From Nitrospirota bacterium (GTDB taxonomy: Bacteria > Nitrospirota > Leptospirillia > Leptospirillales > Leptospirillaceae): a stretch of 64,000 nt of DNA. The notes below the pieces were generated by a model, which ran no database searches, was not told the origin of the DNA, and saw only the letters and a program-made list of their open reading frames with translations. Position numbers and translations under genes: made by a program. Below, piece after piece: positions 1 through 64,000 of this stretch (position 1 is the stretch's first letter; every line of letters starts with the position of its first letter). Location of the stretch: the NCBI GenBank assembly GCA_027314645.1, contig DAHVAL010000006.1:256-64255 (forward strand), given 5' to 3'.

Positions 1-64
1 TCAGCGTTCCCGATCTTTTTCGAAGTTCTCGGCGTTTCCTCGATACCCCAGGGATGAAGGATCC

Positions 65-478
65 ATGGCCCAGCGACAAACCGATTCCCAAACCCGTTTG
101 AGCCGATCCCAAGGTTCTGTCGCCTTAAAGGGCGTTCAGAATGGGAAGGACGGCACAAAGGCGGGCCTCATGCCAGAACCACCTCCAGAGTTGGTGCCTT
201 TTCTGGAGGCGCTGGCGGAACTCCTCGCCCTGCAGTTTCTTCGCGAGGAAGCTTGGGATCATGGGCGAAATGGGTGTGTCGAGCCGCTGAACACAGGGGA
301 GAACACAGCTGCGACACACCTGAGACACAGGATCGACACAAGGGGAACACAGGGTCCAGCACCGGGAGAACCCAAACGAAGCCACCCGTACAAAGGAGAA
401 AACAATGATCGACATCTTTGCGAACGAGCGTCTGGAGAACCGGCTCTGGGAGATCCTGGAGCGTTCCGATCCCCGTGA
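65..478 (+). CDS. hypothetical protein of the integrated element (doubtful)
   Basis: Open frame of 137 codons at the left edge, starting at an ATG preceded by GAAGGA. I do not recognise the product. Only the stretch around residues 37-62 (a proline run followed by an amphipathic, leucine/alanine-rich segment) looks protein-like. The rest is low in hydrophobic residues, and its DNA is rich in repeated ACACAG-type words. Its 3' end overlaps the better-supported next gene by 74 bases. It may be a genuine small mobile-element gene whose true end lies earlier, or a spurious frame. Confidence 0.3.
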   Translation: MAQRQTDSQTRLSRSQGSVALKGVQNGKDGTKAGLMPEPPPELVPFLEALAELLALQFLREEAWDHGRNGCVEPLNTGENTAATHLRHRIDTRGTQGPAPGEPKRSHPYKGENNDRHLCERASGEPALGDPGAFRSP

Positions 479-686
479 CCGGGTCTATGTCTACCGGCTG
501 GATGAAGAAGACCGACCCCGGTTTCCGGCGCTCTTCAAGGGCGAACCGTTCCCCGATCTGATGGAATACTTAAGGGATGAACACGGGGGAGGAGAATTCC
601 GGATCATGATCCGGCGCTCGGACAAAATGATTCTTGCCGGTCGGATCGGGGTTGGTCCTCCTCCGAGGTCCGGCCGCGTCTCCTGA
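405..686 (+). CDS. small hypothetical protein of the integrated element
   Basis: A 93-residue product with a good ribosome binding site (AAAGGAG, eight bases before the ATG). It is charged and soluble, with no membrane segment. The middle part (LMEYLRDEHGGGEFRIMIRR, about residues 46-65) resembles short uncharacterised proteins that I associate with phage and transposon modules, but I cannot name the family. It lies 200 bases upstream of the serine recombinase on the same strand, so it probably belongs to the same element. The function is unknown. Confidence 0.55.
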   Translation: MIDIFANERLENRLWEILERSDPRDRVYVYRLDEEDRPRFPALFKGEPFPDLMEYLRDEHGGGEFRIMIRRSDKMILAGRIGVGPPPRSGRVS

Positions 687-885
687 AAGAGGAACCGGGG
701 GGAACAACGGGTCGTGGAGTTCAGGGAGAGCCTGGGTCACACCGGATTCCGCCGCTCGGTCCGGTTGTGTGGGAGGTCGGGATTCGCGGGAATGCGTGAT
801 TTACTCCCCCTGCGGATCCCGCTACCATGAGCGAGAAGAGATCCGGTTGAACCCCGCCTGCAGTTGTCTTACAGGAGGTCCTGTG

Positions 886-2652
886 ATGAAAGCCGCCATC
901 TACGCCCGCAAATCGACCGACGACAACGACCGCCAGGAAGAGAGCAAGTCCGTCACCCGCCAGGTGGAACGGGCCACGGCCTATGCCGAGGCGAAGGGCT
1001 GGATCGTCTCGAAAGAAAACATTTATATCGACGACGGAATTTCCGGGGCGGAGTTTCAGAACCGTCCCGGCTTTCTCCGCCTCCTGACCCACCTCAAAAA
1101 ATTTGATGTCTTGATTATGAGCGAGCCGTCGCGCTTGGGTCGGGACATGTTGCGCAATGCCTACCACGTGGGAGAGATCCTCGATGCCGGGGTGCGGATT
1201 TTCTATTACCTCACGGATGAGGAGGAGAAAGCCGAAACCCCGGAGCAGAAGATCATGCTGACGCTCAAATCCTATGCTTCCGAGGTGGAGCGCCAGAAAG
1301 CCAGCCAGCGGTCACGCGATGCCCTGGAGCGTAAGGCGCAAAGAGGCTGCAACACCGGCGGACGGGTTTACGGCTATGACAATGTCTGGGTCTACCCCGA
1401 CGGGCGGCGGGTGATTGCCCCGTCCGGCCAGAAAGACGACGGGAAATCGCAGACGGAGTACCAGATCAACGAACCGGAAGCCGAGATTGTCCGGACAATC
1501 TTTCGCATGTACGCGGACGGACGGGGAGTGGGGACCATTGCCCGAACCTTGAACGGGGATCCCCGCCACCGGGAAAAATCCCTCCATTACTTCGATGGCC
1601 GGACACCGCCTTCTCCCTGGAAAGGGACGGGTTCCTGGTCCCCCTCCTCTGTCCGGGCGATTCTCCACAATGTCCGTTATACGGGCACGATTCCCTTCGG
1701 AAAACATCGAAAAATGTACAAACGGGGGACCGAGACACGGGTCAAGCAGGAGGAGTATCTCCTGATCGAGGCTCCCCACTTGCGCATCGTTCCGGACTCC
1801 CTCTGGAAGGAGGTCCGGTTGCGCCAGGAAGCCGAGAGGAAGACCTATCTCCTTCACACGAACGGGCAACGGTGGGGCGTTCCGGGTGTCGCCCGGGAGA
1901 GCCAGTACCTGTTGACCGGCCTGGCGCGTTGTGCCGGCTGCGGCGCCAACATCACCGTGGTCGGGGGCAAGAGCGGTTTTCCCGGCAAGCGTTGGACGAT
2001 CCATTACTATGGGTGCTCATGGCATCAGAACCGGGGATCGACGGTCTGTTCGAATGACCATCGGGAACGGATGCCGGTCGTGGATGGAGCTGTTCTGGAT
2101 GCCATCGAACGCCAGGTCCTCACTCCCGAAGCGATGGCCTATACCATCCAAAAGGCGGTTCGGTTGGTGATGGAGAAACAGCAGCAGAATCCGGAGAGAT
2201 CGCTGTCGATTCAAGGCGAAATCAAAAAACAGCGGGAAGAGTTGGACCGGTTTCTCTCACTGATTGCGGATGGCAACGCTCCAGAGAGTGTTTTGGCCGA
2301 GATCGGCAAGCGTGAAAGACACCTCGCGTTTCTGGAAAAGGGCCTGCAAGAGCTTCAACTTCCGATTCCCGGTGAGGGTGATCTGAGACGGATTGAAAAG
2401 AAATTACAGGAAGGAATCGGGCGGTTCAGGGAACTGATGGCTGGCGATATCCCGCGTGCGCGTCAGGCCATCAGGAAACTTCTGGCGGAACCGCTCACGT
2501 TTATCCCGGTGGTGGTTGAAGGCCGGAAGACTTATACCTTTGAAGGCCGGATGCGGATCGGACCGCTATTTTCAGGAGAAGAACAGGCAGAAGATGCGGG
2601 TGATATGGAATTGGCGTCCCCAACGGGATTCGAACCCGTGTTACCGCCGTGA
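886..2652 (+). CDS. large serine recombinase (site-specific integrase)
   Basis: A 588-residue serine recombinase that would catalyse excision and integration of the element. The ATG at 886 is chosen because AGGAGG ends seven bases upstream and the product then begins with the family's opening strand; the frame stays open further upstream but without family similarity. The resolvase domain has the nucleophile Ser10 in YARKST and the arginines of SRLGR (Arg83, Arg86). It is followed by the recombinase domain, a zinc ribbon with CAGC and later cysteines (about residues 350-390), and a coiled coil (about 445-500). The last 13-14 residues (from about 576) are read antisense through the tRNA-Glu gene, so the normal C-terminus depends on where the element has inserted. 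Confidence 0.93.
   Translation: MKAAIYARKSTDDNDRQEESKSVTRQVERATAYAEAKGWIVSKENIYIDDGISGAEFQNRPGFLRLLTHLKKFDVLIMSEPSRLGRDMLRNAYHVGEILDAGVRIFYYLTDEEEKAETPEQKIMLTLKSYASEVERQKASQRSRDALERKAQRGCNTGGRVYGYDNVWVYPDGRRVIAPSGQKDDGKSQTEYQINEPEAEIVRTIFRMYADGRGVGTIARTLNGDPRHREKSLHYFDGRTPPSPWKGTGSWSPSSVRAILHNVRYTGTIPFGKHRKMYKRGTETRVKQEEYLLIEAPHLRIVPDSLWKEVRLRQEAERKTYLLHTNGQRWGVPGVARESQYLLTGLARCAGCGANITVVGGKSGFPGKRWTIHYYGCSWHQNRGSTVCSNDHRERMPVVDGAVLDAIERQVLTPEAMAYTIQKAVRLVMEKQQQNPERSLSIQGEIKKQREELDRFLSLIADGNAPESVLAEIGKRERHLAFLEKGLQELQLPIPGEGDLRRIEKKLQEGIGRFRELMAGDIPRARQAIRKLLAEPLTFIPVVVEGRKTYTFEGRMRIGPLFSGEEQAEDAGDMELASPTGFEPVLPP
2612..2652. other. putative right attachment boundary of the integrated element
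   Basis: The 3' half of tRNA-Glu overlaps the end of the recombinase gene, which marks a junction between element (left) and chromosome (right). The exact crossover and the length of the duplicated core cannot be seen, because the other end of the element lies outside the window. Placing the boundary here is inference from the tRNA/integrase geometry. Confidence 0.45.
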
Positions 2653-2688
2653 AAGGGCGATGTCCTAGGCCGGCTAGACGATGGGGAC
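2612..2688 (-). tRNA. tRNA-Glu (anticodon UUC)
   Basis: Read on the minus strand, a seven-base acceptor stem GTCCCCA/TGGGGAC encloses an anticodon arm CGCC-CTTTCAC-GGCG with anticodon TTC and a T arm containing GGTTCGAATCC. CCA is encoded, with discriminator base G. The sequence closely matches the usual bacterial tRNA-Glu. The 3' end faces the recombinase, whose stop codon (2650-2652) lies inside the gene. This is the standard arrangement when an element uses the tRNA 3' end as its attachment site. The tRNA itself looks intact. Confidence 0.95.
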
Positions 2689-2710
2689 TTTGGAAGGCGA
2701 AAACCAAACC

Positions 2711-2740
2711 ATAATGCCTTAAGCATCCCTCAGCTGTCAA
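2711..2740 (-). promoter_or_regulatory. promoter of tRNA-Glu
   Basis: On the minus strand a perfect -35 box TTGACA (2735-2740) is followed after 18 bases by CATTAT (2711-2716). This would start transcription about 15 bases before the tRNA 5' end at 2688. Confidence 0.6.
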
Positions 2741-2794
2741 CCGTCCCGTGGACTTTCTAGGCCGTCACACATGAAAATACGGGAAGAGATTTCC

Positions 2795-3352
2795 TTACGG
2801 AAATACAGTGGGGAGTTTTTCCCGAGGGGTCTGCGAAAGAAGAAGATTGGCCCGGTCTTTTTCGGAAACGATTCCCTCCTTGATCGGCCAATCGATCCCG
2901 ATCTGGGGATCGTTCCAGAGAATACCCCCCTCATCATCCGGGTCATAGAAATCGGTGCATTTGTACAGAAAGTCCGCGTTTTCGCTGATGACCTGAAACC
3001 CGTGGGCGAATCCTTCCGGAATGTACATCATCAGATGATTTTCCTCAGAAAGGACGGTCCCGAACCACCGGCCAAAGGTGGGAGACCCAGACCTTAAATC
3101 CACCGCCACATCGAACACCGCTCCCGCCACGACCCGCACGAGTTTCCCCTGGCCATGCCTTCTCTGATAATGAAGCCCCCTGGTCACTCCATGGGCCGAC
3201 CGGGAATGGTTGTCCTGGACGAAAAGCTGGGGCAAATCAATCCTGGCGAAGGTCTTGGCATGAAAGCTCTCCATAAAAAATCCCCGGGCATCCCCGTGCA
3301 CCTTCGGAGAAAGCACCTTCAAACCCTGAAGGAAGGTCTCCTTTATTTCCAC
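2795..3352 (-). CDS. rfbC: dTDP-4-dehydrorhamnose 3,5-epimerase
   Basis: Cytosolic epimerase of dTDP-L-rhamnose synthesis, acting on dTDP-4-keto-6-deoxyglucose made by RfbB. The 185 residues are the usual length of RmlC. Seen: the active-site segment RGLHYQ with catalytic His61, Lys70 further on, and the cupin strand [12 protein letters not shown]. It overlaps the end of rfbA by ten bases and is the last gene of an rfbB-rfbA-rfbC operon. The reductase gene rfbD, often present in such clusters, is absent here; the tRNA and integrated element follow directly. Confidence 0.95.
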
Positions 3353-4224
3353 TCCCCCTCCTCCATCGCCACCAGGTCCCGAAGATAGACGCCGTACCCG
3401 TTTTTCAGGGTCTCGGCCATGCGAAGGATCTCGTCCTTTCCGATATACCCCATCCGGAAGGCGATCTCTTCCGGACAGGCGACCATGATTCCCTGGCGAC
3501 GCTCGATCACTTCCATAAAAACGGCCGCTTCCAGAAGAGAATCATGGGTCCCGGTGTCGAACCAGGCCGTCCCTCGTCCCAAATTGCTGACCGAGAGCCG
3601 TCCTTCGGACAAATACAACCGGTTCAGGTCGGTGATTTCAAGCTCCCCGCGGTCCGAGGGAGAAAGCGACTTCGCACGCGCGACCACCGTTTGGTCATAA
3701 AAATAGAGGCCCGGGACGGCGTACTTCGAGGGAGGCTTCTTGGGCTTTTCCACGATGTCTATTACCTGGCCGTCAGGTCCGAAGGCCAACACCCCGTAGC
3801 GCTCCGGGTCCCGGATCGGAACCCCGAAAATCCTGGCTCCCTCTTGGATGGCCGCGGCATCCTTCAAGGTTCCCGAAAGGCCATGGCCGTAGAAGATATT
3901 GTCTCCCAAGCCCAGACAGACAGGACTTCCCCCGATGAATTTCTCGCCAATCAAAAACGCCTGGGCCAATCCTTCGGGACGAGGCTGCACCGCATACGAA
4001 AGGCTGATTCCCCACTGGTGCCCGTCCCCCAGAAGGCGCTCGAAGAGGGGCGTATCCTCCGGGGTCGAGATGAGGAGAATGTTCCGGATCCCGGCCAGCA
4101 TGAGGGTTGTCAGGGAATAATAGATCATGGGCTTGTTGTAAACCGGCATCAACTGTTTGCTCACGGCCCGCGTCAGCGGATAGAGCCGGGTGCCCGATCC
4201 GCCCGCAAGAAGAATTCCTCTCAC
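3343..4224 (-). CDS. rfbA: glucose-1-phosphate thymidylyltransferase
   Basis: Makes dTDP-glucose from dTTP and glucose 1-phosphate, the first step of dTDP-deoxysugar synthesis for O-antigen or exopolysaccharide. The frame is open for 341 codons, but GTG at 4224 is the likely start. It begins the family's first strand ([16 protein letters not shown], nucleotide-binding loop at residues 8-15), sits after AGGAGAAAGGGGG, and gives the normal length of 293 residues. GTG and the rfbB stop share the four bases GTGA, so translation is probably coupled. The [10 protein letters not shown] segment is also typical. Confidence 0.95.
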
Positions 4225-5318
4225 GCGCGTCCCCCTTTCTCCTGGCGGCCGACCCCTTGCCTTGTCCCGTCGTAACGCCCCCGGAGGCTTCTCCACCAAG
4301 GGCGGTTTTCCAAATACCACCGGACTGTCAGCTCCAAGGCCTCCTCGAAGGAATGGGACGGACGCCATCCCAATTCCGAACGGATTTTGGCGGCGTCGAT
4401 CTCATAGCGCCGGTCATGGCCCGGCCGATCCGGGACAGAGGCGACAAGCTCGGCATAGGACCCGCTCTTTCTCGGACTCAGGCGGTCGAGAATGTGGGTG
4501 ATCCGGGCAATCACCTCCCGGTTCGATCGGGGGTTATGGGCCCCGATGGCGTAGGTTTCCCCCGCCCGGCCCCTTTCGAAGACCCTCCGGACTCCTTCGC
4601 AATGATCGGGGGCGAAGATCCAATCGCGAATATTCCTTCCGTCCCCGTAGAGGGGGATTGGCCGCTCTTCGAGCGCCGACAGGATCACCGTCGGAATCAG
4701 CTTTTCAGGAAACTGCCAGGGTCCGTAATTATTGGAGCAATTCGTGGTCACCACCGGAAGGCCGTAGGTGTGGAAGTAGGCCCGGACCAAATGATCGGAG
4801 GCCGCCTTGGAAGCGGCATAGGGAGAATTCGGCGCATAGGGAGTCTTTTCTGTAAATGGGGGATCGTCCTCCCCGAGCGACCCGTACACCTCGTCCGTGG
4901 ACACATGCAGAAACCGGAAAGGGCGATCCCGCCCCGCCCCCTTCACATACCTCAGGGCTTCATCGAGAAGGATGAAGGTTCCTGTCACGTTGGTATCAAT
5001 GAACTCCGCAGGATTCTCGATCGAGCGGTCGACATGGCTTTCCGCGGCAAAGTGAAAGAGTCCGGTGGGTTGGACGGTGGCAAACAGGTCCCGGACCGCC
5101 TTGCGGTCCCGGATGTCTCCATGGACAAGGAGATGGCCCGGGTCATTTTTCAGGCTGTCGAGATTGGCGAGATTGCCGGCATAGGTGAGGAGGTCGAAGG
5201 TCACCACAGGGACCCGTCCCTCCCTCCGAACGGCGTGGACAAAATTCGAGCCGATAAATCCCGCCCCTCCTGTCACGATCCACCGTTCCTCTTCCGGGCG
5301 AGGATCCTGTTTTTCCAA
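4221..5318 (-). CDS. rfbB: dTDP-glucose 4,6-dehydratase
   Basis: NAD-dependent short-chain dehydrogenase-like enzyme converting dTDP-glucose to the 4-keto-6-deoxy sugar. Visible are the Rossmann loop TGGAGFIGS (residues 16-24), the STDEVYGS segment, the catalytic YAASK pair and the sugar-binding [12 protein letters not shown] region. Length is 365 residues, slightly long because of a basic C-terminal tail. The start codon is TTG, preceded by AGGGGA. First gene of the rfbBAC operon; it ends in a four-base overlap with rfbA. Confidence 0.95.
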
Positions 5319-5452
5319 GGCTCATCCCCTATTCGTTCCAGGCATGCGTTTCACGGGTTCGAAAGGATCATTCCCATAACTTGCCATGATAACGGATTCC
5401 CGGCTCCATGAACAGGTGCGGCAATCGGGGGGCCCACCCAACCCCTGTCCCC

Positions 5453-5481
5453 TTGGAGGACGGAGAAAGAACGAGTATGAT
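5453..5481 (+). promoter_or_regulatory. possible promoter for argA
   Basis: TTGGAG (5453-5458) and TATGAT (5476-5481) are separated by 17 bases and lie 48 bases before the argA start. The -10 box is good and the -35 box is weak. Called from sequence alone. Confidence 0.4.
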
Positions 5482-5528
5482 TTGTGGTCAGTGACCATTG
5501 TTCCCTACATTCCAACCCCAAAGGATCG

Positions 5529-6833
5529 ATGGATAAAAATCGGTTGCAACAGCATGTCGGCTGGTTTCGGGAAGCCTCCCCTTACATTCACCGGTTCCGT
5601 GGGGAGACCTTTGTCATCGCCCTCGATGGATCCCTTCTTCGGGGCGGGCATATGCGCCATCTCGCCCATGACATCGCCCTTCTCTCAAGTCTGGGAATCC
5701 GCCTGGTCCTCGTCCATGGGGCGTCGCCCCAGATCGATGCCGCAGCGGGAGAGAAAAACGTCGTCACAGATCGGAGCGGAGCGCGCCGAATCACCCCCCC
5801 GGATCTTCTCCCCCTTCTGATGGAATTGGTGGGACGCCTCCGGTTCGAAATCGAGGCGGCCCTCTCCCAGGGGACGGACGCCACACCCATGTCCGGAGCC
5901 CGCTTGAGGGTGGTGAGCGGAAATTTCGTCATCGGCCGTCCCCTCGGGGTCATCGACGGAGTCGACCTTTTGTATACCGGCACCGTCCGGCGCATCGAGT
6001 CGGAGGCCATTTGCCGACACCTCGACGCCGGAGATCTGGTGCTCCTCTCCCCCCTGGCATTCTCTCCCACGGGAGAGGTCTTCAACATTCTGGCCGTCGA
6101 GGTCGCCTCCCAGACGGCCATCGCGCTGGAGGCCTCAAAGCTCATCGTCTTGGGAGAGTCCCCCGAAATACGGAACGATGTCGGCGAGACCCTCCGTCAA
6201 CTCACCCTCCCGGAAGCCCGCGCGATTTCCACCGTTGGGACTGTGCCCCTCGGCCAGCTTTTGGCGGCGGTGGAGCAAGGGGTCCCGCGTCTGCACCTGC
6301 TCGACGGGACATCCGACGGAGCCCTTCTCCTCGAACTTTTCACAAGGGACGGGATCGGAACCCTGATTTCCCGGGATCCCTTCGAACACATCCGGAAGGC
6401 CGGACTCGATGACCTGGTGGATATCCTCGGCATCATCCGCCCCCTGGAGGATGCGGGGGTCCTGGTCAAACGGCCGCGCGAACGCATCGAGATGGAACTC
6501 GATCATTTCATCGTGACCGAACGCGACCGAACCGTCATCGGGTGTGTGTCGCTCACACCCTACCCGTCCGAAGAATCGGCCGAAATGGCGTGTCTTGCGA
6601 TTCTTCCCGACTACCAGGGAAAGGGGCGGGGAGAGCAGCTTCTCGCCTGGTGCAAAAAAGAATCCATGAAGCGGGAGCTCAGGCGGATCTTCGTCCTGAC
6701 AACTCAATCGTCGCGCTGGTTTATAGAGCGGGGATTCCGGAAGGGAGGGATTGACGACCTTCCCCAGGAGCGCCGGTCCCACTACGACCCTGAACGAAAC
6801 AGCCAGGTCCTGGTTCTCGACCTGTTCAATTAA
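5529..6833 (+). CDS. argA: amino-acid N-acetyltransferase (N-acetylglutamate synthase)
   Basis: First step of arginine synthesis: acetyl-CoA plus glutamate to N-acetylglutamate. The protein of 434 residues has an N-terminal amino-acid-kinase fold (about 1-280, with LVHGASPQID) and a C-terminal GNAT acetyltransferase domain (about 290-434, with the CoA loop QGKGRG). This two-domain plan matches classical ArgA rather than acetylglutamate kinase. ATG at 5529 is preferred over an in-frame GTG at 5484 because AAAGGA precedes it. ArgA enzymes are usually inhibited by arginine; that is family knowledge and is not visible here. Confidence 0.9.
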   Translation: MDKNRLQQHVGWFREASPYIHRFRGETFVIALDGSLLRGGHMRHLAHDIALLSSLGIRLVLVHGASPQIDAAAGEKNVVTDRSGARRITPPDLLPLLMELVGRLRFEIEAALSQGTDATPMSGARLRVVSGNFVIGRPLGVIDGVDLLYTGTVRRIESEAICRHLDAGDLVLLSPLAFSPTGEVFNILAVEVASQTAIALEASKLIVLGESPEIRNDVGETLRQLTLPEARAISTVGTVPLGQLLAAVEQGVPRLHLLDGTSDGALLLELFTRDGIGTLISRDPFEHIRKAGLDDLVDILGIIRPLEDAGVLVKRPRERIEMELDHFIVTERDRTVIGCVSLTPYPSEESAEMACLAILPDYQGKGRGEQLLAWCKKESMKRELRRIFVLTTQSSRWFIERGFRKGGIDDLPQERRSHYDPERNSQVLVLDLFN

Positions 6834-6894
6834 AGATCGATGACTTGACGCTCCTCCTCACGTCTGCGGCAGGTGTCCCCCCTCACCCCTCTCC

Positions 6895-7812
6895 TCACTC
6901 CTCCTTTGCCGCTCCGAGGTCTTCCCGGAGAAGATCGATCAGGGCCCCTTCCGAAGGGCGGAGCACTCTTCCTTTCCGGATCAGAATCCCGAGCTCCCGC
7001 GATTCCCCGAAACGCCGGATCGGACGCGCCGCAATTTCGGGAAATCGCGGGGACAGACCCGCAAGAAGCCTCCGAGGAAGAATCGACACTCCAAGCCACA
7101 TCGCCACGCCCGCGGCGATATCCTCGAGCGTGGCAAGCTCGATCACGCGCTTCGGGGAAATCCTCTGGCGCCGTAGGGCGCGTTCGATCAGCGCCCGGGT
7201 CGTCGAGGTCGAAGGGGGAAGGACCAACGCCCGCTCCGAAAGGTCTCCAAGAGAGACCGTGTCTCCTTGGGCCAGGGAATCTTCCGAAAAAAGGGCCGCC
7301 TCGAAGGTATCCCGCCACAAGGGAATGCGGCGAAGCCCCTCCGAGCGGGAGGGGAGGGTGGCCACCCCCAAATCCAGACGACCTTCCCGGACCTGCCGCG
7401 CGATAAGCTCCGAGGACCCGCATTCAAAATCGATCTGGACGTCCGGGAATCGCGCCCGAAATGTGCGTACCGGAGCCGCGAGCCCATGGGAGGCCACGTA
7501 ATGGCTGCTTCCCAATGAGAGACGATGGCGGTCCGCTCCGGCCACATCCCGGACACGTGTGAGGCCTTCGTCCACCGCCCTCAGAATCTGATCCGTCTCC
7601 TTGAGAAGCGCTTCCCCTGCGGCCGTGAGCCTCACCCCCCGTCCGAACCGCTCAAACAGCCGGGTCCCCACTTCCCGGGAGAGGATGGCCATCTGGCGTG
7701 TCACGGCCGGCTGGGTCATGTTCCGCTCTTCGGCCGCACGATGCATTCCCCCGTGAGTGGCAACGGACCAGAATGTTTTCAGATAATCGAGGGTCAGGTC
7801 ATTTTTGATCAT
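6895..7812 (-). CDS. LysR-family transcriptional regulator
   Basis: A 305-residue activator/repressor with an N-terminal winged helix-turn-helix (about residues 8-66, including [19 protein letters not shown]) and a LysR-type effector-binding domain in the rest. It is transcribed away from leuC across a 179-base, strikingly AT-rich spacer, the usual arrangement for a LysR regulator and its target. I infer that it controls leuCD, perhaps sensing a leucine-pathway intermediate, but the ligand cannot be read from sequence. Confidence 0.9.
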
Positions 7813-7832
7813 TTTTATCTATCATTTTAATT

Positions 7833-7847
7833 AAATTGTTTCAATTT
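7833..7847. promoter_or_regulatory. candidate LysR operator (palindrome)
   Basis: AAATTG-TTT-CAATTT is a perfect six-base inverted repeat with a three-base centre. It lies 20 bases before the regulator start, in the spacer shared with leuC. Dyads flanked by A/T are typical LysR binding sites. The local sequence is far more AT-rich than its surroundings, consistent with a divergent promoter region. Confidence 0.4.
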
Positions 7848-7991
7848 ACTTATCGATATTCATTATCTAAAATTTCCCCCATAGGTTCAAGGGAGGCGGA
7901 AGAGCACCCCTCTGCGGATCTCTTCCCGAATCTGTTAAAATGGGGGAACAATGGGACCGGATGCGATCAAGACCCCCTTCAGGAGAGCACC

Positions 7992-9395
7992 ATGCCAAAG
8001 ACGATCATCGAGAAAATATGGGATGACCACATCGTGTCGGAGGAGAAAGGGACGGTCCTTCTCTATATCGACCGCCAACTCGTCCATGAAGTCACCAGCC
8101 CTCAGGCGTTCGAAGGCCTCAGAATCTCAGGCCGGAAGGTCCGGCGACCGGATTTGACCTTTGCCGTTCCCGATCACAACGTCCCGACCACCGACCGCTC
8201 CCACGGGATCCCCGATCCGGTCAGCGCTCTCCAGGTCGATACCCTCTCCCATAACGCCCGGGAGTTCGGGATCACCTACTTCTCCATGAACGACCCCCGG
8301 CAGGGGATCGTTCATGTGATCGCTCCCGAACAGGGTCTCACTCTCCCCGGACTGACGATCGTCTGCGGAGACAGCCACACCGCGACGCACGGAGCCTTCG
8401 GCGCTTTGGCCTTCGGAATCGGAACTTCGGAGGTGGAACATGTGCTGGCCACCCAGACGCTCCCCCAGACGCGCCCCAAAACCATGGACATTCGGCTCCA
8501 GGGAACCCCTCCTCCCGGGGTGACGCCCAAGGATCTCATCCTTGCCGTCATCGGAAGGATCGGAACGGCCGGCGGAACCGGCCATGTTCTCGAATTTACC
8601 GGAGAGGCGGTGAAGGCGCTCACGATGGAAGGGCGCATGACCCTCTGCAACATGGCCATCGAAGCGGGAGCACGGGCCGGCCTCATCGCTCCGGATGAGG
8701 TGACCTTCGCCTACCTGAAGGGACGGCCTTACGCCCCCAAGGGGACTCTGTGGGATCGGGCGCTTGCGGCATGGAGAACTCTTCCCTCCGACCCCGGAGC
8801 CGCCTATGACCGGTCTGTGACGATCGAGGTCTCGCATCTTGCGCCGCAAGTCACCTGGGGGACCAACCCCGGCCAGGTCATTGGGGTCGACGGGCGGGTC
8901 CCGGACCCGGAGAGCTTTTCAGACCCGACGGCAAAGGACTCCGCGAGGAAGGCCCTTTCCTACATGGGGCTCACTCCCGGAACCCCGATCACGGACATCC
9001 CCGTGACGCGGATCTTCATCGGCTCCTGCACCAATGGGAGGATCGAGGACCTACGGGCTGCCGCCGCGATCGTCAAAGGCAAAAAGGTGGCGAAGGGGGT
9101 GAGCGCAATGGTCGTTCCCGGGTCGGGTCTTGTCCGCCAGCAGGCCGAACAGGAAAACCTCCATCGCATCTTTCAAGACGCCGGGCTTGAATGGCGCGAG
9201 CCCGGATGTTCGATGTGTCTGGGCATGAATCCCGATCAACTTGCCCCATTCGAGCGGTGTGCGTCCACCTCGAACCGGAACTTTGAAGGACGCCAGGGAA
9301 AGAACGGCCGAACCCATCTCGTCAGCCCCGAGATGGCGGCAGCAGCGGCGCTCGCCGGACACTTCGTCGACATACGCACCCTTTCCCTGGCCTGA
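7992..9395 (+). CDS. leuC: 3-isopropylmalate dehydratase, large subunit
   Basis: Aconitase-family enzyme isomerising 2- to 3-isopropylmalate in leucine synthesis, working with LeuD. The ATG at 7992 (after AGGAGAG) gives 467 residues, the normal length; the longer open frame upstream is not needed. The three cysteine ligands of the 4Fe-4S cluster are Cys346 in GSCTNGR and Cys406/Cys409 in CSMC. The substrate-loop segment [12 protein letters not shown] is intact. leuD follows after 22 bases. Confidence 0.97.
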
Positions 9396-9417
9396 CACAA
9401 CCCAAGGAGCCCCACCC

Positions 9418-10065
9418 ATGGAACCTTTCGTGACTCTTTCCGCAATTGTGGCCCCGCTCGACCGGGCTAACGTGGATACCGACGCCATCATCCCCAAGCA
9501 ATTTTTAAAGACGATCCGCCGGACCGGGTTGGGTGTCAGTCTCTTCTACGACTGGCGGTACAAGGACGCGCCCTCGGATGGGCGGACGGACGGCCTCGTG
9601 CCGGACTCTTCGTTCGTCCTGAACAATCCCCTGTACCGCGGAGCCCGCATACTTCTGGCCCGGGAAAACTTTGGATGCGGCTCATCGAGGGAACATGCTC
9701 CCTGGGCCCTTCTGGACTATGGATTCCGCGCCATCATCGCGCCGTCCTTTGCCGACATCTTTTACAACAACTGCTTCAAAAACGGGATTCTTCCCGTGGT
9801 CCTCCCCGCAAAAGTCGTCGACGCCATGTTTTCCGAAGTGGCCGCGAACCCGGGATACCGGTTGACCATCGATCTCCCCGGCCAGAAAGTCCGCACCCCG
9901 TCCGGCCTCTCCACCGCATTTGACATCGACCCGGTCCGGAAATCGCACCTTCTGGAGGGGCTCGATGAAATCGGGCTTGCCCTCAAGAAGGACTCGGAAA
10001 TAGGGGCCTACGAAAGGAAATGGGACGCATCCTCTCCCTGGATCCGCCCCCTCCTGCCCGCATGA
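9418..10065 (+). CDS. leuD: 3-isopropylmalate dehydratase, small subunit
   Basis: Small subunit supplying the swivelling domain of isopropylmalate isomerase. ATG at 9418 follows AAGGAG and starts the product with the typical N-terminus leading to [13 protein letters not shown] (about residues 18-30). The [13 protein letters not shown] motif, which positions substrate arginine, is present around residue 85. 215 residues, normal. Its stop codon overlaps the next start in ATGA, so the permease that follows is probably co-translated. Confidence 0.97.
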
Positions 10066-11156
10066 ACGACGGGGATATGCCGACAGAGGCATCCGGGAGT
10101 TCCGGCGGGTCCCCGATTGTGCGGGGGCTTCTCCTCGCAGCGCTTCTGGTGGGCGCCGGAACCATGCTTTTGTCCTATGTGGACCCGCTTCTCTGGGCGG
10201 CGATTCTTGCGTTCGCAACCTACCCGTTCTTGACTTTCCTCCGGCGTTATGTCCGAAGGCCGCTCCTTTCCTCCCTCCTGATGACCGTTCTGGTCCTGAC
10301 GCTTGTTCTTGTCCCCCTTCTCTCATTCGCCGTTCCTCTCACCAAGGAGATCCTCTCGGAAGTGGCACGGCTAAGGAGTTTTCTTGCAAACCCGAAAGCC
10401 GAGCTTCCCTCCTGGATCGCCCACATTCCCGCCCTCGGTCCCCGGATCGAACAGGCCTACCAGAATTTCAGGGCGCACACCCCGAGCCTGTCCATCTACA
10501 TGGACCGTCTCCAGTCCGACCTCCTGACAGTCGGGGGCCGGCTGTTCGCCCTGATGAACGACGTGGGGAAAATCGCCGTGAAGACTCTGGTGCTCCTCCT
10601 GGGCCTTTTCAGTTTTTATCTCAAGGGACCGGAAATATGGCAGGGAATTCGCACGATTTTGAAACATTGGGGGGGCCCCGGAGTCGAGGAGCCGCTCGAT
10701 CAGATCGCTCCCGTCACCCGAGGGGTCGTCTACGGAATGGTCTTTACCGCTTTGGCTCAGGCGATCTTCGCCGGAGCGGGCTTCGCTTTCGCGGGAATCC
10801 CCGGAGCCCTTCTCCTCACATTGCTGCTCTTCTTCCTCGCCCTTTTTCCGATGGGGGCTCTCGCCGTGTGGCTCCCCGCCTCCATTACCTTATTGGTCCA
10901 AGGGCGCACAATGGCCTTCATCCTTTTTCTTCTGTGGAATGCTGTCGTGGTCGGGGGAATGGAAAACGTGATCAAGCCGATCTTTATCGGCCGATCTTCG
11001 GAGTTGCCGTTTATTCTGATCCTTCTCGGGGTCTTGGGAGGGATCGAAGCCTTCGGAATCATCGGCCTCTTTATTGGACCGGTCCTCCTTGCCATCCTTC
11101 AGACCATCTGGCAGGAAGGGATCAGGGTAGGCGAAAAGGCGGAACCGAAGCCCTAA
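10062..11156 (+). CDS. AI-2E family (PerM-like) membrane transporter
   Basis: Polytopic inner-membrane protein of 364 residues from the AI-2E/PerM family. There are hydrophobic segments near the N-terminus (two, about residues 25-90), a soluble middle region (about 105-170), and a C-terminal block of five or so helices with the family's long glycine-rich stretches ([27 protein letters not shown]). Family members have been linked to autoinducer-2 export or to Na+/H+ antiport; the substrate is unknown here. The start overlaps the leuD stop (ATGA). A later ATG at 10077 is possible. Confidence 0.85.
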
Positions 11157-11174
11157 GGCGCAAAGGACCGGCTT

Positions 11175-11193
11175 ACGCGGCCAATGGCCGCGT
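11175..11193. terminator. GC hairpin after the leuCD-permease operon
   Basis: ACGCGGCC-AAT-GGCCGCGT is a perfect eight-base-pair hairpin just after the permease stop. There is no T run, so it may act as a weak terminator or protect the mRNA 3' end. Confidence 0.35.
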
Positions 11194-11218
11194 GGCCGGA
11201 CCCCGGAGATTGGCAAGG

Positions 11219-11260
11219 GGCGTTCCCTCAAATGTGGCCCCTTCCATTCGAGGGAACGCC
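11219..11260. terminator. long hairpin between convergent genes
   Basis: GGCGTTCCCTC (11219-11229) and GAGGGAACGCC (11250-11260) form a perfect 11-base-pair stem. The loop contains a further AATG/CATT pairing. It lies between the convergent permease and lon genes and could end transcription from both sides, although no T tract follows. Confidence 0.5.
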
Positions 11261-11263
11261 TGA

Positions 11264-13747
11264 TCAGGGGGCGGGGGTCTTTCGGGCCGATCGCGTTTTC
11301 GGGGGATTGTTCCGGGAATTTCGACTCTTCGCCTTGGAAAAGAAAACCGATATCAGTTCGTCCATCGACTCCACCAGATGAATTTTCAAGTCCCTCCTGA
11401 CTTCCTCTGGGAGGTCCGCGATGTCTTTGGCATTTTTCTCGGGGAGATAGACGGTCTTGATGCCGGCCTCTCTGGCGCCGATCAGTTTTTCCTTGATTCC
11501 CCCGACCGGAAGAACGCGCCCCGACAGAGAGATCTCTCCCGTCATCGCGACCGTTGACGGTACGGCGATTCCCGTCGCCAAGGACAGGATCGTCGTCGTA
11601 ATGGTGATGCCCGCCGACGGTCCGTCCTTGGGGATCGCCCCTCCAGGGACGTGAATGTGGATCTCGTTCTTCGCAAAAAAGGACGCCGGAATGTCCAACT
11701 GTTCGCTTCGCGATTGGGCAAAGGACAGGGCCGCCCGAGCCGATTCCCTCATGACATCCCCCAGCTGCCCGGTCAGGATGAATCCTTTCGACCCCGGAAT
11801 CGCGACGGATTCGACAAAAAGAACCTCGCCGCCGTTCGGCGTCCAGGCAAGCCCCGTCACAAGACCGGGCCGGATCTTTTCAAGACGCGTCTCGGGTTCG
11901 ATGTATTCGTTTCCAAGGTAGGAGGCCAGATTATTCGGGCGAACGAGGACCCGTCGCTTCTGTTTTTGGGTGGATCTCGCCCGGACAACCTTCCGGAGAA
12001 TCGTCATTATCTTGCGGTCGAGGCTCCGGACCCCGGCCTCCCGGGTGTATTCCCGAATGATTTTTTTGAGGGTGCTGTCGGGGAGTTCAAACTCCTTTGA
12101 CGTGAGCGAGAGATCAGTAATGGCCCGGGGGATCAGGTAGTTCCGGGCGATGTGAAGCTTTTCCTCCCAGGTGTACCCCGCAAGCCGGATCAAATCCATC
12201 CGGTCCAGGAGAGGCGGAGGAATGGTTTGAGGCACATTGGCCGTGGTGATAAAGAACACCCGGGATAGATCAAAGGCCAGATCGAGATAATGATCACGAA
12301 AATCCTTGTTTTGAGCCGAATCAAGCACTTCTAGCAGGGCGGCCGAAGGATCTCCCCGATAGTCGGCGCCCACCTTGTCGATCTCGTCGAGCATGAACAC
12401 AGGGTTCTTCGTTTGGGCCTTTCTGAGACCGGCGATGATCCGGCCAGGCATTGCGCCGACATACGTCCTCCGGTGCCCCCGAATTTCCGCTTCATCCCGG
12501 ACGCCGCCCAAGGAGATCCGAACGAACTCCCGGCCCATGGCCCGGGCGATCGACTGTCCCAAGGTGGTCTTTCCCACCCCGGGCGGACCCAGGAAACACA
12601 GGATCGGCCCTTTCCCCTCTCCCGTCTTCTTTCTCGCCAAGACCGCCAATTCGTCAAGAATCCGCTCTTTGACCTTCTCGAGATCATAGTGATCGGCGTC
12701 CAGAATCCGCCGGGCCTCCTCGAGATCGAACACTTCGGGAGACTCCTTTCCCCAGGGAAGGTCGAGAACGACATCAAGGTAGGTCCGGATCACCTGGGCC
12801 TCCTGGGATTGGCCTCCCGCCCGAACGAGACGGGAGATCTCCCGCATGACCTCCTTTTTTGCCTCCTCGGACAGTCCGATTTCCTCCGCCTTCTGCCGAT
12901 ACCGGACCACCTCCTCATCGCCTTCCTCTCCAACCCCAAGTTCCTTTTGGATGGCCTTCATCTGCTCCCTCAGGAAAAAATCCCTCTGGGACTTCTGGAC
13001 TTCATCGGCGATCTTGGACTTGATCTTCCCCCCCAGTTCCTGGATTTCGATTTCCTTCACCAGATCCCGGGCGATCAACATAAGCTTTTCATCGAGAGTC
13101 GGGGCTTCGAGGACCGATTGGCGATCCTCAAGGGGGAGCCGGAGAAAGGTCGCGATCAGGTAGCAGAGATGGAAGGGGTTTTCGACGTTAAGCGTCATCG
13201 TTTCGAACTCGTCCGGAAGATAGGAGGCCAGGGTCCCCAATTTTTTTGCCTGGCCCAGGATGGTCCGGAGAAGCGCTTCGGTCGTGTCGTCTTTTGCCAG
13301 AACCTCCGGAAACTCCGAAATCCGCGCTCTCGGAAAGGGCGCATCGGAAATCTCCTCTTCGATCCGAACGCGCCGGATTCCCTGCACCATGATGGCGATT
13401 CCTCCCGCGGGGATTCGAAGAAGCTTGTGGATCACCACCATGGTCCCGACCCGATAATGGGCCCGTGAATGGGATTCCCGCTCAGGGGCCGGAGCCCCGG
13501 ATCCGAAAAACTCTTCGGCTTCGGCCTCCGAGAGGATTCCTGATTCGGGGGTTTCGCCTTCGCCGCCCTCTTTCTGGCCGGCCACGCACACCAAGGTCTT
13601 GGGCTCCCGGTTCATCGCATCGTCGATGGCGGCCATGGCCTTTGGATCATGGAATGCGATCGAGGCGAGAATATGGGGAAAGACCACCGTGTCCGAAAGC
13701 ACGACATAGGGGGAATCGGAGGGAATTTTAATGGGATCGTCCGCCAC
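11264..13747 (-). CDS. lon: ATP-dependent protease Lon
   Basis: Cytosolic AAA+ serine protease that degrades misfolded and regulatory proteins. The 827 residues show the Lon N-domain (about 10-230), coiled-coil linker, Walker A GPPGVGKT (about residue 385), Walker B, and the protease domain with the catalytic serine in KDGPSAGIT (about 711) and its lysine partner about 40 residues later. Translation starts at GTG, whose first base is also the last base of the hsp20 stop (TAGTG), implying coupling. There is a short acidic insertion around residues 60-85. Confidence 0.96.
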   Translation of the reverse strand: MADDPIKIPSDSPYVVLSDTVVFPHILASIAFHDPKAMAAIDDAMNREPKTLVCVAGQKEGGEGETPESGILSEAEAEEFFGSGAPAPERESHSRAHYRVGTMVVIHKLLRIPAGGIAIMVQGIRRVRIEEEISDAPFPRARISEFPEVLAKDDTTEALLRTILGQAKKLGTLASYLPDEFETMTLNVENPFHLCYLIATFLRLPLEDRQSVLEAPTLDEKLMLIARDLVKEIEIQELGGKIKSKIADEVQKSQRDFFLREQMKAIQKELGVGEEGDEEVVRYRQKAEEIGLSEEAKKEVMREISRLVRAGGQSQEAQVIRTYLDVVLDLPWGKESPEVFDLEEARRILDADHYDLEKVKERILDELAVLARKKTGEGKGPILCFLGPPGVGKTTLGQSIARAMGREFVRISLGGVRDEAEIRGHRRTYVGAMPGRIIAGLRKAQTKNPVFMLDEIDKVGADYRGDPSAALLEVLDSAQNKDFRDHYLDLAFDLSRVFFITTANVPQTIPPPLLDRMDLIRLAGYTWEEKLHIARNYLIPRAITDLSLTSKEFELPDSTLKKIIREYTREAGVRSLDRKIMTILRKVVRARSTQKQKRRVLVRPNNLASYLGNEYIEPETRLEKIRPGLVTGLAWTPNGGEVLFVESVAIPGSKGFILTGQLGDVMRESARAALSFAQSRSEQLDIPASFFAKNEIHIHVPGGAIPKDGPSAGITITTTILSLATGIAVPSTVAMTGEISLSGRVLPVGGIKEKLIGAREAGIKTVYLPEKNAKDIADLPEEVRRDLKIHLVESMDELISVFFSKAKSRNSRNNPPKTRSARKTPAP

Positions 13748-14196
13748 TACTGTCCCCCCTCGGAAAAGGTGATCGGCACGCTCAGCTTCTGCTTCGGTTT
13801 CCTGGCCACGATGATCCGGAGAAAGCCCGAGGTGTATTCCGCCCGGACCGGTCGCCCTTCGATCCCGTCACGGAGCAGGAAGACCCGCTCGAATTCTCCG
13901 TAGTTAATCTCCATCTGAATGAAATTTTTCTTTTTTTGCGGCTCATAGGTTTTGGATTCGTCCTTTCGCATGCCCCGGACGATCAATCGATTCCCTTCGA
14001 CGATGATCGAAATTTCGTCTTTCTGGACCCCCGCGAGGTCCATCTTGATGACCGTTTCCTCGTCGGTTTCGTAGATGTCGGTCATCGGAGACCACCGCCC
14101 GTCCCCTGCGGCCTTGAAAACGATATCGGGCCACATCCCTTTCGAGAGGGCGCCTTCCAGTTGCCAGAAAAAGCGTTCCATATCGTGCGGCTTCAC
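13747..14196 (-). CDS. Hsp20 / alpha-crystallin small heat-shock protein
   Basis: ATP-independent holdase chaperone. The alpha-crystallin domain spans about residues 38-130 and includes the conserved DLAGVQKDEISI strand and the C-terminal IIVARK segment; a trailing VPI resembles the oligomerising I/V-x-I/V motif. GTG at 14196 is chosen because AAGGAG ends nearby with good spacing; an ATG 27 bases upstream would place that ribosome site inside the gene. Overlaps lon by one base, so holdase and protease are made from one transcript. Confidence 0.88.
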   Translation of the reverse strand: MKPHDMERFFWQLEGALSKGMWPDIVFKAAGDGRWSPMTDIYETDEETVIKMDLAGVQKDEISIIVEGNRLIVRGMRKDESKTYEPQKKKNFIQMEINYGEFERVFLLRDGIEGRPVRAEYTSGFLRIIVARKPKQKLSVPITFSEGGQ

Positions 14197-14296
14197 CTGT
14201 CGGTCTCCTTGGGTTGGTGTCAACGACTACTTCTTAATGTATCCCCAATCTCGTCCCGAGGAAAGGGCGGAATGCACTTCCACGGGCCGCTCCTCT

Positions 14297-16126
14297 CTAC
14301 TCCCTGAGTCCGCGCTGACGCTGCAGGTCGAAGAGCCGTTTGATCTCGGTCACGGTGGTGGCATCTTCGGGCCCCTTGTCCTCCCTCGGCCCCGACACCA
14401 TCCGGGGAAACCGGAGGGCATATCCTTCCTCTTCCCCTTCGGTCCGGCCCGCCATGTGAACCGGAGACCGCGTCAACTCGTCGGCAAGAACCGTGACGAC
14501 ATACTTGGGAACGACCCAGAAATCCGGGACAAGCCCCGACCGAACTCCCTGCAAAGGCCCATTTGTCCGAAGTTCATCCAGCATTTCCCGAAGTTCTTTC
14601 CACTTTTCTTCAGTCAATCCCGAGCCGATCCGAGCGATCGAAAGAAATTCTCCGGTGGCCGGATCAAACACGGCCCCCAGTACGGCCCCGATCCCCAACT
14701 TAGTCCGCAGCCCCTTTCCCCGGTAGTAGCCGATCAGGACCAGGTCCACGGTATCGGACAGAGCGCCTTTGTAGGAGCGCTTCAGCTTGATCCAATTGAA
14801 ATTCCGTGATCCTGCCGTATATACCCCGTCAAGCCGCTTGGCGATGATCCCCTCGAAGCCCTCTTCCACCACTTCGTCAAAGAAAAGGTCCACTTCATGA
14901 GGATCTGAGGTGACGATCAACCGGGACGCTCCAAAAACATGCTCGGGGGGGACCTCCCGTTCGGAAAGCTTTCTCCGGTGGGCGGGAAAGAGGCTCTCGA
15001 GGCGCCGGCGGCGCTCAGAAAACGGCTGATCCATCACCGCTTCCCCATCGAGGAAAAGGAGGTCGAAGACGAGGCATTTGAGAGGAATTTCCTCGGATTT
15101 TTCTAAGATGTTGTGCTTGCGCTTACGAGTGATGGTCACCTGAAACGGATGGTAGGAATCGTTTTCTGCATCGTATCCCAATGCCTCCCCTTCAAAAATG
15201 GCCGTCCTGCGGCCGAGCAGAGCACGGGCTTCCCGGGCCAGCTCAGGAAACATGCCGGTCGTTTCTTCGAGATTTCGGGAAAAAATGCGGACAGATGTCC
15301 CGTCACAATGAATTTGACAACGAAATCCGTCGTATTTCGACTCCACAGCCGCTTTCCCCAGCTTTTCGATAATTTCGGCCCCCGATCCAAGGCGTTCGCA
15401 GAGGGCCATCCGGATCGGGAATCCGACGGAGGGACGGATGTGATCGAGTCCCACAAGGCCTTCCTTCCGGAGCATTTCTCCCACCCGTCCAAGGTCCGAG
15501 CAGAGATTGTAGGCATCCTCGACTTTTTGCCGGACGGCTTTCATTTCCGCTTTCCATCCGACGGTATCCTCCAAAGGAGTTTCGATGAGGGTCCGGGCCA
15601 GCGCATCCACGATGGTCGAGTCTCCCACGCCAAGTCTAAGCCGGCCCATGACAAAACGGGCCAGGTATCGCGCCGAAAGGGGCGAGAGCGAAAGGAACAG
15701 ATCCGCCAGCCGGGAGATTTTCTCTTCCTGGGAGCCCGATCCCGCTTGCTTCGCGATCACGAGAAGCGCGGCATGAATCTCTCCAAGTCCCATCTTCCCC
15801 ATGCCTGTGCCCATGTTCAGGCGTTCCGCGAGGATCCCGGGATCCCCGGACTCCGCAAGGAGGTCGCCAAGCCGACTCCGGAGGGCGGGGTCTTTCCCGG
15901 ACTCCTCCAAGGCTTTCTCCATGGCCCGAAGAAGGAGCCGGGAGGCCATCCCCATCGGTGCTCCCACAAAGGGGGGATACAACTGTCCCTGAACCATATA
16001 GAGCGCCGGAGGAGTTTCGGAGGGGGAGAGCTCCCTTAGGAGGGAGGCCAGTTGAGAGGCCAGCTCAAGGCGCCCGGAAATGGTTTCCATTCGGGCGAGA
16101 TATTCCGAAAATGTGTCAAATTTCAA
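14297..16126 (-). CDS. ATP-dependent DNA ligase (archaeal type)
   Basis: Multi-domain DNA ligase of about 609 residues. An N-terminal DNA-binding domain is followed by the nucleotidyltransferase domain with active lysine in ESKYDGFR (about residue 262), motif III FEGEALGYD, motif IV EGIIAKRL, motif V NWIKLKR, and an OB-fold C-terminal domain. The overall plan is that of archaeal replicative ligases rather than the short bacterial LigD type. Start assigned to TTG at 16126, five bases after GGAGG; a TTG 24 bases upstream is also open. Whether it serves replication or repair cannot be told, since an NAD-dependent LigA may exist elsewhere. Confidence 0.93.
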   Translation of the reverse strand: MKFDTFSEYLARMETISGRLELASQLASLLRELSPSETPPALYMVQGQLYPPFVGAPMGMASRLLLRAMEKALEESGKDPALRSRLGDLLAESGDPGILAERLNMGTGMGKMGLGEIHAALLVIAKQAGSGSQEEKISRLADLFLSLSPLSARYLARFVMGRLRLGVGDSTIVDALARTLIETPLEDTVGWKAEMKAVRQKVEDAYNLCSDLGRVGEMLRKEGLVGLDHIRPSVGFPIRMALCERLGSGAEIIEKLGKAAVESKYDGFRCQIHCDGTSVRIFSRNLEETTGMFPELAREARALLGRRTAIFEGEALGYDAENDSYHPFQVTITRKRKHNILEKSEEIPLKCLVFDLLFLDGEAVMDQPFSERRRRLESLFPAHRRKLSEREVPPEHVFGASRLIVTSDPHEVDLFFDEVVEEGFEGIIAKRLDGVYTAGSRNFNWIKLKRSYKGALSDTVDLVLIGYYRGKGLRTKLGIGAVLGAVFDPATGEFLSIARIGSGLTEEKWKELREMLDELRTNGPLQGVRSGLVPDFWVVPKYVVTVLADELTRSPVHMAGRTEGEEEGYALRFPRMVSGPREDKGPEDATTVTEIKRLFDLQRQRGLRE

Positions 16127-16174
16127 AAGCTCCTCCCGAATCTGGCCCAATCCTGCAAGAAGTTTCCGGTGGTT

Positions 16175-16203
16175 TTAACTCCCGGGAAGGGATGGTGTAT
16201 GAT
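16175..16203 (+). promoter_or_regulatory. possible promoter for the lipoprotein gene
   Basis: TTAACT (16175-16180), 17 bases, TATGAT (16198-16203). It lies in the divergent spacer between the ligase and the lipoprotein gene, 54 bases before the latter's start. Confidence 0.4.
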
Positions 16204-16257
16204 ATTCATTGTAGAGAAAAAGTACGACCTCCCGGAATTGCTTGAAAAGGAGCCCAC

Positions 16258-16722
16258 ATGTCGGTTATTTCCCGAACCCGTATATCTATTCTCCCCTTGT
16301 CCCTGGGGGTGCTTTTCCTTGTGGCCTTTTCGGGATGCGCCTTCAACTTCGGGGACCGTACGATCGGAGGGACCGATTCGGGAACACAGGCCCAGCTGGA
16401 TGCCCAGTCCTCCCCGCCGGCAGTCAGTCCGGCCGCCGAGGCCCTGACCTCTGGAGCCGCCCCGCTCGGAAATACCGGCCCCCTCGGCCTCGCCCCGCTG
16501 GGAAGCGATCAGAGCCCCCAGTCCCAACTGATGAGAGAAGGGACCCTTGGGTATATTCTGGACCACCTGTTCGGGGGACCCAATCCGCGCATTTCCCGGG
16601 AATTCCTCCCCCCCTCCACCTACGGAACAACCACCGCTGGCGGCGTTCCCGGAGGCCTCTGGCCCGGCAATTGGTGGATACAAGGGCAGGGAGGCGGATA
16701 CAATCTGGTCCACCTCCCCTGA
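16258..16722 (+). CDS. hypothetical lipoprotein
   Basis: A 154-residue exported protein with a basic N-terminus, a hydrophobic core, and a lipobox FSGC near residue 27, so it should be lipid-anchored. The mature part is low in complexity (alanine, proline, glycine, serine) up to about residue 90 and ends with glycine/tryptophan-rich sequence (GGLWPGNWW). No family recognised. The ribosome site AAAGGAG is well placed before the ATG. Stands alone between a divergent and a convergent gene. Confidence 0.8.
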   Translation: MSVISRTRISILPLSLGVLFLVAFSGCAFNFGDRTIGGTDSGTQAQLDAQSSPPAVSPAAEALTSGAAPLGNTGPLGLAPLGSDQSPQSQLMREGTLGYILDHLFGGPNPRISREFLPPSTYGTTTAGGVPGGLWPGNWWIQGQGGGYNLVHLP

Positions 16723-16749
16723 GGCCGGTCTTTCGTCCGGAACAGGAAG

Positions 16750-17298
16750 CTATTTGGTTTTCGGAGGGGACGGAGCAGCGGGCTTCGGAGACTCGAGAGC
16801 CTGTGTCGCAAGAACGTGCGTCCATTCAGCCTTCGCCTCATCCCACTGCGCTTGATTCAGGATGGTCTGGACACGGTAGAGACTTTTGATGGCATGATAG
16901 GTCAGCTCTCCGCGAAGGTTGCTGATTTCCTCAATCGCCGGCTTGACCTTGGCCATATCGATCGGATATTTTTCAACCTCGACGCTCAAGAGTTGTGCAT
17001 TTCTCGCAATTCTCCGGCCTACCTCCTGACTCTTGCCTTTGAAATCGCCCTGAACCTGCCTCAGGGCTGCAATCTGACCCGATGACAGTTTGAGGCTTTT
17101 TTCCTGTGCCGGAATCCAGGTCAGGAACAGGGCCGTCGACACGACGCTGGACCGAAAGGCGCTCAGATCACCCGCATGGGTTGAAAGAGGACATTGAAGA
17201 GCTATCAGTCCCGAGAGAAACGAACCAATAAGCAGCCCAATCACCTCACCTGGAAAACGGGAGCGCTGTCTTAATCGATCTCGCCGAAGGTTGGTCAC
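16750..17298 (-). CDS. periplasmic Spy/CpxP-like protein
   Basis: A 182-residue helical protein with an N-terminal hydrophobic segment (about residues 18-42) that probably directs export. The mature part is charged and helical, with LSSGQIAAL and LNQAQWDEAKAEW, which look like variants of the LTxxQ repeats of Spy/CpxP and metal-resistance sensors. Such proteins bind unfolded periplasmic proteins or metal ions. The start is placed at GTG 17298 after AGAGGGGAG; an upstream GTG at 17334 lacks a ribosome site. Assignment to the family is by pattern only. Confidence 0.65.
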   Translation of the reverse strand: MTNLRRDRLRQRSRFPGEVIGLLIGSFLSGLIALQCPLSTHAGDLSAFRSSVVSTALFLTWIPAQEKSLKLSSGQIAALRQVQGDFKGKSQEVGRRIARNAQLLSVEVEKYPIDMAKVKPAIEEISNLRGELTYHAIKSLYRVQTILNQAQWDEAKAEWTHVLATQALESPKPAAPSPPKTK

Positions 17299-17462
17299 TG
17301 ACGAACTCCCCTCTGAATTGTTTTTTGGCAACACCCCGGAACCACCTGTTCCCGGGCCCGTTCATTATCTTTCAATTACTCCACGAAATCCATCTCATGG
17401 CAAAGAAATCGCTGAATTTCGTCCGCGTTGCGGCCCTTCTTCGTCCATGTTAATCTCCCCTC

Positions 17463-19100
17463 ATGCCACCCTTGACCACCCCCTCCCCCGCCTCTTTTCC
17501 CAAGCCCCTCCGGCCGATCCTTTCCTTCGGCCTGTTTCTTGTCACCGGCATAGGATTCGGTCTCCTGTTTGACCGAACGTCTCTGTCGACGCCCTTTTTC
17601 TGGGTCATCTTTTTCCTGCTCCTTCCGTTCTTCCTCCAAAAACCCTCCTCCTCCCGCCGGGGGTTCGCCGAAGGCATGGCGTTCGGCCTTGCGGCCAATT
17701 TTCTGGGAATCCGGTGGCTTTTGGTCACCATGGAGGACTACGGGCATCTCCCTGCCCTGCCCTCCTATGGGGGCCTGATCCTTTTTGCCGCCTACCTCGC
17801 CCTGTTCCCTGCACTTTTTAGAATGGCCACCGCCCGTCTCGCTCTTTGGACCGACGCCGGACACCTCCGGGCAAGGGCCCTTTTGGTCGCTCCCGCTCTT
17901 TGGATCATCACCGAAGCCGGTCGCACCGAAATTTTGACAGGATTCCCATGGAACCCCCTCGGATCCCTTCTGTTCGGCCACCAGGCGCTTGTTCTTCCGG
18001 CACAGATCGTGGGAGCGACGGGCCTTTCCTTCCTGATCGTCGCGGGGGCAGTCCTTCTGGCCCGATTCTTCGAAGGGATTGTCTGGAGAGCCGATCTTCG
18101 ACCCACCGGAGCCACGGCCGCCGCAAGGGGAGGCGCCCTTTTCCTATTCTTCCTCGCATGGGTTCTGAGCGGAAAGTATCTCGAGAGCGAAGGAGCCCGT
18201 CTCCCTTCCTCCTTTTTCCCGGTCGCCCTCATCCAGGGAAACATCCCGCCCGACCAGAAATGGTCCCTCGAACACATCAAGGCGGATTTCAGGATCTACC
18301 GGAATCTTAGCCAGAAAGCGGTCTCCCAGGGAGCCCGCCTTCTGGTGTGGCCCGAGACAGCCTTGCCGGTCTTTTACGATTCCCTCCATCCCGTTCTTTC
18401 CAGAGAAATCGCGGCCATGTTGTTCCCGAAGACCTTTCTATTGACCGGCGCGATCGGCCGGATCCCCGATCCGACCCAACCGATGGGACTTTCCTTCACC
18501 AACGCCGCCATCCTCATCTCCCCCGACGGCCATCTTGCATCCGATTACGTCAAACAGCATTTGGTTCCCTTTGGAGAATATCTTCCTCTCCCGGAGATTT
18601 TCGGATGGCTCCGGCCCCTTATCGGAGTCGCGGGAGACATGGCCCGGGGACACACCCCTGGGAAATTTTCGGTCTCTCCCCGCCTTTCCATTTCTCCGCT
18701 GATCTGCTACGAAGCCCTTTATCCGTCACTGGTCCGCAAAAATCTTGAACACAGCACCATGATCGCCGTCATTTCGGACGACGCCTGGTTTGGCCGGACC
18801 AGTGCCCCCTATCAGCTTTTCCGGGAATCGGCCATGCGATCCGTTGAAAACGGGGTTCCCATGCTCCGAGCTGCGAACACGGGACTTTCAGGGGTTGTCC
18901 TTTCGAACGGACAGGTTCTTGTGACCGGTCCCCTGTTTTCCCCCGCTCTTCTACAGGCGTCGGTTCCCTTATCCCGAGAGCCCACTTTCTACCGAACCCA
19001 TGGGGAATGGGTGCTCAAGGGAGTCCTCCTGGGACTCCTGTTCTGGAGGGCGCTTCTTCCTCTCCTCCCTCGAAAGGGGCGTTCGCTCCCTGGTCCCTGA
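17463..19100 (+). CDS. lnt: apolipoprotein N-acyltransferase
   Basis: Inner-membrane enzyme that adds the third acyl chain to lipoproteins, the final step of lipoprotein maturation in gram-negative bacteria. About six hydrophobic helices (residues 15-235) are followed by the periplasmic nitrilase-like domain. The catalytic triad is recognisable as Glu in WPETALP (about 297), Lys in VKQHLVPFGEYLP (about 364) and Cys in LICYEALY (about 415). 545 residues, slightly longer than usual. The ATG at 17463 has no clear ribosome site. Its presence agrees with the several lipoproteins in this window. Confidence 0.95.
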   Translation: MPPLTTPSPASFPKPLRPILSFGLFLVTGIGFGLLFDRTSLSTPFFWVIFFLLLPFFLQKPSSSRRGFAEGMAFGLAANFLGIRWLLVTMEDYGHLPALPSYGGLILFAAYLALFPALFRMATARLALWTDAGHLRARALLVAPALWIITEAGRTEILTGFPWNPLGSLLFGHQALVLPAQIVGATGLSFLIVAGAVLLARFFEGIVWRADLRPTGATAAARGGALFLFFLAWVLSGKYLESEGARLPSSFFPVALIQGNIPPDQKWSLEHIKADFRIYRNLSQKAVSQGARLLVWPETALPVFYDSLHPVLSREIAAMLFPKTFLLTGAIGRIPDPTQPMGLSFTNAAILISPDGHLASDYVKQHLVPFGEYLPLPEIFGWLRPLIGVAGDMARGHTPGKFSVSPRLSISPLICYEALYPSLVRKNLEHSTMIAVISDDAWFGRTSAPYQLFRESAMRSVENGVPMLRAANTGLSGVVLSNGQVLVTGPLFSPALLQASVPLSREPTFYRTHGEWVLKGVLLGLLFWRALLPLLPRKGRSLPGP

Positions 19101-19133
19101 ATTCGGCCGATCCTTGCGAATCGCTCCCTCTCC

Positions 19134-19162
19134 TTGTGTACAAAAGACGCCTTTGGTAGGAT
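19134..19162 (+). promoter_or_regulatory. possible promoter for prfB
   Basis: TTGTGT (19134-19139) and TAGGAT (19157-19162), 17 bases apart and 39 bases before the prfB start. Moderate match only. Confidence 0.35.
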
Positions 19163-19201
19163 CAAGGGTTAAATAACAACATTATTTTGAAAGGAATTTA
19201 C

Positions 19202-20357
19202 GTGACGCCAGGCCCTATCGACATTCAGGGATTGAGGGACGAATACCAATCGAACAAAGAGCGGCTGGACCAGCTCAGGAGGCATCTTTGACCCCGAAAG
19301 ACTCACCCTGACGCTCGAACAGCTTGAGGCCCAAACCGCCGATCCTGATTTCTGGAAAAATTCGGAGCGGGCCACCCGCCTCCTTCGAGACAAGCGCCGG
19401 ATTGAAAAAAGACGCGACCTCATCCATGAACTCAAGGAGGAGGAGGAGGAAATCGCTTCCCTGCTCGACATGGGGGACGACCCCGATTTTCTGGCCGAGG
19501 CCGCGCAGTCCATTCCCATGTTTGTCCAGAAAATAGATCAGCTTGAACTCGAGGAAATCCTTTCCGACGAATTCGCGGACAATCCCGCCATCCTGGAAAT
19601 TCACCCCGGTGCGGGGGGGACCGAATCCCAGGACTGGGCTCAGATGTTGATGCGCATGTATCTGCGGTGGGGTGAAGCACGGGGTCTGGAGCCAGAGGTC
19701 ATTGACCTCTTGGGGGGAGATGAGGCGGGCATTAAGAGTGTCACGATCAGGCTCAGGGGGGAAAACGCCTTTGGATTGCTTCAGGGGGAAAGCGGGGTGC
19801 ACCGTCTCGTCCGAATTTCCCCGTTCGACGCGGCCAAACGGCGCCATACCTCTTTCGCGTCGGTATTCGTCTATCCCGAGATCGAGAACGACGTCACGGT
19901 CGAGATTCGGGATGAAGACATCCGGATCGATACCTTCCGCGCCTCTTCGGCGGGAGGCCAGCATGTCAACAAGACCTCCTCCGCGGTCCGCCTGACTCAT
20001 ATTCCGACCGGGATCGTCATTTCAAGCCAGAATGAGCGCTCCCAGATCCAGAACCGTGAAACAGCCTTCAAGGTGCTGAAGGCCCGCCTCTTCGAAATCG
20101 AACGTCAAAAGAAAAAGGAGGCCCTCGACCAGATTTCGGGGGCGGGAAGCAAGAAGGAAAACGCCTGGGGCAGCCAGATCCGGTCCTATGTCCTTCAACC
20201 CTACCAGATCGTGAAGGACCATCGGACCGGAATCGAAACCTCGCGGGTCGAGGAAATCCTGGACGGGAAGATCGATCTTTTCATCAGGGGATATTTGATG
20301 GCGCGGTGGGAAGGGAAGCTTTTTGCCGGCCAGACGGAAGATCTCCCCGGTGTTTAG
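19202..20357 (+). CDS. prfB: peptide chain release factor 2, with programmed +1 frameshift
   Basis: Release factor recognising UGA and UAA. Translation starts at GTG 19202 (after AAAGGA) and runs 29 codons to an in-frame TGA at 19289-19291. It then continues in the +1 frame from GAC at 19290, giving about 384 residues. The shift site is canonical: the ribosome-site mimic AGGAGG (19277-19282), three bases, then CTT TGA C. The second part has the peptidyl-hydrolysis motif GGQ (about residues 251-253, in SSAGGQHVNK). The family uses the shift to autoregulate: low RF2 favours frameshifting. Automatic callers will truncate the N-terminus. Confidence 0.96.
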
Positions 20358-20884
20358 GACGAGTTCGGAGTGGACCCCCAGGGGGCTTCCTTCATGAAGA
20401 GGTCGAGGACCCCGGTAAATCCTCGGGCAGTCCAGGCGTTCGTGCGAAGAACTTCCTTTCGGGCCATGACCTCCAGCACCTCCACGCGTTCGTCCTGGAA
20501 CCAGGTCATCAAGGACTGGTAAAGGGCTTCCCCGACCCCGCGCGCCCGATATTCCGGAAGAACATACCAATGCAGAATCGTCCCCGCACGACGCGGCTCT
20601 CCATACAGCCTGTCATACACCGATCCCAGGATGAATCCCGAAGGAGAGGGAACGGACGGAAGCAGGGAAAGGTAGGCGTGGTAATGGTCCGGCTGGGTGA
20701 GCATCCGGCCGAAGGCAGTTTCGGCTCTGCGGCGTCCATGGGGTCCCACCGTAAAGAAGGGAGGGTTTTCTTCCTCCATAAGGCGCGCCCAGAATTCGGC
20801 CATGGCCGCAAGATCATCGAGGCCCGCCGCCACGATTTTCCCCGCTCCCCCCTCCGTCGTCGCGACGGAATTACCCCCGCTCAT
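20354..20884 (-). CDS. GNAT-family N-acetyltransferase
   Basis: A 176-residue single-domain acetyltransferase. The acetyl-CoA loop is visible as YRARGVGEALYQ (about residues 110-121), preceded by the strand HWYVLPE. AGGAGG precedes the ATG. It is convergent with prfB, overlapping its stop by four bases. Substrate unknown; it is not recognisably RimI or RimJ. Confidence 0.8.
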   Translation of the reverse strand: MSGGNSVATTEGGAGKIVAAGLDDLAAMAEFWARLMEEENPPFFTVGPHGRRRAETAFGRMLTQPDHYHAYLSLLPSVPSPSGFILGSVYDRLYGEPRRAGTILHWYVLPEYRARGVGEALYQSLMTWFQDERVEVLEVMARKEVLRTNAWTARGFTGVLDLFMKEAPWGSTPNSS

Positions 20885-21061
20885 CGCGGCCTCCTCTCAC
20901 CCCGAACATTGATCGCGCCCCTGACCCCGCCTCCGGTCAGGAAAACCATACCAAAACCCCAGGCTTGACTCCAGCATCCAAATTGGAAACCATAGAGGGT
21001 CTGGAATGCTTTTGGCAATTCTTGCGATTCCCTTCCACCCTATCAGTCAAGGACGGGTCCA

Positions 21062-21445
21062 GTGGCATTCTTTTCAAGAGGCGATCAAACCAGCTGGTCT
21101 GCGGCCTTCCAGAGTTTCATCAAGCAGATCGTAGCCATGGTCCTTCTCGCCGTTGTTCTATTGACGGGGGCCGGTTTCTACGGAGCCCACGAGCTCACCG
21201 TTCGAAGTTTTCAGAAAAAGCTCGTCGACAGCAGTCATCTGCTGAAAATCGGGACCTACCCGACCTTTAATGAGGCCCTGGGCACGCTGGAACGCCGTGT
21301 TCCGGGCACCCTCAAGATCTACCCCTACTCGACCGATACGACCGTATGGTTCGGGAGGCTGGCCCTTTTGGGGGCCGCCTTTCCCGATGCCAGGGGCGTC
21401 ATCAGAAAAGAGGCCTCCGGATATACCCTATATGAGGAGGATTGA
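21062..21445 (+). CDS. hypothetical single-pass membrane protein
   Basis: A 127-residue product with one transmembrane helix (about residues 22-45, KQIVAMVLLAVVLLTGAGFY) and a soluble C-terminal domain that is probably periplasmic. GTG start after AAGGACG. No family recognised. It lies upstream of the LonN-type and DUF815 genes on the same strand with a 109-base gap, so shared transcription is possible but not shown. Confidence 0.65.
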   Translation: MAFFSRGDQTSWSAAFQSFIKQIVAMVLLAVVLLTGAGFYGAHELTVRSFQKKLVDSSHLLKIGTYPTFNEALGTLERRVPGTLKIYPYSTDTTVWFGRLALLGAAFPDARGVIRKEASGYTLYEED

Positions 21446-21554
21446 CTCAAAGATCCCCGGAATCCTTTCCGGAGCAGGGCATTCGTGATAAGATCTCAAG
21501 AAGAAACGACCTCGGCCGAAACCGACCATTCCAAGAACGGGGGGCTAGATCGCC

Positions 21555-22217
21555 ATGCCCATAGAGATCCCTCTTTTTCCGCTTCCGAACGTGGTCCTTT
21601 TTCCCAAGACCCTTCGACCACTCCACATCTTTGAGCCCCGGTACCGCAAGATGATCGAGGCGGCCCTGGAAGGTGAACACCTTGTCGGGATGACCCTTCT
21701 CAAGGATGGCTGGGAGGAACAGTATGAACAGTCTCCTCCCGTGGAACGAAGGGGCACCCTCGGAAAGATCGTCCAGAGCAACCGGCTTCCGGACGGCCGT
21801 TACTATGTCACTCTTCTCGGAATCTCCACTTTCGACATTGAGGAAGAATTGGGACATGGGCCCTGGCGAACGGCCCTTGTGTCCGTCCTTCGCCCCGAGC
21901 ACCGCTGGCCCCTGGCCCAGTCCGACCTTGATCGGATCCGTTCCGTGGTCAATGACGTGTTGCAGCAATGGGACCTTGCCTCCGAACTAGCCTGGATCCA
22001 GGAGTCGGCGCGGGATCCGATTTCCCTGCTTCACCACTGGTCGGCATTCCTTCCTTTCACCGCTTCGGAACGGCAGTTCCTGCTCGAATCCCCCGATATT
22101 CGCACCCAAGCGGGTCGTCTTTATGATATTTTGCTGTTCAAGAAGGTCGCATTCGAGACGGATTTGACGCAGGAGGACGAAAAGCACGGAGCCGGCGACC
22201 TCTTCTTCGATGTCTGA
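21555..22217 (+). CDS. stand-alone Lon N-terminal (substrate-binding) domain protein
   Basis: A 220-residue protein made almost entirely of the Lon N-domain. It opens with IPLFPLPNVVLFPKTLRPLHIFEPRYR, the family's signature strand order, and has no AAA+ or protease domain. Such proteins are common and mostly uncharacterised; a role in substrate recognition is assumed from Lon. It overlaps the following DUF815 ATPase gene by eight bases, which suggests the two act together. Confidence 0.88.
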   Translation: MPIEIPLFPLPNVVLFPKTLRPLHIFEPRYRKMIEAALEGEHLVGMTLLKDGWEEQYEQSPPVERRGTLGKIVQSNRLPDGRYYVTLLGISTFDIEEELGHGPWRTALVSVLRPEHRWPLAQSDLDRIRSVVNDVLQQWDLASELAWIQESARDPISLLHHWSAFLPFTASERQFLLESPDIRTQAGRLYDILLFKKVAFETDLTQEDEKHGAGDLFFDV

Positions 22218-23085
22218 CCTTCCCGCCTGGGAGCAGGTTCTGGCTGGTCCGAACACCGCCTTTCGCCTGATCTGCCCTCAAGGACGTCCTCCGTTTCTCT
22301 TTCCTGTCCATTCCCCCCGGAAGGTCATGCCGGAATCCCTGTTGGGGCGCGCCGCTCAGATGGAGGCGGTTCGGCGAAACCTTTGGGGCTTTTCCCAGAA
22401 CCTTCCTCCCTTGCCCACACTATTGTACGGTCACAGGGGGACGGGAAAAACCTCTCTTGTAATGGCTCTCTGGAACGAATGGACCCGCCAAAGAGACCGT
22501 CAATCTTTAAGTCTTCTTCAAGCCGACAAGGACAGCATCGACTATCTGCCGCCCCTGATCGACCTCCTGTCCACCCTCCCGAACAATTATCTCCTCCTCC
22601 TCGACGATCTGGCCTTCTCCGAAGAGGACGACGGTTTCAGGAAGCTCAAGGCGCTCCTCGACGGTGGAATCATGGCGAGCCCGGACAACGTCGGGCTGGT
22701 TGTCACGTCAAATATCCGTCACCTGGTGTCGGAATCCCGCCTCCATGCCTCGGATTCCATCCATCCCGAGGAGAGCCGGGACGACGCTCTTGCCCTGCAT
22801 GACCGTTTCGGTCTCACCCTGTTCTTCGACGAACCCGATCTAAACGGATATTTTCATCTCGTCCTCAACAAGGCCCTGTCGGCAGGACTCATCTCTCATA
22901 TTCCGGAAGACTGGCCTTCCCGTTGGGACGCCTGGCAAGAGAAATCCCGGGAAGCGCTTCTGGAGCCCGAAACCCCGGAGATTCGGATCCTGATGCACGC
23001 CCTCCGATTTTCGAGGGAACGGGCCTCCCGCTCCGGACGGACCTCCCAACAGTTTGTCGACCTGCTTCGTCGCAACATGCTCTGA
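22210..23085 (+). CDS. DUF815-family AAA+ ATPase
   Basis: A 291-residue P-loop ATPase with Walker A GHRGTGKTSL (about residues 74-83), Walker B LLLLDDLAF (about 131-139), a sensor-like VVTSNIRHL segment, and the C-terminal region typical of DUF815. There is no protease or helicase domain. The function of the family is unknown. The eight-base overlap with the Lon N-domain gene is the main clue to a partner. Confidence 0.87.
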   Translation: MSDLPAWEQVLAGPNTAFRLICPQGRPPFLFPVHSPRKVMPESLLGRAAQMEAVRRNLWGFSQNLPPLPTLLYGHRGTGKTSLVMALWNEWTRQRDRQSLSLLQADKDSIDYLPPLIDLLSTLPNNYLLLLDDLAFSEEDDGFRKLKALLDGGIMASPDNVGLVVTSNIRHLVSESRLHASDSIHPEESRDDALALHDRFGLTLFFDEPDLNGYFHLVLNKALSAGLISHIPEDWPSRWDAWQEKSREALLEPETPEIRILMHALRFSRERASRSGRTSQQFVDLLRRNML

Positions 23086-23150
23086 CCCATGGACCCTGAC
23101 GCGGCTCCTGTCTCCCTCACGTCTTTGCCCAGGACGTCTCCGGCCTTTCA

Positions 23151-23180
23151 TTGACCCATAAAAACAATGTGGTTTATAAT
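23151..23180 (+). promoter_or_regulatory. strong promoter of guaB
   Basis: TTGACC (23151-23156), 18 bases, and a perfect TATAAT (23175-23180), 36 bases upstream of the guaB start. The best sigma-70-type promoter in the window. Confidence 0.75.
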
Positions 23181-23216
23181 AGGAAGATAAACTCTTTGAA
23201 AAAGTGAGGGGAACTG

Positions 23217-24686
23217 ATGTTGCAAAATGACCTTCCCATGGGGCTGACATTTGATGACGTCATCCTCGTGCCCCAATTTTCCGACTTCCTTCCTGCAGAG
23301 ACCGACACCAGCATAGAGCTTGCCCCGGGAATCCAGCTGAATATCCCGATCCTTTCTTCCGCCATGGACACTGTGACAGAGGCCAGGCTCGCCATCGCCC
23401 TGGCTCGGGAAGGAGGCATCGGCGTCATCCACCGTGCCCTCTCCCCGGAGGATCAGGCCCACGAAGTGGACAAGGTCAAGAAATCGGAATCTGGAATGAT
23501 CACCGACCCGATCACCATCGATCCCGATGAGTCCATCGGGAAGGCCCTGGATCTGATGCAGACCTTTCGTATCTCCGGCATTCCCGTCGTCAAGAACCGG
23601 AAGCTGCTCGGGATCGTGACCAACCGCGACCTCCGCTTCGAGACGATTCTCACCCGAAAAGTCTCCGAGGTCATGACATCCAAGAATCTGATCACTGCTC
23701 CGATCGGAACGACCCTCGAAGCCGCAAAAAAACTGTTCCAGGAATTCCACATCGAAAAGCTTCCCGTGGTGGATGAACGGAACGAACTTGCGGGACTGAT
23801 CACCATCAAGGATATCGAGAAAAAGATCAAATATCCAAATTCCGCCAAGGATTCCAGGGGCCGCCTCCTCGTGGCGGCGGCGATCGGGGTCGGGGAACCC
23901 GCCTTCGAACGGGCCCAGCATCTCGCCCGGGCCCAGGTGGACATCTTGGTGATCGACACCGCTCACGGCCATTCGGCGGGCGTTCTCAAGATGATTAGTA
24001 CCATCAGGGACGCCTGGCCCACCCTCCCCATCATGGCAGGGAATATCGCCACGAAAGAAGGGGCCTGGTCCCTGATAGACGCCGGGGCGAATCTCCTTAA
24101 GGTCGGCGTCGGCCCCGGGTCCATCTGCACCACAAGGATCGTGGCCGGCGCGGGCGTCCCCCAGCTGACCGCCATTTCTGAGGTGTACCAGGTGGCCCGC
24201 GAGGCGAATGTGCCTGTCATTGCTGACGGGGGGATCAAATATTCCGGGGATATCGTGAAGGCTCTCGCCGCCGGGGCTTCGGCCGTCATGCTGGGCTCCC
24301 TGTTCGCCGGCACGGAGGAGTCTCCGGGCGAGACCATCCTTTATCAGGGGCGTTCCTACAAGACCTACCGGGGAATGGGATCGATCGGTGCCATGGAACG
24401 CGGGGGAGGTGACCGCTACAACCAACCGTCCGGATCGAAAAAATGGGTTCCCGAAGGAATCGAAGGACGCGTTCCCCATAAAGGAAAGCTTTCCGACCTG
24501 ATCTACCAGCTGTCAGGGGGTCTTCGTTCCGGAATGGGATATTGCGGGTGCCGGACCATTCGCGAGCTCCAGGATCATTCCAAGTTCCTTCGCATCTCTC
24601 CTGCAGGGTTGAGGGAGAGCCACGTCCATGATGTGATCATCACCAAGGAAGCCCCGAACTATCGCCGTGAGTGGGATGAATCCTGA
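23217..24686 (+). CDS. guaB: IMP dehydrogenase
   Basis: Oxidises IMP to XMP with NAD, the committed step of GMP synthesis. 489 residues, the usual length. A TIM barrel is interrupted by two CBS domains (about residues 95-205). The catalytic cysteine is Cys304 in GSICTTRIV; the flap motif MERGGGDRY follows. ATG after GAGGGGAA. guaA follows after 40 bases, forming a guaBA operon. Confidence 0.97.
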
Positions 24687-24726
24687 CCCAACAACCTTCG
24701 GACCCTCATAAGAAAGAACGTTTTCC

Positions 24727-26268
24727 GTGCCAATCGACCCGGTTTTGATCCTTGATTTCGGCTCTCAGCTCACCCAGAACATCGCCCGGCGGATTCGTGA
24801 GATGGAAATATACGCCGAAATTTTGCCAGCCACTGTTCCCGCCCACACAGTTATTGCCAAAAAACCGCGGGCCCTCATTTTTTCTGGAGGCCCTTCATCC
24901 GTTTACGAACCCGGCGCCCCAAACCTCGATCCTTCTTTGCTTGATCTCGGCATCCCTGTCCTCGGCATCTGCTATGGAATGCAGATCATCGCCCATGTCG
25001 CCGGGGGACGGGTCGAACGTGCCAAGGTCCGCGAGTATGGAGTTCACCTCTTTTCACCCTCGGCGTCCGCCTCCCCCCTCTGGAATGTCTTTAGACCCGC
25101 CTCCCCGGTCTTGATGAGTCATGGAGACTGGATCGAAAAGCTTCCGGCGGGCTTCACCGCCTCGGGAAGCACGGAAACCACCCCCATTGCCGCGATGGAG
25201 GACAAGAAGCGCAGGATCTACGGGGTCCAGTTTCACCCGGAAGTGACCCAAACGGAGGCCGGGGTAAAATTTCTCCGCGCTTTCCTCGCCGAGGTATGTC
25301 AAATCTCTCCGAACTGGACGATCAAAGGGTACCTCGACCGCCACATCGAAGAGATCCGCACGACCGTGGGCAATGATCACCTCGTTTGTGCCCTGTCGGG
25401 GGGGATCGATTCGACGGTCACCTCCCTCCTGTGCCACCGTGCCCTGGGATCACGCTTTCACGCGATCTTTGTCGACAATGGCCTCCTAAGGAAGGGAGAA
25501 CTCGAGTCCCTGCGCCATGATCTGGGAACGCTGGGCATCCCTCTCGATGTGGCCGACGCGCGGGACCTTTTCCTCCGGCGTCTCCAGGGGGTCTCCGATC
25601 CCGAGAGAAAACGAAAAATCATTGGAAAGGCCTTTATCGACATTTTCAGCAAGGAGGCCAAAAAGCGCGGGATAATTCGATTCCTGGCCCAGGGAACCCT
25701 CTATCCGGATGTCATCGAAAGCGTGTCCTCCTTTGGAGGTCCGTCCACTGTCATCAAGTCTCACCACAATGTGGGGGGACTTCCCGCCCGCATGCCCTTT
25801 AAGCTCGTGGAGCCCCTTCGGGAGCTTTTCAAGGACGAGGTCCGGCGCCTTGGCCGTGAATTGGGCCTTCCGGAGCATTTCGTCTCCCGTCAGCCCTTCC
25901 CCGGCCCCGGTCTCGCCATACGGATTCTCGGGTCCGTCACCAAAGAGCGCCTGGAGATCCTCAGGGAGGCCGACGCGATCGTCCGTGAGGAGATCGAGCA
26001 ATCCTCTTTTTTGCCGGAACTCTGGCAATATTTTGCCGTTCTTCTTCCCGTTAAGTCGGTCGGGGTCATGGGCGATGCCAGAACCTACGAACATGTCGTG
26101 GCGGTGAGGACGGTGCGCTCCGTGGACGGGATGACCGCCGACGTCCATCCTCTCTCGCCGGATCTTCTCGGACGGATCTCCCATCGGATCATTGCCTCGG
26201 TGGAGGGCATCAACCGTGTCGTGTTCGATATCTCCCCGAAACCTCCCGCCACGATCGAATGGGAGTAG
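24727..26268 (+). CDS. guaA: GMP synthase (glutamine-hydrolysing)
   Basis: Converts XMP to GMP using ATP and glutamine. The 513 residues comprise a class I glutamine amidotransferase domain (nucleophile Cys82 in GICYGM, HPE at about 172) and an ATP-pyrophosphatase domain with the PP-loop SGGIDS (about 223-228), plus the C-terminal dimerisation domain. Starts at GTG. Second gene of guaBA. Confidence 0.97.
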   Translation: MPIDPVLILDFGSQLTQNIARRIREMEIYAEILPATVPAHTVIAKKPRALIFSGGPSSVYEPGAPNLDPSLLDLGIPVLGICYGMQIIAHVAGGRVERAKVREYGVHLFSPSASASPLWNVFRPASPVLMSHGDWIEKLPAGFTASGSTETTPIAAMEDKKRRIYGVQFHPEVTQTEAGVKFLRAFLAEVCQISPNWTIKGYLDRHIEEIRTTVGNDHLVCALSGGIDSTVTSLLCHRALGSRFHAIFVDNGLLRKGELESLRHDLGTLGIPLDVADARDLFLRRLQGVSDPERKRKIIGKAFIDIFSKEAKKRGIIRFLAQGTLYPDVIESVSSFGGPSTVIKSHHNVGGLPARMPFKLVEPLRELFKDEVRRLGRELGLPEHFVSRQPFPGPGLAIRILGSVTKERLEILREADAIVREEIEQSSFLPELWQYFAVLLPVKSVGVMGDARTYEHVVAVRTVRSVDGMTADVHPLSPDLLGRISHRIIASVEGINRVVFDISPKPPATIEWE

Positions 26269-26276
26269 AAAACGCT

Positions 26277-27665
26277 ATGAACAACGATGATTTCACCAAG
26301 CCGACCACCAAAGGGGCCTCAGCTAAACCAGGTCCACAATCCTCTCCCGCTCCGGAGACCGACGACACGCGAGACGGCGACGGATTGGTCCGCCTCCACA
26401 AACTCCTGGCGCACCGGGGCATCGCCTCCCGTCGAAAATGCGAACAACTGATCGCGTCGGGTCTGGTTTCAGTCAATGGAACCGTCGTCACAGAGCCAGG
26501 ATCCCGCGTCAACCCCGACACGGACCGCATCCTGGTCGAAGGAAAATCTCTTCCGCGGGAAACGGAGTCCTTTCTTTTCCTTTTCTATAAACCGCGGGGA
26601 GTGGTCTCCACCCTGCACGACCCCGAAGGACGGCCGACGCTTCGCGAGTTTTTCCCGGCGATTGACCCCCTGCTTCACATTGGCCGGCTCGACTTCCAGA
26701 CCGAAGGGGCGCTCCTCCTTACGAACAATGGAGACCTGTCTCAGCGCATCCTTCATCCACGCTATGCCATCCCCCGCACCTACCTTGTGAAGATCCAGGG
26801 AAGGGTGTCCCCGGACCACGCCGAACGTATCTCCGCGGGAGGGGTCCGGCTCGATGGACGTCCTGTCACGCCCTTGGAATTCTTCCTCGAACGCACGACC
26901 GACAGCAACGCATGGTATCGGATCACCCTGACAGAGGGACGAAACAGGGAGGTCCGCCGCCTCTTCGAGGCGCTCAATTATTTCGTCCTCAAATTGGTCA
27001 GAACCGCCATCGGCCCGTTGACTCTTGCGGGACTCGAGCCGGGAGAGTACCGCCCTGTCTCCCCCTCCGAAATTCGTTCCCTCCTGGCTGGAGACCGGCC
27101 GGCTCATCTTCCCAAAACCTTGGACTCCCGGCATCGGGCAGCCCCCCCGACCGGATCGGGAACACGCCGTGAGATGCGGCCGGTCCGGAAAAAAGAATAC
27201 GTCCCCGCCTCTTCTCCGGATCGCAAGGGCGATCGGGGCGAGCCACGGGAAAAGGTCCGCTCCGGAGAACGGGATCGGCCTTATAGATCGGGCGAAGGAA
27301 AGGACCGGGAGAGAAAGAATTCCCTCCCCCGCCATACATCCTCTCGTCCTTCGCGTTTCTCCCGGTCTGGCAGGTCTGAGCAGACATCCGCCGAGCCGCC
27401 GAGATTCCGGGGGAAAGAACGTCAGTGGGGGTCTCCCGAGGAGGGCCGCAAAGGGAAATCCTCGAACCCGACCTCCGCTCCCCGCTCCGAGGAACGGGCG
27501 CCCATGCCTCGAAGATCCGGGAACGCCCGCTCCAAAAGCACTTTCCAGGCCCCTCCCCGGCCACGAAAAATGAAAGGGGAAACCGATCGATCCTCCCCTC
27601 CGGGACCGAAGGCCCCCCGATCCGGACACCGGAAGCCTGGTTCATCCAGGAAACCTCCCCGATGA
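26277..27665 (+). CDS. RluB/RsuA-family pseudouridine synthase with long basic tail
   Basis: Isomerises a uridine in rRNA to pseudouridine. An S4 RNA-binding domain (about residues 35-85) precedes the catalytic domain, with catalytic Asp in GRLDFQTEGALL (about 140). RluB-like proteins normally end soon after the catalytic domain, but here about 180 extra residues follow (from roughly 280), rich in Arg, Ser, Pro, Gly and Lys and probably disordered, perhaps aiding ribosome binding. Start set at ATG 26277; an ATG 18 bases upstream overlapping guaA is possible. The exact target position cannot be told. Confidence 0.87.
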   Translation: MNNDDFTKPTTKGASAKPGPQSSPAPETDDTRDGDGLVRLHKLLAHRGIASRRKCEQLIASGLVSVNGTVVTEPGSRVNPDTDRILVEGKSLPRETESFLFLFYKPRGVVSTLHDPEGRPTLREFFPAIDPLLHIGRLDFQTEGALLLTNNGDLSQRILHPRYAIPRTYLVKIQGRVSPDHAERISAGGVRLDGRPVTPLEFFLERTTDSNAWYRITLTEGRNREVRRLFEALNYFVLKLVRTAIGPLTLAGLEPGEYRPVSPSEIRSLLAGDRPAHLPKTLDSRHRAAPPTGSGTRREMRPVRKKEYVPASSPDRKGDRGEPREKVRSGERDRPYRSGEGKDRERKNSLPRHTSSRPSRFSRSGRSEQTSAEPPRFRGKERQWGSPEEGRKGKSSNPTSAPRSEERAPMPRRSGNARSKSTFQAPPRPRKMKGETDRSSPPGPKAPRSGHRKPGSSRKPPR

Positions 27666-27711
27666 CGCCTCCTCCCGGTCGACAGGATTCGTCTCACGGC
27701 GGCGGGCCGGC

Positions 27712-27880
27712 TTCCAGGCGATGCCGTGCTGCTCTGGATTGACTCCCATGCACTTTGCACACCCCGGAGGAACGGGAGGCATGGGGGCGCTCGTTCTTCG
27801 AACCCCTGGCCCCCAATGCCTGAAGCCCGGGTATCGTCGGAGAACCTAACCCGGACTTGCCGACCGGTCCGACCTGGGAA
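27712..27880 (+). ncRNA. candidate structured RNA, possibly 6S-like
   Basis: The 361-base gap between the pseudouridine synthase and aspS (27666-28026) has no convincing gene but folds strongly. GGCAT-GGGGGC (27778-27788) pairs with GCCCCC-A-ATGCC (27809-27820). Inside is GTTC-TTC-GAAC (27793-27803). Below the stem, GGGC can pair with the CCCG that follows GAAG. TTCCAGG (27712-27718) can close the whole with CCTGGGAA (27873-27880). A closing stem, open centre, long apical stem and total of about 169 bases resemble 6S RNA, but no promoter or T tract is obvious and the strand is uncertain. Confidence 0.35.
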
Positions 27881-27966
27881 CGCGTCCCTCCTTCGATCTG
27901 ATCCATATGGATGAAAGCAGGCTTCCCGGTCACACGGCCCCGTCTTCAATGTGACACCTGATCTGC

Positions 27967-27972
27967 TAGAAT
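27967..27972 (+). promoter_or_regulatory. possible -10 box for aspS
   Basis: TAGAAT preceded by TGC (extended -10 form) lies 55 bases before the aspS start. The -35 region is poor. Confidence 0.3.
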
Positions 27973-28026
27973 GCTCCATGCTTCGAATGACCCGTGACCT
28001 CGGACACTCTTTTGAGAGGACCTTTG

Positions 28027-29781
28027 ATGTACCGTTCACACTTCATCGCCGATCTTTACCAATTTTCCCCCGGGACCGTTGTGACTGTGGCAGGGTGGGT
28101 CCATGCCGTCCGGGACCACGGAGGCTTGCTGTTCATTGAACTCCGCGACCGTTCCGGGAGGATTCAATGCGTGATCGATGCCCACCAGAACCCGGTGATG
28201 GAAAACATGGCAAAAATGCTCCGGGATGAATGGGTCATCTCCATCCACGGATCCCTCAACAATCGGCCCGAAGGCACTGTGAACGAAGAAGTGGCCGGGG
28301 GAAATCTCGAAATTCGCGTGTCGTCCCTGAGGGTTCTGAATTCCAGCCAAACCCCGCCCTTCCCGGTCGACGACACCAAGGGGGTGTCCGAGACACTCCG
28401 CCTCACCTATCGCTATCTCGACATGCGCTCCCCCTTCCTTCTGGAGGCCTTGCGCCTCCGCTCCGAATTGACGACCCTGATCCGCAATGAGATGGTCGCC
28501 CATCAATTCTGGGAAATCGAGACGCCGCTGTTGACCCGGTCGACCCCGGAAGGCGCACGCGACTTTCTGGTCCCCTCACGACTCGAACGCGGCGCATTTT
28601 ACGCTCTTCCCCAATCCCCCCAGCTCTTCAAGCAACTTCTCATGGTAGGGGGGATCGATCGGTACTTCCAGGTGGCCCGATGCTTCCGCGACGAAGATCT
28701 CCGGGCCGACCGCCAACCCGAGTTTACCCAGGTCGATATCGAAGCCTCTTTTTTGAACCGGGATCAATTTCTGGGGATCATCGAGAACCTTTTCTGTGCA
28801 ATCTTCAGAAAATTCAAGAATACGGAACTCTCCCGGCCGTTCATGCGTCTCACGCACGCCGAGGCCATGGAAAAATACGGAAGCGACAAACCGGACCTCC
28901 GGTTCGGCCTTCCCATTGTGGATATCTCCGCCATTGCCCAAAACACCTCCTTTGCCGTCTTCACCCAAACTCTGGGGAGCGGGGGAACGGTCAGGGGGCT
29001 CCGATTCCCGGGGGGAGCCTCCCGGAGCCGAAAGGAAGTGGAAGATCTCACCTTGTGGGCCCAGGGACAGGGAGCCAAGGGGCTCGCCTGGATCAAGGCC
29101 GAAGCATCCGGATTTTCAAGCCCCATTTTAAAGTTCATCCCCGAACCTCTCCAGAAGGAGATCGCAGAGGCGATGGGCGCCGAACATGGGGATCTTCTTC
29201 TCTTTATCGCCGACACCCTCCCCCAGACCTTGAAAATCTTGGGTCTTTTGCGATCCCACGTCGCGCGCCTCGCGAATTTGATCGACCCGACCCGCATGGA
29301 ATTGCTTTGGGTGATCGATTTTCCGCTCCTTGAATGGAATCCGGACGAGAAACGGTTCGAGGCGGTCCACCATCCTTTTACCGCCCCCCATCCGGACGAT
29401 CTGGCGATCCTTTCGGATACCCCCGAGTTGGCGCGGTCCCTTGCGTATGATCTTGTCCTCAATGGGACGGAGGTGGGAGGCGGCAGCATCAGGAACCACG
29501 AGATCGAGCTTCAAAAGCGGGTGTTCGATTTGATCGGGATGACGGAGGAGGAAGCGAAACGGCGGTTCGGGTTCCTGCTTGAGGCTCTGTCCTTCGGGGC
29601 TCCTCCCCACGGAGGAATGGCCGTTGGCCTTGATCGGCTGGCGATGATCCTCTTGGGCCGCGACTCGATCCGCGACGTCATGGCCTTCCCAAAGACGCAA
29701 AAAGGAACCTGTCTCTTGACAGCTGCCCCCGCTCCGGTCGATCCGGGGCAGCTTCGGGATCTGGGGCTCAAATTAAGCTAG
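28027..29781 (+). CDS. aspS: aspartyl-tRNA synthetase
   Basis: Class II synthetase of 584 residues, bacterial type: N-terminal OB-fold anticodon-binding domain (about 1-105), catalytic core with motif 2 CFRDEDLRADRQPEFTQ, the bacterial insertion domain, and motif 3 GLDRLAM near the C-terminus. ATG at 28027 is chosen because AGAGGA lies six bases before it and the product then starts normally; the frame is open 33 bases further up. Whether it is discriminating for tRNA-Asp or also charges tRNA-Asn depends on gatCAB/asnS, which are not in the window. Confidence 0.96.
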   Translation: MYRSHFIADLYQFSPGTVVTVAGWVHAVRDHGGLLFIELRDRSGRIQCVIDAHQNPVMENMAKMLRDEWVISIHGSLNNRPEGTVNEEVAGGNLEIRVSSLRVLNSSQTPPFPVDDTKGVSETLRLTYRYLDMRSPFLLEALRLRSELTTLIRNEMVAHQFWEIETPLLTRSTPEGARDFLVPSRLERGAFYALPQSPQLFKQLLMVGGIDRYFQVARCFRDEDLRADRQPEFTQVDIEASFLNRDQFLGIIENLFCAIFRKFKNTELSRPFMRLTHAEAMEKYGSDKPDLRFGLPIVDISAIAQNTSFAVFTQTLGSGGTVRGLRFPGGASRSRKEVEDLTLWAQGQGAKGLAWIKAEASGFSSPILKFIPEPLQKEIAEAMGAEHGDLLLFIADTLPQTLKILGLLRSHVARLANLIDPTRMELLWVIDFPLLEWNPDEKRFEAVHHPFTAPHPDDLAILSDTPELARSLAYDLVLNGTEVGGGSIRNHEIELQKRVFDLIGMTEEEAKRRFGFLLEALSFGAPPHGGMAVGLDRLAMILLGRDSIRDVMAFPKTQKGTCLLTAAPAPVDPGQLRDLGLKLS

Positions 29782-29788
29782 GAGGAAT

Positions 29789-31420
29789 TTACGGGATCTC
29801 ATCCTCGATCCCGTATTTCATCATCCGGTAGCGCAACTGGCGAGGGGTGATGCCAAGAGCGCGGGCGGCGCGTGTTTTCACATATCCATAGCGCCTCAGG
29901 ACCGCTTCGATCTGTTCCTTTTCGAGGGTTGAAACGGCCCCGATCAGTCCTTCCTCCTTTTCTCCGGCCTGGGAAGCCGGGCGACGGAGTTCCTCACCTC
30001 TCCACCGTCTCATTTCCGTCGGCTCTTCCAACCCGGCCATGCCCGCCCGTCCCCCCTCGGGCATTTCCGGTCTGGGATAGAGCGTGATGGCGCGGTCCAA
30101 GTCCTTACGGGTAATGATGGACCCATGGGCCATGACCACCAGGCGCTCCATCATATTTTCCAGCTCCCTGACATTTCCAGGCCAATCATAGGCCACAAGC
30201 AACTCCATCGCTCCAGGATCGACAGTGACGGTCCGCGCATTGTCGCGATTGAAGCGCTCAAGGAAATGCCCGACCAGAAGGGGGATGTCCTCTTTCCTCT
30301 GCCGAAGGGGAGGGAGAAAAAGGGGAACGACATTGAGGCGATAATAGAGGTCCTCCCGAAACTGATTTCGCCGGATCATCTCTTCGAGGTTCCGGTTGGT
30401 CGCCGCGATGATGCGGACATCCACGGGAATGACGCGGTTTCCCCCGATCCGTTCCACCGATCTTTCCTGAAGGACACGAAGCAGCTTGACCTGGACCGAG
30501 GGGGAGATCTCTCCCACCTCATCGAGGAAAATCGTGCCTGAGTCTGCCGCTTCGAATTTGCCGGGACGGGCGATGTGCGCTCCGGTAAAGGCGCCTTTTT
30601 CATGGCCGAAAAGCTGGCTTTCGAGCAATGTTTCCGGGATGGCGGCGCAATTGATCTGCACGAAGGGTTTCTTTGCCCGTGGACTCAGGAAATGGATGGC
30701 CTTCCCGACCACCTCCTTCCCGGTTCCGCTTTCTCCCTGTATCAGCACAGTCGCCCGGCTCGCCGCCACTTGATGGACCGACTCGGCGATCTGGTTCATC
30801 ACCTTTGACCGACCGATCCATCCATCAATGGCGTAACGGTCCTTCAAGGCGTGCTCCAGCCTGTGGGTCTCGTCGATCAGCCTCTGGTTCTCCTCAGAGA
30901 ACTTCTGACGCAACAGAACCGCCTGGACGATCGTCGACCCGATGATTGAAAGGACGCGCTTGTCCTCTTCGAGATCCCTCTCCTCTTCCGACAGATCGCA
31001 ATCGGCGGAAAGGACCCCGAGTTTCATGCCCTGGAAGATCAGCGGAACGGCGATAAAGGCCATTTTCCTTCGGGAGACGCCCTTACGAGCCCCACTCCTG
31101 TTCAAAAATCGCGGTTCGGCATCGATGTCGGGAACAATGATCGGAAGTCCGGTCGAAAGCACTGTGCCGGTGATGCCCTCACCGATCTTGAATCGCCCTT
31201 TTTTCTTCTCTTCCTCGGACATCCCAAAGGCCAGCTCGGTCATCAACTCGTTGGTGTCCCCCTTCAGGAGGAGGATCGCCCCCCGGTGAAGATTGAGCTG
31301 GGTATCCATGATTCCGAGAATATGATTCAGGGCCGAATCCAAATCCGGGGAACTCGCAAGCTCCCGGCTGATTTCAAAAAATGCGGTCAGCTCCCGAATG
31401 ATTTTCTGTTCGTGATTCAT
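29789..31420 (-). CDS. nifA: NifA-type sigma-54-dependent transcriptional activator
   Basis: Enhancer-binding protein of 543 residues: N-terminal GAF domain (about 20-175), AAA+ domain with Walker A GESGTGKE and the sigma-54 contact loop GAFTGA, linker, and a C-terminal Fis-type helix-turn-helix ([19 protein letters not shown]). The GAF segment with [21 protein letters not shown] is characteristic of NifA, activator of nitrogen-fixation genes. The linker before the DNA-binding domain lacks the cysteine motif of oxygen-sensitive rhizobial NifA. Start set at ATG 31420; the upstream open frame runs into the terminator hairpin. It lies directly downstream of glnA on the same strand. Confidence 0.83.
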
Positions 31421-31432
31421 GGGCTCAACTTT

Positions 31433-31464
31433 AAAAAAAGGGCCTGAACAGCGTGTCCAGGCCC
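31433..31464 (-). terminator. intrinsic terminator between glnA and nifA
   Basis: On the minus strand GGGCCTG-GACA-CGC-TGTT-CAGGCCC (stem of 11 pairs including one G-U, three-base loop) is followed by seven T residues (31439-31433). The T run ends only 12 bases before the nifA ATG, so any transcript of nifA from upstream must pass it. Confidence 0.85.
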
Positions 31465-31528
31465 CGTGTGTCGTTCTGGACCCGGGCAAAACGCGCCTGG
31501 GTCCGATTTGCTGAAAACGTCCGGTGTC

Positions 31529-32938
31529 CTACACGTCAAAATAAAGATGAAACTCGTGAGGATGGGGACGGAGGCGAATGGCGTCGACTTCACACTTCGT
31601 TTTCAATTCGAGCCAGGTGTTGATCACCTCGGGAGTAAACACTCCCCCCTTCAAAAGGAAGTCCTGGTCCTTTTCGAGGGCGGCCAAGGCCGCGTCGAGG
31701 CTTCCCGGCATCTGCTTGATTTTCTTCTTTTCACGGTCGGACAGCTCGTAAAGATCCTTGTCGAGCGGAGCCGGCGGCTCAAGTTTCCGCTCGATGCCGT
31801 CGAGGCCAGCCATCAGGCACGCCGCAAAGGTGAGGTATGGGTTGCTCGAGGGATCGGGGGTTCTGAATTCGATCCGCTTTGCCTTCTCGCTCTTGGAATA
31901 CATCGGGATGCGCACGCAGGCCGACCGATTCCTCTTGGAATACATCAGGTTGATCGGGGCCTCATAACCCGGCACAAGCCGGCGGTAGGAATTGGTGGTC
32001 GGGGCGATGAAGGCCAGAAGGGCCGGCGCATGGTGGATCAGGCCGCCGATGTAATGCCGGCAGAGTTCGGAGGTGTCCCCGTACCCGCCTTTCTGGTAGA
32101 AGAGGTTCTTTCCCGCCTTCCAGAGACTCTGGTGGACATGCATCCCCGTTCCGTTATCCTGGAAAAGGGGTTTAGGCATGAATGTGGCTGTTTTGCCGTA
32201 CTTGATGGCCGTATTCTTGACCACGTACTTGTACTTCATCACGTTGTCGGCCATTTTGGTCAGCGTGTCAAAACGCATGGCGATTTCGCATTGGCCTCCG
32301 GTGGCGACCTCATGATGATGGGCGTCGCAACGGATTCCGATTTGTTCCATCGTGAGAACCATTTCCGACCGGAGATCCATCAAGGTATCGGTCGGGGGAA
32401 CGGGGAAGTACCCTTCCTTGTGCCGGACCTTGTACCCCAGGTTGGGTTCCTCTTCCCGTCCGGTGTTCCAGATCCCTTCGATCGAGTCCACCGAATAGTG
32501 GGAAAAATTGGAGCCGGTGCCGTACCGGACATCATCGAAGACGAAAAATTCACACTCCGGTCCCCAATAGGAGATGTCGGCAACTTTTTTGAGATAGTTT
32601 TCCGCTTTCTGGGCGATGTATCTGGGATCTTTCTGGTAACTCTCTCCGGTAACGGGATCCTTGACGTTGACGATCATCGAAAGAGTCGGCGATTGCGTGA
32701 AGGGATCGAGGAAGGCCGACTTGGGGTCGGGAATGAGGAGCATGTCCGACTCATTGATGGTCTGGAACCCCCGGATGCTCGAACCGTCAAATCCAAAGCC
32801 TTCTTCGAAGAGCTCCTCAGACAGCTGATGGGCGGTCATGGAATAGTGCTGAAGGGTTCCGAGGAGATCGGCAAATTTGAAGTCGACGATCTGAACATTG
32901 TTTTTCTTGGCGTACTCCAAAACTTCTTTCGGGGTCAT
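31529..32938 (-). CDS. glnA: glutamine synthetase, type I
   Basis: ATP-dependent ammonia assimilation into glutamine. 469 residues with the beta-grasp N-domain and the catalytic signature GFDGSSIRGF (about 50-59), metal ligands in ECEFF and AHHHEVA, and NRSACVRIP. Tyr397 in DLYELS sits exactly at the adenylylation position of the enterobacterial enzyme, so activity is probably modulated by GlnE. ATG at 32938 is supported by AAAGGAG; the frame continues upstream through the leader terminator and is not used. Followed by a terminator and nifA. Confidence 0.97.
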   Translation of the reverse strand: MTPKEVLEYAKKNNVQIVDFKFADLLGTLQHYSMTAHQLSEELFEEGFGFDGSSIRGFQTINESDMLLIPDPKSAFLDPFTQSPTLSMIVNVKDPVTGESYQKDPRYIAQKAENYLKKVADISYWGPECEFFVFDDVRYGTGSNFSHYSVDSIEGIWNTGREEEPNLGYKVRHKEGYFPVPPTDTLMDLRSEMVLTMEQIGIRCDAHHHEVATGGQCEIAMRFDTLTKMADNVMKYKYVVKNTAIKYGKTATFMPKPLFQDNGTGMHVHQSLWKAGKNLFYQKGGYGDTSELCRHYIGGLIHHAPALLAFIAPTTNSYRRLVPGYEAPINLMYSKRNRSACVRIPMYSKSEKAKRIEFRTPDPSSNPYLTFAACLMAGLDGIERKLEPPAPLDKDLYELSDREKKKIKQMPGSLDAALAALEKDQDFLLKGGVFTPEVINTWLELKTKCEVDAIRLRPHPHEFHLYFDV

Positions 32939-33333
32939 TCTGATTGTCTCCTTTGTAGGGTTGTTAAAGGGGCCGTCATGCTGGTTGCCGCAGCCCGAAA
33001 CACAAAAAAAGGGCGTCTCCATGATGGATCATGAAGACGCCCTTGTCTTCGCGCATATTTTTTCCCTGCCCTCGGGAAGCCGGATTTCATTCCGAATTGC
33101 TGTCAGGGAGAGAGATTACACATTGGAGAAAAAAAACGCAAGATGCGGGGTAAATATTCCCCGACTTTCCCTTCTTGATGTCCTTTTTTTATAAAAACAG
33201 GGAAAAAACCCGGTCATTTTCGACATCGGTGCCCACTAGGTGAAAAGAGAGGCCCTTTTGGTTAAAATCAAAAGAAGGAGGGAGGAGGCCAATCCTTCCA
33301 CTCCGATCGGCCCAGGCCGGAAAAGAGGTCCCA
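32939..33333 (-). promoter_or_regulatory. glnA leader and divergent spacer
   Basis: This 395-base gene-free stretch separates glnA from the divergent disulfide reductase gene. On the minus strand it holds an intrinsic terminator (33004-33042). Upstream is a short hairpin CGCA-TCT-TGCG (33047-33037 region numbered 33137-33147 on the plus strand) followed by eight T residues, overlapping a CGGGG/CCCCG pairing (33146-33163) that would exclude it. I found no convincing sigma-54 GG-N10-GC box. The order suggests transcription starts well upstream and is attenuated. Confidence 0.5.
33004..33042 (-). terminator. intrinsic terminator in the glnA 5' leader
   Basis: On the minus strand GGGCGTCT-T-CATGAT-CC-ATCATG-G-AGACGCCC forms a 15-pair stem (one G-U) followed by seven T residues. 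It ends 65 bases before the glnA start, with no minus-strand gene upstream for it to serve. The G-U pair is an A-C mismatch on the other strand, so it is best on the glnA strand. Confidence 0.85.
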
Positions 33334-34716
33334 TTGAAAAAAGTCCAGGTTCTTGTCATCGGCGCGGGTTCAGCAGGTCGTTATGCCGCACGGGAAGCGG
33401 CCCGGCTCGGGAAAAAGGTGCTCCTGGCCTCCCCGCCGCCCTTCGGAGGACTGTGCATCCTTAAAGGGTGCATGCCGTCCAAGGCGCTCCTCCGTTCTGC
33501 CCATATCCTGTACGAGACCAAGTCCGAACTCAACGCGCTGGGGCTCGGGCTCTCCGGAACCGTCACCGCCGATCTTCCGTCCGTCATCCGGATGAAAAAC
33601 GAAATGATCGCCGAAATGGCCGATTCCGCTCGAACCAGTGTGGACGGAGTTCCGGGAATCACGCTCGTCGAAGAGCCGGTCACCTTTCTCTCTTTGGAGT
33701 CGGCCCTGGTCGGGAAGGAGGCCGTCCACTTCGAACGGGCCGTGATCGCGACGGGATCGTTGCCGAAAATCCCAACCATCCCGGGTCTGTCGCAAGATTC
33801 GGTGCTCACCTCTGACGACATTCTGGAACTCGAAAAGCTCCCGGAATCGATGATCGTTCTCGGGGCCGGTCCGGTCGGACTTGAGCTCGGGCAATACCTT
33901 TCCATGCTGGGGGTTCGCGTCACCATCGTCGAACTCGCGTCCGGGTGGAGCCCGGACCTCGACCCCCGCATTGTCTCAGGCTATCTCGACTCCCTTGAGA
34001 GGCGCGGACTGGCCCTCCAGCTGGGCTTCCGGACGGAAAGGGTCCTCCAGTGCTCCGGCAAAATGACCCTTGTGGGGGAGGTGGGCGGCTCCGGACAACG
34101 CGAGCTCACTGCCGAGCGGATTATGGCCGCCACGGGACGTTATCCGGATGTGGACCGTCTGAACCTTCAATCCGCAGGCGTCGAGCTCACCCGCCACCAG
34201 GCTGTCCACGTCGATCCCTGGCTCCGGACCTCCAATCCCCGCATCTTCGCCGCAGGAGACGTCACGGGAGCCCTCCCTGTCCTCAACCTGGCCACCTATC
34301 ATGGAGAGGTCGCAGGATACAACGCTGCGTCGGAAATCCCGAAGAAGGCGGAAGACAGGGCCGTTCCCACGGCGATTTTCACCGAACCAGAGTTTGCACG
34401 GGTCGGTCTTTCCGAGAGACAGGCCCACCAGCGCCACCTCCCGGTTCTGACCGGATATCTTCCGTTTTCAGACCTCGGCAAGGCCATCGTCAACCGCCAG
34501 ACCGATGGCGCACTCAAGATCATCGCAAATCGCCTGACGCGGGAAATTGTCGGGGCGGAAATGTATGGCCCTGGGGCTTCCGACCTGATCCACCTTCTGA
34601 CGGTCTCCATCGGCCTTTCCGCCACAATCGACCAGTACCAGAGAATTCTCCACATTCATCCGACCATGGCAGAAATCGTCAAATACGTGGTCGACGAAAT
34701 GGCCGGGGCTCTCTGA
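33334..34716 (+). CDS. pyridine nucleotide-disulfide oxidoreductase (dihydrolipoamide dehydrogenase-like)
   Basis: FAD-dependent class I disulfide reductase of 460 residues. FAD loop GAGSAG (residues 10-15), redox pair Cys41/Cys46 in GGLCILKGCMPSK, NAD(P) loop GAGPVGLELGQY (about 188), second FAD motif TSNPRIFAAGDV, and C-terminal acid-base His in HIHPTMAEI. All catalytic elements are present, so it is an active reductase rather than a degenerate relative. Substrate uncertain: lipoamide, mercuric ion or another disulfide. No pyruvate dehydrogenase genes are adjacent. TTG start after AGAGG. Confidence 0.88.
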   Translation: MKKVQVLVIGAGSAGRYAAREAARLGKKVLLASPPPFGGLCILKGCMPSKALLRSAHILYETKSELNALGLGLSGTVTADLPSVIRMKNEMIAEMADSARTSVDGVPGITLVEEPVTFLSLESALVGKEAVHFERAVIATGSLPKIPTIPGLSQDSVLTSDDILELEKLPESMIVLGAGPVGLELGQYLSMLGVRVTIVELASGWSPDLDPRIVSGYLDSLERRGLALQLGFRTERVLQCSGKMTLVGEVGGSGQRELTAERIMAATGRYPDVDRLNLQSAGVELTRHQAVHVDPWLRTSNPRIFAAGDVTGALPVLNLATYHGEVAGYNAASEIPKKAEDRAVPTAIFTEPEFARVGLSERQAHQRHLPVLTGYLPFSDLGKAIVNRQTDGALKIIANRLTREIVGAEMYGPGASDLIHLLTVSIGLSATIDQYQRILHIHPTMAEIVKYVVDEMAGAL

Positions 34717-34884
34717 CCTCTCCACCGGATGGTCACGAATCTCCGGACTTACCGATTCCGATCATGTCCTTAGGAAAATCTATATTTTTTGAAGTATTCC
34801 TGTGTTAGCCTAAACAAGATGGGAAATTCCCGACGGGTCAATAATTTATCTAATCCACCATTGAGGGTCGATAATAAGGGCGCC

Positions 34885-36231
34885 ATGATCAATGATTCCA
34901 CACCTCCGATATGCCGGATTCTCCTCGTTCGGCCTGTGGGCATGTCTCCGGACCGATGGGATGCGATCGTTCAGACCATGATGGCGCTTTCAGACCAGAA
35001 TGTCGTCCTGGCCGGCGTGGTGGATCCTCACCCCACCCAGGACATTCTGATCGTTGCCGAGATGGACGGGATTCCGATTGTCTCCACCATTAAAGACATA
35101 CCCGAGGGCTCCTTTACGCACCTTGTCCTAGAGGACAGCCATCCCGACGTCCTTTCGTCCGCAGGACCCCCATGGCCCCGCATCTCGTTTCCCGTCATCA
35201 CGCTTTTGTCGGAACAAGTCTCCTCGAAGAATTATCTGATGGCCGTATTGACCCGGTACCGGGCCTTCGCTCAGAGCCTGACCAATCTCATCCCCCTCGA
35301 ACGCTCCCTTCCCTACGAGTCATTGATCTGCAACTCTCTTCGCCCCCTTCTGTCGGCCCCCGCCGTTGCCTACTGCGAAGCGAGGACACGAAGCCGATCG
35401 GTCTACATCAGGACGTCCGACCCGGAAGATTATTTCCATCAGGACAGCTCCTTCCCGCTGACCGAGGCGGTCCGGGCCATCCTTCAAACCCGGGACCGGT
35501 ATTTCGATGAACTCGACCCCGAAAAAACCGGAATTTTGCATCTTCCCCAGACCGGGGCAACTAAAGTCATCATCTTTAAACTGGTTCAAGAGGCCGCCCC
35601 AATCATTCCCTTTCTCATGATCTTTCCCCCTCCCTTTCCTGCGGACAACCACATTCCCGAAATGGAATTTCAGAACGCGCTCGAGCTTTCCGCGCCGGTG
35701 CTTGAAACCAGCCATGCCCTATTTGCCCATCGAATCGCCTTAAAAAGGAAATCCGAGCACGACCCCCTGACAAAAATCCTGAACCGGGATTCGATGGAGG
35801 CCTTTCTTTCCTTTGCCTTCCAGAATGCCCGATCCAATCGGGAGTCCCTCTCCATCCTGATGATGGATATCGACCACTTCAAGCAGGTCAACGATACTTA
35901 CGGGCACGGGGTGGGAGATTCGGTCCTGGTCGATGTCACCTCCGCCATCGGAAAAACCTTGAGGTCCGGAGACGGGTTCGGACGGTATGGAGGAGAGGAA
36001 TTCATCGTCATCCTTCCCGGCCTCGGAAAATCCCGGGCCATTTTGATCGGGGAAAGAATCCGGAATTCCGTCAAGCGGCTCATTCACCCGTTGGCCGGCA
36101 AAATCACGATCAGCATCGGAATCGCCTCCTATCCCGAAGACGTTGCACGGGAATCGGAACTCATTCCATTGGCGGACCAGATGATGTATGAAGCGAAGCG
36201 CAACGGACGGGACAGGGTGCAGGCCCGCTAG
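34885..36231 (+). CDS. diguanylate cyclase (GGDEF domain)
   Basis: Makes cyclic di-GMP from GTP. A C-terminal GGDEF domain (about residues 285-445) has the active-site sequence RYGGEEF near residue 368 and an RSGD inhibitory-site motif five residues before it, so product feedback is expected. The N-terminal 280 residues have no recognised sensor domain and no clear transmembrane helix. The start is uncertain: ATG at 34885 follows AAGGG, but the frame is open from 34789. The last codons overlap the convergent lytic transglycosylase gene by four bases. Confidence 0.87.
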   Translation: MINDSTPPICRILLVRPVGMSPDRWDAIVQTMMALSDQNVVLAGVVDPHPTQDILIVAEMDGIPIVSTIKDIPEGSFTHLVLEDSHPDVLSSAGPPWPRISFPVITLLSEQVSSKNYLMAVLTRYRAFAQSLTNLIPLERSLPYESLICNSLRPLLSAPAVAYCEARTRSRSVYIRTSDPEDYFHQDSSFPLTEAVRAILQTRDRYFDELDPEKTGILHLPQTGATKVIIFKLVQEAAPIIPFLMIFPPPFPADNHIPEMEFQNALELSAPVLETSHALFAHRIALKRKSEHDPLTKILNRDSMEAFLSFAFQNARSNRESLSILMMDIDHFKQVNDTYGHGVGDSVLVDVTSAIGKTLRSGDGFGRYGGEEFIVILPGLGKSRAILIGERIRNSVKRLIHPLAGKITISIGIASYPEDVARESELIPLADQMMYEAKRNGRDRVQAR

Positions 36232-36824
36232 GGCTTGGGGCCAGGGCAATGTCCTTCGTTTTGGCTTTCAAAATGCTTGAATTCCAGACTGTACCGAAGG
36301 ACCTGTTGGACATAGCGTCTTTGGGCCTCCCCCGTTCGGCCTGAATATCGTCCGAGCATCTCCACCACATCCCCCCGCGAAAGCTTCAGGTCATAGGATA
36401 CTATGTCCATTGCCATCCGCGTATTGACAGAAATCTCCATCAAATCCTCCCGACGGATCCGCCGAAGATTCCGGCCGTCCTTCTTCCGAAAGTACTTTTC
36501 CCAGAAGGGATAATGCACCTGAAAGAGTCCGTAGTCCTCTGACCCGGGGTTGAGGGCGGAGGGGTTGAAGGACGATTCCTCCTGCGCAAGCGCCACAAGG
36601 AGATAGAGCGGGAGACCGGTACGGCTTGAGGCCCACAGAAGCGACCTGCCGATCTTAAGCGCCACCGGAAATGGTTGGTGGGGACGACTGGCTTGCACAA
36701 TGTAGCCGACGAGCGGGAGAAGGGAAGAACAGGGCTTGGATCCTCGGGCCCAAGGAAGGGTTCCCGAAACGCAAAGGATCGTCACAAAAAAAACGAGGCC
36801 CAACGAAACGACAGGGCCTCGCAT
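36228..36824 (-). CDS. lytic transglycosylase (SLT domain), exported
   Basis: Cleaves peptidoglycan between MurNAc and GlcNAc. After a signal peptide (hydrophobic residues about 4-22, ending near PWA) comes an SLT domain with the catalytic Glu in AQEESSFNP and the DYGLFQVHYP segment, a variant of the GLMQ motif. 198 residues from ATG 36824, chosen because it gives a compact signal peptide; an ATG at 36875 overlapping erpA is possible. Could function in wall turnover or assembly of an envelope machine. Confidence 0.82.
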   Translation of the reverse strand: MRGPVVSLGLVFFVTILCVSGTLPWARGSKPCSSLLPLVGYIVQASRPHQPFPVALKIGRSLLWASSRTGLPLYLLVALAQEESSFNPSALNPGSEDYGLFQVHYPFWEKYFRKKDGRNLRRIRREDLMEISVNTRMAMDIVSYDLKLSRGDVVEMLGRYSGRTGEAQRRYVQQVLRYSLEFKHFESQNEGHCPGPKP

Positions 36825-36850
36825 CGTAAATTTCGTCCAGAAAATCTGCG

Positions 36851-37174
36851 TTAAACGGAAAAGGAGCTTCCGCATCCGCAGGAAGACTTGGCGTTCGGGT
36901 TCTTAATCGCAAACCCAGAGCCGTAGAGATTCTCGACGTAGTCAACCATCGCGCCGGAGAGAAGCGGATAGCTTTGGGAGTCGATAAAGAGCTTGACTCC
37001 GGACTCTTCGACGATCTGGTCCATTTCTCCGGGGGCTTCCTCGAAAGACATGCCATATTGGAATCCATGGCATCCTCCTCCGGACACATAGACGCGGAGT
37101 CCGTATCCCTCTTTATTTTCCGTTTTAAGGTATTCATTGACTTTTTCGACCGCTTTTTCGCTCAGGGTAATCAT
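36851..37174 (-). CDS. erpA: A-type iron-sulfur cluster carrier (ErpA/IscA-like)
   Basis: Small Fe-S carrier that delivers clusters to apoproteins. 107 residues with the three conserved cysteines: one in SGGGCHGFQY (Cys35) and the pair in SSCGCGSSF near the C-terminus. Well-placed AGGAGG before the ATG. Naming it ErpA rather than IscA or HesB is by general similarity. The window's several Fe-S proteins (LeuC, Rieske, ferredoxin domain, radical SAM) are plausible clients. Confidence 0.9.
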   Translation of the reverse strand: MITLSEKAVEKVNEYLKTENKEGYGLRVYVSGGGCHGFQYGMSFEEAPGEMDQIVEESGVKLFIDSQSYPLLSGAMVDYVENLYGSGFAIKNPNAKSSCGCGSSFSV

Positions 37175-37208
37175 TGCTTTTATCCTCCTGCAGGAAACAT
37201 ATGAGCAG

Positions 37209-37258
37209 CGGGGGCGATGCCCCCGATGAGTGCATCCGGCAGACTACGAGTCCGCCGG
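37209..37258. repeat. tandem hairpins upstream of erpA
   Basis: Two inverted repeats: CGGGGGC-GAT-GCCCCCG (37209-37225) and CCGGC-A-GACT-ACG-AGTC-C-GCCGG (37236-37258). They lie between the stop of the zinc-ribbon gene and the erpA start and lack T runs. They may be a terminator or an mRNA stabiliser. Confidence 0.4.
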
Positions 37259-37274
37259 CCTAGAACATCTTATG

Positions 37275-37472
37275 TTAGTGGTACGCCATGATCTTTCGGT
37301 TACGGCTTACAATAGGAGAAGGCCGATTCATCCGGTTCGTCAGGATGACAGAATCTACGATCTCTCCGCAAAGGAGGCAGCGCCACCCGCGAAAATTCAA
37401 ATATCCAGAATCATCCTTGATGTCACTGAACTCTTCCTCGACCATTTTCCCGTGACAACGCTGGCAATCCAT
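37275..37472 (-). CDS. small zinc-ribbon protein
   Basis: A 65-residue protein with two CxxC pairs, CQRC (residues 3-6) and CLLC (about 32-35), spaced as in a zinc ribbon; the remainder is basic. AGGAGGAG precedes the ATG, which strongly supports the gene. Such miniature ribbons are often of unknown function and may bind nucleic acid or protein. Confidence 0.7.
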   Translation of the reverse strand: MDCQRCHGKMVEEEFSDIKDDSGYLNFRGWRCLLCGEIVDSVILTNRMNRPSPIVSRNRKIMAYH

Positions 37473-37552
37473 GTGATTCTCCTCCTTATGTCTTGGGGAT
37501 GTAGTTCATCCCCCCAGGACCTATCAATAGATATGCAAGAAGGATGCCAGGT

Positions 37553-37567
37553 TTGACAAAATGTCAA
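37553..37567. promoter_or_regulatory. palindrome upstream of the zinc-ribbon gene
   Basis: TTGACA-AAA-TGTCAA, a perfect six-base dyad 81 bases before the gene. On the minus strand TTGTCA (37554-37559) and GCATAT (37531-37536) are 17 bases apart, so the dyad overlaps a possible -35 box and could be an operator. Confidence 0.4.
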
Positions 37568-37710
37568 GGAACTATTCGCCAAACAACTATTTTTTATTTT
37601 TCCCCTCTCTCTTGCGCCCTTTTTATCTTTCCAGTGTTCCCAAAAAATTGTCTCATTATGAATCACCCTTAATAAGAAGATTCAAAATGAAACACTCCAT
37701 TATTTTTCCC

Positions 37711-37860
37711 TTAAACTCCGATCAGAAAATGGGAGAGCTCCGGCCCAAAAAAGTAAATCCCAAACACCACCAAAGCCGGGATCAGGACCACCAGCACAAA
37801 GAGAATGACCGTCACTGTTTTTTTGATGTTCAAAGGCCATCCTTCCCGGTTAGGGATCAT
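37711..37860 (-). CDS. 49-residue single-pass membrane protein coupled to greA
   Basis: Short gene found by translating the gap after greA. The product starts MIPNREGWPLNIKKT and has a transmembrane helix (about residues 15-38, rich in Val, Ile, Leu, Phe) with positive residues before it, predicting a cytoplasmic N-terminus. Its ATG shares ATGA with the greA stop, so translation is probably coupled. No family recognised; it is easily missed because of its length. It would be the last gene of the pyrimidine-greA gene run. Confidence 0.7.
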   Translation of the reverse strand: MIPNREGWPLNIKKTVTVILFVLVVLIPALVVFGIYFFGPELSHFLIGV

Positions 37861-38333
37861 TCTTTATAAGCGATGTGGCACACTTCATACGCCACCTCGC
37901 CTGCAGGAACACGAATCTGGATCGTTTCGCCCACCTTTCGGCCGACCAACGCCTTACCGACAGGAGAGGCCACGGAAATTCGGCCCCTCTTCAAATCGAC
38001 CTCCTCCTGCCCGACGATGGTATAGACCTTTTCCTCTCCGGTCGAACCGTTTCGAAGGGACACCGTCGCGCCGAAGGTGACCCTCTCCCGATCCTGATGG
38101 GCCGAAGAAACGACGATCGCAGAAGAAAGCTTGGCCTCAAGCTCCTTGATGCGTCCTTCAATAAAGGACTGTTTCTCCTTGGCCGCATGGTACTCGGCGT
38201 TTTCAGAAAGATCGCCGTGTGCCCTTGCTTCTGCGATGTCCTGAATATTCTTGACGCGATCCACCTTCTTTAAACGGTTGAGTTCCACCTGAAGACGGGC
38301 ATGTCCCTCCCGTGTCATCGGCGTTTGATTCAT
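37857..38333 (-). CDS. greA: transcription elongation factor GreA
   Basis: Rescues backtracked RNA polymerase by stimulating transcript cleavage. 158 residues: N-terminal coiled coil with the tip acids in ARAHGDLSENAEYHAAKE (about 37-54) and a C-terminal FKBP-like domain with the SPVGKALVG segment. ATG at 38333 chosen because AAAGGAGGAA precedes it; the frame is open further upstream. Lies 83 bases after carB and overlaps the small membrane protein gene. Confidence 0.96.
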   Translation of the reverse strand: MNQTPMTREGHARLQVELNRLKKVDRVKNIQDIAEARAHGDLSENAEYHAAKEKQSFIEGRIKELEAKLSSAIVVSSAHQDRERVTFGATVSLRNGSTGEEKVYTIVGQEEVDLKRGRISVASPVGKALVGRKVGETIQIRVPAGEVAYEVCHIAYKE

Positions 38334-38416
38334 AAAAATTCCTCCTTTCGCATTCTCTTCTCCTTGAAGATCATCGAAGTCCTCTTCCTTGAACTTAGCC
38401 AAAGTTTCACGAGAGT

Positions 38417-41400
38417 TCAAGCCTTGCCGGATGGGTGAAGCGCCCGATGGAGGTCCTGGAGAGAGCGAATGGACTCAGAGGTTCCCTTTGTCCTTAGGGC
38501 GATGACGAGGGCCTTCGCCCCTTCGATCGTCGTGTAATAGGGGATATTACGAAGAAGGGTTTCCTGACGGATCGACAAGGAATCCTTCTGGGATTGCTTT
38601 CCCGAAACGGTATTGATCACCAACTGGATATTTCCGTCCTTGATGAGATCCACGATGTGCGGACGTCCTTCCTTGACCTTGTTGACCCGTTCGGAGGCAA
38701 TCCCTTCCTCTTCGAGCTTCATGGCGGTCCCGGCGGTGGCAACGAGCTCGAATCCCAGGCTTATGAGGTCACGGGCCACCGACACCGTTTCTGCCTTATC
38801 CCGGTCGCTCACGCTCACGAACACCCGCCCCGTGACGGGAAGATCCATCCCCGAAGCAAGCTGGGCATCTTTGAAGGCCCCTCCAAAATCCCGGGAAATC
38901 CCCATGACCTCGCCCGTCGATTTCATTTCCGGACTCAGAAGTGTATCGACCCCCCGGAATCTGCGGAAGGGAAACACCGCTTCCTTGACAGAGGTGTAGG
39001 GAAGATCCGGCAAGGTCCGCCCGGAAAGGCCGAGCGAGGACAGGGTTTCCCCCATCATGAGGCGCATTGCCGCCTTCGGAAGAGAAAAGCCGATCGCCTT
39101 GGAGGTGAAGGGGACGGTACGGGAGGCCCGTGGATTCACCTCCAAGACATAGACTGTTTCATTTTGAACAGCAAACTGGATATTCATCAACCCCTTGACC
39201 CCGAGAGCTTTTCCCAGAACCATCGTCTGGCGGACAATGTCCCTCTGGACGTCTTCGGAAAGTGTCCGGGGCGGAATGAAGCAGGCCGAATCCCCCGAAT
39301 GAATTCCCGCCTGTTCGATATGTTCGAGGATTCCCCCGATCGCGATCTCTTCCCCATCCCCGATCGCATCGACATCCACCTCGGTCGCATCCGAAAAAAA
39401 GGAATCGATGAGAAGCGGGAATCGAAAGTCGATCGAGGCGATCCGTTTGCGATAGTCGATCCAATCCTTTTCATCATAGAGGATCTCCATCGCTTCTCCG
39501 CCGAGCACATAGGAAGGCCGCACAAGAACAGGAAATCCGATCCGTTTTATTTCGTCGAACCCGTCCTCGAGATCGGAAACCAGCCCGCTTCGGGGCTGAA
39601 GCAGGCCCAACCGGTCAATCAGGTCCCTGAAACGCTCCCTGTTCTCCGCCAGGTCCGTCATCTCGAAGGTCGTCCCCAACAGCGGAACCCCTGCCTCATG
39701 AAGCCCTTTCATCAGCTTGAGGGGAGTCTGGCCCCCGAACTGAACCACCACCCCGCGGGGACGCTCCAGGGCGATGACGGACAGAACGTCCTCGATCGTG
39801 AGCGGGTCAAAATAAAGACGGTTCGATACATTGAAGTCGGTCGACACCGTTTCGGGATTGCAGTTCAGCATGGCGGCATCGATGCCCATCTCGCGAAGGG
39901 CCATCACCCCATGGACGCAGCAATAGTCGAATTCCACCCCCTGCCCGATTCTGTTCGGACCGGATCCCAGGATGAGAACAGAGTCCCGTCCCGAAGGCCC
40001 CCTTCCCCATTCGGGGCTCCCATGGTACGTGCCGTAAAGGTAAGGGGTGCGGGCGGCAAATTCCCCGGCACAGGTATCCACGGTCCTGAAATGAACCTCG
40101 ACCCCCCGCCGAAGCCGCATCTCCCTCAAATCGCCTTCAGGAACCCCCAGCATCCTGGAGAGGGCGTGGTCCGAAAACCCGTTCTCCTTGAGAGCCCGAA
40201 AAAGATCATCCGGAAAAAGGGGAAGGGGCTCGCCACGAAAACGGTCGACCTCTTTCTCCAGCGCCAGGATCTCCGCAATTTCATGGAGGAACCACGGATC
40301 GAATCCTGTCCAGAGAGCGACCGACTCGGCCGGGATCCCCCTCCGGAGGGCCTCGGCGATCTGATGGATCCGCCGGTCCGAGGGAATCTTCAACAGACGG
40401 GCGATTTCATCGGGATCGTCCGGAAGGATCTCCGGCATGAGATGGTCCGTCCCATTTTCGAGGGACCGGAGGGCCTTCAGAAACGCTTCCCTGAAGTTCT
40501 GGCCGATGCCCATCACTTCTCCCACGGACTGCATCTGCGGTCCCAGGACGCGATCGGATTGCGGAAACTTCTCGAAGTGAAACCGCGGGATCTTCACGAC
40601 CACGTAGTCGATGGACGGCTCGAAGGAGGCCGGGGTGCTTCCCGTAATTTCGTTATCGATCTCGTCGAGAGTGTAACCGATGGCGACCTTGGTGGCCACC
40701 CGGGCGATCGGGAATCCGGTCGCCTTGGACGCCAGCGCCGAGCTTCGCGACACCCGCGGATTCATTTCGATCACGACGAACCTTCCATCCTGAGGATTCA
40801 CCGCAAACTGAACATTGGATCCGCCCGTTTCGACACCAACTTCCCGGAGGATCGTGATCGCCGCGTCCCTTAACGTCTGGAATTCACGGTCGGTCAGGGT
40901 CATGGCCGGAGCCACGGTAATGCTGTCGCCGGTATGGACCCCCATGGGATCGACGTTCTCGATGGAGCAGACGATGATGGCGTTGTCGTGTTTATCCCGG
41001 ACCACCTCGAGCTCGAATTCTTTCCAGCCCAAAAGGGATTCCTCGACGAGGATCTCGCCGATCGGACTTTGTTCAATCCCGAAGAGCACGGCTTTGGAAA
41101 ACTCGTCCCGATTGTAGACCACCGACTGGCCGGTCCCGCCAAGGGTGAAGGAAGGCCGGATCAGAACCGGAAAGGAAAGGTCGGAAAGCGCTTCGTTGGC
41201 CTCCGGCAGCGATTGAACGATAGAACTCTTCGGGACCGAAAATCCGATTCTCGCCATCGCCTCCTTGAACTTTCCCCGGTCCTCGGCCATTTCGATGGTT
41301 TCAAGAGAGCTGCCGAGAAGCTCGATCCCCAAGCGCTCCAATATGCCGTCCCTGGAGAGGGCAACGGCCAAATTGAGGGCCGTTTGCCCCCCCATGGTCG

Positions 41401-41662
41401 GAAGAATCGCATCGGGCTTTTCCTTTCGGAGGACCTCGGACACTCTTTCGACCGTCAACGGGACCATGTACGTCGAATCGGCCAAATCGGGATCGGTCAT
41501 GATGGTGGCGGGGTTCGAATTCACGAGAGACACGCGGAACCCTTCCTCCTTCAGCACCTTAAGGGCTTGAGTCCCGGAATAATCAAACTCGCCGGCCTGA
41601 CCGATCACGATCGGTCCGCTTCCGATGATCAGAATGTGGTGAAGATCACTTCTTCTTGGCAC
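38417..41662 (-). CDS. carB: carbamoyl-phosphate synthase, large subunit
   Basis: Builds carbamoyl phosphate from bicarbonate, ammonia and two ATP for pyrimidine and arginine synthesis. The 1081 residues carry two ATP-grasp halves (each beginning with a GSGP-IGQ-EFDY segment, about residues 14 and 565) and a C-terminal MGS-like regulatory domain (from about 940), where UMP and ornithine act in known enzymes. GTG start, preceded by AGGAG. Separated from carA by the radical SAM gene, an unusual split of this pair. Confidence 0.97.
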
Positions 41663-41679
41663 GCCTTCTCCTGCATTGG

Positions 41680-42631
41680 TTAAGTCCTTTCCTCTCCGCT
41701 CTCTTGATCAAGGTCCTGCACATAGCCTTCAAGAAGCCCCTCCGAGAAAAGGACCGCAAGCCCTTCGTCGTATTCCTTTTCGGTGATTTTTCTGGATAAC
41801 GGTCCAGGCCGGGCTGCCCGATGGGCCGGAAAATACTGGGCCATGAGTGAAATAGCCGTTTTTTTTTCCCAAAGTGGCGCGAATGAACGCCCCTGTTTTT
41901 AAAAATCCCGAGATTCCCTCCGGAAGAAGCAAATGGCGAATCAAAATCCCCCTTTGCGCAATCCCTTCCTCGTCAAGACGGAGGGGCCCCACCTGCTCCG
42001 CCATGAGGCGGACGGCGTCACGGTTCCACTCCACATAGGAAGGGGCTTTCGAATAGCGCAGGGCGTGTGCGTTGTCGGAATACTTCATGTCGGGAAGATA
42101 GATGTCGATCAGACCGTCCAGCAACCGGATCATTTCGGGCGCATCGTAGCCGTTTGAATTGTAAACGACCGGAATCGAAAGCCCTTCCTGCTTGGCCAGG
42201 ATCAACGCGTGGAGAATCTGGGGAACGACGTGGCTGGGCGTCACGAGGTTGATGTTGTGGGCCCCTCTCCTCTCGAGCGACACAAAGGTCTGCGCCAGCT
42301 CTTCCGGGGACGCTTCCCGGCCGTACCCGAAGGAGCTCAAGGGAAAATTCTGGCAAAAATCGCAGACGAGGTTGCAATAGGCAAAAAACACCGTTCCGGA
42401 CCCCCTCGTCCCCGACAGACACGGTTCCTCCCCAAAGTGCAGGGTTGCGGAGGAAAGTCGGGAAAGAACCCCGGTGCGGCAGGTTCCCCTTTCCCCCTCA
42501 AGGCGATTGACTCCGCAATTTCGGGGACAGACCCGGCATGCCCGCAAGGCTTCGTACCCCTCTGCCACACGGGACCTGTCTTCTTCCGATCGGATTCCCG
42601 ACAGACGCGATAGGACCTCCGTGGGGCTCAC
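41680..42631 (-). CDS. radical SAM protein (PflA/PflX-like), frame broken at an A9 run
   Basis: Radical SAM enzyme related to pyruvate-formate-lyase activating proteins of unknown substrate. An N-terminal cysteine group (Cys32, 35, 39, 51) precedes the 4Fe-4S motif CNLVCDFC (Cys86, 90, 93). The uninterrupted frame (to 41729) gives 300 residues, but its last 45 read as nonsense after nine consecutive A on the coding strand (41859-41867). Removing one A restores [19 protein letters not shown], the family's C-terminus, and moves the stop to 41680-41682, just before carB. GTG start overlapping the carA stop (GTGA). Sequencing error, polymerase slippage or decay are all possible. Confidence 0.82.
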
Positions 42632-43734
42632 GGGTCCCTCCCCGCCATCATGTTCAAAAAAGCCCCAAAAATGTTCCGGGCGTCATGAGGTCCGGGAGCG
42701 GCTTCGGGGTGGAACTGGACCGAGTAAATCCGGCTTTCCCGAAACCATATCCCTTCCAGGGAGCGGTCGTAGAGGCTCTCAAAGGTTTTTGTCGCACCCG
42801 GGGGAAGCGAGGCGGCGTCCACGGCATAATTGTGATTTTGGGAGGTGATCAGAACCTTTCCCGAAATCCGGTCGAGGACCGGATGGTTGACCCCATGGTG
42901 ACCGAAGGGGAGCTTGTACGTCCGGCCTCCTACAGCACGCGCAAGGATCTGGTGACCCAGGCAGATTCCAAACAGCGGAAGCCGGCCCACGAGTCCTCTG
43001 ACCTCCGACACGATGGTGTCCAAAATCGCCGGATCCCCCGGGCCATTCGAGAGCACAACGCCGTCAGGGCGGTCTTCAAGGATCTGCTTTGCCCGGGTGT
43101 CCGGGGGGACTACGGTCACCTCGATCCCAAGATCGAGCAGATTCTGAATGATCGACCCTTTGGCACCGTAATCGACGAGGGTCACCCGGAAGGACATCGG
43201 GCCCGGGGGGACATAGGTTCGGGGGGTATGGGAGGCCACCTGTCGCACATAATCGGTGTCCGAGATCGAAGGAACCGCCCGGGCCGCCTCGACGAGGGCA
43301 TCGCTGGAAAGATCGTCCGTCGTCAGAATCCCGCGAAGACTTCCCCGTTCACGTATTCTTAGGGTGAGCGCCCTCGTGTCGATCCCGGAAGCAGCCATCA
43401 CCCCTTGCTCCTGAAAATAATCGGGAAGCGAGAGCTTCGAACGGTGACTTGAGGGATAATCCTTGATTTCTCGCCCCACGAACCCAGAAAGGTGCACCGC
43501 GCCGGACTCGGCATCCTCCCGGGCAATCCCTGTATTGCCGATCATCGGGGCGGTCATGACCACGATCTGTCCCGCATACGACGGGTCGGTCAACACTTCC
43601 TCGTATCCGGTCATGGCGGTATTGAAGACGAATTCCCCCCGAACCGTTCCGGAGACTCCCATCGACCGGCCGACCAGAACGGTCCCGTCTTCCATCGCCA
43701 GGGAAATCCGTCGCCGCCCCTCCCAATCACCCAC
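42628..43734 (-). CDS. carA: carbamoyl-phosphate synthase, small subunit
   Basis: Glutamine amidotransferase subunit feeding ammonia to CarB. 368 residues: an N-terminal carA-specific domain (1-170) and a class I amidotransferase with nucleophile Cys in FGICLGHQ, and the His-Glu of QFHPEAAPG. GTG start inside the end of pyrC (eight-base overlap); its stop overlaps the radical SAM start. Confidence 0.96.
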   Translation of the reverse strand: MGDWEGRRRISLAMEDGTVLVGRSMGVSGTVRGEFVFNTAMTGYEEVLTDPSYAGQIVVMTAPMIGNTGIAREDAESGAVHLSGFVGREIKDYPSSHRSKLSLPDYFQEQGVMAASGIDTRALTLRIRERGSLRGILTTDDLSSDALVEAARAVPSISDTDYVRQVASHTPRTYVPPGPMSFRVTLVDYGAKGSIIQNLLDLGIEVTVVPPDTRAKQILEDRPDGVVLSNGPGDPAILDTIVSEVRGLVGRLPLFGICLGHQILARAVGGRTYKLPFGHHGVNHPVLDRISGKVLITSQNHNYAVDAASLPPGATKTFESLYDRSLEGIWFRESRIYSVQFHPEAAPGPHDARNIFGAFLNMMAGRDP

Positions 43735-45034
43735 AGAGGACTCCTTCCTTGTCGTAGACGATCCGGCCTCCCACGATTGTGGCCATCACCCTTCCCCACA
43801 TCCGGCGTCCGGTGAAGGGGCTGTTCCGACTTTTCGAGCAGTACCCCGGTGTCCCGGCTTCCCAGCCATGCGAGAGGTCAAGAAGGACAAAATCGGCCTC
43901 TCCTCCGGGAATCAGGCGTCCGCGCGGAAGGCCAAAAAGGGTTGCAGGCCTTGTCGAAAGGCGGTAGATCAGCTCAGAGAGCGTCAGATGCCCTTCCCGG
44001 ACAAGGTCGAAGGACAAGGAAAAAGCGGTTTCGAGACCGATGATCCCGAATGGGGCCCGATCGAACTCCTGCTCCTTTTCGTGGGAGGCATGGGGCGCAT
44101 GGTCGGTGGCGATGACATCGATCGTTCCGTCCTTCAGTCCTTCGATGATCGCGAGGCGGTCCTCCTCATTCCTGAGCGGGGGATTCATCTTGGCATGAGT
44201 TCCGTGACAGCGGACCGCCTCATCGGTCAGGGCAAAATAGTGCGGACATGTTTCGGCCGTCACAGGAAGATGGCGTTTTTTTGCCTCCCGAATCATCCGG
44301 ACGGCTCCGGCCGTTGAGAGATGGGCGACATGAAGGCGTCCTCCTGCGACCTCAAGGACGGACAAATCCCTGGCCACACACACCTCTTCCGACGCGTTGG
44401 GAATTCCCGCCAATCCCAATTCGGCAGAGACGCTCCCCTCATTCATGACGCCTTTGTCGGACAGGTTCAGATCCTCGCAATGATCAATGATCGGACGGTT
44501 GAAAAGGCGGGAGTATTCGAGGGCCCGGCGGAGCATCCTGGAGGTCGAAACCGGCTTCCCATCGTCGGAAAACGCGATGCACCCGGCATCCGACAGGCGG
44601 CCCATTTCCGTCATCTGCTCCCCCAAAAGCCCCCGGGTCACGGCCCCAATGGGATAGACCCGTGCCAGGGAGACATCCTGGGCTCTTTCCAGGATGGCCC
44701 GCGTCACATCCGCCGAATCGTTCACCGGATCGGTGTTGGCCATGACGCACACCGTTGTGAATCCCCCCGCCGCGGCCGCAAGGGATCCGGTCGCGATCGT
44801 TTCCTTGTACTCAAACCCCGGCTCCCTAAAATGGGCATGCAAATCAACGAAGCCCGGACATAGCAGCAGGCCTTCCCCGTTCACCTCCTGGACGGCTCCC
44901 GAGGCGGTGACCTCTCCCATGGAAGCGACGCGCCCGTCTTTTATCAGGACATTTCCAAATCCGGAGATCCCTTCGGCGGGATCGAAGAATTGGACGTTTT
45001 TAACGAAAAGGGTCCCTTCCCGTTGTTTCTTCAC
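43727..45034 (-). CDS. pyrC: dihydroorotase
   Basis: Zinc amidohydrolase closing carbamoyl aspartate to dihydroorotate. 435 residues from GTG 45034, which overlaps the pyrB stop in GTGA and follows GGGGGGAAAAG; the open frame extends further but covers pyrB. Metal-binding DLHAHFREPG (about 62-71), other histidines in DHCED and HVAHLST, and the catalytic Asp of ATDHAPH are all present, so this is an active class I enzyme rather than an inactive PyrX partner. Confidence 0.95.
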   Translation of the reverse strand: MKKQREGTLFVKNVQFFDPAEGISGFGNVLIKDGRVASMGEVTASGAVQEVNGEGLLLCPGFVDLHAHFREPGFEYKETIATGSLAAAAGGFTTVCVMANTDPVNDSADVTRAILERAQDVSLARVYPIGAVTRGLLGEQMTEMGRLSDAGCIAFSDDGKPVSTSRMLRRALEYSRLFNRPIIDHCEDLNLSDKGVMNEGSVSAELGLAGIPNASEEVCVARDLSVLEVAGGRLHVAHLSTAGAVRMIREAKKRHLPVTAETCPHYFALTDEAVRCHGTHAKMNPPLRNEEDRLAIIEGLKDGTIDVIATDHAPHASHEKEQEFDRAPFGIIGLETAFSLSFDLVREGHLTLSELIYRLSTRPATLFGLPRGRLIPGGEADFVLLDLSHGWEAGTPGYCSKSRNSPFTGRRMWGRVMATIVGGRIVYDKEGVLCG

Positions 45035-46029
45035 TCTTTTCCCCCCGTTTCCGAAGACGGCACTCCCATGGACGATTCTTCCGACCGTCCTCCCATCAGG
45101 AGGTACAGCACTGCCATTCTGACCGAGACCCCATATTCGACCTGGGACAGGATCGCAGAGGATTTCACGAAACACTCCTCCTCGGAAATCTCAACTCCTC
45201 TGTTCACGGGCCCCGGATGCATGACGAGGGGATCCGAAGCCGCCTTTTCCAGGATACGGGCGTTTAAGCCGTAAAGCCTCGCGTATTCCGACAGGGAGGG
45301 GATAAATCCCCCCGCGGCACGTTCAAGCTGGAGCCTCAGAGCCATGACAACATCGCAGCCGGCGATCCCTTCCTCAAGACGATGGAACACCGTCACCGGC
45401 CAGGAAGAAATTCCCGCGGGAATCAGCGTGGGGGGAGCCACGAGGCGAACCTGGGCCCCCATCCGCGTGAGGGTGGAAATATTTGAACGCGCGACTCGGC
45501 TGTGGAGAATATCCCCCACGATGGCCACCGTCAGCCCCTTGATCCGCCCCTTTCTCTTCCGGATGGTGAAAAGGTCGAGCAGGGCCTGGGTCGGATGTTG
45601 ATGGCATCCGTCTCCTCCGTTGATCACATGACAGCGGACGCGATCTGCAACGAAGGCCGGGGCTCCCGAGGAAGGATGCCGGATCACGACCCCATCGGCC
45701 CCAAGAGCCTCGATTGTGCGGACGGTATCGATGAGACTCTCCCCCTTCGTCACGCTGCTCTGGGAAGGCGTGACATTGATCACGTCTGCGGAGAGTCGTT
45801 TTGCGGCGATTTCGAAGGAGGAACGCGTTCGCGTCGACGATTCGTAGAAGAGGTTGACGAGCGTTTTGCCCCGAAGGACCGGAACCTTCTTGACCGATTG
45901 ATGCCCCACTTCCAGAAAGGATTCCGCCGTATCGAGGATCCCCGTCAGGACTTCGGGAGACATCGAGGACACGGAAAGAAGGTGGGGCCCGAAGGGAGGG
46001 CCACCCGTGGGCAGGAAATCATGAATCAT
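45031..46029 (-). CDS. pyrB: aspartate carbamoyltransferase, catalytic subunit
   Basis: Joins carbamoyl phosphate and aspartate. 332 residues with the carbamoyl-phosphate loop FYESSTRTRSSFE (about 61-73), the SSVTKGES loop, HPTQALLD, and MHPGPVNRG. No pyrI regulatory-subunit gene is nearby, matching species in which an active PyrC partner associates with PyrB. Overlaps pyrR by 11 bases and pyrC by four. Confidence 0.96.
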   Translation of the reverse strand: MIHDFLPTGGPPFGPHLLSVSSMSPEVLTGILDTAESFLEVGHQSVKKVPVLRGKTLVNLFYESSTRTRSSFEIAAKRLSADVINVTPSQSSVTKGESLIDTVRTIEALGADGVVIRHPSSGAPAFVADRVRCHVINGGDGCHQHPTQALLDLFTIRKRKGRIKGLTVAIVGDILHSRVARSNISTLTRMGAQVRLVAPPTLIPAGISSWPVTVFHRLEEGIAGCDVVMALRLQLERAAGGFIPSLSEYARLYGLNARILEKAASDPLVMHPGPVNRGVEISEEECFVKSSAILSQVEYGVSVRMAVLYLLMGGRSEESSMGVPSSETGGKE

Positions 46030-46603
46030 GGAGGGCTCCAGAGGATTCTGAACGCGTCAGATAGATGGTTTCCTGCCCAGCGGTCAGATCCACTTCAACC
46101 TTTTCCTCAAGGGAGGTCGGAAGGTTCTTGCCGACGAAATCCGCCCGGATGGGAAGCTCACGATGACCTCTGTCGACCAGGACCGCGAGCATGATCCGGG
46201 ACGGACGTCCGAAATCGATGAGAAAGTCTATTGCGGCGCGGACGGTCCGCCCCGTGAAGAGGACATCGTCCACCAGAAGAATCCTGCGGCCGTCCACAGG
46301 AAGAGGGAGGTGGCTCTGCCTGAGAAAGGGCATCTTCGATCCCCGGCCGGAAAGGTCGTCCCGATAGAGGGTCACGTCCACCGATCCAAGCGGAAGAGAG
46401 ACGTTCTCGTAGGATTCGATGATCGACTGGAGGCGTCTTGCAAGAAGATCCCCGCCTTCGAGTATCCCGACGAGATAGAGATCCTTGGGTCCCTGGTTTT
46501 TTTCAAGAATTTCATGGGCCATTCGGTGGAGGATCCGCTCAATGCGGGGCGAATCAAGAAGAATGCGGGAAGATGAAACGGGCCCGGGAGGATCGGAAGA
46601 CAT
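46019..46603 (-). CDS. pyrR: PyrR: pyrimidine operon regulator / uracil phosphoribosyltransferase
   Basis: Senses UMP/UTP and binds pyr mRNA in many bacteria; also has weak uracil phosphoribosyltransferase activity. 194 residues with the PRPP loop LLVDDVLFTGRTVRAA (about 105-120) and the RNA-binding family signature regions. ATG at 46603 is preceded by GGAGGGAG. First gene of pyrR-pyrB-pyrC-carA-radical SAM-carB; this position favours autoregulation of the operon through its leader. Confidence 0.93.
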   Translation of the reverse strand: MSSDPPGPVSSSRILLDSPRIERILHRMAHEILEKNQGPKDLYLVGILEGGDLLARRLQSIIESYENVSLPLGSVDVTLYRDDLSGRGSKMPFLRQSHLPLPVDGRRILLVDDVLFTGRTVRAAIDFLIDFGRPSRIMLAVLVDRGHRELPIRADFVGKNLPTSLEEKVEVDLTAGQETIYLTRSESSGALHDS

Positions 46604-46684
46604 CACGTCTCCCTCCTGTCCCGGAATGCGCAAATCACAGGCGCGAAGAGGTGGATAGAGAGGGAGTTTTTCATTCTGCCCCTT

Positions 46685-46704
46685 TCCGGGCTCACAGACC
46701 CGGA
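46685..46704 (-). promoter_or_regulatory. leader hairpin upstream of pyrR, possible PyrR target
   Basis: On the minus strand TCCGGG-TCTGTGAG-CCCGGA forms a six-pair stem whose loop contains CTGTGAG, fitting the CNGNGAG core known for PyrR binding loops. It lies about 80 bases before the pyrR start. No terminator follows, so any control would be at translation or RNA stability. Confidence 0.35.
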
Positions 46705-46750
46705 CTTAAAGGAGTCCTCCCCTTCCCCGAATCCGGAGCAGGGGGATCAA

Positions 46751-47497
46751 TCAGTGCGTTGAAGGAGTTGCCTGGGACACAGCGGCGGGAAGCGTCACCT
46801 TGGCGTTCTCTCGTTCCTTGAGTCCGTTGACCAAGCCCATCGAATGGAAGGAAGGTTTCACGAGCTTCGTCATATGGGTCGATCCATCGCCGTGAACCTC
46901 TGGGTAGACACAATAGTTCGCGAGAATGGTCGCTTGGGTGTCCTTGAAAAAATTCCCGTAAAATGGACCACCGGTCAAGATTCCTCCCGCCTTTTGGAGA
47001 AACCCTCTGTACATGTCGATATTCCGAGGGTAGATGGCGCCGCGCTCGATGTCGAAGTTCGGCTTTCCGAGGACAAGACTTTCTTTGTCCTGCTCCACGG
47101 TCCAGAGCCATTCCCTCACACCCTGGAGATTCGTGAACACGGCGGATTCGCGTGTCCAGGGATGCTCATTGATCGGCATGAAATAGGAGTAAAGGGATTT
47201 CAGTCCCGCCTCGGCCGAAAACATCCGCCTGGACCAGTCTTTTTTCCATCCCTCATATTCCGCGACCGGAATCTCCTTGCGTGCCAGCATGCCGTCCATT
47301 TCGGTGGCCAGTTGACGATACTGAGTGTAAATGGTCGTAAGGCTGGCCCTGACAGGGACGACGGGATAGCTCGGTTTTTCGTTGACGACCCACGCCCGTG
47401 CGGAACCCGGGGTTCCCCACAGGAAAAGAACGGAGAGCCCGACGAGAGAGAGGCTCCTGAGAGCGGACGAGGTGCGGAACAAACATTGAAGATTCAT
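46751..47497 (-). CDS. hypothetical exported protein
   Basis: A 248-residue protein with a signal peptide (about 1-35, ending SARA). The mature region is helical and rich in Trp, Tyr and Lys, with one Cys. The C-terminal third contains VHGDGSTHMTKL. I recognise no family. ATG at 47497 has GGAGGGAG well placed before it. Lies between the HIT gene and the pyr operon on the same strand, without clear functional link. Confidence 0.75.
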   Translation of the reverse strand: MNLQCLFRTSSALRSLSLVGLSVLFLWGTPGSARAWVVNEKPSYPVVPVRASLTTIYTQYRQLATEMDGMLARKEIPVAEYEGWKKDWSRRMFSAEAGLKSLYSYFMPINEHPWTRESAVFTNLQGVREWLWTVEQDKESLVLGKPNFDIERGAIYPRNIDMYRGFLQKAGGILTGGPFYGNFFKDTQATILANYCVYPEVHGDGSTHMTKLVKPSFHSMGLVNGLKERENAKVTLPAAVSQATPSTH

Positions 47498-47566
47498 GGA
47501 ACTCCCTCCGGCTAACGACACATGGAATTATTTTACCCCCGGGGTCGTCAAAGTGCAAAGGGGAGT

Positions 47567-48067
47567 TCAGAGGTGTTGAAAAAACGGAAGGAGCCGGTCG
47601 TAGCTTTCCCGAAGATCTTCCGGAACGACGCGGGTTTCATGGACCGTCGTCAAAAAATTCGTATCCCCTTCCCAACGGGGAAGGATATGGGAATGGAGAT
47701 GGCCTGCGATCCCGGCACCGGCGGCATGCCCCACATTGATCCCCATATTGAATCCTCCCGGCTGGTAGACCTTTTGGATAATCCCTTCGCACTCTTTCAG
47801 AAGCTTTGTCATTTCGCACAGAGTGTCGGTGGGATAGTCCGACAAGGACGCTCCATGGGCGATAGGAACCACCATAAGGTGCCCGCTTGTGTAAGGGAAG
47901 GCGTTCATGACCACGTAGCAGAGGGATCCGCGGTGCAACACCAACCGATCCCTGGAAACTCCCTTTTCGGGAATTTCGCACAAGAGGCATCCCCCATTCG
48001 ACGCCGTCCTGGATTCGCCACGGAGATATCGCATTCGCCAAGGAGCAAAGAGATGTTCCACCACCAC
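47567..48067 (-). CDS. HIT-family nucleotide hydrolase/transferase
   Basis: A 166-residue histidine-triad protein with GHLHSHILPR (about residues 121-130), where the central histidine is the nucleophile. Two cysteines in GGCLLC near the N-terminus may bind zinc with later histidines, as in Ap4A-phosphorylase-like HIT proteins. Probable role: hydrolysis or phosphorolysis of dinucleoside polyphosphates. Confidence 0.88.
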   Translation of the reverse strand: MVVEHLFAPWRMRYLRGESRTASNGGCLLCEIPEKGVSRDRLVLHRGSLCYVVMNAFPYTSGHLMVVPIAHGASLSDYPTDTLCEMTKLLKECEGIIQKVYQPGGFNMGINVGHAAGAGIAGHLHSHILPRWEGDTNFLTTVHETRVVPEDLRESYDRLLPFFQHL

Positions 48068-48111
48068 TCTCCTTCTTAATTGCAGGCCCGGAAGTGCTCC
48101 CTCCTATTCCG

Positions 48112-48660
48112 TCACGGATTGACCAACCCCGCAGCTTCGTAATCTTTCAGGCGCGACAGGACGCAGTCCCTCCACTTCGCCGCAGAGTCCTTCCCCGCTG
48201 GTCCGGCCCCCCACTCAATGGAGAGCCGTCGGCCCGCGTCCCTGATGGCGATCGAAATGGCGACAGAAATATGAAACGCATTTCGGGTCGAATCGGAAAG
48301 CTTCTCCCCCCACTCAACCAGCGTCACCCGGGATTCGCGCCCATCGAGAAGGGAGTCGAGCAAGTCTTCAGGCTCTCCGGTCACCCTGTCCCAATCCGCG
48401 TGAAGGAAGGGCATCCGCACGCTCTTGCCCGGCTCCTCATAAAGCTGGAGGTAGAGAAAGGTAGGGCTGACCACGTTGGCCGAGATTCCAAGACCCCGGG
48501 CCACCCCTTTCGCGAAGGACGTCTTCCCTCCTCCGGTCGGCCCGGAGAGGAGAAGCAGCGTGCCGGATGGTGCCGTTTCCCCAAAAACCCGACCCACAAC
48601 CATTGTGTCGGTGGTAGGAGGCAAATCCAGGGGATCCTCGAATCTAGTCGATAAGGTCAT
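48112..48660 (-). CDS. tsaE: tRNA threonylcarbamoyladenosine biosynthesis ATPase TsaE
   Basis: P-loop ATPase that works with TsaB and TsaD to make t6A37 in ANN-decoding tRNAs. 182 residues; Walker A SGPTGGGKTSFAKG (about 39-52), then SPTFLYLQLYE and the HADWDR and LVEWGEK segments typical of TsaE. Its start overlaps the CBS gene by 17 bases. Confidence 0.92.
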   Translation of the reverse strand: MTLSTRFEDPLDLPPTTDTMVVGRVFGETAPSGTLLLLSGPTGGGKTSFAKGVARGLGISANVVSPTFLYLQLYEEPGKSVRMPFLHADWDRVTGEPEDLLDSLLDGRESRVTLVEWGEKLSDSTRNAFHISVAISIAIRDAGRRLSIEWGAGPAGKDSAAKWRDCVLSRLKDYEAAGLVNP

Positions 48661-49171
48661 CGCCTGTCACAAGAAGATGCACGAGATCCTCCCGACCGAC
48701 CACCCCCACAAGCCGACCGGATTCCAGAACTGGAAGAATATCCACATTCCCCAGTTGAAAAAGCCTGACCGCCTCCCGAATTGGCGCGTCTGGCCCAATA
48801 GTCGGCGCCTTCGGGTTATAGAGATCCCCGACCGATGTCGCCGAAATCCTCTCCAGGTCTTTCTTGAAGGACGAAGGAAGCTCCAGGGGAATCCAGGAAT
48901 CGAACAGGGTCACCACCGTCGGAATGTGAAGCGGCTTTTCATGCCTGATAAGATCGTGCTGGCCGACCACCCCCAAAAACCTTCCGGACTCGTCCACCAC
49001 CGGAGCGCCCCCGAAATGACGCGAGGTGAGAATATTCGCGAGTTCCCTGAGGGAGGTTCCTTTTTTGACGGTGACGATGTCTGTGACCATGATTTCCCTG
49101 ACAATTTTTCCCAATGGAGTCTCCTGGATCTGGGGGTAAGGATCAGAAAACGATCGATGAGGCTCTAGCAT
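48644..49171 (-). CDS. CBS-domain pair protein
   Basis: A 175-residue cytosolic protein made of two CBS motifs (about residues 28-85 and 110-168), which usually bind adenosine nucleotides and sense energy state. No enzyme or transporter domain is attached. ATG at 49171 is the more likely start; the frame is open 24 bases upstream. The end overlaps tsaE. Confidence 0.85.
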   Translation of the reverse strand: MLEPHRSFSDPYPQIQETPLGKIVREIMVTDIVTVKKGTSLRELANILTSRHFGGAPVVDESGRFLGVVGQHDLIRHEKPLHIPTVVTLFDSWIPLELPSSFKKDLERISATSVGDLYNPKAPTIGPDAPIREAVRLFQLGNVDILPVLESGRLVGVVGREDLVHLLVTGDDLID

Positions 49172-49202
49172 CGTCCGATCCCCGACGAAAATCAAGAGGT
49201 TT

Positions 49203-50372
49203 TCATCGGTGGATCTGGCGCATGACGGCCCCGACGGAAAGAATCCCTATCCCGACTGGGATGGGGAGGAGCAGGGAGAGTGCCCGGGTGAGTCCGGCCT
49301 TTGAAGCGACTAGCCCGATCAATGTTGCGGACGGAAGATCCCCGAAAAGATGCCCGACAAAAAGGACCGATCCCAACACAGAGCCCCACATCAAGGCAGG
49401 AGTCTTCCTGAGAAGTCCCACCAGAACCGGGATATTGGATCCGAACAGGCCAAGACTTGCGATCAGGAGGCCTGCAAAGAGCACAGGCGTGGAGAAGGAA
49501 ACGAGCACAATGAGGATTCCGAACAATGCCAAGCCTTGACTCCCTTCGAGCACCCAGTACAGGCCCTTGAAGTCGTCGACCGCAAGGCGGTCGCACAAGA
49601 ATCCGGACACAAGAATCCCCAGAAACCCTCCGGTGATAAGCGCCAATCCCGTCAGGCTGCTGGCAGCGCTCAACGCGAGATGCTTCTCCCGCGTCAGAAA
49701 AAGGGAAATCCAGACGGACATCCCTCCCATGACAAAAAGATTCGTGCCCTCGACCGTCAAGAGGGAAAGAAGGCCCTTGTCCCGTCGGAACAGCGAGAAC
49801 ACCTCCCGGAAACCAACGGGGGAGGTCCCTTTGTCCGGAAACGGGAAGGTCACGAAGAAAAGAACCAGCCCAAGCAAGATTCCGGGAAGGACCGGGGTCA
49901 TCAAGGCTGTCCGGAAAGAGGCGCGTGTTGCATGGGTGGCCAACACGAATCCGGCGGCCGCTCCGATAGGCATGGCGGAGAGAAACAGCGACAATTTCCT
50001 CCCGACCCCCTGTTTCACCCCCATTGATTGGGGACCGACGACAAAGAGCGCCGCCTCCCCGATTCCCGTCAGGGAACGCCCAAAAAAGAGAGTGACCACT
50101 CCATGCGCCCATGCGCAGATCAGGATTCCCCCCGAAAATACCAGAACTCCTCCCGCCAGCACCCGCCTCGGATGGATGCGATCGGAAAGAAATCCGGCAA
50201 GGGGAGCCGCAATCAGGTAAGAGAGGGTGAATGACGAGCCCAGGGCTCCAACGAGCGGATCGGACAGTTGAAAGGCGGGCGCCAGAACGGGAAGAAGCGC
50301 GGAAAAAAGTTGCCGATCAAGATAGTTGAGAAAGTTCGAGAAAAACAGGACGATCGGAACCAGAATCTGCAT
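49203..50372 (-). CDS. MFS transporter (Spinster-like)
   Basis: A 389-residue permease with about twelve hydrophobic helices. The opening NYLDRQLFSALLPVL and the loop DRIHPRR between helices 2 and 3 are typical of the sugar-phosphate/Spinster branch of the major facilitator superfamily. Substrate unknown. AAGGG precedes the ATG. Followed by the CBS, tsaE and HIT genes on the same strand. Confidence 0.88.
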   Translation of the reverse strand: MQILVPIVLFFSNFLNYLDRQLFSALLPVLAPAFQLSDPLVGALGSSFTLSYLIAAPLAGFLSDRIHPRRVLAGGVLVFSGGILICAWAHGVVTLFFGRSLTGIGEAALFVVGPQSMGVKQGVGRKLSLFLSAMPIGAAAGFVLATHATRASFRTALMTPVLPGILLGLVLFFVTFPFPDKGTSPVGFREVFSLFRRDKGLLSLLTVEGTNLFVMGGMSVWISLFLTREKHLALSAASSLTGLALITGGFLGILVSGFLCDRLAVDDFKGLYWVLEGSQGLALFGILIVLVSFSTPVLFAGLLIASLGLFGSNIPVLVGLLRKTPALMWGSVLGSVLFVGHLFGDLPSATLIGLVASKAGLTRALSLLLPIPVGIGILSVGAVMRQIHR

Positions 50373-50409
50373 GGAGCAGCACCCTTCTTCCCCCCACTGT
50401 CAGGATCGG

Positions 50410-50904
50410 TCAAGCTTCAGTGACTGGTTCCGTCTTTTCGTGAATGCCATGGAACAGCTGCCGGTTCCGGAGCAGGTAAATCACAATGATGATATTGAGG
50501 ATGAACGCGGCGAGTCTCCAGGTGGAAAAATGGGAATGCATCGCGTAAACTTCAAGGGGAATGAGGGCGGAAATTTCCAAAATGGTCATGTATTCGGCCC
50601 ACCGGTACCGTCGGTGAAGGCCCCAGGCGACTGTAAAGTTCAGAAGCCCATAGGCGATCCCTCCCACCGAGATGATGATAAGCATGTTTGGCCCGATCAA
50701 TCCGATCTTTCTGAACACCTGCCCCACCCAGGCATTGTCCACATCGATATTGAAGTTCTGGGCCCAATGGTACAGAAGATGATTCAGGCGGACCGGACCG
50801 AGGGAAAGCCCCCCCAGACCCATCAGAAAGGCAAGCATTCCCTTCGCAATGCGTTCAAGGATGATGTATTTTAAAAAAAGGGGGGACCTGCGAGAAATAA
50901 TCAT
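50410..50904 (-). CDS. DUF2127-family membrane protein
   Basis: A 164-residue inner-membrane protein with four hydrophobic segments (about residues 15-40, 68-95, 103-122, 128-148). The opening LKYIILERIAKGMLAFLMG and the helix with GIAYGLLNFTVAWGLHRRYRWAEY fit DUF2127, whose function is unknown. Divergent from the exported-protein operon, 29 bases away. Confidence 0.75.
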   Translation of the reverse strand: MIISRRSPLFLKYIILERIAKGMLAFLMGLGGLSLGPVRLNHLLYHWAQNFNIDVDNAWVGQVFRKIGLIGPNMLIIISVGGIAYGLLNFTVAWGLHRRYRWAEYMTILEISALIPLEVYAMHSHFSTWRLAAFILNIIIVIYLLRNRQLFHGIHEKTEPVTEA

Positions 50905-50933
50905 TGGGGCATTGTATCAGATGAGGAGCGGGA

Positions 50934-51368
50934 ATGAATAGCCGAAATGCTGGAAAAAGCGTGGGGACGGGACGATTCTTTTTTCTATCGGCCCTTCTTT
51001 TCTATTTGCTGATTCCTTCGTTTTCGGAGCGAAACGCCCGTGCAGAGTCCGCTTCCCAAGGCGTGACGGTCACCTACCCCGATCACGTGGGGGCGGGCGA
51101 AGCCATTAAAATCCGGGTCCGATTTTCAACGCCCCCGCCAGCCCACCATTTTTATAAAATGGAGGTCATCGTCGATGGACAGCCCGTCGCATTGGTGGAC
51201 ATTTCAGAGGAAAGCGCCACCTGGATCACTGCTCCGGGACAGCAGGAAGGCCGCCATCAAATCGCCGTCATTTGGCGCAATCCCCCCGGTGGAACCCCGG
51301 AGAAAGTCCTCAAAGATCTTTCCGTCCTTCCCAAGGCCGCTTCCGGGACCGGCCACGGGAGTCCCTAA
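50934..51368 (+). CDS. exported protein with Ig-like/SoxZ-like fold (hypothetical)
   Basis: A 144-residue secreted protein: signal peptide (about 1-38, ending RARA) and a mature region predicted to be beta-rich (VTYPDHVGAGEAIKIRVRFS; AVIWRNPPGG), somewhat like SoxZ or other small immunoglobulin-like periplasmic proteins. No confident family. GAGGAG precedes the ATG. First of three exported-protein genes. Confidence 0.65.
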   Translation: MNSRNAGKSVGTGRFFFLSALLFYLLIPSFSERNARAESASQGVTVTYPDHVGAGEAIKIRVRFSTPPPAHHFYKMEVIVDGQPVALVDISEESATWITAPGQQEGRHQIAVIWRNPPGGTPEKVLKDLSVLPKAASGTGHGSP

Positions 51369-51400
51369 TCAGATCTTCACTCTAGCTGAAAGGATTGCGA

Positions 51401-52057
51401 ATGAAAAAACCCTGGATAAGGACCTTTTGCCGATCCGCTCTTTCCGGATCCAGGCTCTTTGTCGTTCTAATGGGCCTATTTTTTTCCGCCTGCAGTTCCT
51501 ATGGACCGGCTCCTCCCATTCTCGTTCCTGACCCGTCCGTTCCTCCCCCGCAGGCGACGGGTGCCGCCCGGTCGCCCGAAATCATCCATGTCCTTCCAAC
51601 ACAGCTCCCGAAGGACATGGAAGACATCGGCACCCTCTTCAAAAATGACGGGTCCTATTCCCAACTCGTCTCAGAAAATCCTCTCGGACCGGTTCTTGAT
51701 GCCATTCTGATCAAGGACCTTCGAGCGGGAGGAATTCAGGCCGTCCTCGCCCATGGGGCGCTTCCTCCGGATGCCCCAACGCTTCAGATCGTTGTCCAAA
51801 CGTTCCAGGACAAAATCAAGGAAAATTTCCTCAACACTTCGCAGGAGGCGAAGGTTCGCATGGAAGCAACCCTGATCCTTCACCGTGGAACCACCACCCG
51901 GACCATTATGCGTTCTATGGAGCGCCGCAGTTCTCCCAAGCCGGTCATGTCCTTCAACAAAAATCTGGCTCCCCGCCTTCTGGGAAGCCTGTATTCAACA
52001 AGCATCCGTCAGGATCTTGTTCCATTCCTCCTTAACAAGATGGGAGAATCTCCTTGA
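51401..52057 (+). CDS. hypothetical lipoprotein
   Basis: A 218-residue lipoprotein: hydrophobic signal (about 17-30) and lipobox FSAC, followed by a proline-rich linker (about 35-55) and a domain of about 150 residues that I do not recognise. Its placement resembles outer-membrane lipoproteins of the LptE/DUF799 kind, but this is weak. ATG at 51401 follows AAAGGA. The stop overlaps the next start (TTGA). Confidence 0.72.
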   Translation: MKKPWIRTFCRSALSGSRLFVVLMGLFFSACSSYGPAPPILVPDPSVPPPQATGAARSPEIIHVLPTQLPKDMEDIGTLFKNDGSYSQLVSENPLGPVLDAILIKDLRAGGIQAVLAHGALPPDAPTLQIVVQTFQDKIKENFLNTSQEAKVRMEATLILHRGTTTRTIMRSMERRSSPKPVMSFNKNLAPRLLGSLYSTSIRQDLVPFLLNKMGESP

Positions 52058-52401
52058 AATCAGATGAACCCCTTTCCAACAGCCGCGCCCTCCTGTTCAC
52101 GATCGGGGCCGCGGCCGGATTTTTCCTCCTTTTCATGGGACTTCCGTCGCCTCACACACGCTCCGTTCAACAGCCTGTGGAGACTCATGAAGGGGTGGGC
52201 GGAAAGGAACCTGCGGCAGTTCTTTTCGCCACACGCTGCACCCAGTGCCATGCCTTGCCGGCATTGACGCACCGTTCTCCCGGAGACTGGAGAATCCTCG
52301 TGCTTAAGATGAACCGTTACATGAAGCAGACGGGCCGTCGATCCCTGACGGACGAAGACGCCATGGAAGTTACACGTTTCATCGTCAGGAACCAGAAATA
52401 G
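52054..52401 (+). CDS. membrane-anchored monohaem cytochrome c
   Basis: A 115-residue protein with an N-terminal hydrophobic helix (about 13-30, signal or anchor) and one haem c site CTQCH (residues 62-66), with Met residues about 20 later as possible axial ligand. Starts at TTG overlapping the previous stop, with GGGAGA six bases upstream. Likely a periplasmic electron carrier; the operon partners (two exported proteins) are of unknown function. Confidence 0.82.
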   Translation: MKSDEPLSNSRALLFTIGAAAGFFLLFMGLPSPHTRSVQQPVETHEGVGGKEPAAVLFATRCTQCHALPALTHRSPGDWRILVLKMNRYMKQTGRRSLTDEDAMEVTRFIVRNQK

Positions 52402-52419
52402 ACCGAATTCGATCGTTCT

Positions 52420-53514
52420 CTAGAGGGGAGGCCGGAGTCCTCCAAAGCGAAACCCGGCGAAGTCACCGGCCTCCACTCCCTTTCCCATCAGAAGAACCTT
52501 GAAGGTTCGTCCCATCCCCAATGGATGAAGGAGCGTCCCTGCCTGCATCGTTTCCTCTGGGGTGAGCCGGTCGGCGTTCGCCTCAAGCCAGTCTTGAAAT
52601 CCAAGCCCCATAAGCCAGGACATCTGGTCGGTGTACCCGGCAAAGGCATAGCCCAGTCCCGCCAGGTTCGATGAGACTCTGGAGAAGTCGACGAATGCCG
52701 TCAGGTCGGATTCTCCCGGGGGCCCGTCGAGGAGATTCTCCGTAACCCGGTGCCCCCGATAGGCAAGAAGCGTTCCCCTTTTTCGTCTCTCGGAATAGAG
52801 TTCCTCCCGAATGTCCCCATAGTCGATCCAAAGCATAAACCCTCGGGAGAGCAGGCGGTCGAGGGCTCCGAGAACGACGGGAAGCTCAAGGCAAATCTCC
52901 ATTTCCTGGCCAATCACAAGACCTGTTCCGGACAGCGCTTCAAGTTCGCGTCCAAGAGCTTCTGTTGACAAGGGACCCCATGTCTCTTCGAGGCCTTTCT
53001 CCGAACGATCGATATAACATTCCTCCCACCCATTTTGTCCCGAACGGAGCCGATGGACTGGAAGCGCGTCCAGAAATTCGTTCCCGAAGACCAGCCCTGC
53101 TCCGGGATTTGGAGAGGGGGATGTCGACTCAGGACCAATCCAGGTTGGGGGATGGGGTAGCCGTAAGCCCGAAAGGCGCTCCTTCTGACGCTCGGAAAGA
53201 ATTCCTGGAAGCTCATAGAAAATGGGGACGAGGCGTTCATAAAGGCCAGGATTAGCCGTCTGGAAGATGGTTAATAGCGAGAGAGCGAGGGTCCCGTTGC
53301 CCGGACCCGCTTCAATCAGATAAAATGGATCAGGAAACCCCATCGCCTCGTCCAGTTCCATGATCTGAAGGGCCAATAGCGAGGCGAACGCAGGACTCCT
53401 TTCCGGAGCAGTAAAGAAATCGGCCCCTTCAAGACCGATCCGGGCGCGGGAGGTGTAATATCCGGACCCGGAATTTCCCAACGCTTGCTTCATGTATTCA
53501 TAGAATGTGATCAA
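52420..53514 (-). CDS. MidA-family SAM-dependent methyltransferase (DUF185)
   Basis: A 364-residue class I methyltransferase of the MidA/NDUFAF7 family. The SAM loop is seen in LIEAGPGNGTLALSLL (about 65-80); FGNEFLDALPVHRL and the WIDYGD segment are typical. NDUFAF7 methylates an arginine of mitochondrial complex I; the bacterial target is uncertain. Divergent from the YHS gene. Confidence 0.88.
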   Translation of the reverse strand: MITFYEYMKQALGNSGSGYYTSRARIGLEGADFFTAPERSPAFASLLALQIMELDEAMGFPDPFYLIEAGPGNGTLALSLLTIFQTANPGLYERLVPIFYELPGILSERQKERLSGLRLPHPPTWIGPESTSPSPNPGAGLVFGNEFLDALPVHRLRSGQNGWEECYIDRSEKGLEETWGPLSTEALGRELEALSGTGLVIGQEMEICLELPVVLGALDRLLSRGFMLWIDYGDIREELYSERRKRGTLLAYRGHRVTENLLDGPPGESDLTAFVDFSRVSSNLAGLGYAFAGYTDQMSWLMGLGFQDWLEANADRLTPEETMQAGTLLHPLGMGRTFKVLLMGKGVEAGDFAGFRFGGLRPPL

Positions 53515-53541
53515 ACCGCTCCTCCTTTACCCGGACCGTGA

Positions 53542-53820
53542 ATGCTCTTTCGACTGCTGGCCATTTTCGCTGTTCTCTGGCTTGTTGGGAAAGTGGTTCG
53601 AAGGATTGTCGTCAGGCCGCACCACCACCCGACCCGACCTTCCCCACTCCCTCTGGTCCAGGACCCTGTCTGCGGCCTCTACATTGATCCTCAGGCCGCC
53701 CCCAAGTCTGTCCGATTGGGAGAAAAGACGGTCTATTTCTGCAGCGACCAATGTGCCGATGCCTTTCTTTCCAAAAAGGACTCCCTGACCGTCGATGCCT
53801 ACGACCGGGCTCAAAAATGA
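53542..53820 (+). CDS. membrane-anchored YHS-type metal-binding protein
   Basis: A 92-residue protein: a hydrophobic N-terminal helix (about 4-18), a His/Arg-rich linker, and a YHS/TRASH-like domain with DPVCG (Cys about residue 44) and VYFCSDQCADAF. These cysteines probably bind a metal. Its stop overlaps the glycerate kinase start (ATGA). It resembles the PP0621 family of small proteins. Confidence 0.75.
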   Translation: MLFRLLAIFAVLWLVGKVVRRIVVRPHHHPTRPSPLPLVQDPVCGLYIDPQAAPKSVRLGEKTVYFCSDQCADAFLSKKDSLTVDAYDRAQK

Positions 53821-55130
53821 CCGTCGCCCGAGAGGATAAAGCGCTCTTGACGGTCCGGTCAAAATTGCCGGAATTTTTTGACCGCATTTCACCGAGCTCC
53901 CTCCTCATCGACCATTTTCACCATTTTCCGACCTCCTCCGAAGAACTCCCCCCCGGCGCTCTGATCGCACTGGGAAAGGCCGCGGGTGGTCTGACAATGG
54001 GATTGGCCGAGATTTTACGCATTCCCCCCGAAAGAACGATCACGGTCCTCCCATCAGGCTATCCCCCCCCGCGGACCGGCTATCCAACCCTTTTCGGTCC
54101 GCACCCGCTCCCAGACAATCAAAGCCTCCAGAACGCCGTCCTTCTTCAAAGGTTCATCGCCGCCCTTCCGGCACACACGCCGGTCGTGGTTGCGATTTCG
54201 GGGGGATCTTCAAGCCTAGTCGCCGACCCGGTGCCCCCCGTGACCCTCGCCGACAAGGCTCTTATTACAGAGGAACTGATGCACGCCGGAGCTCCGATCC
54301 AGGTCATTAATGCCGCGAGAATCCATCTCTCAACGATCAAAGGGGGCGGTCTCGCCTCTCTTCTCCACCCTCGCCCATGCAAAACCTACATCGTCTCTGA
54401 CATTCCCGGAGCATCGGCCGGATTGGTCGGTTCCTCCCCCATGGAGTTCGTCGAAAGACATGGCCCCTCCATGCTTGAAACCCTCGGACTTTGGCTTGGC
54501 GACAGAATTCCTTCCTCGGTCCGACAGGCTCTCTCGACCCGGCATCCCGCGGGCGCACCGAAACCTCCTGCCTCCCCTTCCCCTCCTCCCACGGTCCTCG
54601 CAAGCTCGGAGACTCTCCTGGCAGTAGCTGAAAATGTGTTTTTAGCCCTCCCCGGATTATCCAGGCTTCCGCTTCATCGCCTCACGGGCGAACTCAGGGG
54701 GGAAGCAAGGGAAGCCGCTTCAGTTCTCGGCTCCCAAATTCTTTGGAACGCGCATCGGACCAGCACCGGATCAGTATGGCTTTGCGCGGGGGAAACCACG
54801 GTCCGGTTAGACGCCCCACCTCACGGCCAAGGGGGGCGCACCCTTGAACTTGGCCTTTCCCTGGCGCTCGAGTTGTCAGCGGTTCCGGCATTGGTCCTGA
54901 GCCTTGCGAGCGACGGCTGGGACGGAAATTCGGAACTCGCCGGAATGCTCGCCCGAACGCGGTTATTCGGCGACCCCCGTCTCGAACGAAAAGGCCGCGG
55001 GGCGCTTCTGGCCCATAATACCGCCCCCTTCCTAGACGAACTCGGGATGGGGATCAGGACCGGGCCGACCGGAACCAACCTCAACGACCTCTTGATGGTC
55101 ATCGTATTCGATGAAGGAGAAACGTCCTGA
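53817..55130 (+). CDS. glycerate 2-kinase (DUF4147/MOFRL family)
   Basis: Phosphorylates D-glycerate to 2-phosphoglycerate. 437 residues with the N-terminal DUF4147 domain (ALGKAAGGLTMG; VVAISGGSSSLV; ARIHLSTIKGGGLA) and the C-terminal MOFRL domain (GRTLELGLSLALEL; SDGWDGNSELAG; TGPTGTNLNDLL). The first ATG overlapping the YHS stop is taken as start. May recycle glycerate from glycolate or serine metabolism. Confidence 0.88.
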   Translation: MTVAREDKALLTVRSKLPEFFDRISPSSLLIDHFHHFPTSSEELPPGALIALGKAAGGLTMGLAEILRIPPERTITVLPSGYPPPRTGYPTLFGPHPLPDNQSLQNAVLLQRFIAALPAHTPVVVAISGGSSSLVADPVPPVTLADKALITEELMHAGAPIQVINAARIHLSTIKGGGLASLLHPRPCKTYIVSDIPGASAGLVGSSPMEFVERHGPSMLETLGLWLGDRIPSSVRQALSTRHPAGAPKPPASPSPPPTVLASSETLLAVAENVFLALPGLSRLPLHRLTGELRGEAREAASVLGSQILWNAHRTSTGSVWLCAGETTVRLDAPPHGQGGRTLELGLSLALELSAVPALVLSLASDGWDGNSELAGMLARTRLFGDPRLERKGRGALLAHNTAPFLDELGMGIRTGPTGTNLNDLLMVIVFDEGETS

Positions 55131-55489
55131 TGCGACAATCAAATCTTGCCGTCATGGGGATCATGGCTGGATGGATGCTCGTGCTTATTCTGGGTTCTTC
55201 CCGAGCTTTCGCCGACGCTCCACCGCCCGGCGCGGAGTACCCCGTCGTCTGGTGGGCCCAGAATCATGTGGCGGACTCCCTCCTCCTGTTCAGGTCGACC
55301 ACCGCCGAGACCTTATTAACGGCCTGCAAAAGTGGAAAAATTGAAGGAGTGACTAGTGTCCAGCGCGCGTGGCGCGCTTTTTCCGAGAAGGGGCGGCTCA
55401 CATTCTGCCGGAGCTACCCCGGCCAAACCCACTCCCTTTTGAGGCAAGCCCCTTATTTCATGGTCAGACCTCCGGGCGACCAAAGATAA
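55130..55489 (+). CDS. hypothetical exported protein
   Basis: A 119-residue protein with a signal peptide (about 1-29, ending AFADA) and a mature part containing two cysteines, possibly a disulfide. The ATG shares one base with the glycerate kinase stop (TGATG). Its 3' end runs 37 bases into the convergent sppA gene. No family recognised. Confidence 0.62.
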   Translation: MRQSNLAVMGIMAGWMLVLILGSSRAFADAPPPGAEYPVVWWAQNHVADSLLLFRSTTAETLLTACKSGKIEGVTSVQRAWRAFSEKGRLTFCRSYPGQTHSLLRQAPYFMVRPPGDQR

Positions 55490-56457
55490 AGGGGCGTCGG
55501 CCCCAGAGATTTCACCAACGTCGTCAGGGCTTCCTCTGAAAAAGCAGACCATCCGGGGGACGCCATCCCAAACAGGGACGCGGTCCCATCCCCGACCTGC
55601 TGATACCGGACAAGCTTCACCTTGGCGATGCCCAGCTTCTTTTTCAGATGGTCGACTAAATCCGACCGATAGCCGACCTGGTCGAGCAACCCTTCCCTCA
55701 GGGCTTGGGAGGCCGTGAAAATTCTTCCGTCGGCCAATCTTTTCAACTTGCCCTGGTCCATATTCCGATTATTTTGAACAACCTCCAGGAATTTTTTATA
55801 AAAATCCTGGACCATCCCCTCAAAGATCTGGCGGTCTTCCGGGGTCATTTTCCGGAGCGGCGACCCCATCTCTTTTTCCGGACCGGAGGCAATGGTGCGG
55901 TCGGTGACTCCCACTTTATTCATCAGTCCAACCACCCCGACATTGGCGATCAGGACGCCGATGCTTCCCACGACGCTTGTGGGATGCGCCCACACCTCTT
56001 CTGTTCCCATTGCCGTGTAGTAGGCGCCCGAGGCGCCCAAATCACCAAAGAAGGCGATGACGGGAATCCCTGTTTTTTTCCTGTAGAGCATGACTCTGTG
56101 ATAGAGCCGGTCGGATGCCGTTACCGTTCCCCCCGGACTGTCGATCATCAGAACGACCGCCTTCACTTCCGGGTCTTTTTCTGCCTTCTGGAACTCTTTT
56201 TCCAAAAGGGCCACCTGATCCACCCTTCCCTCGAGAAAGGGCATTCCCTGTTTTTTCTGTTGGTCCCCAATAAAACCGCGGACAGGAAGGAAAAGAATTT
56301 TCGCCTGCGCGGCCGAAGGTTCGATTTTCTCCTCCAGCAACCCTTTCTCCTGAGGATAGAGATTGATCGTGAAACATCCGGTGAGCACCAGGAAGATCCC
56401 CGAGAACACGATGAGCCGGATCACTCCATTATCGGCGAAGCCTCTATGGTTATTCAT
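55453..56457 (-). CDS. sppA: signal peptide peptidase SppA (short type)
   Basis: Membrane-bound serine protease that clears cleaved signal peptides. 334 residues with an N-terminal hydrophobic segment carrying a lipobox-like LTGC (about 25-28) and a single SppA domain: IDSPGG (about 105-110), catalytic Ser in LGASGAYY and general-base Lys in KEMGSPLRK. Short, single-domain form as in gram-positive and deep-branching bacteria. Confidence 0.92.
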   Translation of the reverse strand: MNNHRGFADNGVIRLIVFSGIFLVLTGCFTINLYPQEKGLLEEKIEPSAAQAKILFLPVRGFIGDQQKKQGMPFLEGRVDQVALLEKEFQKAEKDPEVKAVVLMIDSPGGTVTASDRLYHRVMLYRKKTGIPVIAFFGDLGASGAYYTAMGTEEVWAHPTSVVGSIGVLIANVGVVGLMNKVGVTDRTIASGPEKEMGSPLRKMTPEDRQIFEGMVQDFYKKFLEVVQNNRNMDQGKLKRLADGRIFTASQALREGLLDQVGYRSDLVDHLKKKLGIAKVKLVRYQQVGDGTASLFGMASPGWSAFSEEALTTLVKSLGPTPLYLWSPGGLTMK

Positions 56458-56478
56458 GGTCTCTGTCGCCCTCCCCGG

Positions 56479-56970
56479 TTACCGGTAATTGGTGAATTGC
56501 AGATCGATCCCAAAATCATTGGATTTCAGCAGGGCGATGACCGCCTGGAGCTCGTCGCGCGATTTCCCGCTGACCCGGACACTGTCTCCTTGGATCTGGG
56601 GTTGAACCTTTATTTTGGATCCCTTGATTTCCTTCACGACCTCCTTCGAAATGTCCTGCGATAGCCCCTGCTTAAAGGCAATGCGTTGCCGCACGGTTCC
56701 TCCAAGTGCTACTTCGATCTTTTTTTTGTCGAGATTCTTAAGGGGGATTCCCCTTCGAACCAATTTCGAATCCAGAATGTCCCGTACAGCGGTCAATTTA
56801 TGGTTATCCTTTGCGGAGACCACCAGTTCCTCCTTGTCCCATTCGATTTTCGACCCGCTGTCCTTCAGGTCGAATCGGGTTCCCAACTCTTTGAGGGCCT
56901 GATCCACGGCATTTTTTGCCTCCTGCATGTCGACCTTCGAGACGATATCGAATGATGATTCTGACGCCAT
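56479..56970 (-). CDS. yajQ: YajQ-family nucleotide-binding protein
   Basis: A 163-residue protein of the UPF0234/YajQ family, two ferredoxin-like folds; members in Xanthomonas bind cyclic di-GMP and regulate transcription. The start MASESSFDIVSKVDMQE and the end NDFGIDLQFTNYR are diagnostic. AAGGAGGAG precedes the ATG at 56970; the much longer open frame upstream is a shadow of the ABC permease. Interesting beside the diguanylate cyclase elsewhere in the window, but a link is inference. Confidence 0.93.
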   Translation of the reverse strand: MASESSFDIVSKVDMQEAKNAVDQALKELGTRFDLKDSGSKIEWDKEELVVSAKDNHKLTAVRDILDSKLVRRGIPLKNLDKKKIEVALGGTVRQRIAFKQGLSQDISKEVVKEIKGSKIKVQPQIQGDSVRVSGKSRDELQAVIALLKSNDFGIDLQFTNYR

Positions 56971-56987
56971 GTCTCCTCCTTTTCCGA

Positions 56988-57827
56988 TCAGTCGGCTTTC
57001 GTAAAAAGATAGATCGAGAGTGAACTCATCAATCCAAGGAAAATTCCCATTCCCAACAGGTCGGTCCAGACGGAAAAGAAATGAACCCCCGTCAGTGCAT
57101 GACGCAACAGATCCACCCCATAGGTCATTGGATCGACCCTGGAGGCCTCTGACAGCCAATGAGGAAGACGGTCCAAGGGAAAAAGGGCCCCCGAGAGGAA
57201 GAACAGGGGGAGAATGATGAAATTCATCAGAACCATGAACCCCTGGCTCGACGTCATTCGCACCCCCAACAGGATCCCCACCGAGGTCTGGGTCAATCCG
57301 ATCATGACCATGACTAAAAATGCCACCATCGTCCGTGAAAGGGAGGGATGCAGATGAAAGAATGGAATCAACACCAGAATCAGCGTTCCCTGGATGACGG
57401 AATTCGTGGCCCCTCCGAGGATTTTCCCAACGACGACCGCGGTTCTCGACAAAGGCGCGACAAGAACCTCCTTGAGAAATCCCACCTCCCGATCCCACAC
57501 GATGGCCACCCCTGCAAACGAGGCGGTAAACAGGACACTCATCCCGACAATTCCGGGAAACAGGAATTCCTGGTATCCGAGGGGTCTTCCGGAATGTGTC
57601 ACTCCCATGGCTCCCAGGCGCGGCGAAAGGCCGCCACCCAGAATGAACAAAAACAACAGGGGCTGAACGATGGATCCGATCAGACGGATACGGTCTCTCC
57701 ATAATCGAATGACATCCCTGAGCCAAAGGGTGTAGACCCCTTGCAGATCACGCGTCAATCGATCAGCGAGCGGCCTCTTTTCATTCGGAAGGATCATCCC
57801 CCATTCTTCAAACGTTTTTTCCTGCAT
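56988..57827 (-). CDS. ABC-2 type exporter permease
   Basis: A 279-residue membrane protein with six hydrophobic segments, the ABC-2 membrane domain: SIVQPLLFLFILGGGL, LFPGIVGMSVLFTASFAG, and the C-terminal MNFIILPLFFLSGALFPLDRLP with SRVDPMTYGVDLLR typical of NodJ/DrrB-type exporters. Partner of the ATPase six bases upstream. Substrate unknown (drug, polysaccharide or lipid). Confidence 0.92.
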   Translation of the reverse strand: MQEKTFEEWGMILPNEKRPLADRLTRDLQGVYTLWLRDVIRLWRDRIRLIGSIVQPLLFLFILGGGLSPRLGAMGVTHSGRPLGYQEFLFPGIVGMSVLFTASFAGVAIVWDREVGFLKEVLVAPLSRTAVVVGKILGGATNSVIQGTLILVLIPFFHLHPSLSRTMVAFLVMVMIGLTQTSVGILLGVRMTSSQGFMVLMNFIILPLFFLSGALFPLDRLPHWLSEASRVDPMTYGVDLLRHALTGVHFFSVWTDLLGMGIFLGLMSSLSIYLFTKAD

Positions 57828-57833
57828 CTCGCC

Positions 57834-58802
57834 TCATCCTCCCCGAGAATCATTGGGGGTTGATTTTAGCCCGGTTCCGGTATACCGGATAAACACATCA
57901 TCGAGATTTGGGCGTCTGACCGAAGCCTCCCGGATTGCGAATGGGAGGGCCTTGAGAAATTCCCAGGGGGATTTCCCCTCTCCCGGGAAAAGAAATGACA
58001 GGGACCCGTCCTCTTCTTCCCTGAGGGACGATGTGAGGGAAGGATAGCGCTCCAGGAGAAATTTTTTGAGTTGGCCTTTTTCTGAGACATGGAGATTGAG
58101 CACCTCCGGTCCCAGGCTTTTCTTCAATCGGTCCGGGGTGTCCATGGCCACGATCTGGCCCTGATTGATGATGGCGACGCGGTCAGAACCGTCGGCTTCT
58201 TCAAGATAATGCGTGGTCAAAAATACTGTCATTTGGACTTTCTTCCGGACCGTATGGATATATTCCCAGACATTGCGCCTGGAATGGGGATCAAGGCCCA
58301 GTGTGGGTTCGTCCAGAATAAGCAACCGGGGCGCGTGAACAAGGCCGCGGACGATTTCCAGACGCCTTTTCATGCCCCCCGAAAAGGTCCGAACGAGGTC
58401 ATCCCTTCTGTCGGCCAGCCCCATGACTTCCATCAGAAAATTGGCCCTTTTCTTTCGCACCTCTTTGGAAATTCCGTAGAGACGCCCATGGAATTCAAGA
58501 TTTTCCCAGGCGGTCAACCGATCATCCAGACTTGGGTCTTGAAAGATGATCCCAATTCTCTGCCGGACTTCATGGGGAAATCGCACGACATCGAGATTAT
58601 CGATTTTGATGCGCCCTGCCGTCGGTGCTAAAAGGGCCACCATCATCCCGATCGTCGTCGATTTCCCCGCCCCATTCGGCCCCAGGAAGGAAAAAAATTC
58701 TCCCTCCCCCACCTTAAAGGAGATTCCGTCCACGGCCGCTCGAGGGCCTGCTCTTGTCGAGTAAACTTTGACCAGATTTTCTGCGTCTACCAAGGAATCC
58801 AC
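57834..58802 (-). CDS. ABC exporter ATP-binding protein (DrrA-like)
   Basis: A 322-residue ATPase: Walker A GPNGAGKST (about 40-48), signature FSGGMKRRLEIVRG (about 140), Walker B LLILDEPTLGLD, His of the switch in TTHYLEEAD, and the DrrA/NodI-type C-terminal extension. GTG start without a strong ribosome site. Forms a two-gene exporter operon with the permease. Confidence 0.92.
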   Translation of the reverse strand: MDSLVDAENLVKVYSTRAGPRAAVDGISFKVGEGEFFSFLGPNGAGKSTTIGMMVALLAPTAGRIKIDNLDVVRFPHEVRQRIGIIFQDPSLDDRLTAWENLEFHGRLYGISKEVRKKRANFLMEVMGLADRRDDLVRTFSGGMKRRLEIVRGLVHAPRLLILDEPTLGLDPHSRRNVWEYIHTVRKKVQMTVFLTTHYLEEADGSDRVAIINQGQIVAMDTPDRLKKSLGPEVLNLHVSEKGQLKKFLLERYPSLTSSLREEEDGSLSFLFPGEGKSPWEFLKALPFAIREASVRRPNLDDVFIRYTGTGLKSTPNDSRGG

Positions 58803-58857
58803 CTTTTGAATGTGACTTCGATTTTACCTCACCTGTGGCAGCCAGGAAATCCCAAAC

Positions 58858-58889
58858 AAAAAACGGCAGGATTCCTCCTGCCGTTTTTT
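58858..58889. terminator. bidirectional intrinsic terminator
   Basis: CGGCAGGA-TTCC-TCCTGCCG forms a perfect eight-pair stem (58864-58883) with six or more A before and six T after. On the minus strand it ends the respiratory cluster just after the tetrahaem cytochrome and isolates the ABC exporter operon. Confidence 0.92.
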
Positions 58890-58914
58890 GAAATCTCACG
58901 TTCATATGTCAAGG

Positions 58915-59874
58915 TTAATTCTGCATCGAGACCTTTTCGAGGCCCGGAACAACTGGTCCCTTATAGTTCGTAATGGGAATCGGAAGCGGGCGTCCGTTTT
59001 CTCGATCAAGGGGAAGATACTTTTGAGGAACCGTGATGATTGTCGGATCATCCAATCCCAGCACCCACGTTGTCAAAGCCGTCGTCTGAAGATCGGTCAA
59101 ATGGAAGTTCGGCATGATCGTCGGGGGAACCTTAAATGCAGGAATTCCGGGAGAAATTTTCCTCGGATTCTTGAAATGCTCCCATTCCCATTCCCGTTCA
59201 GAATGGAGTCCTCCCACATGATTGAAGTCATGCACATTGTAGAAACCAAGCTCCGTCCTGCTTCCAAATCCCGACAGATCCGGGGCAAGCACCCCATGAA
59301 GGTTAAATTGGGTCATGGTATGGCAGGATCCGCATCCTTTCTGGGTGATGGTTTTTTTGGCCAGATTAAGGAACGGAGTCATCGGAGGATTCACCCCCGG
59401 CTTAAAGAGATCGGTGTGACACTTCAAACAAGAAGATTCGGCAAAAGCCCCGCGTTTTGGCTGATAGTTAAGAGTCACATTGAATCCGTGAGAATCCGCA
59501 ACCGTTGTGGCGACGCCCTGGCCGTCGTGACAGACCGTACATCCAAATTTCTCGAACGGGTGTTTTCCGATGTACCCATCGAGGTCCGGATGAGAGGTAA
59601 ACGGCTCCGGGGCGGTTTTGAACGAAGGAATTGCAATGCCCATGTGGCAGGTCATGCATCGGTCCGGCTTGTTCATGATCGGGTTCCAGATCTGAACAAT
59701 GGTCAAAGTGGAATTCGCCAATTCCGGCTTATTCGTCACTTTGGCCAAAAGCTGATAGTACTGGCGCTGGTAGGTCATCCATTCAGGATGTCCATCCTTG
59801 TACATTTCTACAAAAAAGATCCCGAGCAAGAGAACGGTCGAAAGAAAAAAGAGCAAATAAATTTTCATTTTCAT
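58915..59874 (-). CDS. membrane-anchored tetrahaem cytochrome c of the bc-type complex
   Basis: A 319-residue protein with an N-terminal anchor helix (about 4-24) and four haem c sites: CMTCH (73-77), CTVCH (112-116), CLKCH (149-153) and CGSCH (181-185). The C-terminal 130 residues resemble a class I cytochrome c tail with PNF and LTDLQ segments. It likely replaces cytochrome c1/f as electron acceptor from the Rieske protein. ATG at 59874 overlaps the stop of the small membrane protein (ATGA) after AAAGGGGAC. Last gene of the cluster. Confidence 0.92.
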   Translation of the reverse strand: MKMKIYLLFFLSTVLLLGIFFVEMYKDGHPEWMTYQRQYYQLLAKVTNKPELANSTLTIVQIWNPIMNKPDRCMTCHMGIAIPSFKTAPEPFTSHPDLDGYIGKHPFEKFGCTVCHDGQGVATTVADSHGFNVTLNYQPKRGAFAESSCLKCHTDLFKPGVNPPMTPFLNLAKKTITQKGCGSCHTMTQFNLHGVLAPDLSGFGSRTELGFYNVHDFNHVGGLHSEREWEWEHFKNPRKISPGIPAFKVPPTIMPNFHLTDLQTTALTTWVLGLDDPTIITVPQKYLPLDRENGRPLPIPITNYKGPVVPGLEKVSMQN

Positions 59875-60086
59875 TCTTTTCGTCCCCTTTCCGTTGTCTG
59901 AGCAGATTTTCTCAGGGGATGACCATCCGGATAAAAGGACCCTTCCTGCCATTGGGCGAACCAGATCAAAAGGTAATAAAAGATGGCCGTGCCGACAATG
60001 AGAGTGACCGAGATTCCGAATCGGTAGGGATACCCGAAATATTCTTCAACCCAGGGTGCATTGAGCAATTGATGAAACTGGTCCAT
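59871..60086 (-). CDS. small membrane subunit of the bc-type complex (putative)
   Basis: A 71-residue protein with one transmembrane helix (about residues 24-46, GISVTLIVGTAIFYYLLIWF). AAGGAGG lies before the ATG, and its stop overlaps the tetrahaem cytochrome start. No named family, but small single-helix subunits are usual in cytochrome bc/b6f complexes; its role here is inferred from position. Confidence 0.75.
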   Translation of the reverse strand: MDQFHQLLNAPWVEEYFGYPYRFGISVTLIVGTAIFYYLLIWFAQWQEGSFYPDGHPLRKSAQTTERGRKE

Positions 60087-60174
60087 TGAACCTCCTTGTC
60101 CAGAATTCGGACAAAACTACTCTTCCCTACCCTTTAAGGAGGCAAAATACCGGGCGCCTCCTCTTCTCACCGAA

Positions 60175-61005
60175 TTAAAAATTGATCCATGGAGTCACAA
60201 GTACATATTTGATGTTGAAGAGAAGTCTAAACACGATCTTTAAGGCCACACCCATCATGGACAGGAAAAAGAACATGAATGTGAGGTAGCGCCACAGCCC
60301 CATGGCTTTGTACATTGGTTTCCAGACAATCATGGGGATGATTGTCCACACGGCAAAATATCCGACAAAAAGGATATCTGTGATGAGCTTTCCAACTCCC
60401 TCACTGACATGAAACCAATTCATAAAGATGATGTGGAGCGGGATCAATGTCACAAGTGCTGGATTCATATGTTCGAGATGATTGCTCCAGGGCCAGTACC
60501 ACTGCCAGTCAAGGCCTCGGAGATAGGTCCCAATGACGATCGTGACCCACCAGAGGGAAAACCCGAAAGCATAGTTAAACACGGCGAACTTACGTTCGGT
60601 GTAAGTATAGTATCCGACCCCCTTGGGATTGGTATCAAGATAGGGAAACAGCATCAAACCCAAGATAATCATCCCGGGAAGGACCACCCCGGCATACCAT
60701 GGATCGAAGTAAACGAGAAGCTCCTGCAATCCGAGGAAGTACCAAGGAGCCCGCATCGGGTTTGGAGTCGTTGAAGGATCTGCCAGCGATCTGAGAGGGG
60801 CGTGTTCAAACTGGATGAGGACCATAAGCCCGACCGTGACAAGAATCGCACAAATAAATTCGATCATGAGAAGATTCGGCCAGACATTGACCGTATCCTC
60901 CGGCTCCTTTCGAATGATCGGAGCCGACTTCTTCATTAGTTCTACCAGCCCATAGGACTTTCGGGAGTCCCGGGGAAAGATTTCCCGGGTGACTTTTTCA
61001 TCCAT
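60175..61005 (-). CDS. cytochrome b C-terminal part (subunit IV-like)
   Basis: A 276-residue membrane protein corresponding to the second half of cytochrome b. The quinol-oxidation loop reads APWYFLGLQELLVYFDP (about residues 87-103) where bc1/b6f complexes have PEWY; the Glu of that motif is absent. Five or so helices follow, more than the three of chloroplast subunit IV. Paired with the b6-like gene 74 bases upstream. Confidence 0.92.
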   Translation of the reverse strand: MDEKVTREIFPRDSRKSYGLVELMKKSAPIIRKEPEDTVNVWPNLLMIEFICAILVTVGLMVLIQFEHAPLRSLADPSTTPNPMRAPWYFLGLQELLVYFDPWYAGVVLPGMIILGLMLFPYLDTNPKGVGYYTYTERKFAVFNYAFGFSLWWVTIVIGTYLRGLDWQWYWPWSNHLEHMNPALVTLIPLHIIFMNWFHVSEGVGKLITDILFVGYFAVWTIIPMIVWKPMYKAMGLWRYLTFMFFFLSMMGVALKIVFRLLFNIKYVLVTPWINF

Positions 61006-61079
61006 GCTGTCCCACCTCTCCGTTTTCTCTCGAATATCTGATTATCGGCAATATCTGGTTAATACTGTCTTCTAAATCT

Positions 61080-61841
61080 TCATAGTGGACCAGAGAAACC
61101 GTCTTTCCGAATCCGCCAAAAATGCACCGCGAGAAAGACCGTGACAACGAGGGGCAGAACCACGCAATGGAGCACGTAAAACCTGATAAGCGCATTTTGG
61201 CCCACCACCGTTCCCCCAAGCAGCATGAACATGATGTCGTTGGTCGGGAGAAATCCCAGCTGGGGACCCCACGGACCATTCTGCCCGATGAATGGGGTAT
61301 AGGACGCCATCTTTGCACCCACGGTAACCGCCCAGTACGCCAACTGATCCCACGGAAGCAAATATCCGGTCCAGGAAAGGATCAGGGTATTGACCAACAA
61401 CACCACCCCCACAACCCAGTTGAACTCCCGAGGGGCTTTATAGGCGCCGGTCAAAAAGACCCGGGTCATGTGAAGCCAAACGAAGAGGACCATCCCGTGA
61501 GCCGCGAACCGATGGAGATCGCGCATCAAGTTTCCACCAAAAATGACAAACTGGAGATCCTTGATGTTTCTGTAGGCCAGGCCGGTATAAGGAGTGTAGT
61601 AGAACATAAGCCAGATTCCAGTCAATGTCAGGATAATAAAAAGGAAGAGGGTAATCCCGCCCAGACAGAACGTATAGCGCATCCTCAGGGCGGACCTTCG
61701 GACCTTAACCGGATGGATATGGAGAAAAACATTCGTAAAAACTGCATAGGCCCGGTCCAAATCATTGTCCGGATATCCATGGCGAAAAATGGATTTAAAA
61801 ATTTGGGACTCAACAATTCCGCTTTTGAGTTTTTGAAGCAT
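61080..61841 (-). CDS. cytochrome b6-like subunit
   Basis: Membrane subunit of 253 residues binding both b haems. The ligand pairs are His110/His124 and His225/His240; the 15-residue spacing of the second pair is that of cytochrome b6 rather than mitochondrial cytochrome b (14). Cys59 in FCLGGITL matches the cysteine that covalently holds haem ci in b6f complexes. ATG after AAGGGG. Forms the quinol-oxidising core with subunit IV and the Rieske protein. Confidence 0.94.
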
Positions 61842-61862
61842 CCTTCAAGCCCCTTCTACTAA

Positions 61863-61916
61863 AAGGATCATCCCCCGAAGTCCGGATTTTCTCCGGTACA
61901 GGAGAGGATGATCCTT
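61863..61916 (-). terminator. large stem-loop between Rieske and cytochrome b6 genes
   Basis: AAGGATCATCC (61863-61873) and GGATGATCCTT (61906-61916) pair perfectly over 11 bases; inside, CCGGA pairs with TCCGG. On the minus strand it is followed by only four T in total, so it may be a weak terminator or processing site. Confidence 0.5.
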
Positions 61917-61933
61917 GGTGGCTTATTTGACGA

Positions 61934-61954
61934 CCATTTCACAAAACGAAATGG
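61934..61954 (-). repeat. inverted repeat after the Rieske gene
   Basis: CCATTTC-ACAAAAC-GAAATGG, a perfect seven-pair stem 33 bases beyond the Rieske stop and just before the larger stem-loop. Confidence 0.4.
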
Positions 61955-61987
61955 CGAACCGACGTGTACGATCGATCAAGGTCGTTT

Positions 61988-62602
61988 TTAGCAAAGGAGT
62001 CTGTTCGGTGCACACGAGCCTCCCGGAGGAGAACCATGGGTGATGTAATACGGTGAAATCTCCTTCACCTTCTCTTTTACCCACAATCCCTGTGCCGTTT
62101 GAACCGGATCCGGGTCGAGCCTGATCACGGTATTCACGATCAGTTCTCCATCAAGAGGATCCCGGGTGATCTGCCCCCTCCACAATGTCCTCGGGGCGGG
62201 GCCTCCACGCACATTGCCGTGGACGTCGTAAATTGATCCGTGGCATGGACAGCGGAACCGCTTCTGGTCCGGGAACCAGTTGGGAGTGCAGCCCAAGTGC
62301 CGGCAAATGGAAATCATATTGTAGATCCCCCGCATGTTTCTGACCACCCAAAACCGGCCCTTGAGCTTCCAGCGCTCATCGACCCCAAGACCATAGGTAG
62401 AAACATGGCCGATCTTGAAGACCGTCGGAGGTTCGTAAAGCACAGGGGGAAAAAGGAATTTATAGGTAGCATAGGCGGATCCGGCCATCGATGCCCCGAC
62501 CAGCGACCAGCCTGCCGCCACCAGAAATTTTCTGCGACCTTTTTCGGATGGGCTTAATGTCGTCTCTTCAGGGTGGCCCACACCCGCCGTTGGATTTGTC
62601 AT
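61988..62602 (-). CDS. Rieske iron-sulfur protein
   Basis: A 204-residue 2Fe-2S protein of the bc-type complex. Cluster boxes CRHLGC (Cys100, His102, disulfide Cys105) and CPCHGS (Cys118, disulfide Cys120, His121) are intact. The N-terminus has a twin-arginine-type signal anchor ([18 protein letters not shown], about 22-40), so it is probably Tat-exported. Its C-terminal tail (about 175-204) is Cys/Pro/Gly-rich and unusual. The start overlaps the oxidoreductase stop in ATGA. Confidence 0.94.
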
Positions 62603-64000
62603 TGGAGCGTAACCTCCTCTTTAATTTCGAGATGTTCCATGGCTATTGCGCCGGTGGGACATCGTTTTGCGCAAAGCCCGCATCGAATACAGCGCATCCC
62701 ATCCCATATCATTGCCGTCGACATTGAAAGAGTCTGTACGACTGGCGTCTCCAAATGTCCTGGGTGGATCTCGACGCCCGTAAAACTTTCAAGAAGCGGG
62801 GCAGTCTTTCCATGATCCAAATCGACATCCGTAAGAGGAACCATCTTGAGGGCATATTCCGGACAGACATCCACGCATCCGCCGCACAATACACATTTTT
62901 CCCCTTCAAATATGGGGTTCACATGGCACGTCAGGCATCGAGAAGCTTGGCTCCTTGCTTCCTCTTCGGTCATCGACATTTCTGCCAACTCGAAATTGGT
63001 TCTTCTGAAATCCGGATGCAGTAAATCCGGATTTTTTCTTTCGATTGTGTAGTACCCCTTCGTATTAAATTCCTCCGGCCAGATCGGGGAGGGATTCGGC
63101 CGATGAGAGACAGGGGTGGACACACCTGACTGCGTCTTCTCCACCTCTCCCTTTGAAAGGTAGGCGTGAACAGACTGGGCTGCTATTTGCCCTCCCGCAA
63201 TAGCATCAATGAAAATCCTGGGACCGGTAACGATGTCTCCTGCGGCGAAGACTCCAGGAATTCCGGTATCCATGGTGTGGATGTTGGCCCGGATGATGCC
63301 GTTCCGGCCAACGATTCCCTCCATATCCTCCGACACATACGAAGTATCGATTGTTTGGCCGATGGCGAAGAGCACCGACGTCCCCGGGATGACGCTCACC
63401 GATCCCTCGTCAAAGGTCGGGGCGAATCGGCCCTGATCATCAAAGACCGAGAGGACTTTTTTGACCTCGAGTCCTTCCATGCGGCCATTGCTGCCAACGA
63501 TCCTTTTCGTTCCGAGTCTGATCATAAACTCGGCACCCTCATGAAGGGCGTCTTCGACTTCCAGATCGTCCGCAGGCATTTCATCCCAGGTTTCAAGCGT
63601 GACAACCTTGACTTTTTCCACTCCGGGGACGCGAATGGCCGTCCGAATAACGTCCATGGCCACGTTCCCGGCCCCAACCACGATGGGGTGGGAACCTATC
63701 GGCACCGGATTGTGATGTTGATAGACAGAAATCAGGAATGGAAGGGCGGAATAGACCCCTTCGAGATCACGTCCCTCAAAAGGAATCTGACGGCTTCCCC
63801 AAGCCCCAGAGGCAAGGATAACCGCAGAAAAATCTTTCCTGAGGTCCTCCATTGTCACATCCGTCCCGACTTTCGTGTTTAACCGGGCTTCTATTCCCAT
63901 GCTCATGATGGCCGCAATTTCGGCCTCAAACAACGCTCTGGGCAAACGGTATTCTGGGACGAGGTAAAAGAGACCCCCCAGACGATGCTGGGATTCGAAT
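62599..64000 (-). CDS. FAD/NAD(P)-binding oxidoreductase with two 4Fe-4S ferredoxin motifs (5' end outside window)
   Basis: Partial gene: the frame stays open to the right edge, where FESQHRLGG and EYRLP continue the GltD-like flavin domain. Seen are the second nucleotide loop [11 protein letters not shown], the ATG-type FAD motif GVFAAGDI, a domain with CLTCH, and C-terminal ferredoxin motifs [12 protein letters not shown] and [12 protein letters not shown]. Resembles the small subunit of glutamate synthase fused to a bacterial ferredoxin. Because it overlaps the Rieske start, I infer a role as electron input or output module of the bc-type complex. Substrate unproven. Confidence 0.88.

Follow-up and report, generated by a model that had tools for sequence, protein, structure and literature searches.

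A serine recombinase gene that ends inside tRNA-Glu in a Nitrospirota genome, and a probable exchange of its C terminus on integration

That a serine integrase gene can overlap its own attachment site is known in principle from DsiB and the rumA ICEs. In the ssrA islands of Dehalococcoides, the CcrB homologue DsiB has a 3′ end that always overlaps a 20-bp tmRNA-derived direct repeat; its stop codon lies outside the island, and the authors propose that full function requires the circular form or an adjoining island (McMurdie et al. 2011, PMC3146451). Excerpts of that paper term the DsiB end divergent and its stop codon ‘unclear’, and these excerpts describe no conserved tail (PMC3146451). In streptococcal rumA ICEs, attR lies inside the serine integrase gene (PMC4701971). 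The target there is protein-coding, unlike the tRNA and tmRNA genes used by the family presented below, and we liken the two by description only.

The SSV integrase is a tyrosine recombinase. In SSV-type integrases and in myxophage Mx8 IntP, the integrase gene spans attP (PMC4701971, PMC4383910). Mx8 IntP exchanges a C terminus of 112 residues for one of 13 residues and is less active in its integrated form; it is a tyrosine integrase, unlike the serine integrase studied here (PMC4701971). In mycobacteriophage BPs, attP lies within an open reading frame (ORF) and integration removes a C-terminal ssrA-like degradation tag from the repressor; the BPs integrase also bears a C-terminal proteolysis signal (PMC4557955). 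The attP of BPs is in the repressor gene, whereas in the present family it would be in the serine integrase gene, where a role in degradation is guessed from an Ala-Ala ending. For tRNA genes, the Islander study of 2014 knew of no serine integrases (PMC4383910). A further paper (PMC12884075) draws on the TIGER/Islander collections, which list serine and tyrosine integrases with their att sites and may already contain serine integrases that use tRNA genes. All of these papers are cited here from excerpts. In the open-access literature that we searched, we met no account of serine integrases that target tRNA genes and lose a conserved tail, and a broad family of this kind appears to be new.

Here we describe a large serine recombinase from a Nitrospirota genome whose reading frame runs into a tRNA gene on the opposite strand. 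The window, by which we mean the whole stretch of DNA analysed, comprises 64,000 nucleotides (nt) (C66:256–64255, in a draft of 69 contigs and 2.04 Mb). We consider it probable, from sequence comparison, that this ORF encodes the integrase of an element inserted at the 3′ end of tRNA-Glu(UUC), that attP lies inside the integrase gene and that integration swaps the C terminus of the enzyme.

The recombinase and its overlap with tRNA-Glu(UUC)

The features of the window that bear on this reading are as follows.

1–885, no strand: element end upstream of the integrase (right-hand end of the insert), with two small ORFs (65–478 and 405–686)
886–2652, plus strand: large serine recombinase (integrase), 588 amino acids in its integrated form (Pfam, PHROGs and model; Resolvase, Recombinase, zinc ribbon and long helices)
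2611–2652, plus strand: codons of the last 13 residues and the stop, of which the overlap 2612–2652 is tRNA antisense
2612–2631, no strand: predicted attachment core of 16–20 nt, placed by comparison with homologous mapped elements, whose cores are in some cases just 12–13 nt long; crossover point not located
2632–2652, plus strand: predicted host-derived part of the integrase C terminus and its stop, from mapped relatives
2612–2688, minus strand: tRNA-Glu(UUC), anticodon TTC, the probable target (attB) gene, intact beside the element (ARAGORN)
2795–5318, minus strand: host right flank, three genes that we take to be rfbC, rfbA and rfbB, in the same order after tRNA-Glu in six congeners

The recombinase ORF starts with ATG at 886 and stops at 2650–2652. 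The original prediction placed this stop inside the tRNA gene, and the ORF coordinates agree with it directly, together with the tRNA calls of ARAGORN (2612–2688) and Rfam (2615–2688, minus strand). The two genes lie on opposite strands and share 41 nt including the stop (2612–2652). Residues 577–588 are wholly encoded by the tRNA gene and residue 576 partly, its first base (2611) lying outside, which makes 13 residues where 13 or 14 had been predicted. An intact tRNA gene with an integrase beside it, one of the features by which tRNA/tmRNA genomic islands are recognized, is present.

The protein follows the domain order of large serine integrases: a Resolvase catalytic domain (PF00239, E = 6.1e-27), a Recombinase domain (PF07508, E = 1.1e-19) and a zinc ribbon (Zn_ribbon_recom, PF13408, E = 2.5e-11), all above the Pfam cut-offs. 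It also matches a PHROG integrase family (E = 3.6e-83). Residues S10, R83 and R86, which we take to be the catalytic serine and arginines, are invariant in 18 aligned proteins; in a wider alignment of 31 proteins S10 and R83 are again invariant and R86 is conserved in at least 90%. The predicted structure has a mean pLDDT of 83.8, falling below 50 for residues 564–588, that is, up to the C terminus. Its best PDB matches by Foldseek are complexes of serine integrases with DNA (E = 3.5e-19 for one with att DNA), with Bxb1 and PhiC31 among the next. TM-scores against these serine integrases are modest (0.23–0.51), presumably owing to domain orientation; the modelled fold matches theirs. The NCBIfam families CcrB and CcrC are significantly similar over most of the protein (E = 1.9e-31 and 2.4e-22), but the scores of 109 and 79 bits stay below the equivalog cut-offs of 900, and these recombinases use a different target. 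From its family membership, the enzyme would be expected to recombine attP with attB. Comparison of the small ORFs at 65–478 and 405–686 with Pfam, PHROGs and NCBIfam gave no match under the thresholds applied, and a search of the relatives’ loci gave no convincing relative (best E = 0.004).

Recurrence of the overlap among relatives

Entry into a tRNA gene recurs in relatives of this recombinase. We searched 395 genomes from the phylum at the protein level (E ≤ 1e-15) and obtained 62 matches in 42 of them, and at 29 of the 40 places examined among these matches, the window included, the recombinase enters an opposite-strand tRNA or tmRNA gene. An alignment scan of a named genome collection gave 79 loci (from the best 80 of 82), in Nitrospirota, Acidobacteriota, Pseudomonadota, Myxococcota, Gemmatimonadota, Rokubacteria and others. 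The two sets overlap, so their counts are not additive. Among these 79 loci (best 80 of 82), 49 enter a tRNA or tmRNA gene on the opposite strand at its 3′ end, 44 with the stop codon inside it, and none has a same-strand tRNA gene near the stop; the overlap is therefore beyond chance. The targets of the 49 (best 80 of 82) are tRNA-Glu (30), tRNA-Ala (6), tmRNA (3), tRNA-Ser (3), tRNA-Met (3), tRNA-Leu (2), tRNA-Arg (1) and one unassigned. At the remaining 30 of 79 loci (best 80 of 82) there is no tRNA at the stop; some of these are fragments or cut by a contig end, and L262, L264 and L266 are unexplained. A single-protein scan for close relatives found none among viral contigs or genome contigs.

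The original prediction would have been refuted by recombinases lying away from tRNA genes and sharing the same ending, and none was seen among the 79 loci (best 80 of 82). Loci L224, L250 and L252 have a similar ending without an ARAGORN tRNA, yet they read a partial or contig-cut tRNA copy. At tRNA-Glu itself the recombinases enter in all three reading frames, with overlaps of 22, 41 and 57 nt that give different peptides and stops. We had considered conservation of the tRNA-encoded peptide itself, and these three frames at one tRNA rule it out; the tRNA-derived peptide is therefore not the conserved feature.

In a tree of 68 recombinases, targets follow clades (20 changes versus a mean of 33 after shuffling), the tRNA-Ala and tRNA-Leu groups requiring one change each. 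The window protein clusters with gammaproteobacterial and betaproteobacterial relatives, the nearest of which is 52% identical and also lies at tRNA-Glu. At L029 (G037), about 39 nt from the 3′ end of tRNA-Met are tandemly duplicated within the recombinase reading frame.

The other end of the elements and an in-frame tail

In 16 elements, a copy of the tRNA 3′ end lies left of the recombinase on the same contig, about 4–31 kb away. The shared core measures 12–20 nt in these same-contig cases and 12–22 nt over all 26 pairs that we assembled, and cores below 12 nt would have escaped the search. These copies bear on the prediction that 2612–2652 is an attachment junction with the element to its left: the tRNA 3′ end as attachment site and the leftward position of the element are borne out by relatives, and the extent is not, the core in relatives being shorter (corresponding to about 2612–2631 in the window). 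Because the core in relatives falls short of 2612–2652, the stop codon and last residues in the window would be host DNA acquired by integration.

We joined the circular junction in a script, taking the recombinase up to the core and adding the sequence to the right of the left copy. Read in the recombinase frame, all 16 same-contig elements continue for 21–31 codons from the start of the core to a stop, so that the tail is visible directly in these relatives. Of these tails, 12 end in Ala-Ala and 14 in Ala, Val, Gly or Leu followed by Ala, against 0 of 32 in the wrong frames. When ten further pairs are added, whose integrase and left end lie on different contigs and were paired by genome and frame, the counts become 17 and 22 of 26, against 0 of 52 in the wrong frames. 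The tail frame tracks the recombinase frame in all three frame classes. The exceptions among the 26 are G401 (same contig), G411 and G413, which lack an Ala-ending tail, and G251, which ends in VAV. Within tails, pN/pS is 0.45 in frame versus 1.16 and 1.15 out of frame, from seven non-independent pairs. Apart from their Ala-Ala end, tails are poorly alike between clades; the Ala-Ala end itself recurs across phyla.

The left-end search gave 68 matches, of which 39 were examined first, 17 were recombinase-side copies or already in the set, and 12 were examined later. Outside the count of 26 stand 24 extra short-core matches. One is a second copy in G402, nine had been discarded before the counting (L170, L342, two in L346, L360, L362, L363, L191 and L208) and fourteen were added afterwards, namely the 12 late matches and two from another search. 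With all 24 included, 18 of 50 tails end in Ala-Ala and 25 of 50 in Ala, Val, Gly or Leu followed by Ala. The second copy in G402 has a tail ending in VA. The AA endings of the two L346 matches fall in a different frame from the one that the known recombinase of that genome uses. Genome G373 holds several recombinases, and its left ends L405 and L406 match the frames of two different ones: the tail of L406 ends in GFVKVA in the frame of the L101 recombinase, and that of L405 ends in EAA in the frame of L102, another recombinase there, and not in the frame first tried. L405 and L406 look like real left ends, and most of the rest of the fourteen look like chance pattern matches. When up to 10 kb to the left of each of the 49 tRNA loci was searched for 11-nt cores, five matches appeared, all five with an Ala-Ala tail in frame. 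Three were already known, and the search supplied locus L257 (G411) with a same-contig left end that has an AA ending; the earlier count had used another contig.

A left-end candidate in G134, which belongs to a distant tRNA-Met group, has a tail without Ala-Ala. L246 and L248 were tried as circular contigs and rejected, their ends showing no overlap, and a second tRNA-Ala-like match in G128 (contig C6) gave a long open frame and was taken as unrelated. Copies of 46–48 nt (L175, L102/L250 and L335) were set aside as tyrosine-type ends by length only. Partial tRNA copies of about 46–48 nt occur at L224, L238, L250, L175 and L335, directly after the serine recombinase end in the first three. As such copies resemble tyrosine-type left junctions, serine and tyrosine elements may be stacked in tandem at these sites. 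Just outside the left junctions in G140 and G245 lie remnants of recombinase 3′ ends (L166:5031–5460 and L167:2509–3131), a sign of repeated stacking at one tRNA. At L234 and L267, the recombinase end and core give way to a sequence that is similar in both and differs from tRNA and from the usual tail; it may be the left end of an element of another type.

Phage and plasmid records, the former assumed to represent the free form, offer natural counterparts. The recombinases of phages RR1-A (Rhizobium) and Mae-JY30 (Microcystis) are 26% identical to that of the window over about 80% and end in QIILGRFVA and FRFGVIAA, respectively, with a tRNA detected at neither. Before its tail, RR1-A carries 14 nt identical to the start of the tRNA-Met gene in which a 59.6%-identical relative stops, and that relative sits on a Rhizobium tumorigenes replicon. 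To judge from these sequences, the pair looks like the same tail exchange seen from both sides in real sequence. Four other alphaproteobacterial relatives on large plasmids have endings that are tRNA-Met antisense peptides, with tRNA-Met detected in three. Of the eight RR1-A relatives from plasmids, a single one stops inside tRNA-Met, another ends in a tRNA-Met-like peptide and a third in AA; the other five fit neither pattern. The Mae-JY29 enzyme ends in RRRA, and none of eight phage serine integrases of other groups ends in Ala-Ala.

A probable exchange at the tRNA gene, and the target site in the genus

Because the core lies inside the recombinase frame and continues into a short tail when the ends are joined, attP in the relatives falls within the integrase gene. 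On the circle, the gene would run from the integrase body through a core identical to the last 16–20 nt or so of the tRNA gene into a short tail supplied by the other end of the element, placing attP about 20–30 codons before the true end. Recombination with the tRNA gene would split the integrase gene, whose true tail would stay behind at the element’s far end, on the left; the tRNA would be rebuilt, and the integrase frame would continue into tRNA antisense until a stop there. The recombinase would thus enter the tRNA gene because the element inserts there, and the C terminus in the window, a product of this frame exchange, would be a by-product of integration. Two forms of the enzyme are envisaged, a tailed one made from the circle and a chromosomal one whose end derives from the tRNA, and excision would restore the tail.

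An accidental overlap would arise if a recombinase had lost its own stop beside a tRNA gene that is not an attachment site and simply read on. Any neighbouring ORF that ends close by could be read into antisense tRNA, and the second att site of the window element was not found in the draft; against the 49 of 79 related loci (best 80 of 82) that enter an opposite-strand 3′ end with none on the same strand, the partial tRNA copies at the other end of relatives and targets that follow clades, we regard such an accident as extremely improbable. Delivery of the element by another, tyrosine integrase, with the serine recombinase merely its last gene, seems improbable too, if a little less so. This alternative gains from the tyrosine-type element at the same tRNA-Glu in G002 (assigned by eye, with a 49-nt core), from the 50-nt core in G011 and from the 46–48-nt tRNA copies after some serine recombinase ends, but the cores of mapped serine elements are shorter (12–20 nt where both ends share a contig) and form part of the serine integrase frame, and the choice of target follows the tree of these integrases. 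Comparison with relatives accordingly sides with the proposal that the integrase here is the serine enzyme and not a tyrosine one, although the tRNA 3′ end had been described as a classic tyrosine-integrase target.

What the exchange does is a separate matter, and any effect of tail loss on the stability or direction of the enzyme is hypothetical. The frequent Ala-Ala ending suggests, by analogy, an ssrA-like degradation signal (the tmRNA of G275 encodes ANQELALAA); since it resembles the end of the ssrA tag, and since integration of BPs removes such a tag, this is a reasonable guess. We tentatively propose that the position of attP acts as a built-in switch, in which the integrase of the circle would carry an Ala-Ala degron and integration would replace it by a tRNA-antisense tail, changing the lifetime or directionality of the enzyme without a separate regulator. 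It is conceivable, and we would give it comparable weight, that the swap is real but functionless, attP being placed in the integrase gene for compactness and the tail tolerating replacement. The 25 C-terminal residues are unstructured in the model and tails beyond their Ala-Ala end are poorly alike between clades, as this would lead one to expect, whereas the signs of in-frame purifying selection (from few, non-independent pairs) and the recurrence of the Ala-Ala ending across phyla favour a function.

Among the known systems closest to the proposed exchange is DsiB, also a large serine recombinase, whose 3′ end overlaps a tmRNA-derived repeat; in the window the overlap is with the presumed target tRNA gene, and the repeat itself was not found in the draft. 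DsiB targets tmRNA in one genus, whereas the present family spans several phyla and targets and the window element uses tRNA-Glu; the likeness is one of description. Unlike in the excerpted account of DsiB, the missing 3′ piece was found in frame in relatives of the window integrase. Integration at ssrA, by which DsiB-type islands are defined, is replaced in the window by tRNA-Glu, and tmRNA is the target in 3 of 79 loci (best 80 of 82). For DsiA and the module genes of such islands, the roughly 2.9 kb of element visible in the window offers two small ORFs without a family match. The question of the true integrase end, raised by the DsiB study in 2011, would have its answer in the mapped relatives in a tail at the far element end, regained in frame on circularization. 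The family reaches across Nitrospirota, Acidobacteriota, Pseudomonadota, Myxococcota and other phyla, and the annotated proteins of integrated copies would have C termini made by the host tRNA. Serine integrases taken as tools from prophages or islands may therefore be without their native tail, and the tail could serve as a marker for the left ends of such islands.

Contig C66 starts 255 bases to the left of the window, with a run of N (a scaffold gap) at C66:246–255 within the element, so about 2.9 kb of the element is visible left of the tRNA. A left direct repeat of the tRNA fragment was not found in the draft (BLAST to E = 10; 15-mers with one mismatch), the contig stopping about 2.9 kb left of the tRNA. 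A 10-mer search of the same genome gave 11 matches, of which two are tRNA copies and the other nine lack an Ala-Ala tail in the recombinase frame. As neither the left end nor the tail of the window element was found, we infer from its relatives that it has such a tail.

The only other copy of tRNA-Glu(UUC) in the draft forms the last 77 bases of C40 (3,907 bp), which are identical to window positions 2609–2685. It is a near-complete tRNA (74 of 77 nt), and its left flank differs from that of the window. In six congeners with a complete tRNA-Glu(UUC), the three genes of the right flank in the window come next to it as well. In one of these, G009, the bases before tRNA-Glu match the C40 flank at 84% identity over 58 nt. 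C40 reads, by its sequence, as the left side of an empty site in part of the sequenced population, and the 77-base overlap between C40 and C66 looks like an assembly-graph join. Alternatively, C40 could hold a further, complete tRNA-Glu gene, or it could mark the left-hand junction of an element carrying a whole tRNA. It stops exactly after the 77-nt common stretch, with nothing visible beyond, but its left flank resembles that directly before tRNA-Glu and the three genes in G009, and the draft holds only two UUC tRNA copies; we consider this alternative unlikely.

None of the 13 other genomes of the genus yielded a close recombinase; the one in G011 is distant (28%). In G002, an element whose integrase looks tyrosine-type by eye (L035:3713–4747) sits at tRNA-Glu, and the 3′ end of the tRNA recurs as a 49-nt copy on another contig (L036:4014–4062), so that in this case two unrelated integrase types use one tRNA-Glu within one genus. 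The site in G011 is also occupied, with a core of 50 nt; over 300 nt, its left flank and that of the unoccupied site in G005 are 98.7% identical (L040, L042).

Follow-up and report, generated by a model that had tools for sequence, protein, structure and literature searches.

A six-gene run in a Leptospirillaceae genome probably encodes an anammox-type b6f-like complex linked to NAD(H)

Six consecutive genes in the genome of a Nitrospirota bacterium probably encode, with a probability that we put at roughly 70%, an anammox-type b6f-like complex (compare Kuste4569-4574), in which quinol, cytochrome c and NAD(H) would exchange electrons via a haem held by His41 of cytochrome b and a GltD-like flavoprotein. 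From the sequence comparisons set out below, we hold both this architecture and its link to NAD(H) as likely.

The genes lie on the minus strand of the window (the whole 64,000-nucleotide stretch analysed, bases 256-64255 of contig C66; the genome comprises 2.04 Mb in 69 contigs) in the order flavoprotein, Rieske protein, cytochrome b6, subunit IV, a 71-aa protein and tetrahaem cytochrome c (Table 1). Reading frames overlap by 4 nt at two points, between the flavoprotein and Rieske genes and between the genes for the 71-aa protein and the tetrahaem cytochrome, and the run is flanked by a divergent NAD-kinase-like gene and an ABC transporter, both named by eye. A first-pass annotation had described a split cytochrome b, a Rieske protein, a four-haem protein and a flavoprotein gene overlapping the Rieske gene; all of these parts were recovered on the minus strand, overlap included, but the run as described was incomplete, passing over the 71-aa gene between subunit IV and the cytochrome. 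Completion of the 5' gene, as that annotation had proposed, extended the flavoprotein 446 bases beyond the window.

Table 1. Features of the six-gene run, in window coordinates
Feature	Position	Strand	Details
GltD-like FAD/NAD flavoprotein	62599..64000, on contig to 64446	minus	615 aa, starts MKGKYKL
Glu285 codon	63592..63594	minus	end of beta-2, NAD Rossmann fold; Glu in 122/122 relatives
Rieske [2Fe-2S] protein	61988..62602	minus	CRHLGC (100-105), CPCHGSIY (118-125)
Cytochrome b6-type subunit	61080..61841	minus	four helices; haem b His110/124/225/240, haem ci Cys59
His41 codon	61719..61721	minus	proposed dimer-interface haem b ligand; counterpart Kuste4571 His43
Subunit IV-like protein	60175..61005	minus	276 aa, ~six hydrophobic segments by hydropathy
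71-aa single-helix protein	59871..60086	minus	weakly like NF052408 (36 bits; cut-off 60)
Tetrahaem cytochrome c	58915..59874	minus	319 aa, N-terminal membrane helix, four CxxCH motifs

The order of the genes is conserved in Nitrospirota as in many other phyla, so the run is not a chance arrangement. Among the best-scoring 80 named relatives (a top-scoring set rather than a census), 74 have the flavoprotein linked to both a Rieske and a cytochrome b gene, on the same strand and within 7 kb; the other six have no cytochrome b nearby, and some of these loci lie at contig ends. The named near relatives are Nitrospirae MAGs. Comparison across Nitrospirota shows the flavoprotein gene followed by those for the Rieske protein and cytochrome b, and in most cases by one for a multihaem cytochrome; cytochrome b is either split as in the window or fused (~518 aa). 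Linked loci also occur in Acidobacteria, Ignavibacteria, Planctomycetes, Chloroflexi, Verrucomicrobia and others, and mostly carry four to eight haem c motifs each. A permuted order is seen in many Acidobacteria (L101, L109, L119 and similar loci), where the flavoprotein comes after cytochrome b and a cytochrome with six or seven haems. Judged from these loci, the cluster is common in many bacterial phyla, a wider spread than is stated in the literature that we found. Divergence of the flavoprotein is correlated with that of the Rieske protein (r=0.82) and of cytochrome b (r=0.70; maximum 0.11 in 500 shuffles, a control that leaves shared ancestry in place), a correlation that owes something to shared ancestry. 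The flavoprotein is plausibly a true subunit of the b6f-like complex, and linkage on this scale supports the earlier proposal of such a complex, in which a flavoprotein and a multihaem acceptor are joined, excepting the ferredoxin partner and the quinol-to-NAD(P) flow that it also suggested.

The flavoprotein combines a Fer4_20 N-terminus, FAD and NAD Rossmann folds and a C-terminal ferredoxin domain. Its nearest folds, by a structure predicted on an 87%-identical relative (pLDDT 88.6), are the Nfn/Stn transhydrogenase subunits and GltD. Sixteen cysteines are invariant (122/122 sequences), which is enough for four [4Fe-4S] clusters rather than the two first annotated. Eight of them sit in the C-terminal ferredoxin domain; the remaining two clusters would be bound by six N-terminal cysteines together with Cys504 and Cys507, which align with the segment placed first in Nfn. 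We guess from numbering that Arg511 of Kuste4570 corresponds to Arg503 here.

Although fold and cofactor domains are shared with Nfn, Stn and GltD, those enzymes have other partners, while the flavoprotein has a cytochrome b as neighbour, and the nucleotide sites differ. Nfn, Stn and GltD carry Tyr-Arg-Arg before Met-Pro-Ala; in the flavoprotein the Arg for the NADPH 2'-phosphate is absent, and Glu285 stands in its place, just after strand 279-282, in all 122 sequences. An acidic residue at this Rossmann position usually signifies NAD(H). Since Glu285 occurs where NADPH enzymes carry Arg, we predict that the flavoprotein works with NAD(H) and not with NADP(H); ferredoxin, the partner previously suggested, finds no support in a site of this type. 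Within the same genome, a 1058-aa fusion of NuoF-like and GltD-like halves (L218:5488-8664, contig C67) provides a control for the NADPH-type motif, keeping the YRR in YYRRTREEMPA; it could be a one-chain relative of the Nfn/Stn transhydrogenases. Glu is also found in two more distant flavoproteins (L074, L075) with no cytochrome b found nearby, so the residue by itself is no mark of linkage. A search of the open-access literature found no description of the flavoprotein in the Leptospirillum group.

In cytochrome b, Cys59 and the pairs His110/124 and His225/240 are as first annotated, with His225 and His240 15 residues apart in b6-like fashion. A further histidine sets the linked proteins apart: His41 is present in 112/112 flavoprotein-linked cytochromes b, as constant there as the four haem ligands, versus 0/51 of the unlinked ones. 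The latter are same-phylum cytochromes b without a flavoprotein nearby, including that of the second complex in this genome, on contig C44; at 30 of the 51 loci the flanks are short (~1.5 kb), and absence of the flavoprotein is judged there on limited sequence. The motif RIRKDG is similarly confined to the linked class. The haem ci cysteine is less constant, kept in 30 and lost in 82 of the 112 linked proteins and retained in all 20 unlinked split-type ones.

AlphaFold3 models of two Kuenenia complexes place a new haem between two cytochromes b, with His43 and Arg247 in one and His62, Arg266 and Lys267 in the other as the predicted residues (PMC12954380). The spacing of 204 between His41 and Arg245 equals that of His43-Arg247 and His62-Arg266 in the published numbering, and Lys246 is also placed for the proposed dimer-interface haem. 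Conservation of His41 thereby lends support, at the level of sequence, to the haem predicted for Kuenenia. Its restriction to linked proteins and the Glu285 of the flavoprotein appear to be the two new results here.

The nearest solved Rieske protein by sequence is apparently that of Kuenenia (9rk3), and both a Ser and a Tyr are present in the second sphere of the cluster, from which a high Rieske potential is predicted; those of Kuenenia were measured at +303 and +335 mV (PMC12954380). Subunit IV has RAPWYFLGLQE in place of the PEWY motif. The 71-aa protein was found only in the family of the window organism, among the loci examined. No cytochrome f family match was found in the run, and the tetrahaem cytochrome stands there instead; its start was moved from 59952 to 59874 (MKMKIYLL), and its predicted structure (mean pLDDT 55) was set aside.

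The closest known systems come from the anammox bacterium Kuenenia stuttgartiensis: the 'NAD(P)-oxidoreductase' Rieske/cytochrome b complexes Kuste4569-4574 and Kustd1480-1485, which have been proposed to make NAD(P)H by bifurcation (Hauser 2025, PMC12954380). Shared with them are the Rieske protein, a b6-like cytochrome b, an enlarged subunit IV, a multihaem cytochrome c, a four-cluster NAD(P) oxidoreductase of the GltD type, and the His and Arg assigned to the extra haem that has been proposed. Because the run matches these complexes in kind, the idea of an NAD-linked Rieske/cytochrome b complex is not new. Of the features that mark the anammox type, the run has a GltD-like gene alongside the Rieske and cytochrome b genes, the haem His and Arg/Lys, and cysteines for four clusters. 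The subunit IV of the anammox type has five helices; for the one here, hydropathy gives about six hydrophobic segments. The Kuenenia complexes have six or eight haems c and an HAO-like octahaem partner, whereas the run has four haems c and no such partner; it also has an extra 71-aa helix protein and probably uses a different quinone. The b6f-like operon of Nitrospina gracilis and Methylomirabilis, a type also present in Kuenenia, shares the split b6-type cytochrome b and a multihaem cytochrome, but the parts of its description at hand name an octaheme protein and mention no flavoprotein (PMC3578206). Cyanobacterial and chloroplast b6f complexes share the split cytochrome b, the haem ci Cys and the 15-residue His spacing, but have the cytochrome f and PEWY motif that are missing here and have neither the flavoprotein nor His41.

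In the proposed mechanism, the quinol site on the periplasmic side would be the point of electron exchange. One electron would pass through the Rieske protein to the tetrahaem cytochrome c, and the other via haems bL and bH to an extra haem b between two cytochrome b subunits, held by His41. From there it would reach NAD+ by way of the GltD-like subunit in the cytoplasm, with its four [4Fe-4S] clusters and FAD, or would take the opposite course, starting from NADH. If the assembled complex works in this way, complex III exchanges electrons with NAD(H) directly, and reverse electron flow in lithoautotrophs would have to be redrawn. An idea framed around anammox would also extend to many phyla, with two sharp sequence tests: His41 for the haem and Glu285 for NAD.

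The direction of flow was considered in an energy estimate in which all inputs were assumed: pH 2 outside and 6.5 inside, an acceptor at +0.55 to +0.70 V, and a quinone at the +57 mV of the Nitrospira methyl-plastoquinone (PMC12324825). Neither MqnA nor MenD was found over cut-off in a search of the genome for quinone-synthesis genes. With these acidophile values, NADH formation is uphill by ~0.4-0.8 eV per NADH, the reverse direction is downhill, and a plain reverse bc1 is near balance. NuoD/E/F/G-type complex I genes are present in the genome and therefore offer another NADH route in the cell. The first-pass annotation put forward electron flow in reverse, with quinol reducing NAD(P), as something of use to an iron oxidiser; this is plausible in kind but uphill at the pH gradient assumed for an acidophile.

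Forward bifurcation, in which quinol electrons are split between the high-potential chain and NAD+ and NADH is made without complex I, is a tentative possibility: it follows the published Kuenenia proposal, where Rieske potentials are high and the architecture is alike, and accords with the first-pass annotation, but with a methyl-plastoquinone-like quinone it is feasible in the model only at a collapsed gradient, and the NuoD/E/F/G-type genes speak against it. Alternatively, electrons from NADH and cytochrome c may meet at the quinol site and form quinol while protons flow inwards, as in a low-gear reverse complex III. This confurcating use agrees with the NAD-type site of the flavoprotein and is downhill in the estimate, yet we consider it unlikely, as NADH would be spent by what is presumably an autotroph, many of the bacteria that carry the cluster are probably not acidophiles, and the energetics are based on assumed potentials. 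That the complex of this organism in particular is such a confurcating enzyme, driven by the large proton gradient and passing electrons to quinol via the His41 haem, seems improbable. Least probable of all is a flavoprotein outside the complex, an NADH:acceptor enzyme or glutamate synthase small subunit merely sharing the operon: the GltD fold and a lone GltB-like gene in the genome fit it, but that gene is on another contig with no GltD-like gene beside it, GOGAT small-subunit models score far under cut-off, and both the cross-phylum linkage and the confinement of His41 to the linked class argue for the b6f-like complex. A GltB-like partner, the case that the first-pass annotation had named against its own reading, is not favoured, since no GltD-like gene adjoins the lone GltB.

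On contig C34 (L006:1-8317) the whole operon occurs a second time, with the same genes at its flanks. Duplication of the operon was rejected: the copy is 93.8% identical in DNA to the locus of another species and 76% to that of the window, and its GC is lower, so the contig is probably misbinned. A second Rieske/cytochrome b pair is encoded on contig C44 (L008:6410-8736), its 312-aa Rieske protein bearing an N-terminal extension that resembles a PRC-barrel by eye. On contig C1 (L222:2845-13960), membrane hydrogenase- or complex-I-like genes adjoin apparent 2-oxoacid:ferredoxin oxidoreductase genes, also named by eye.
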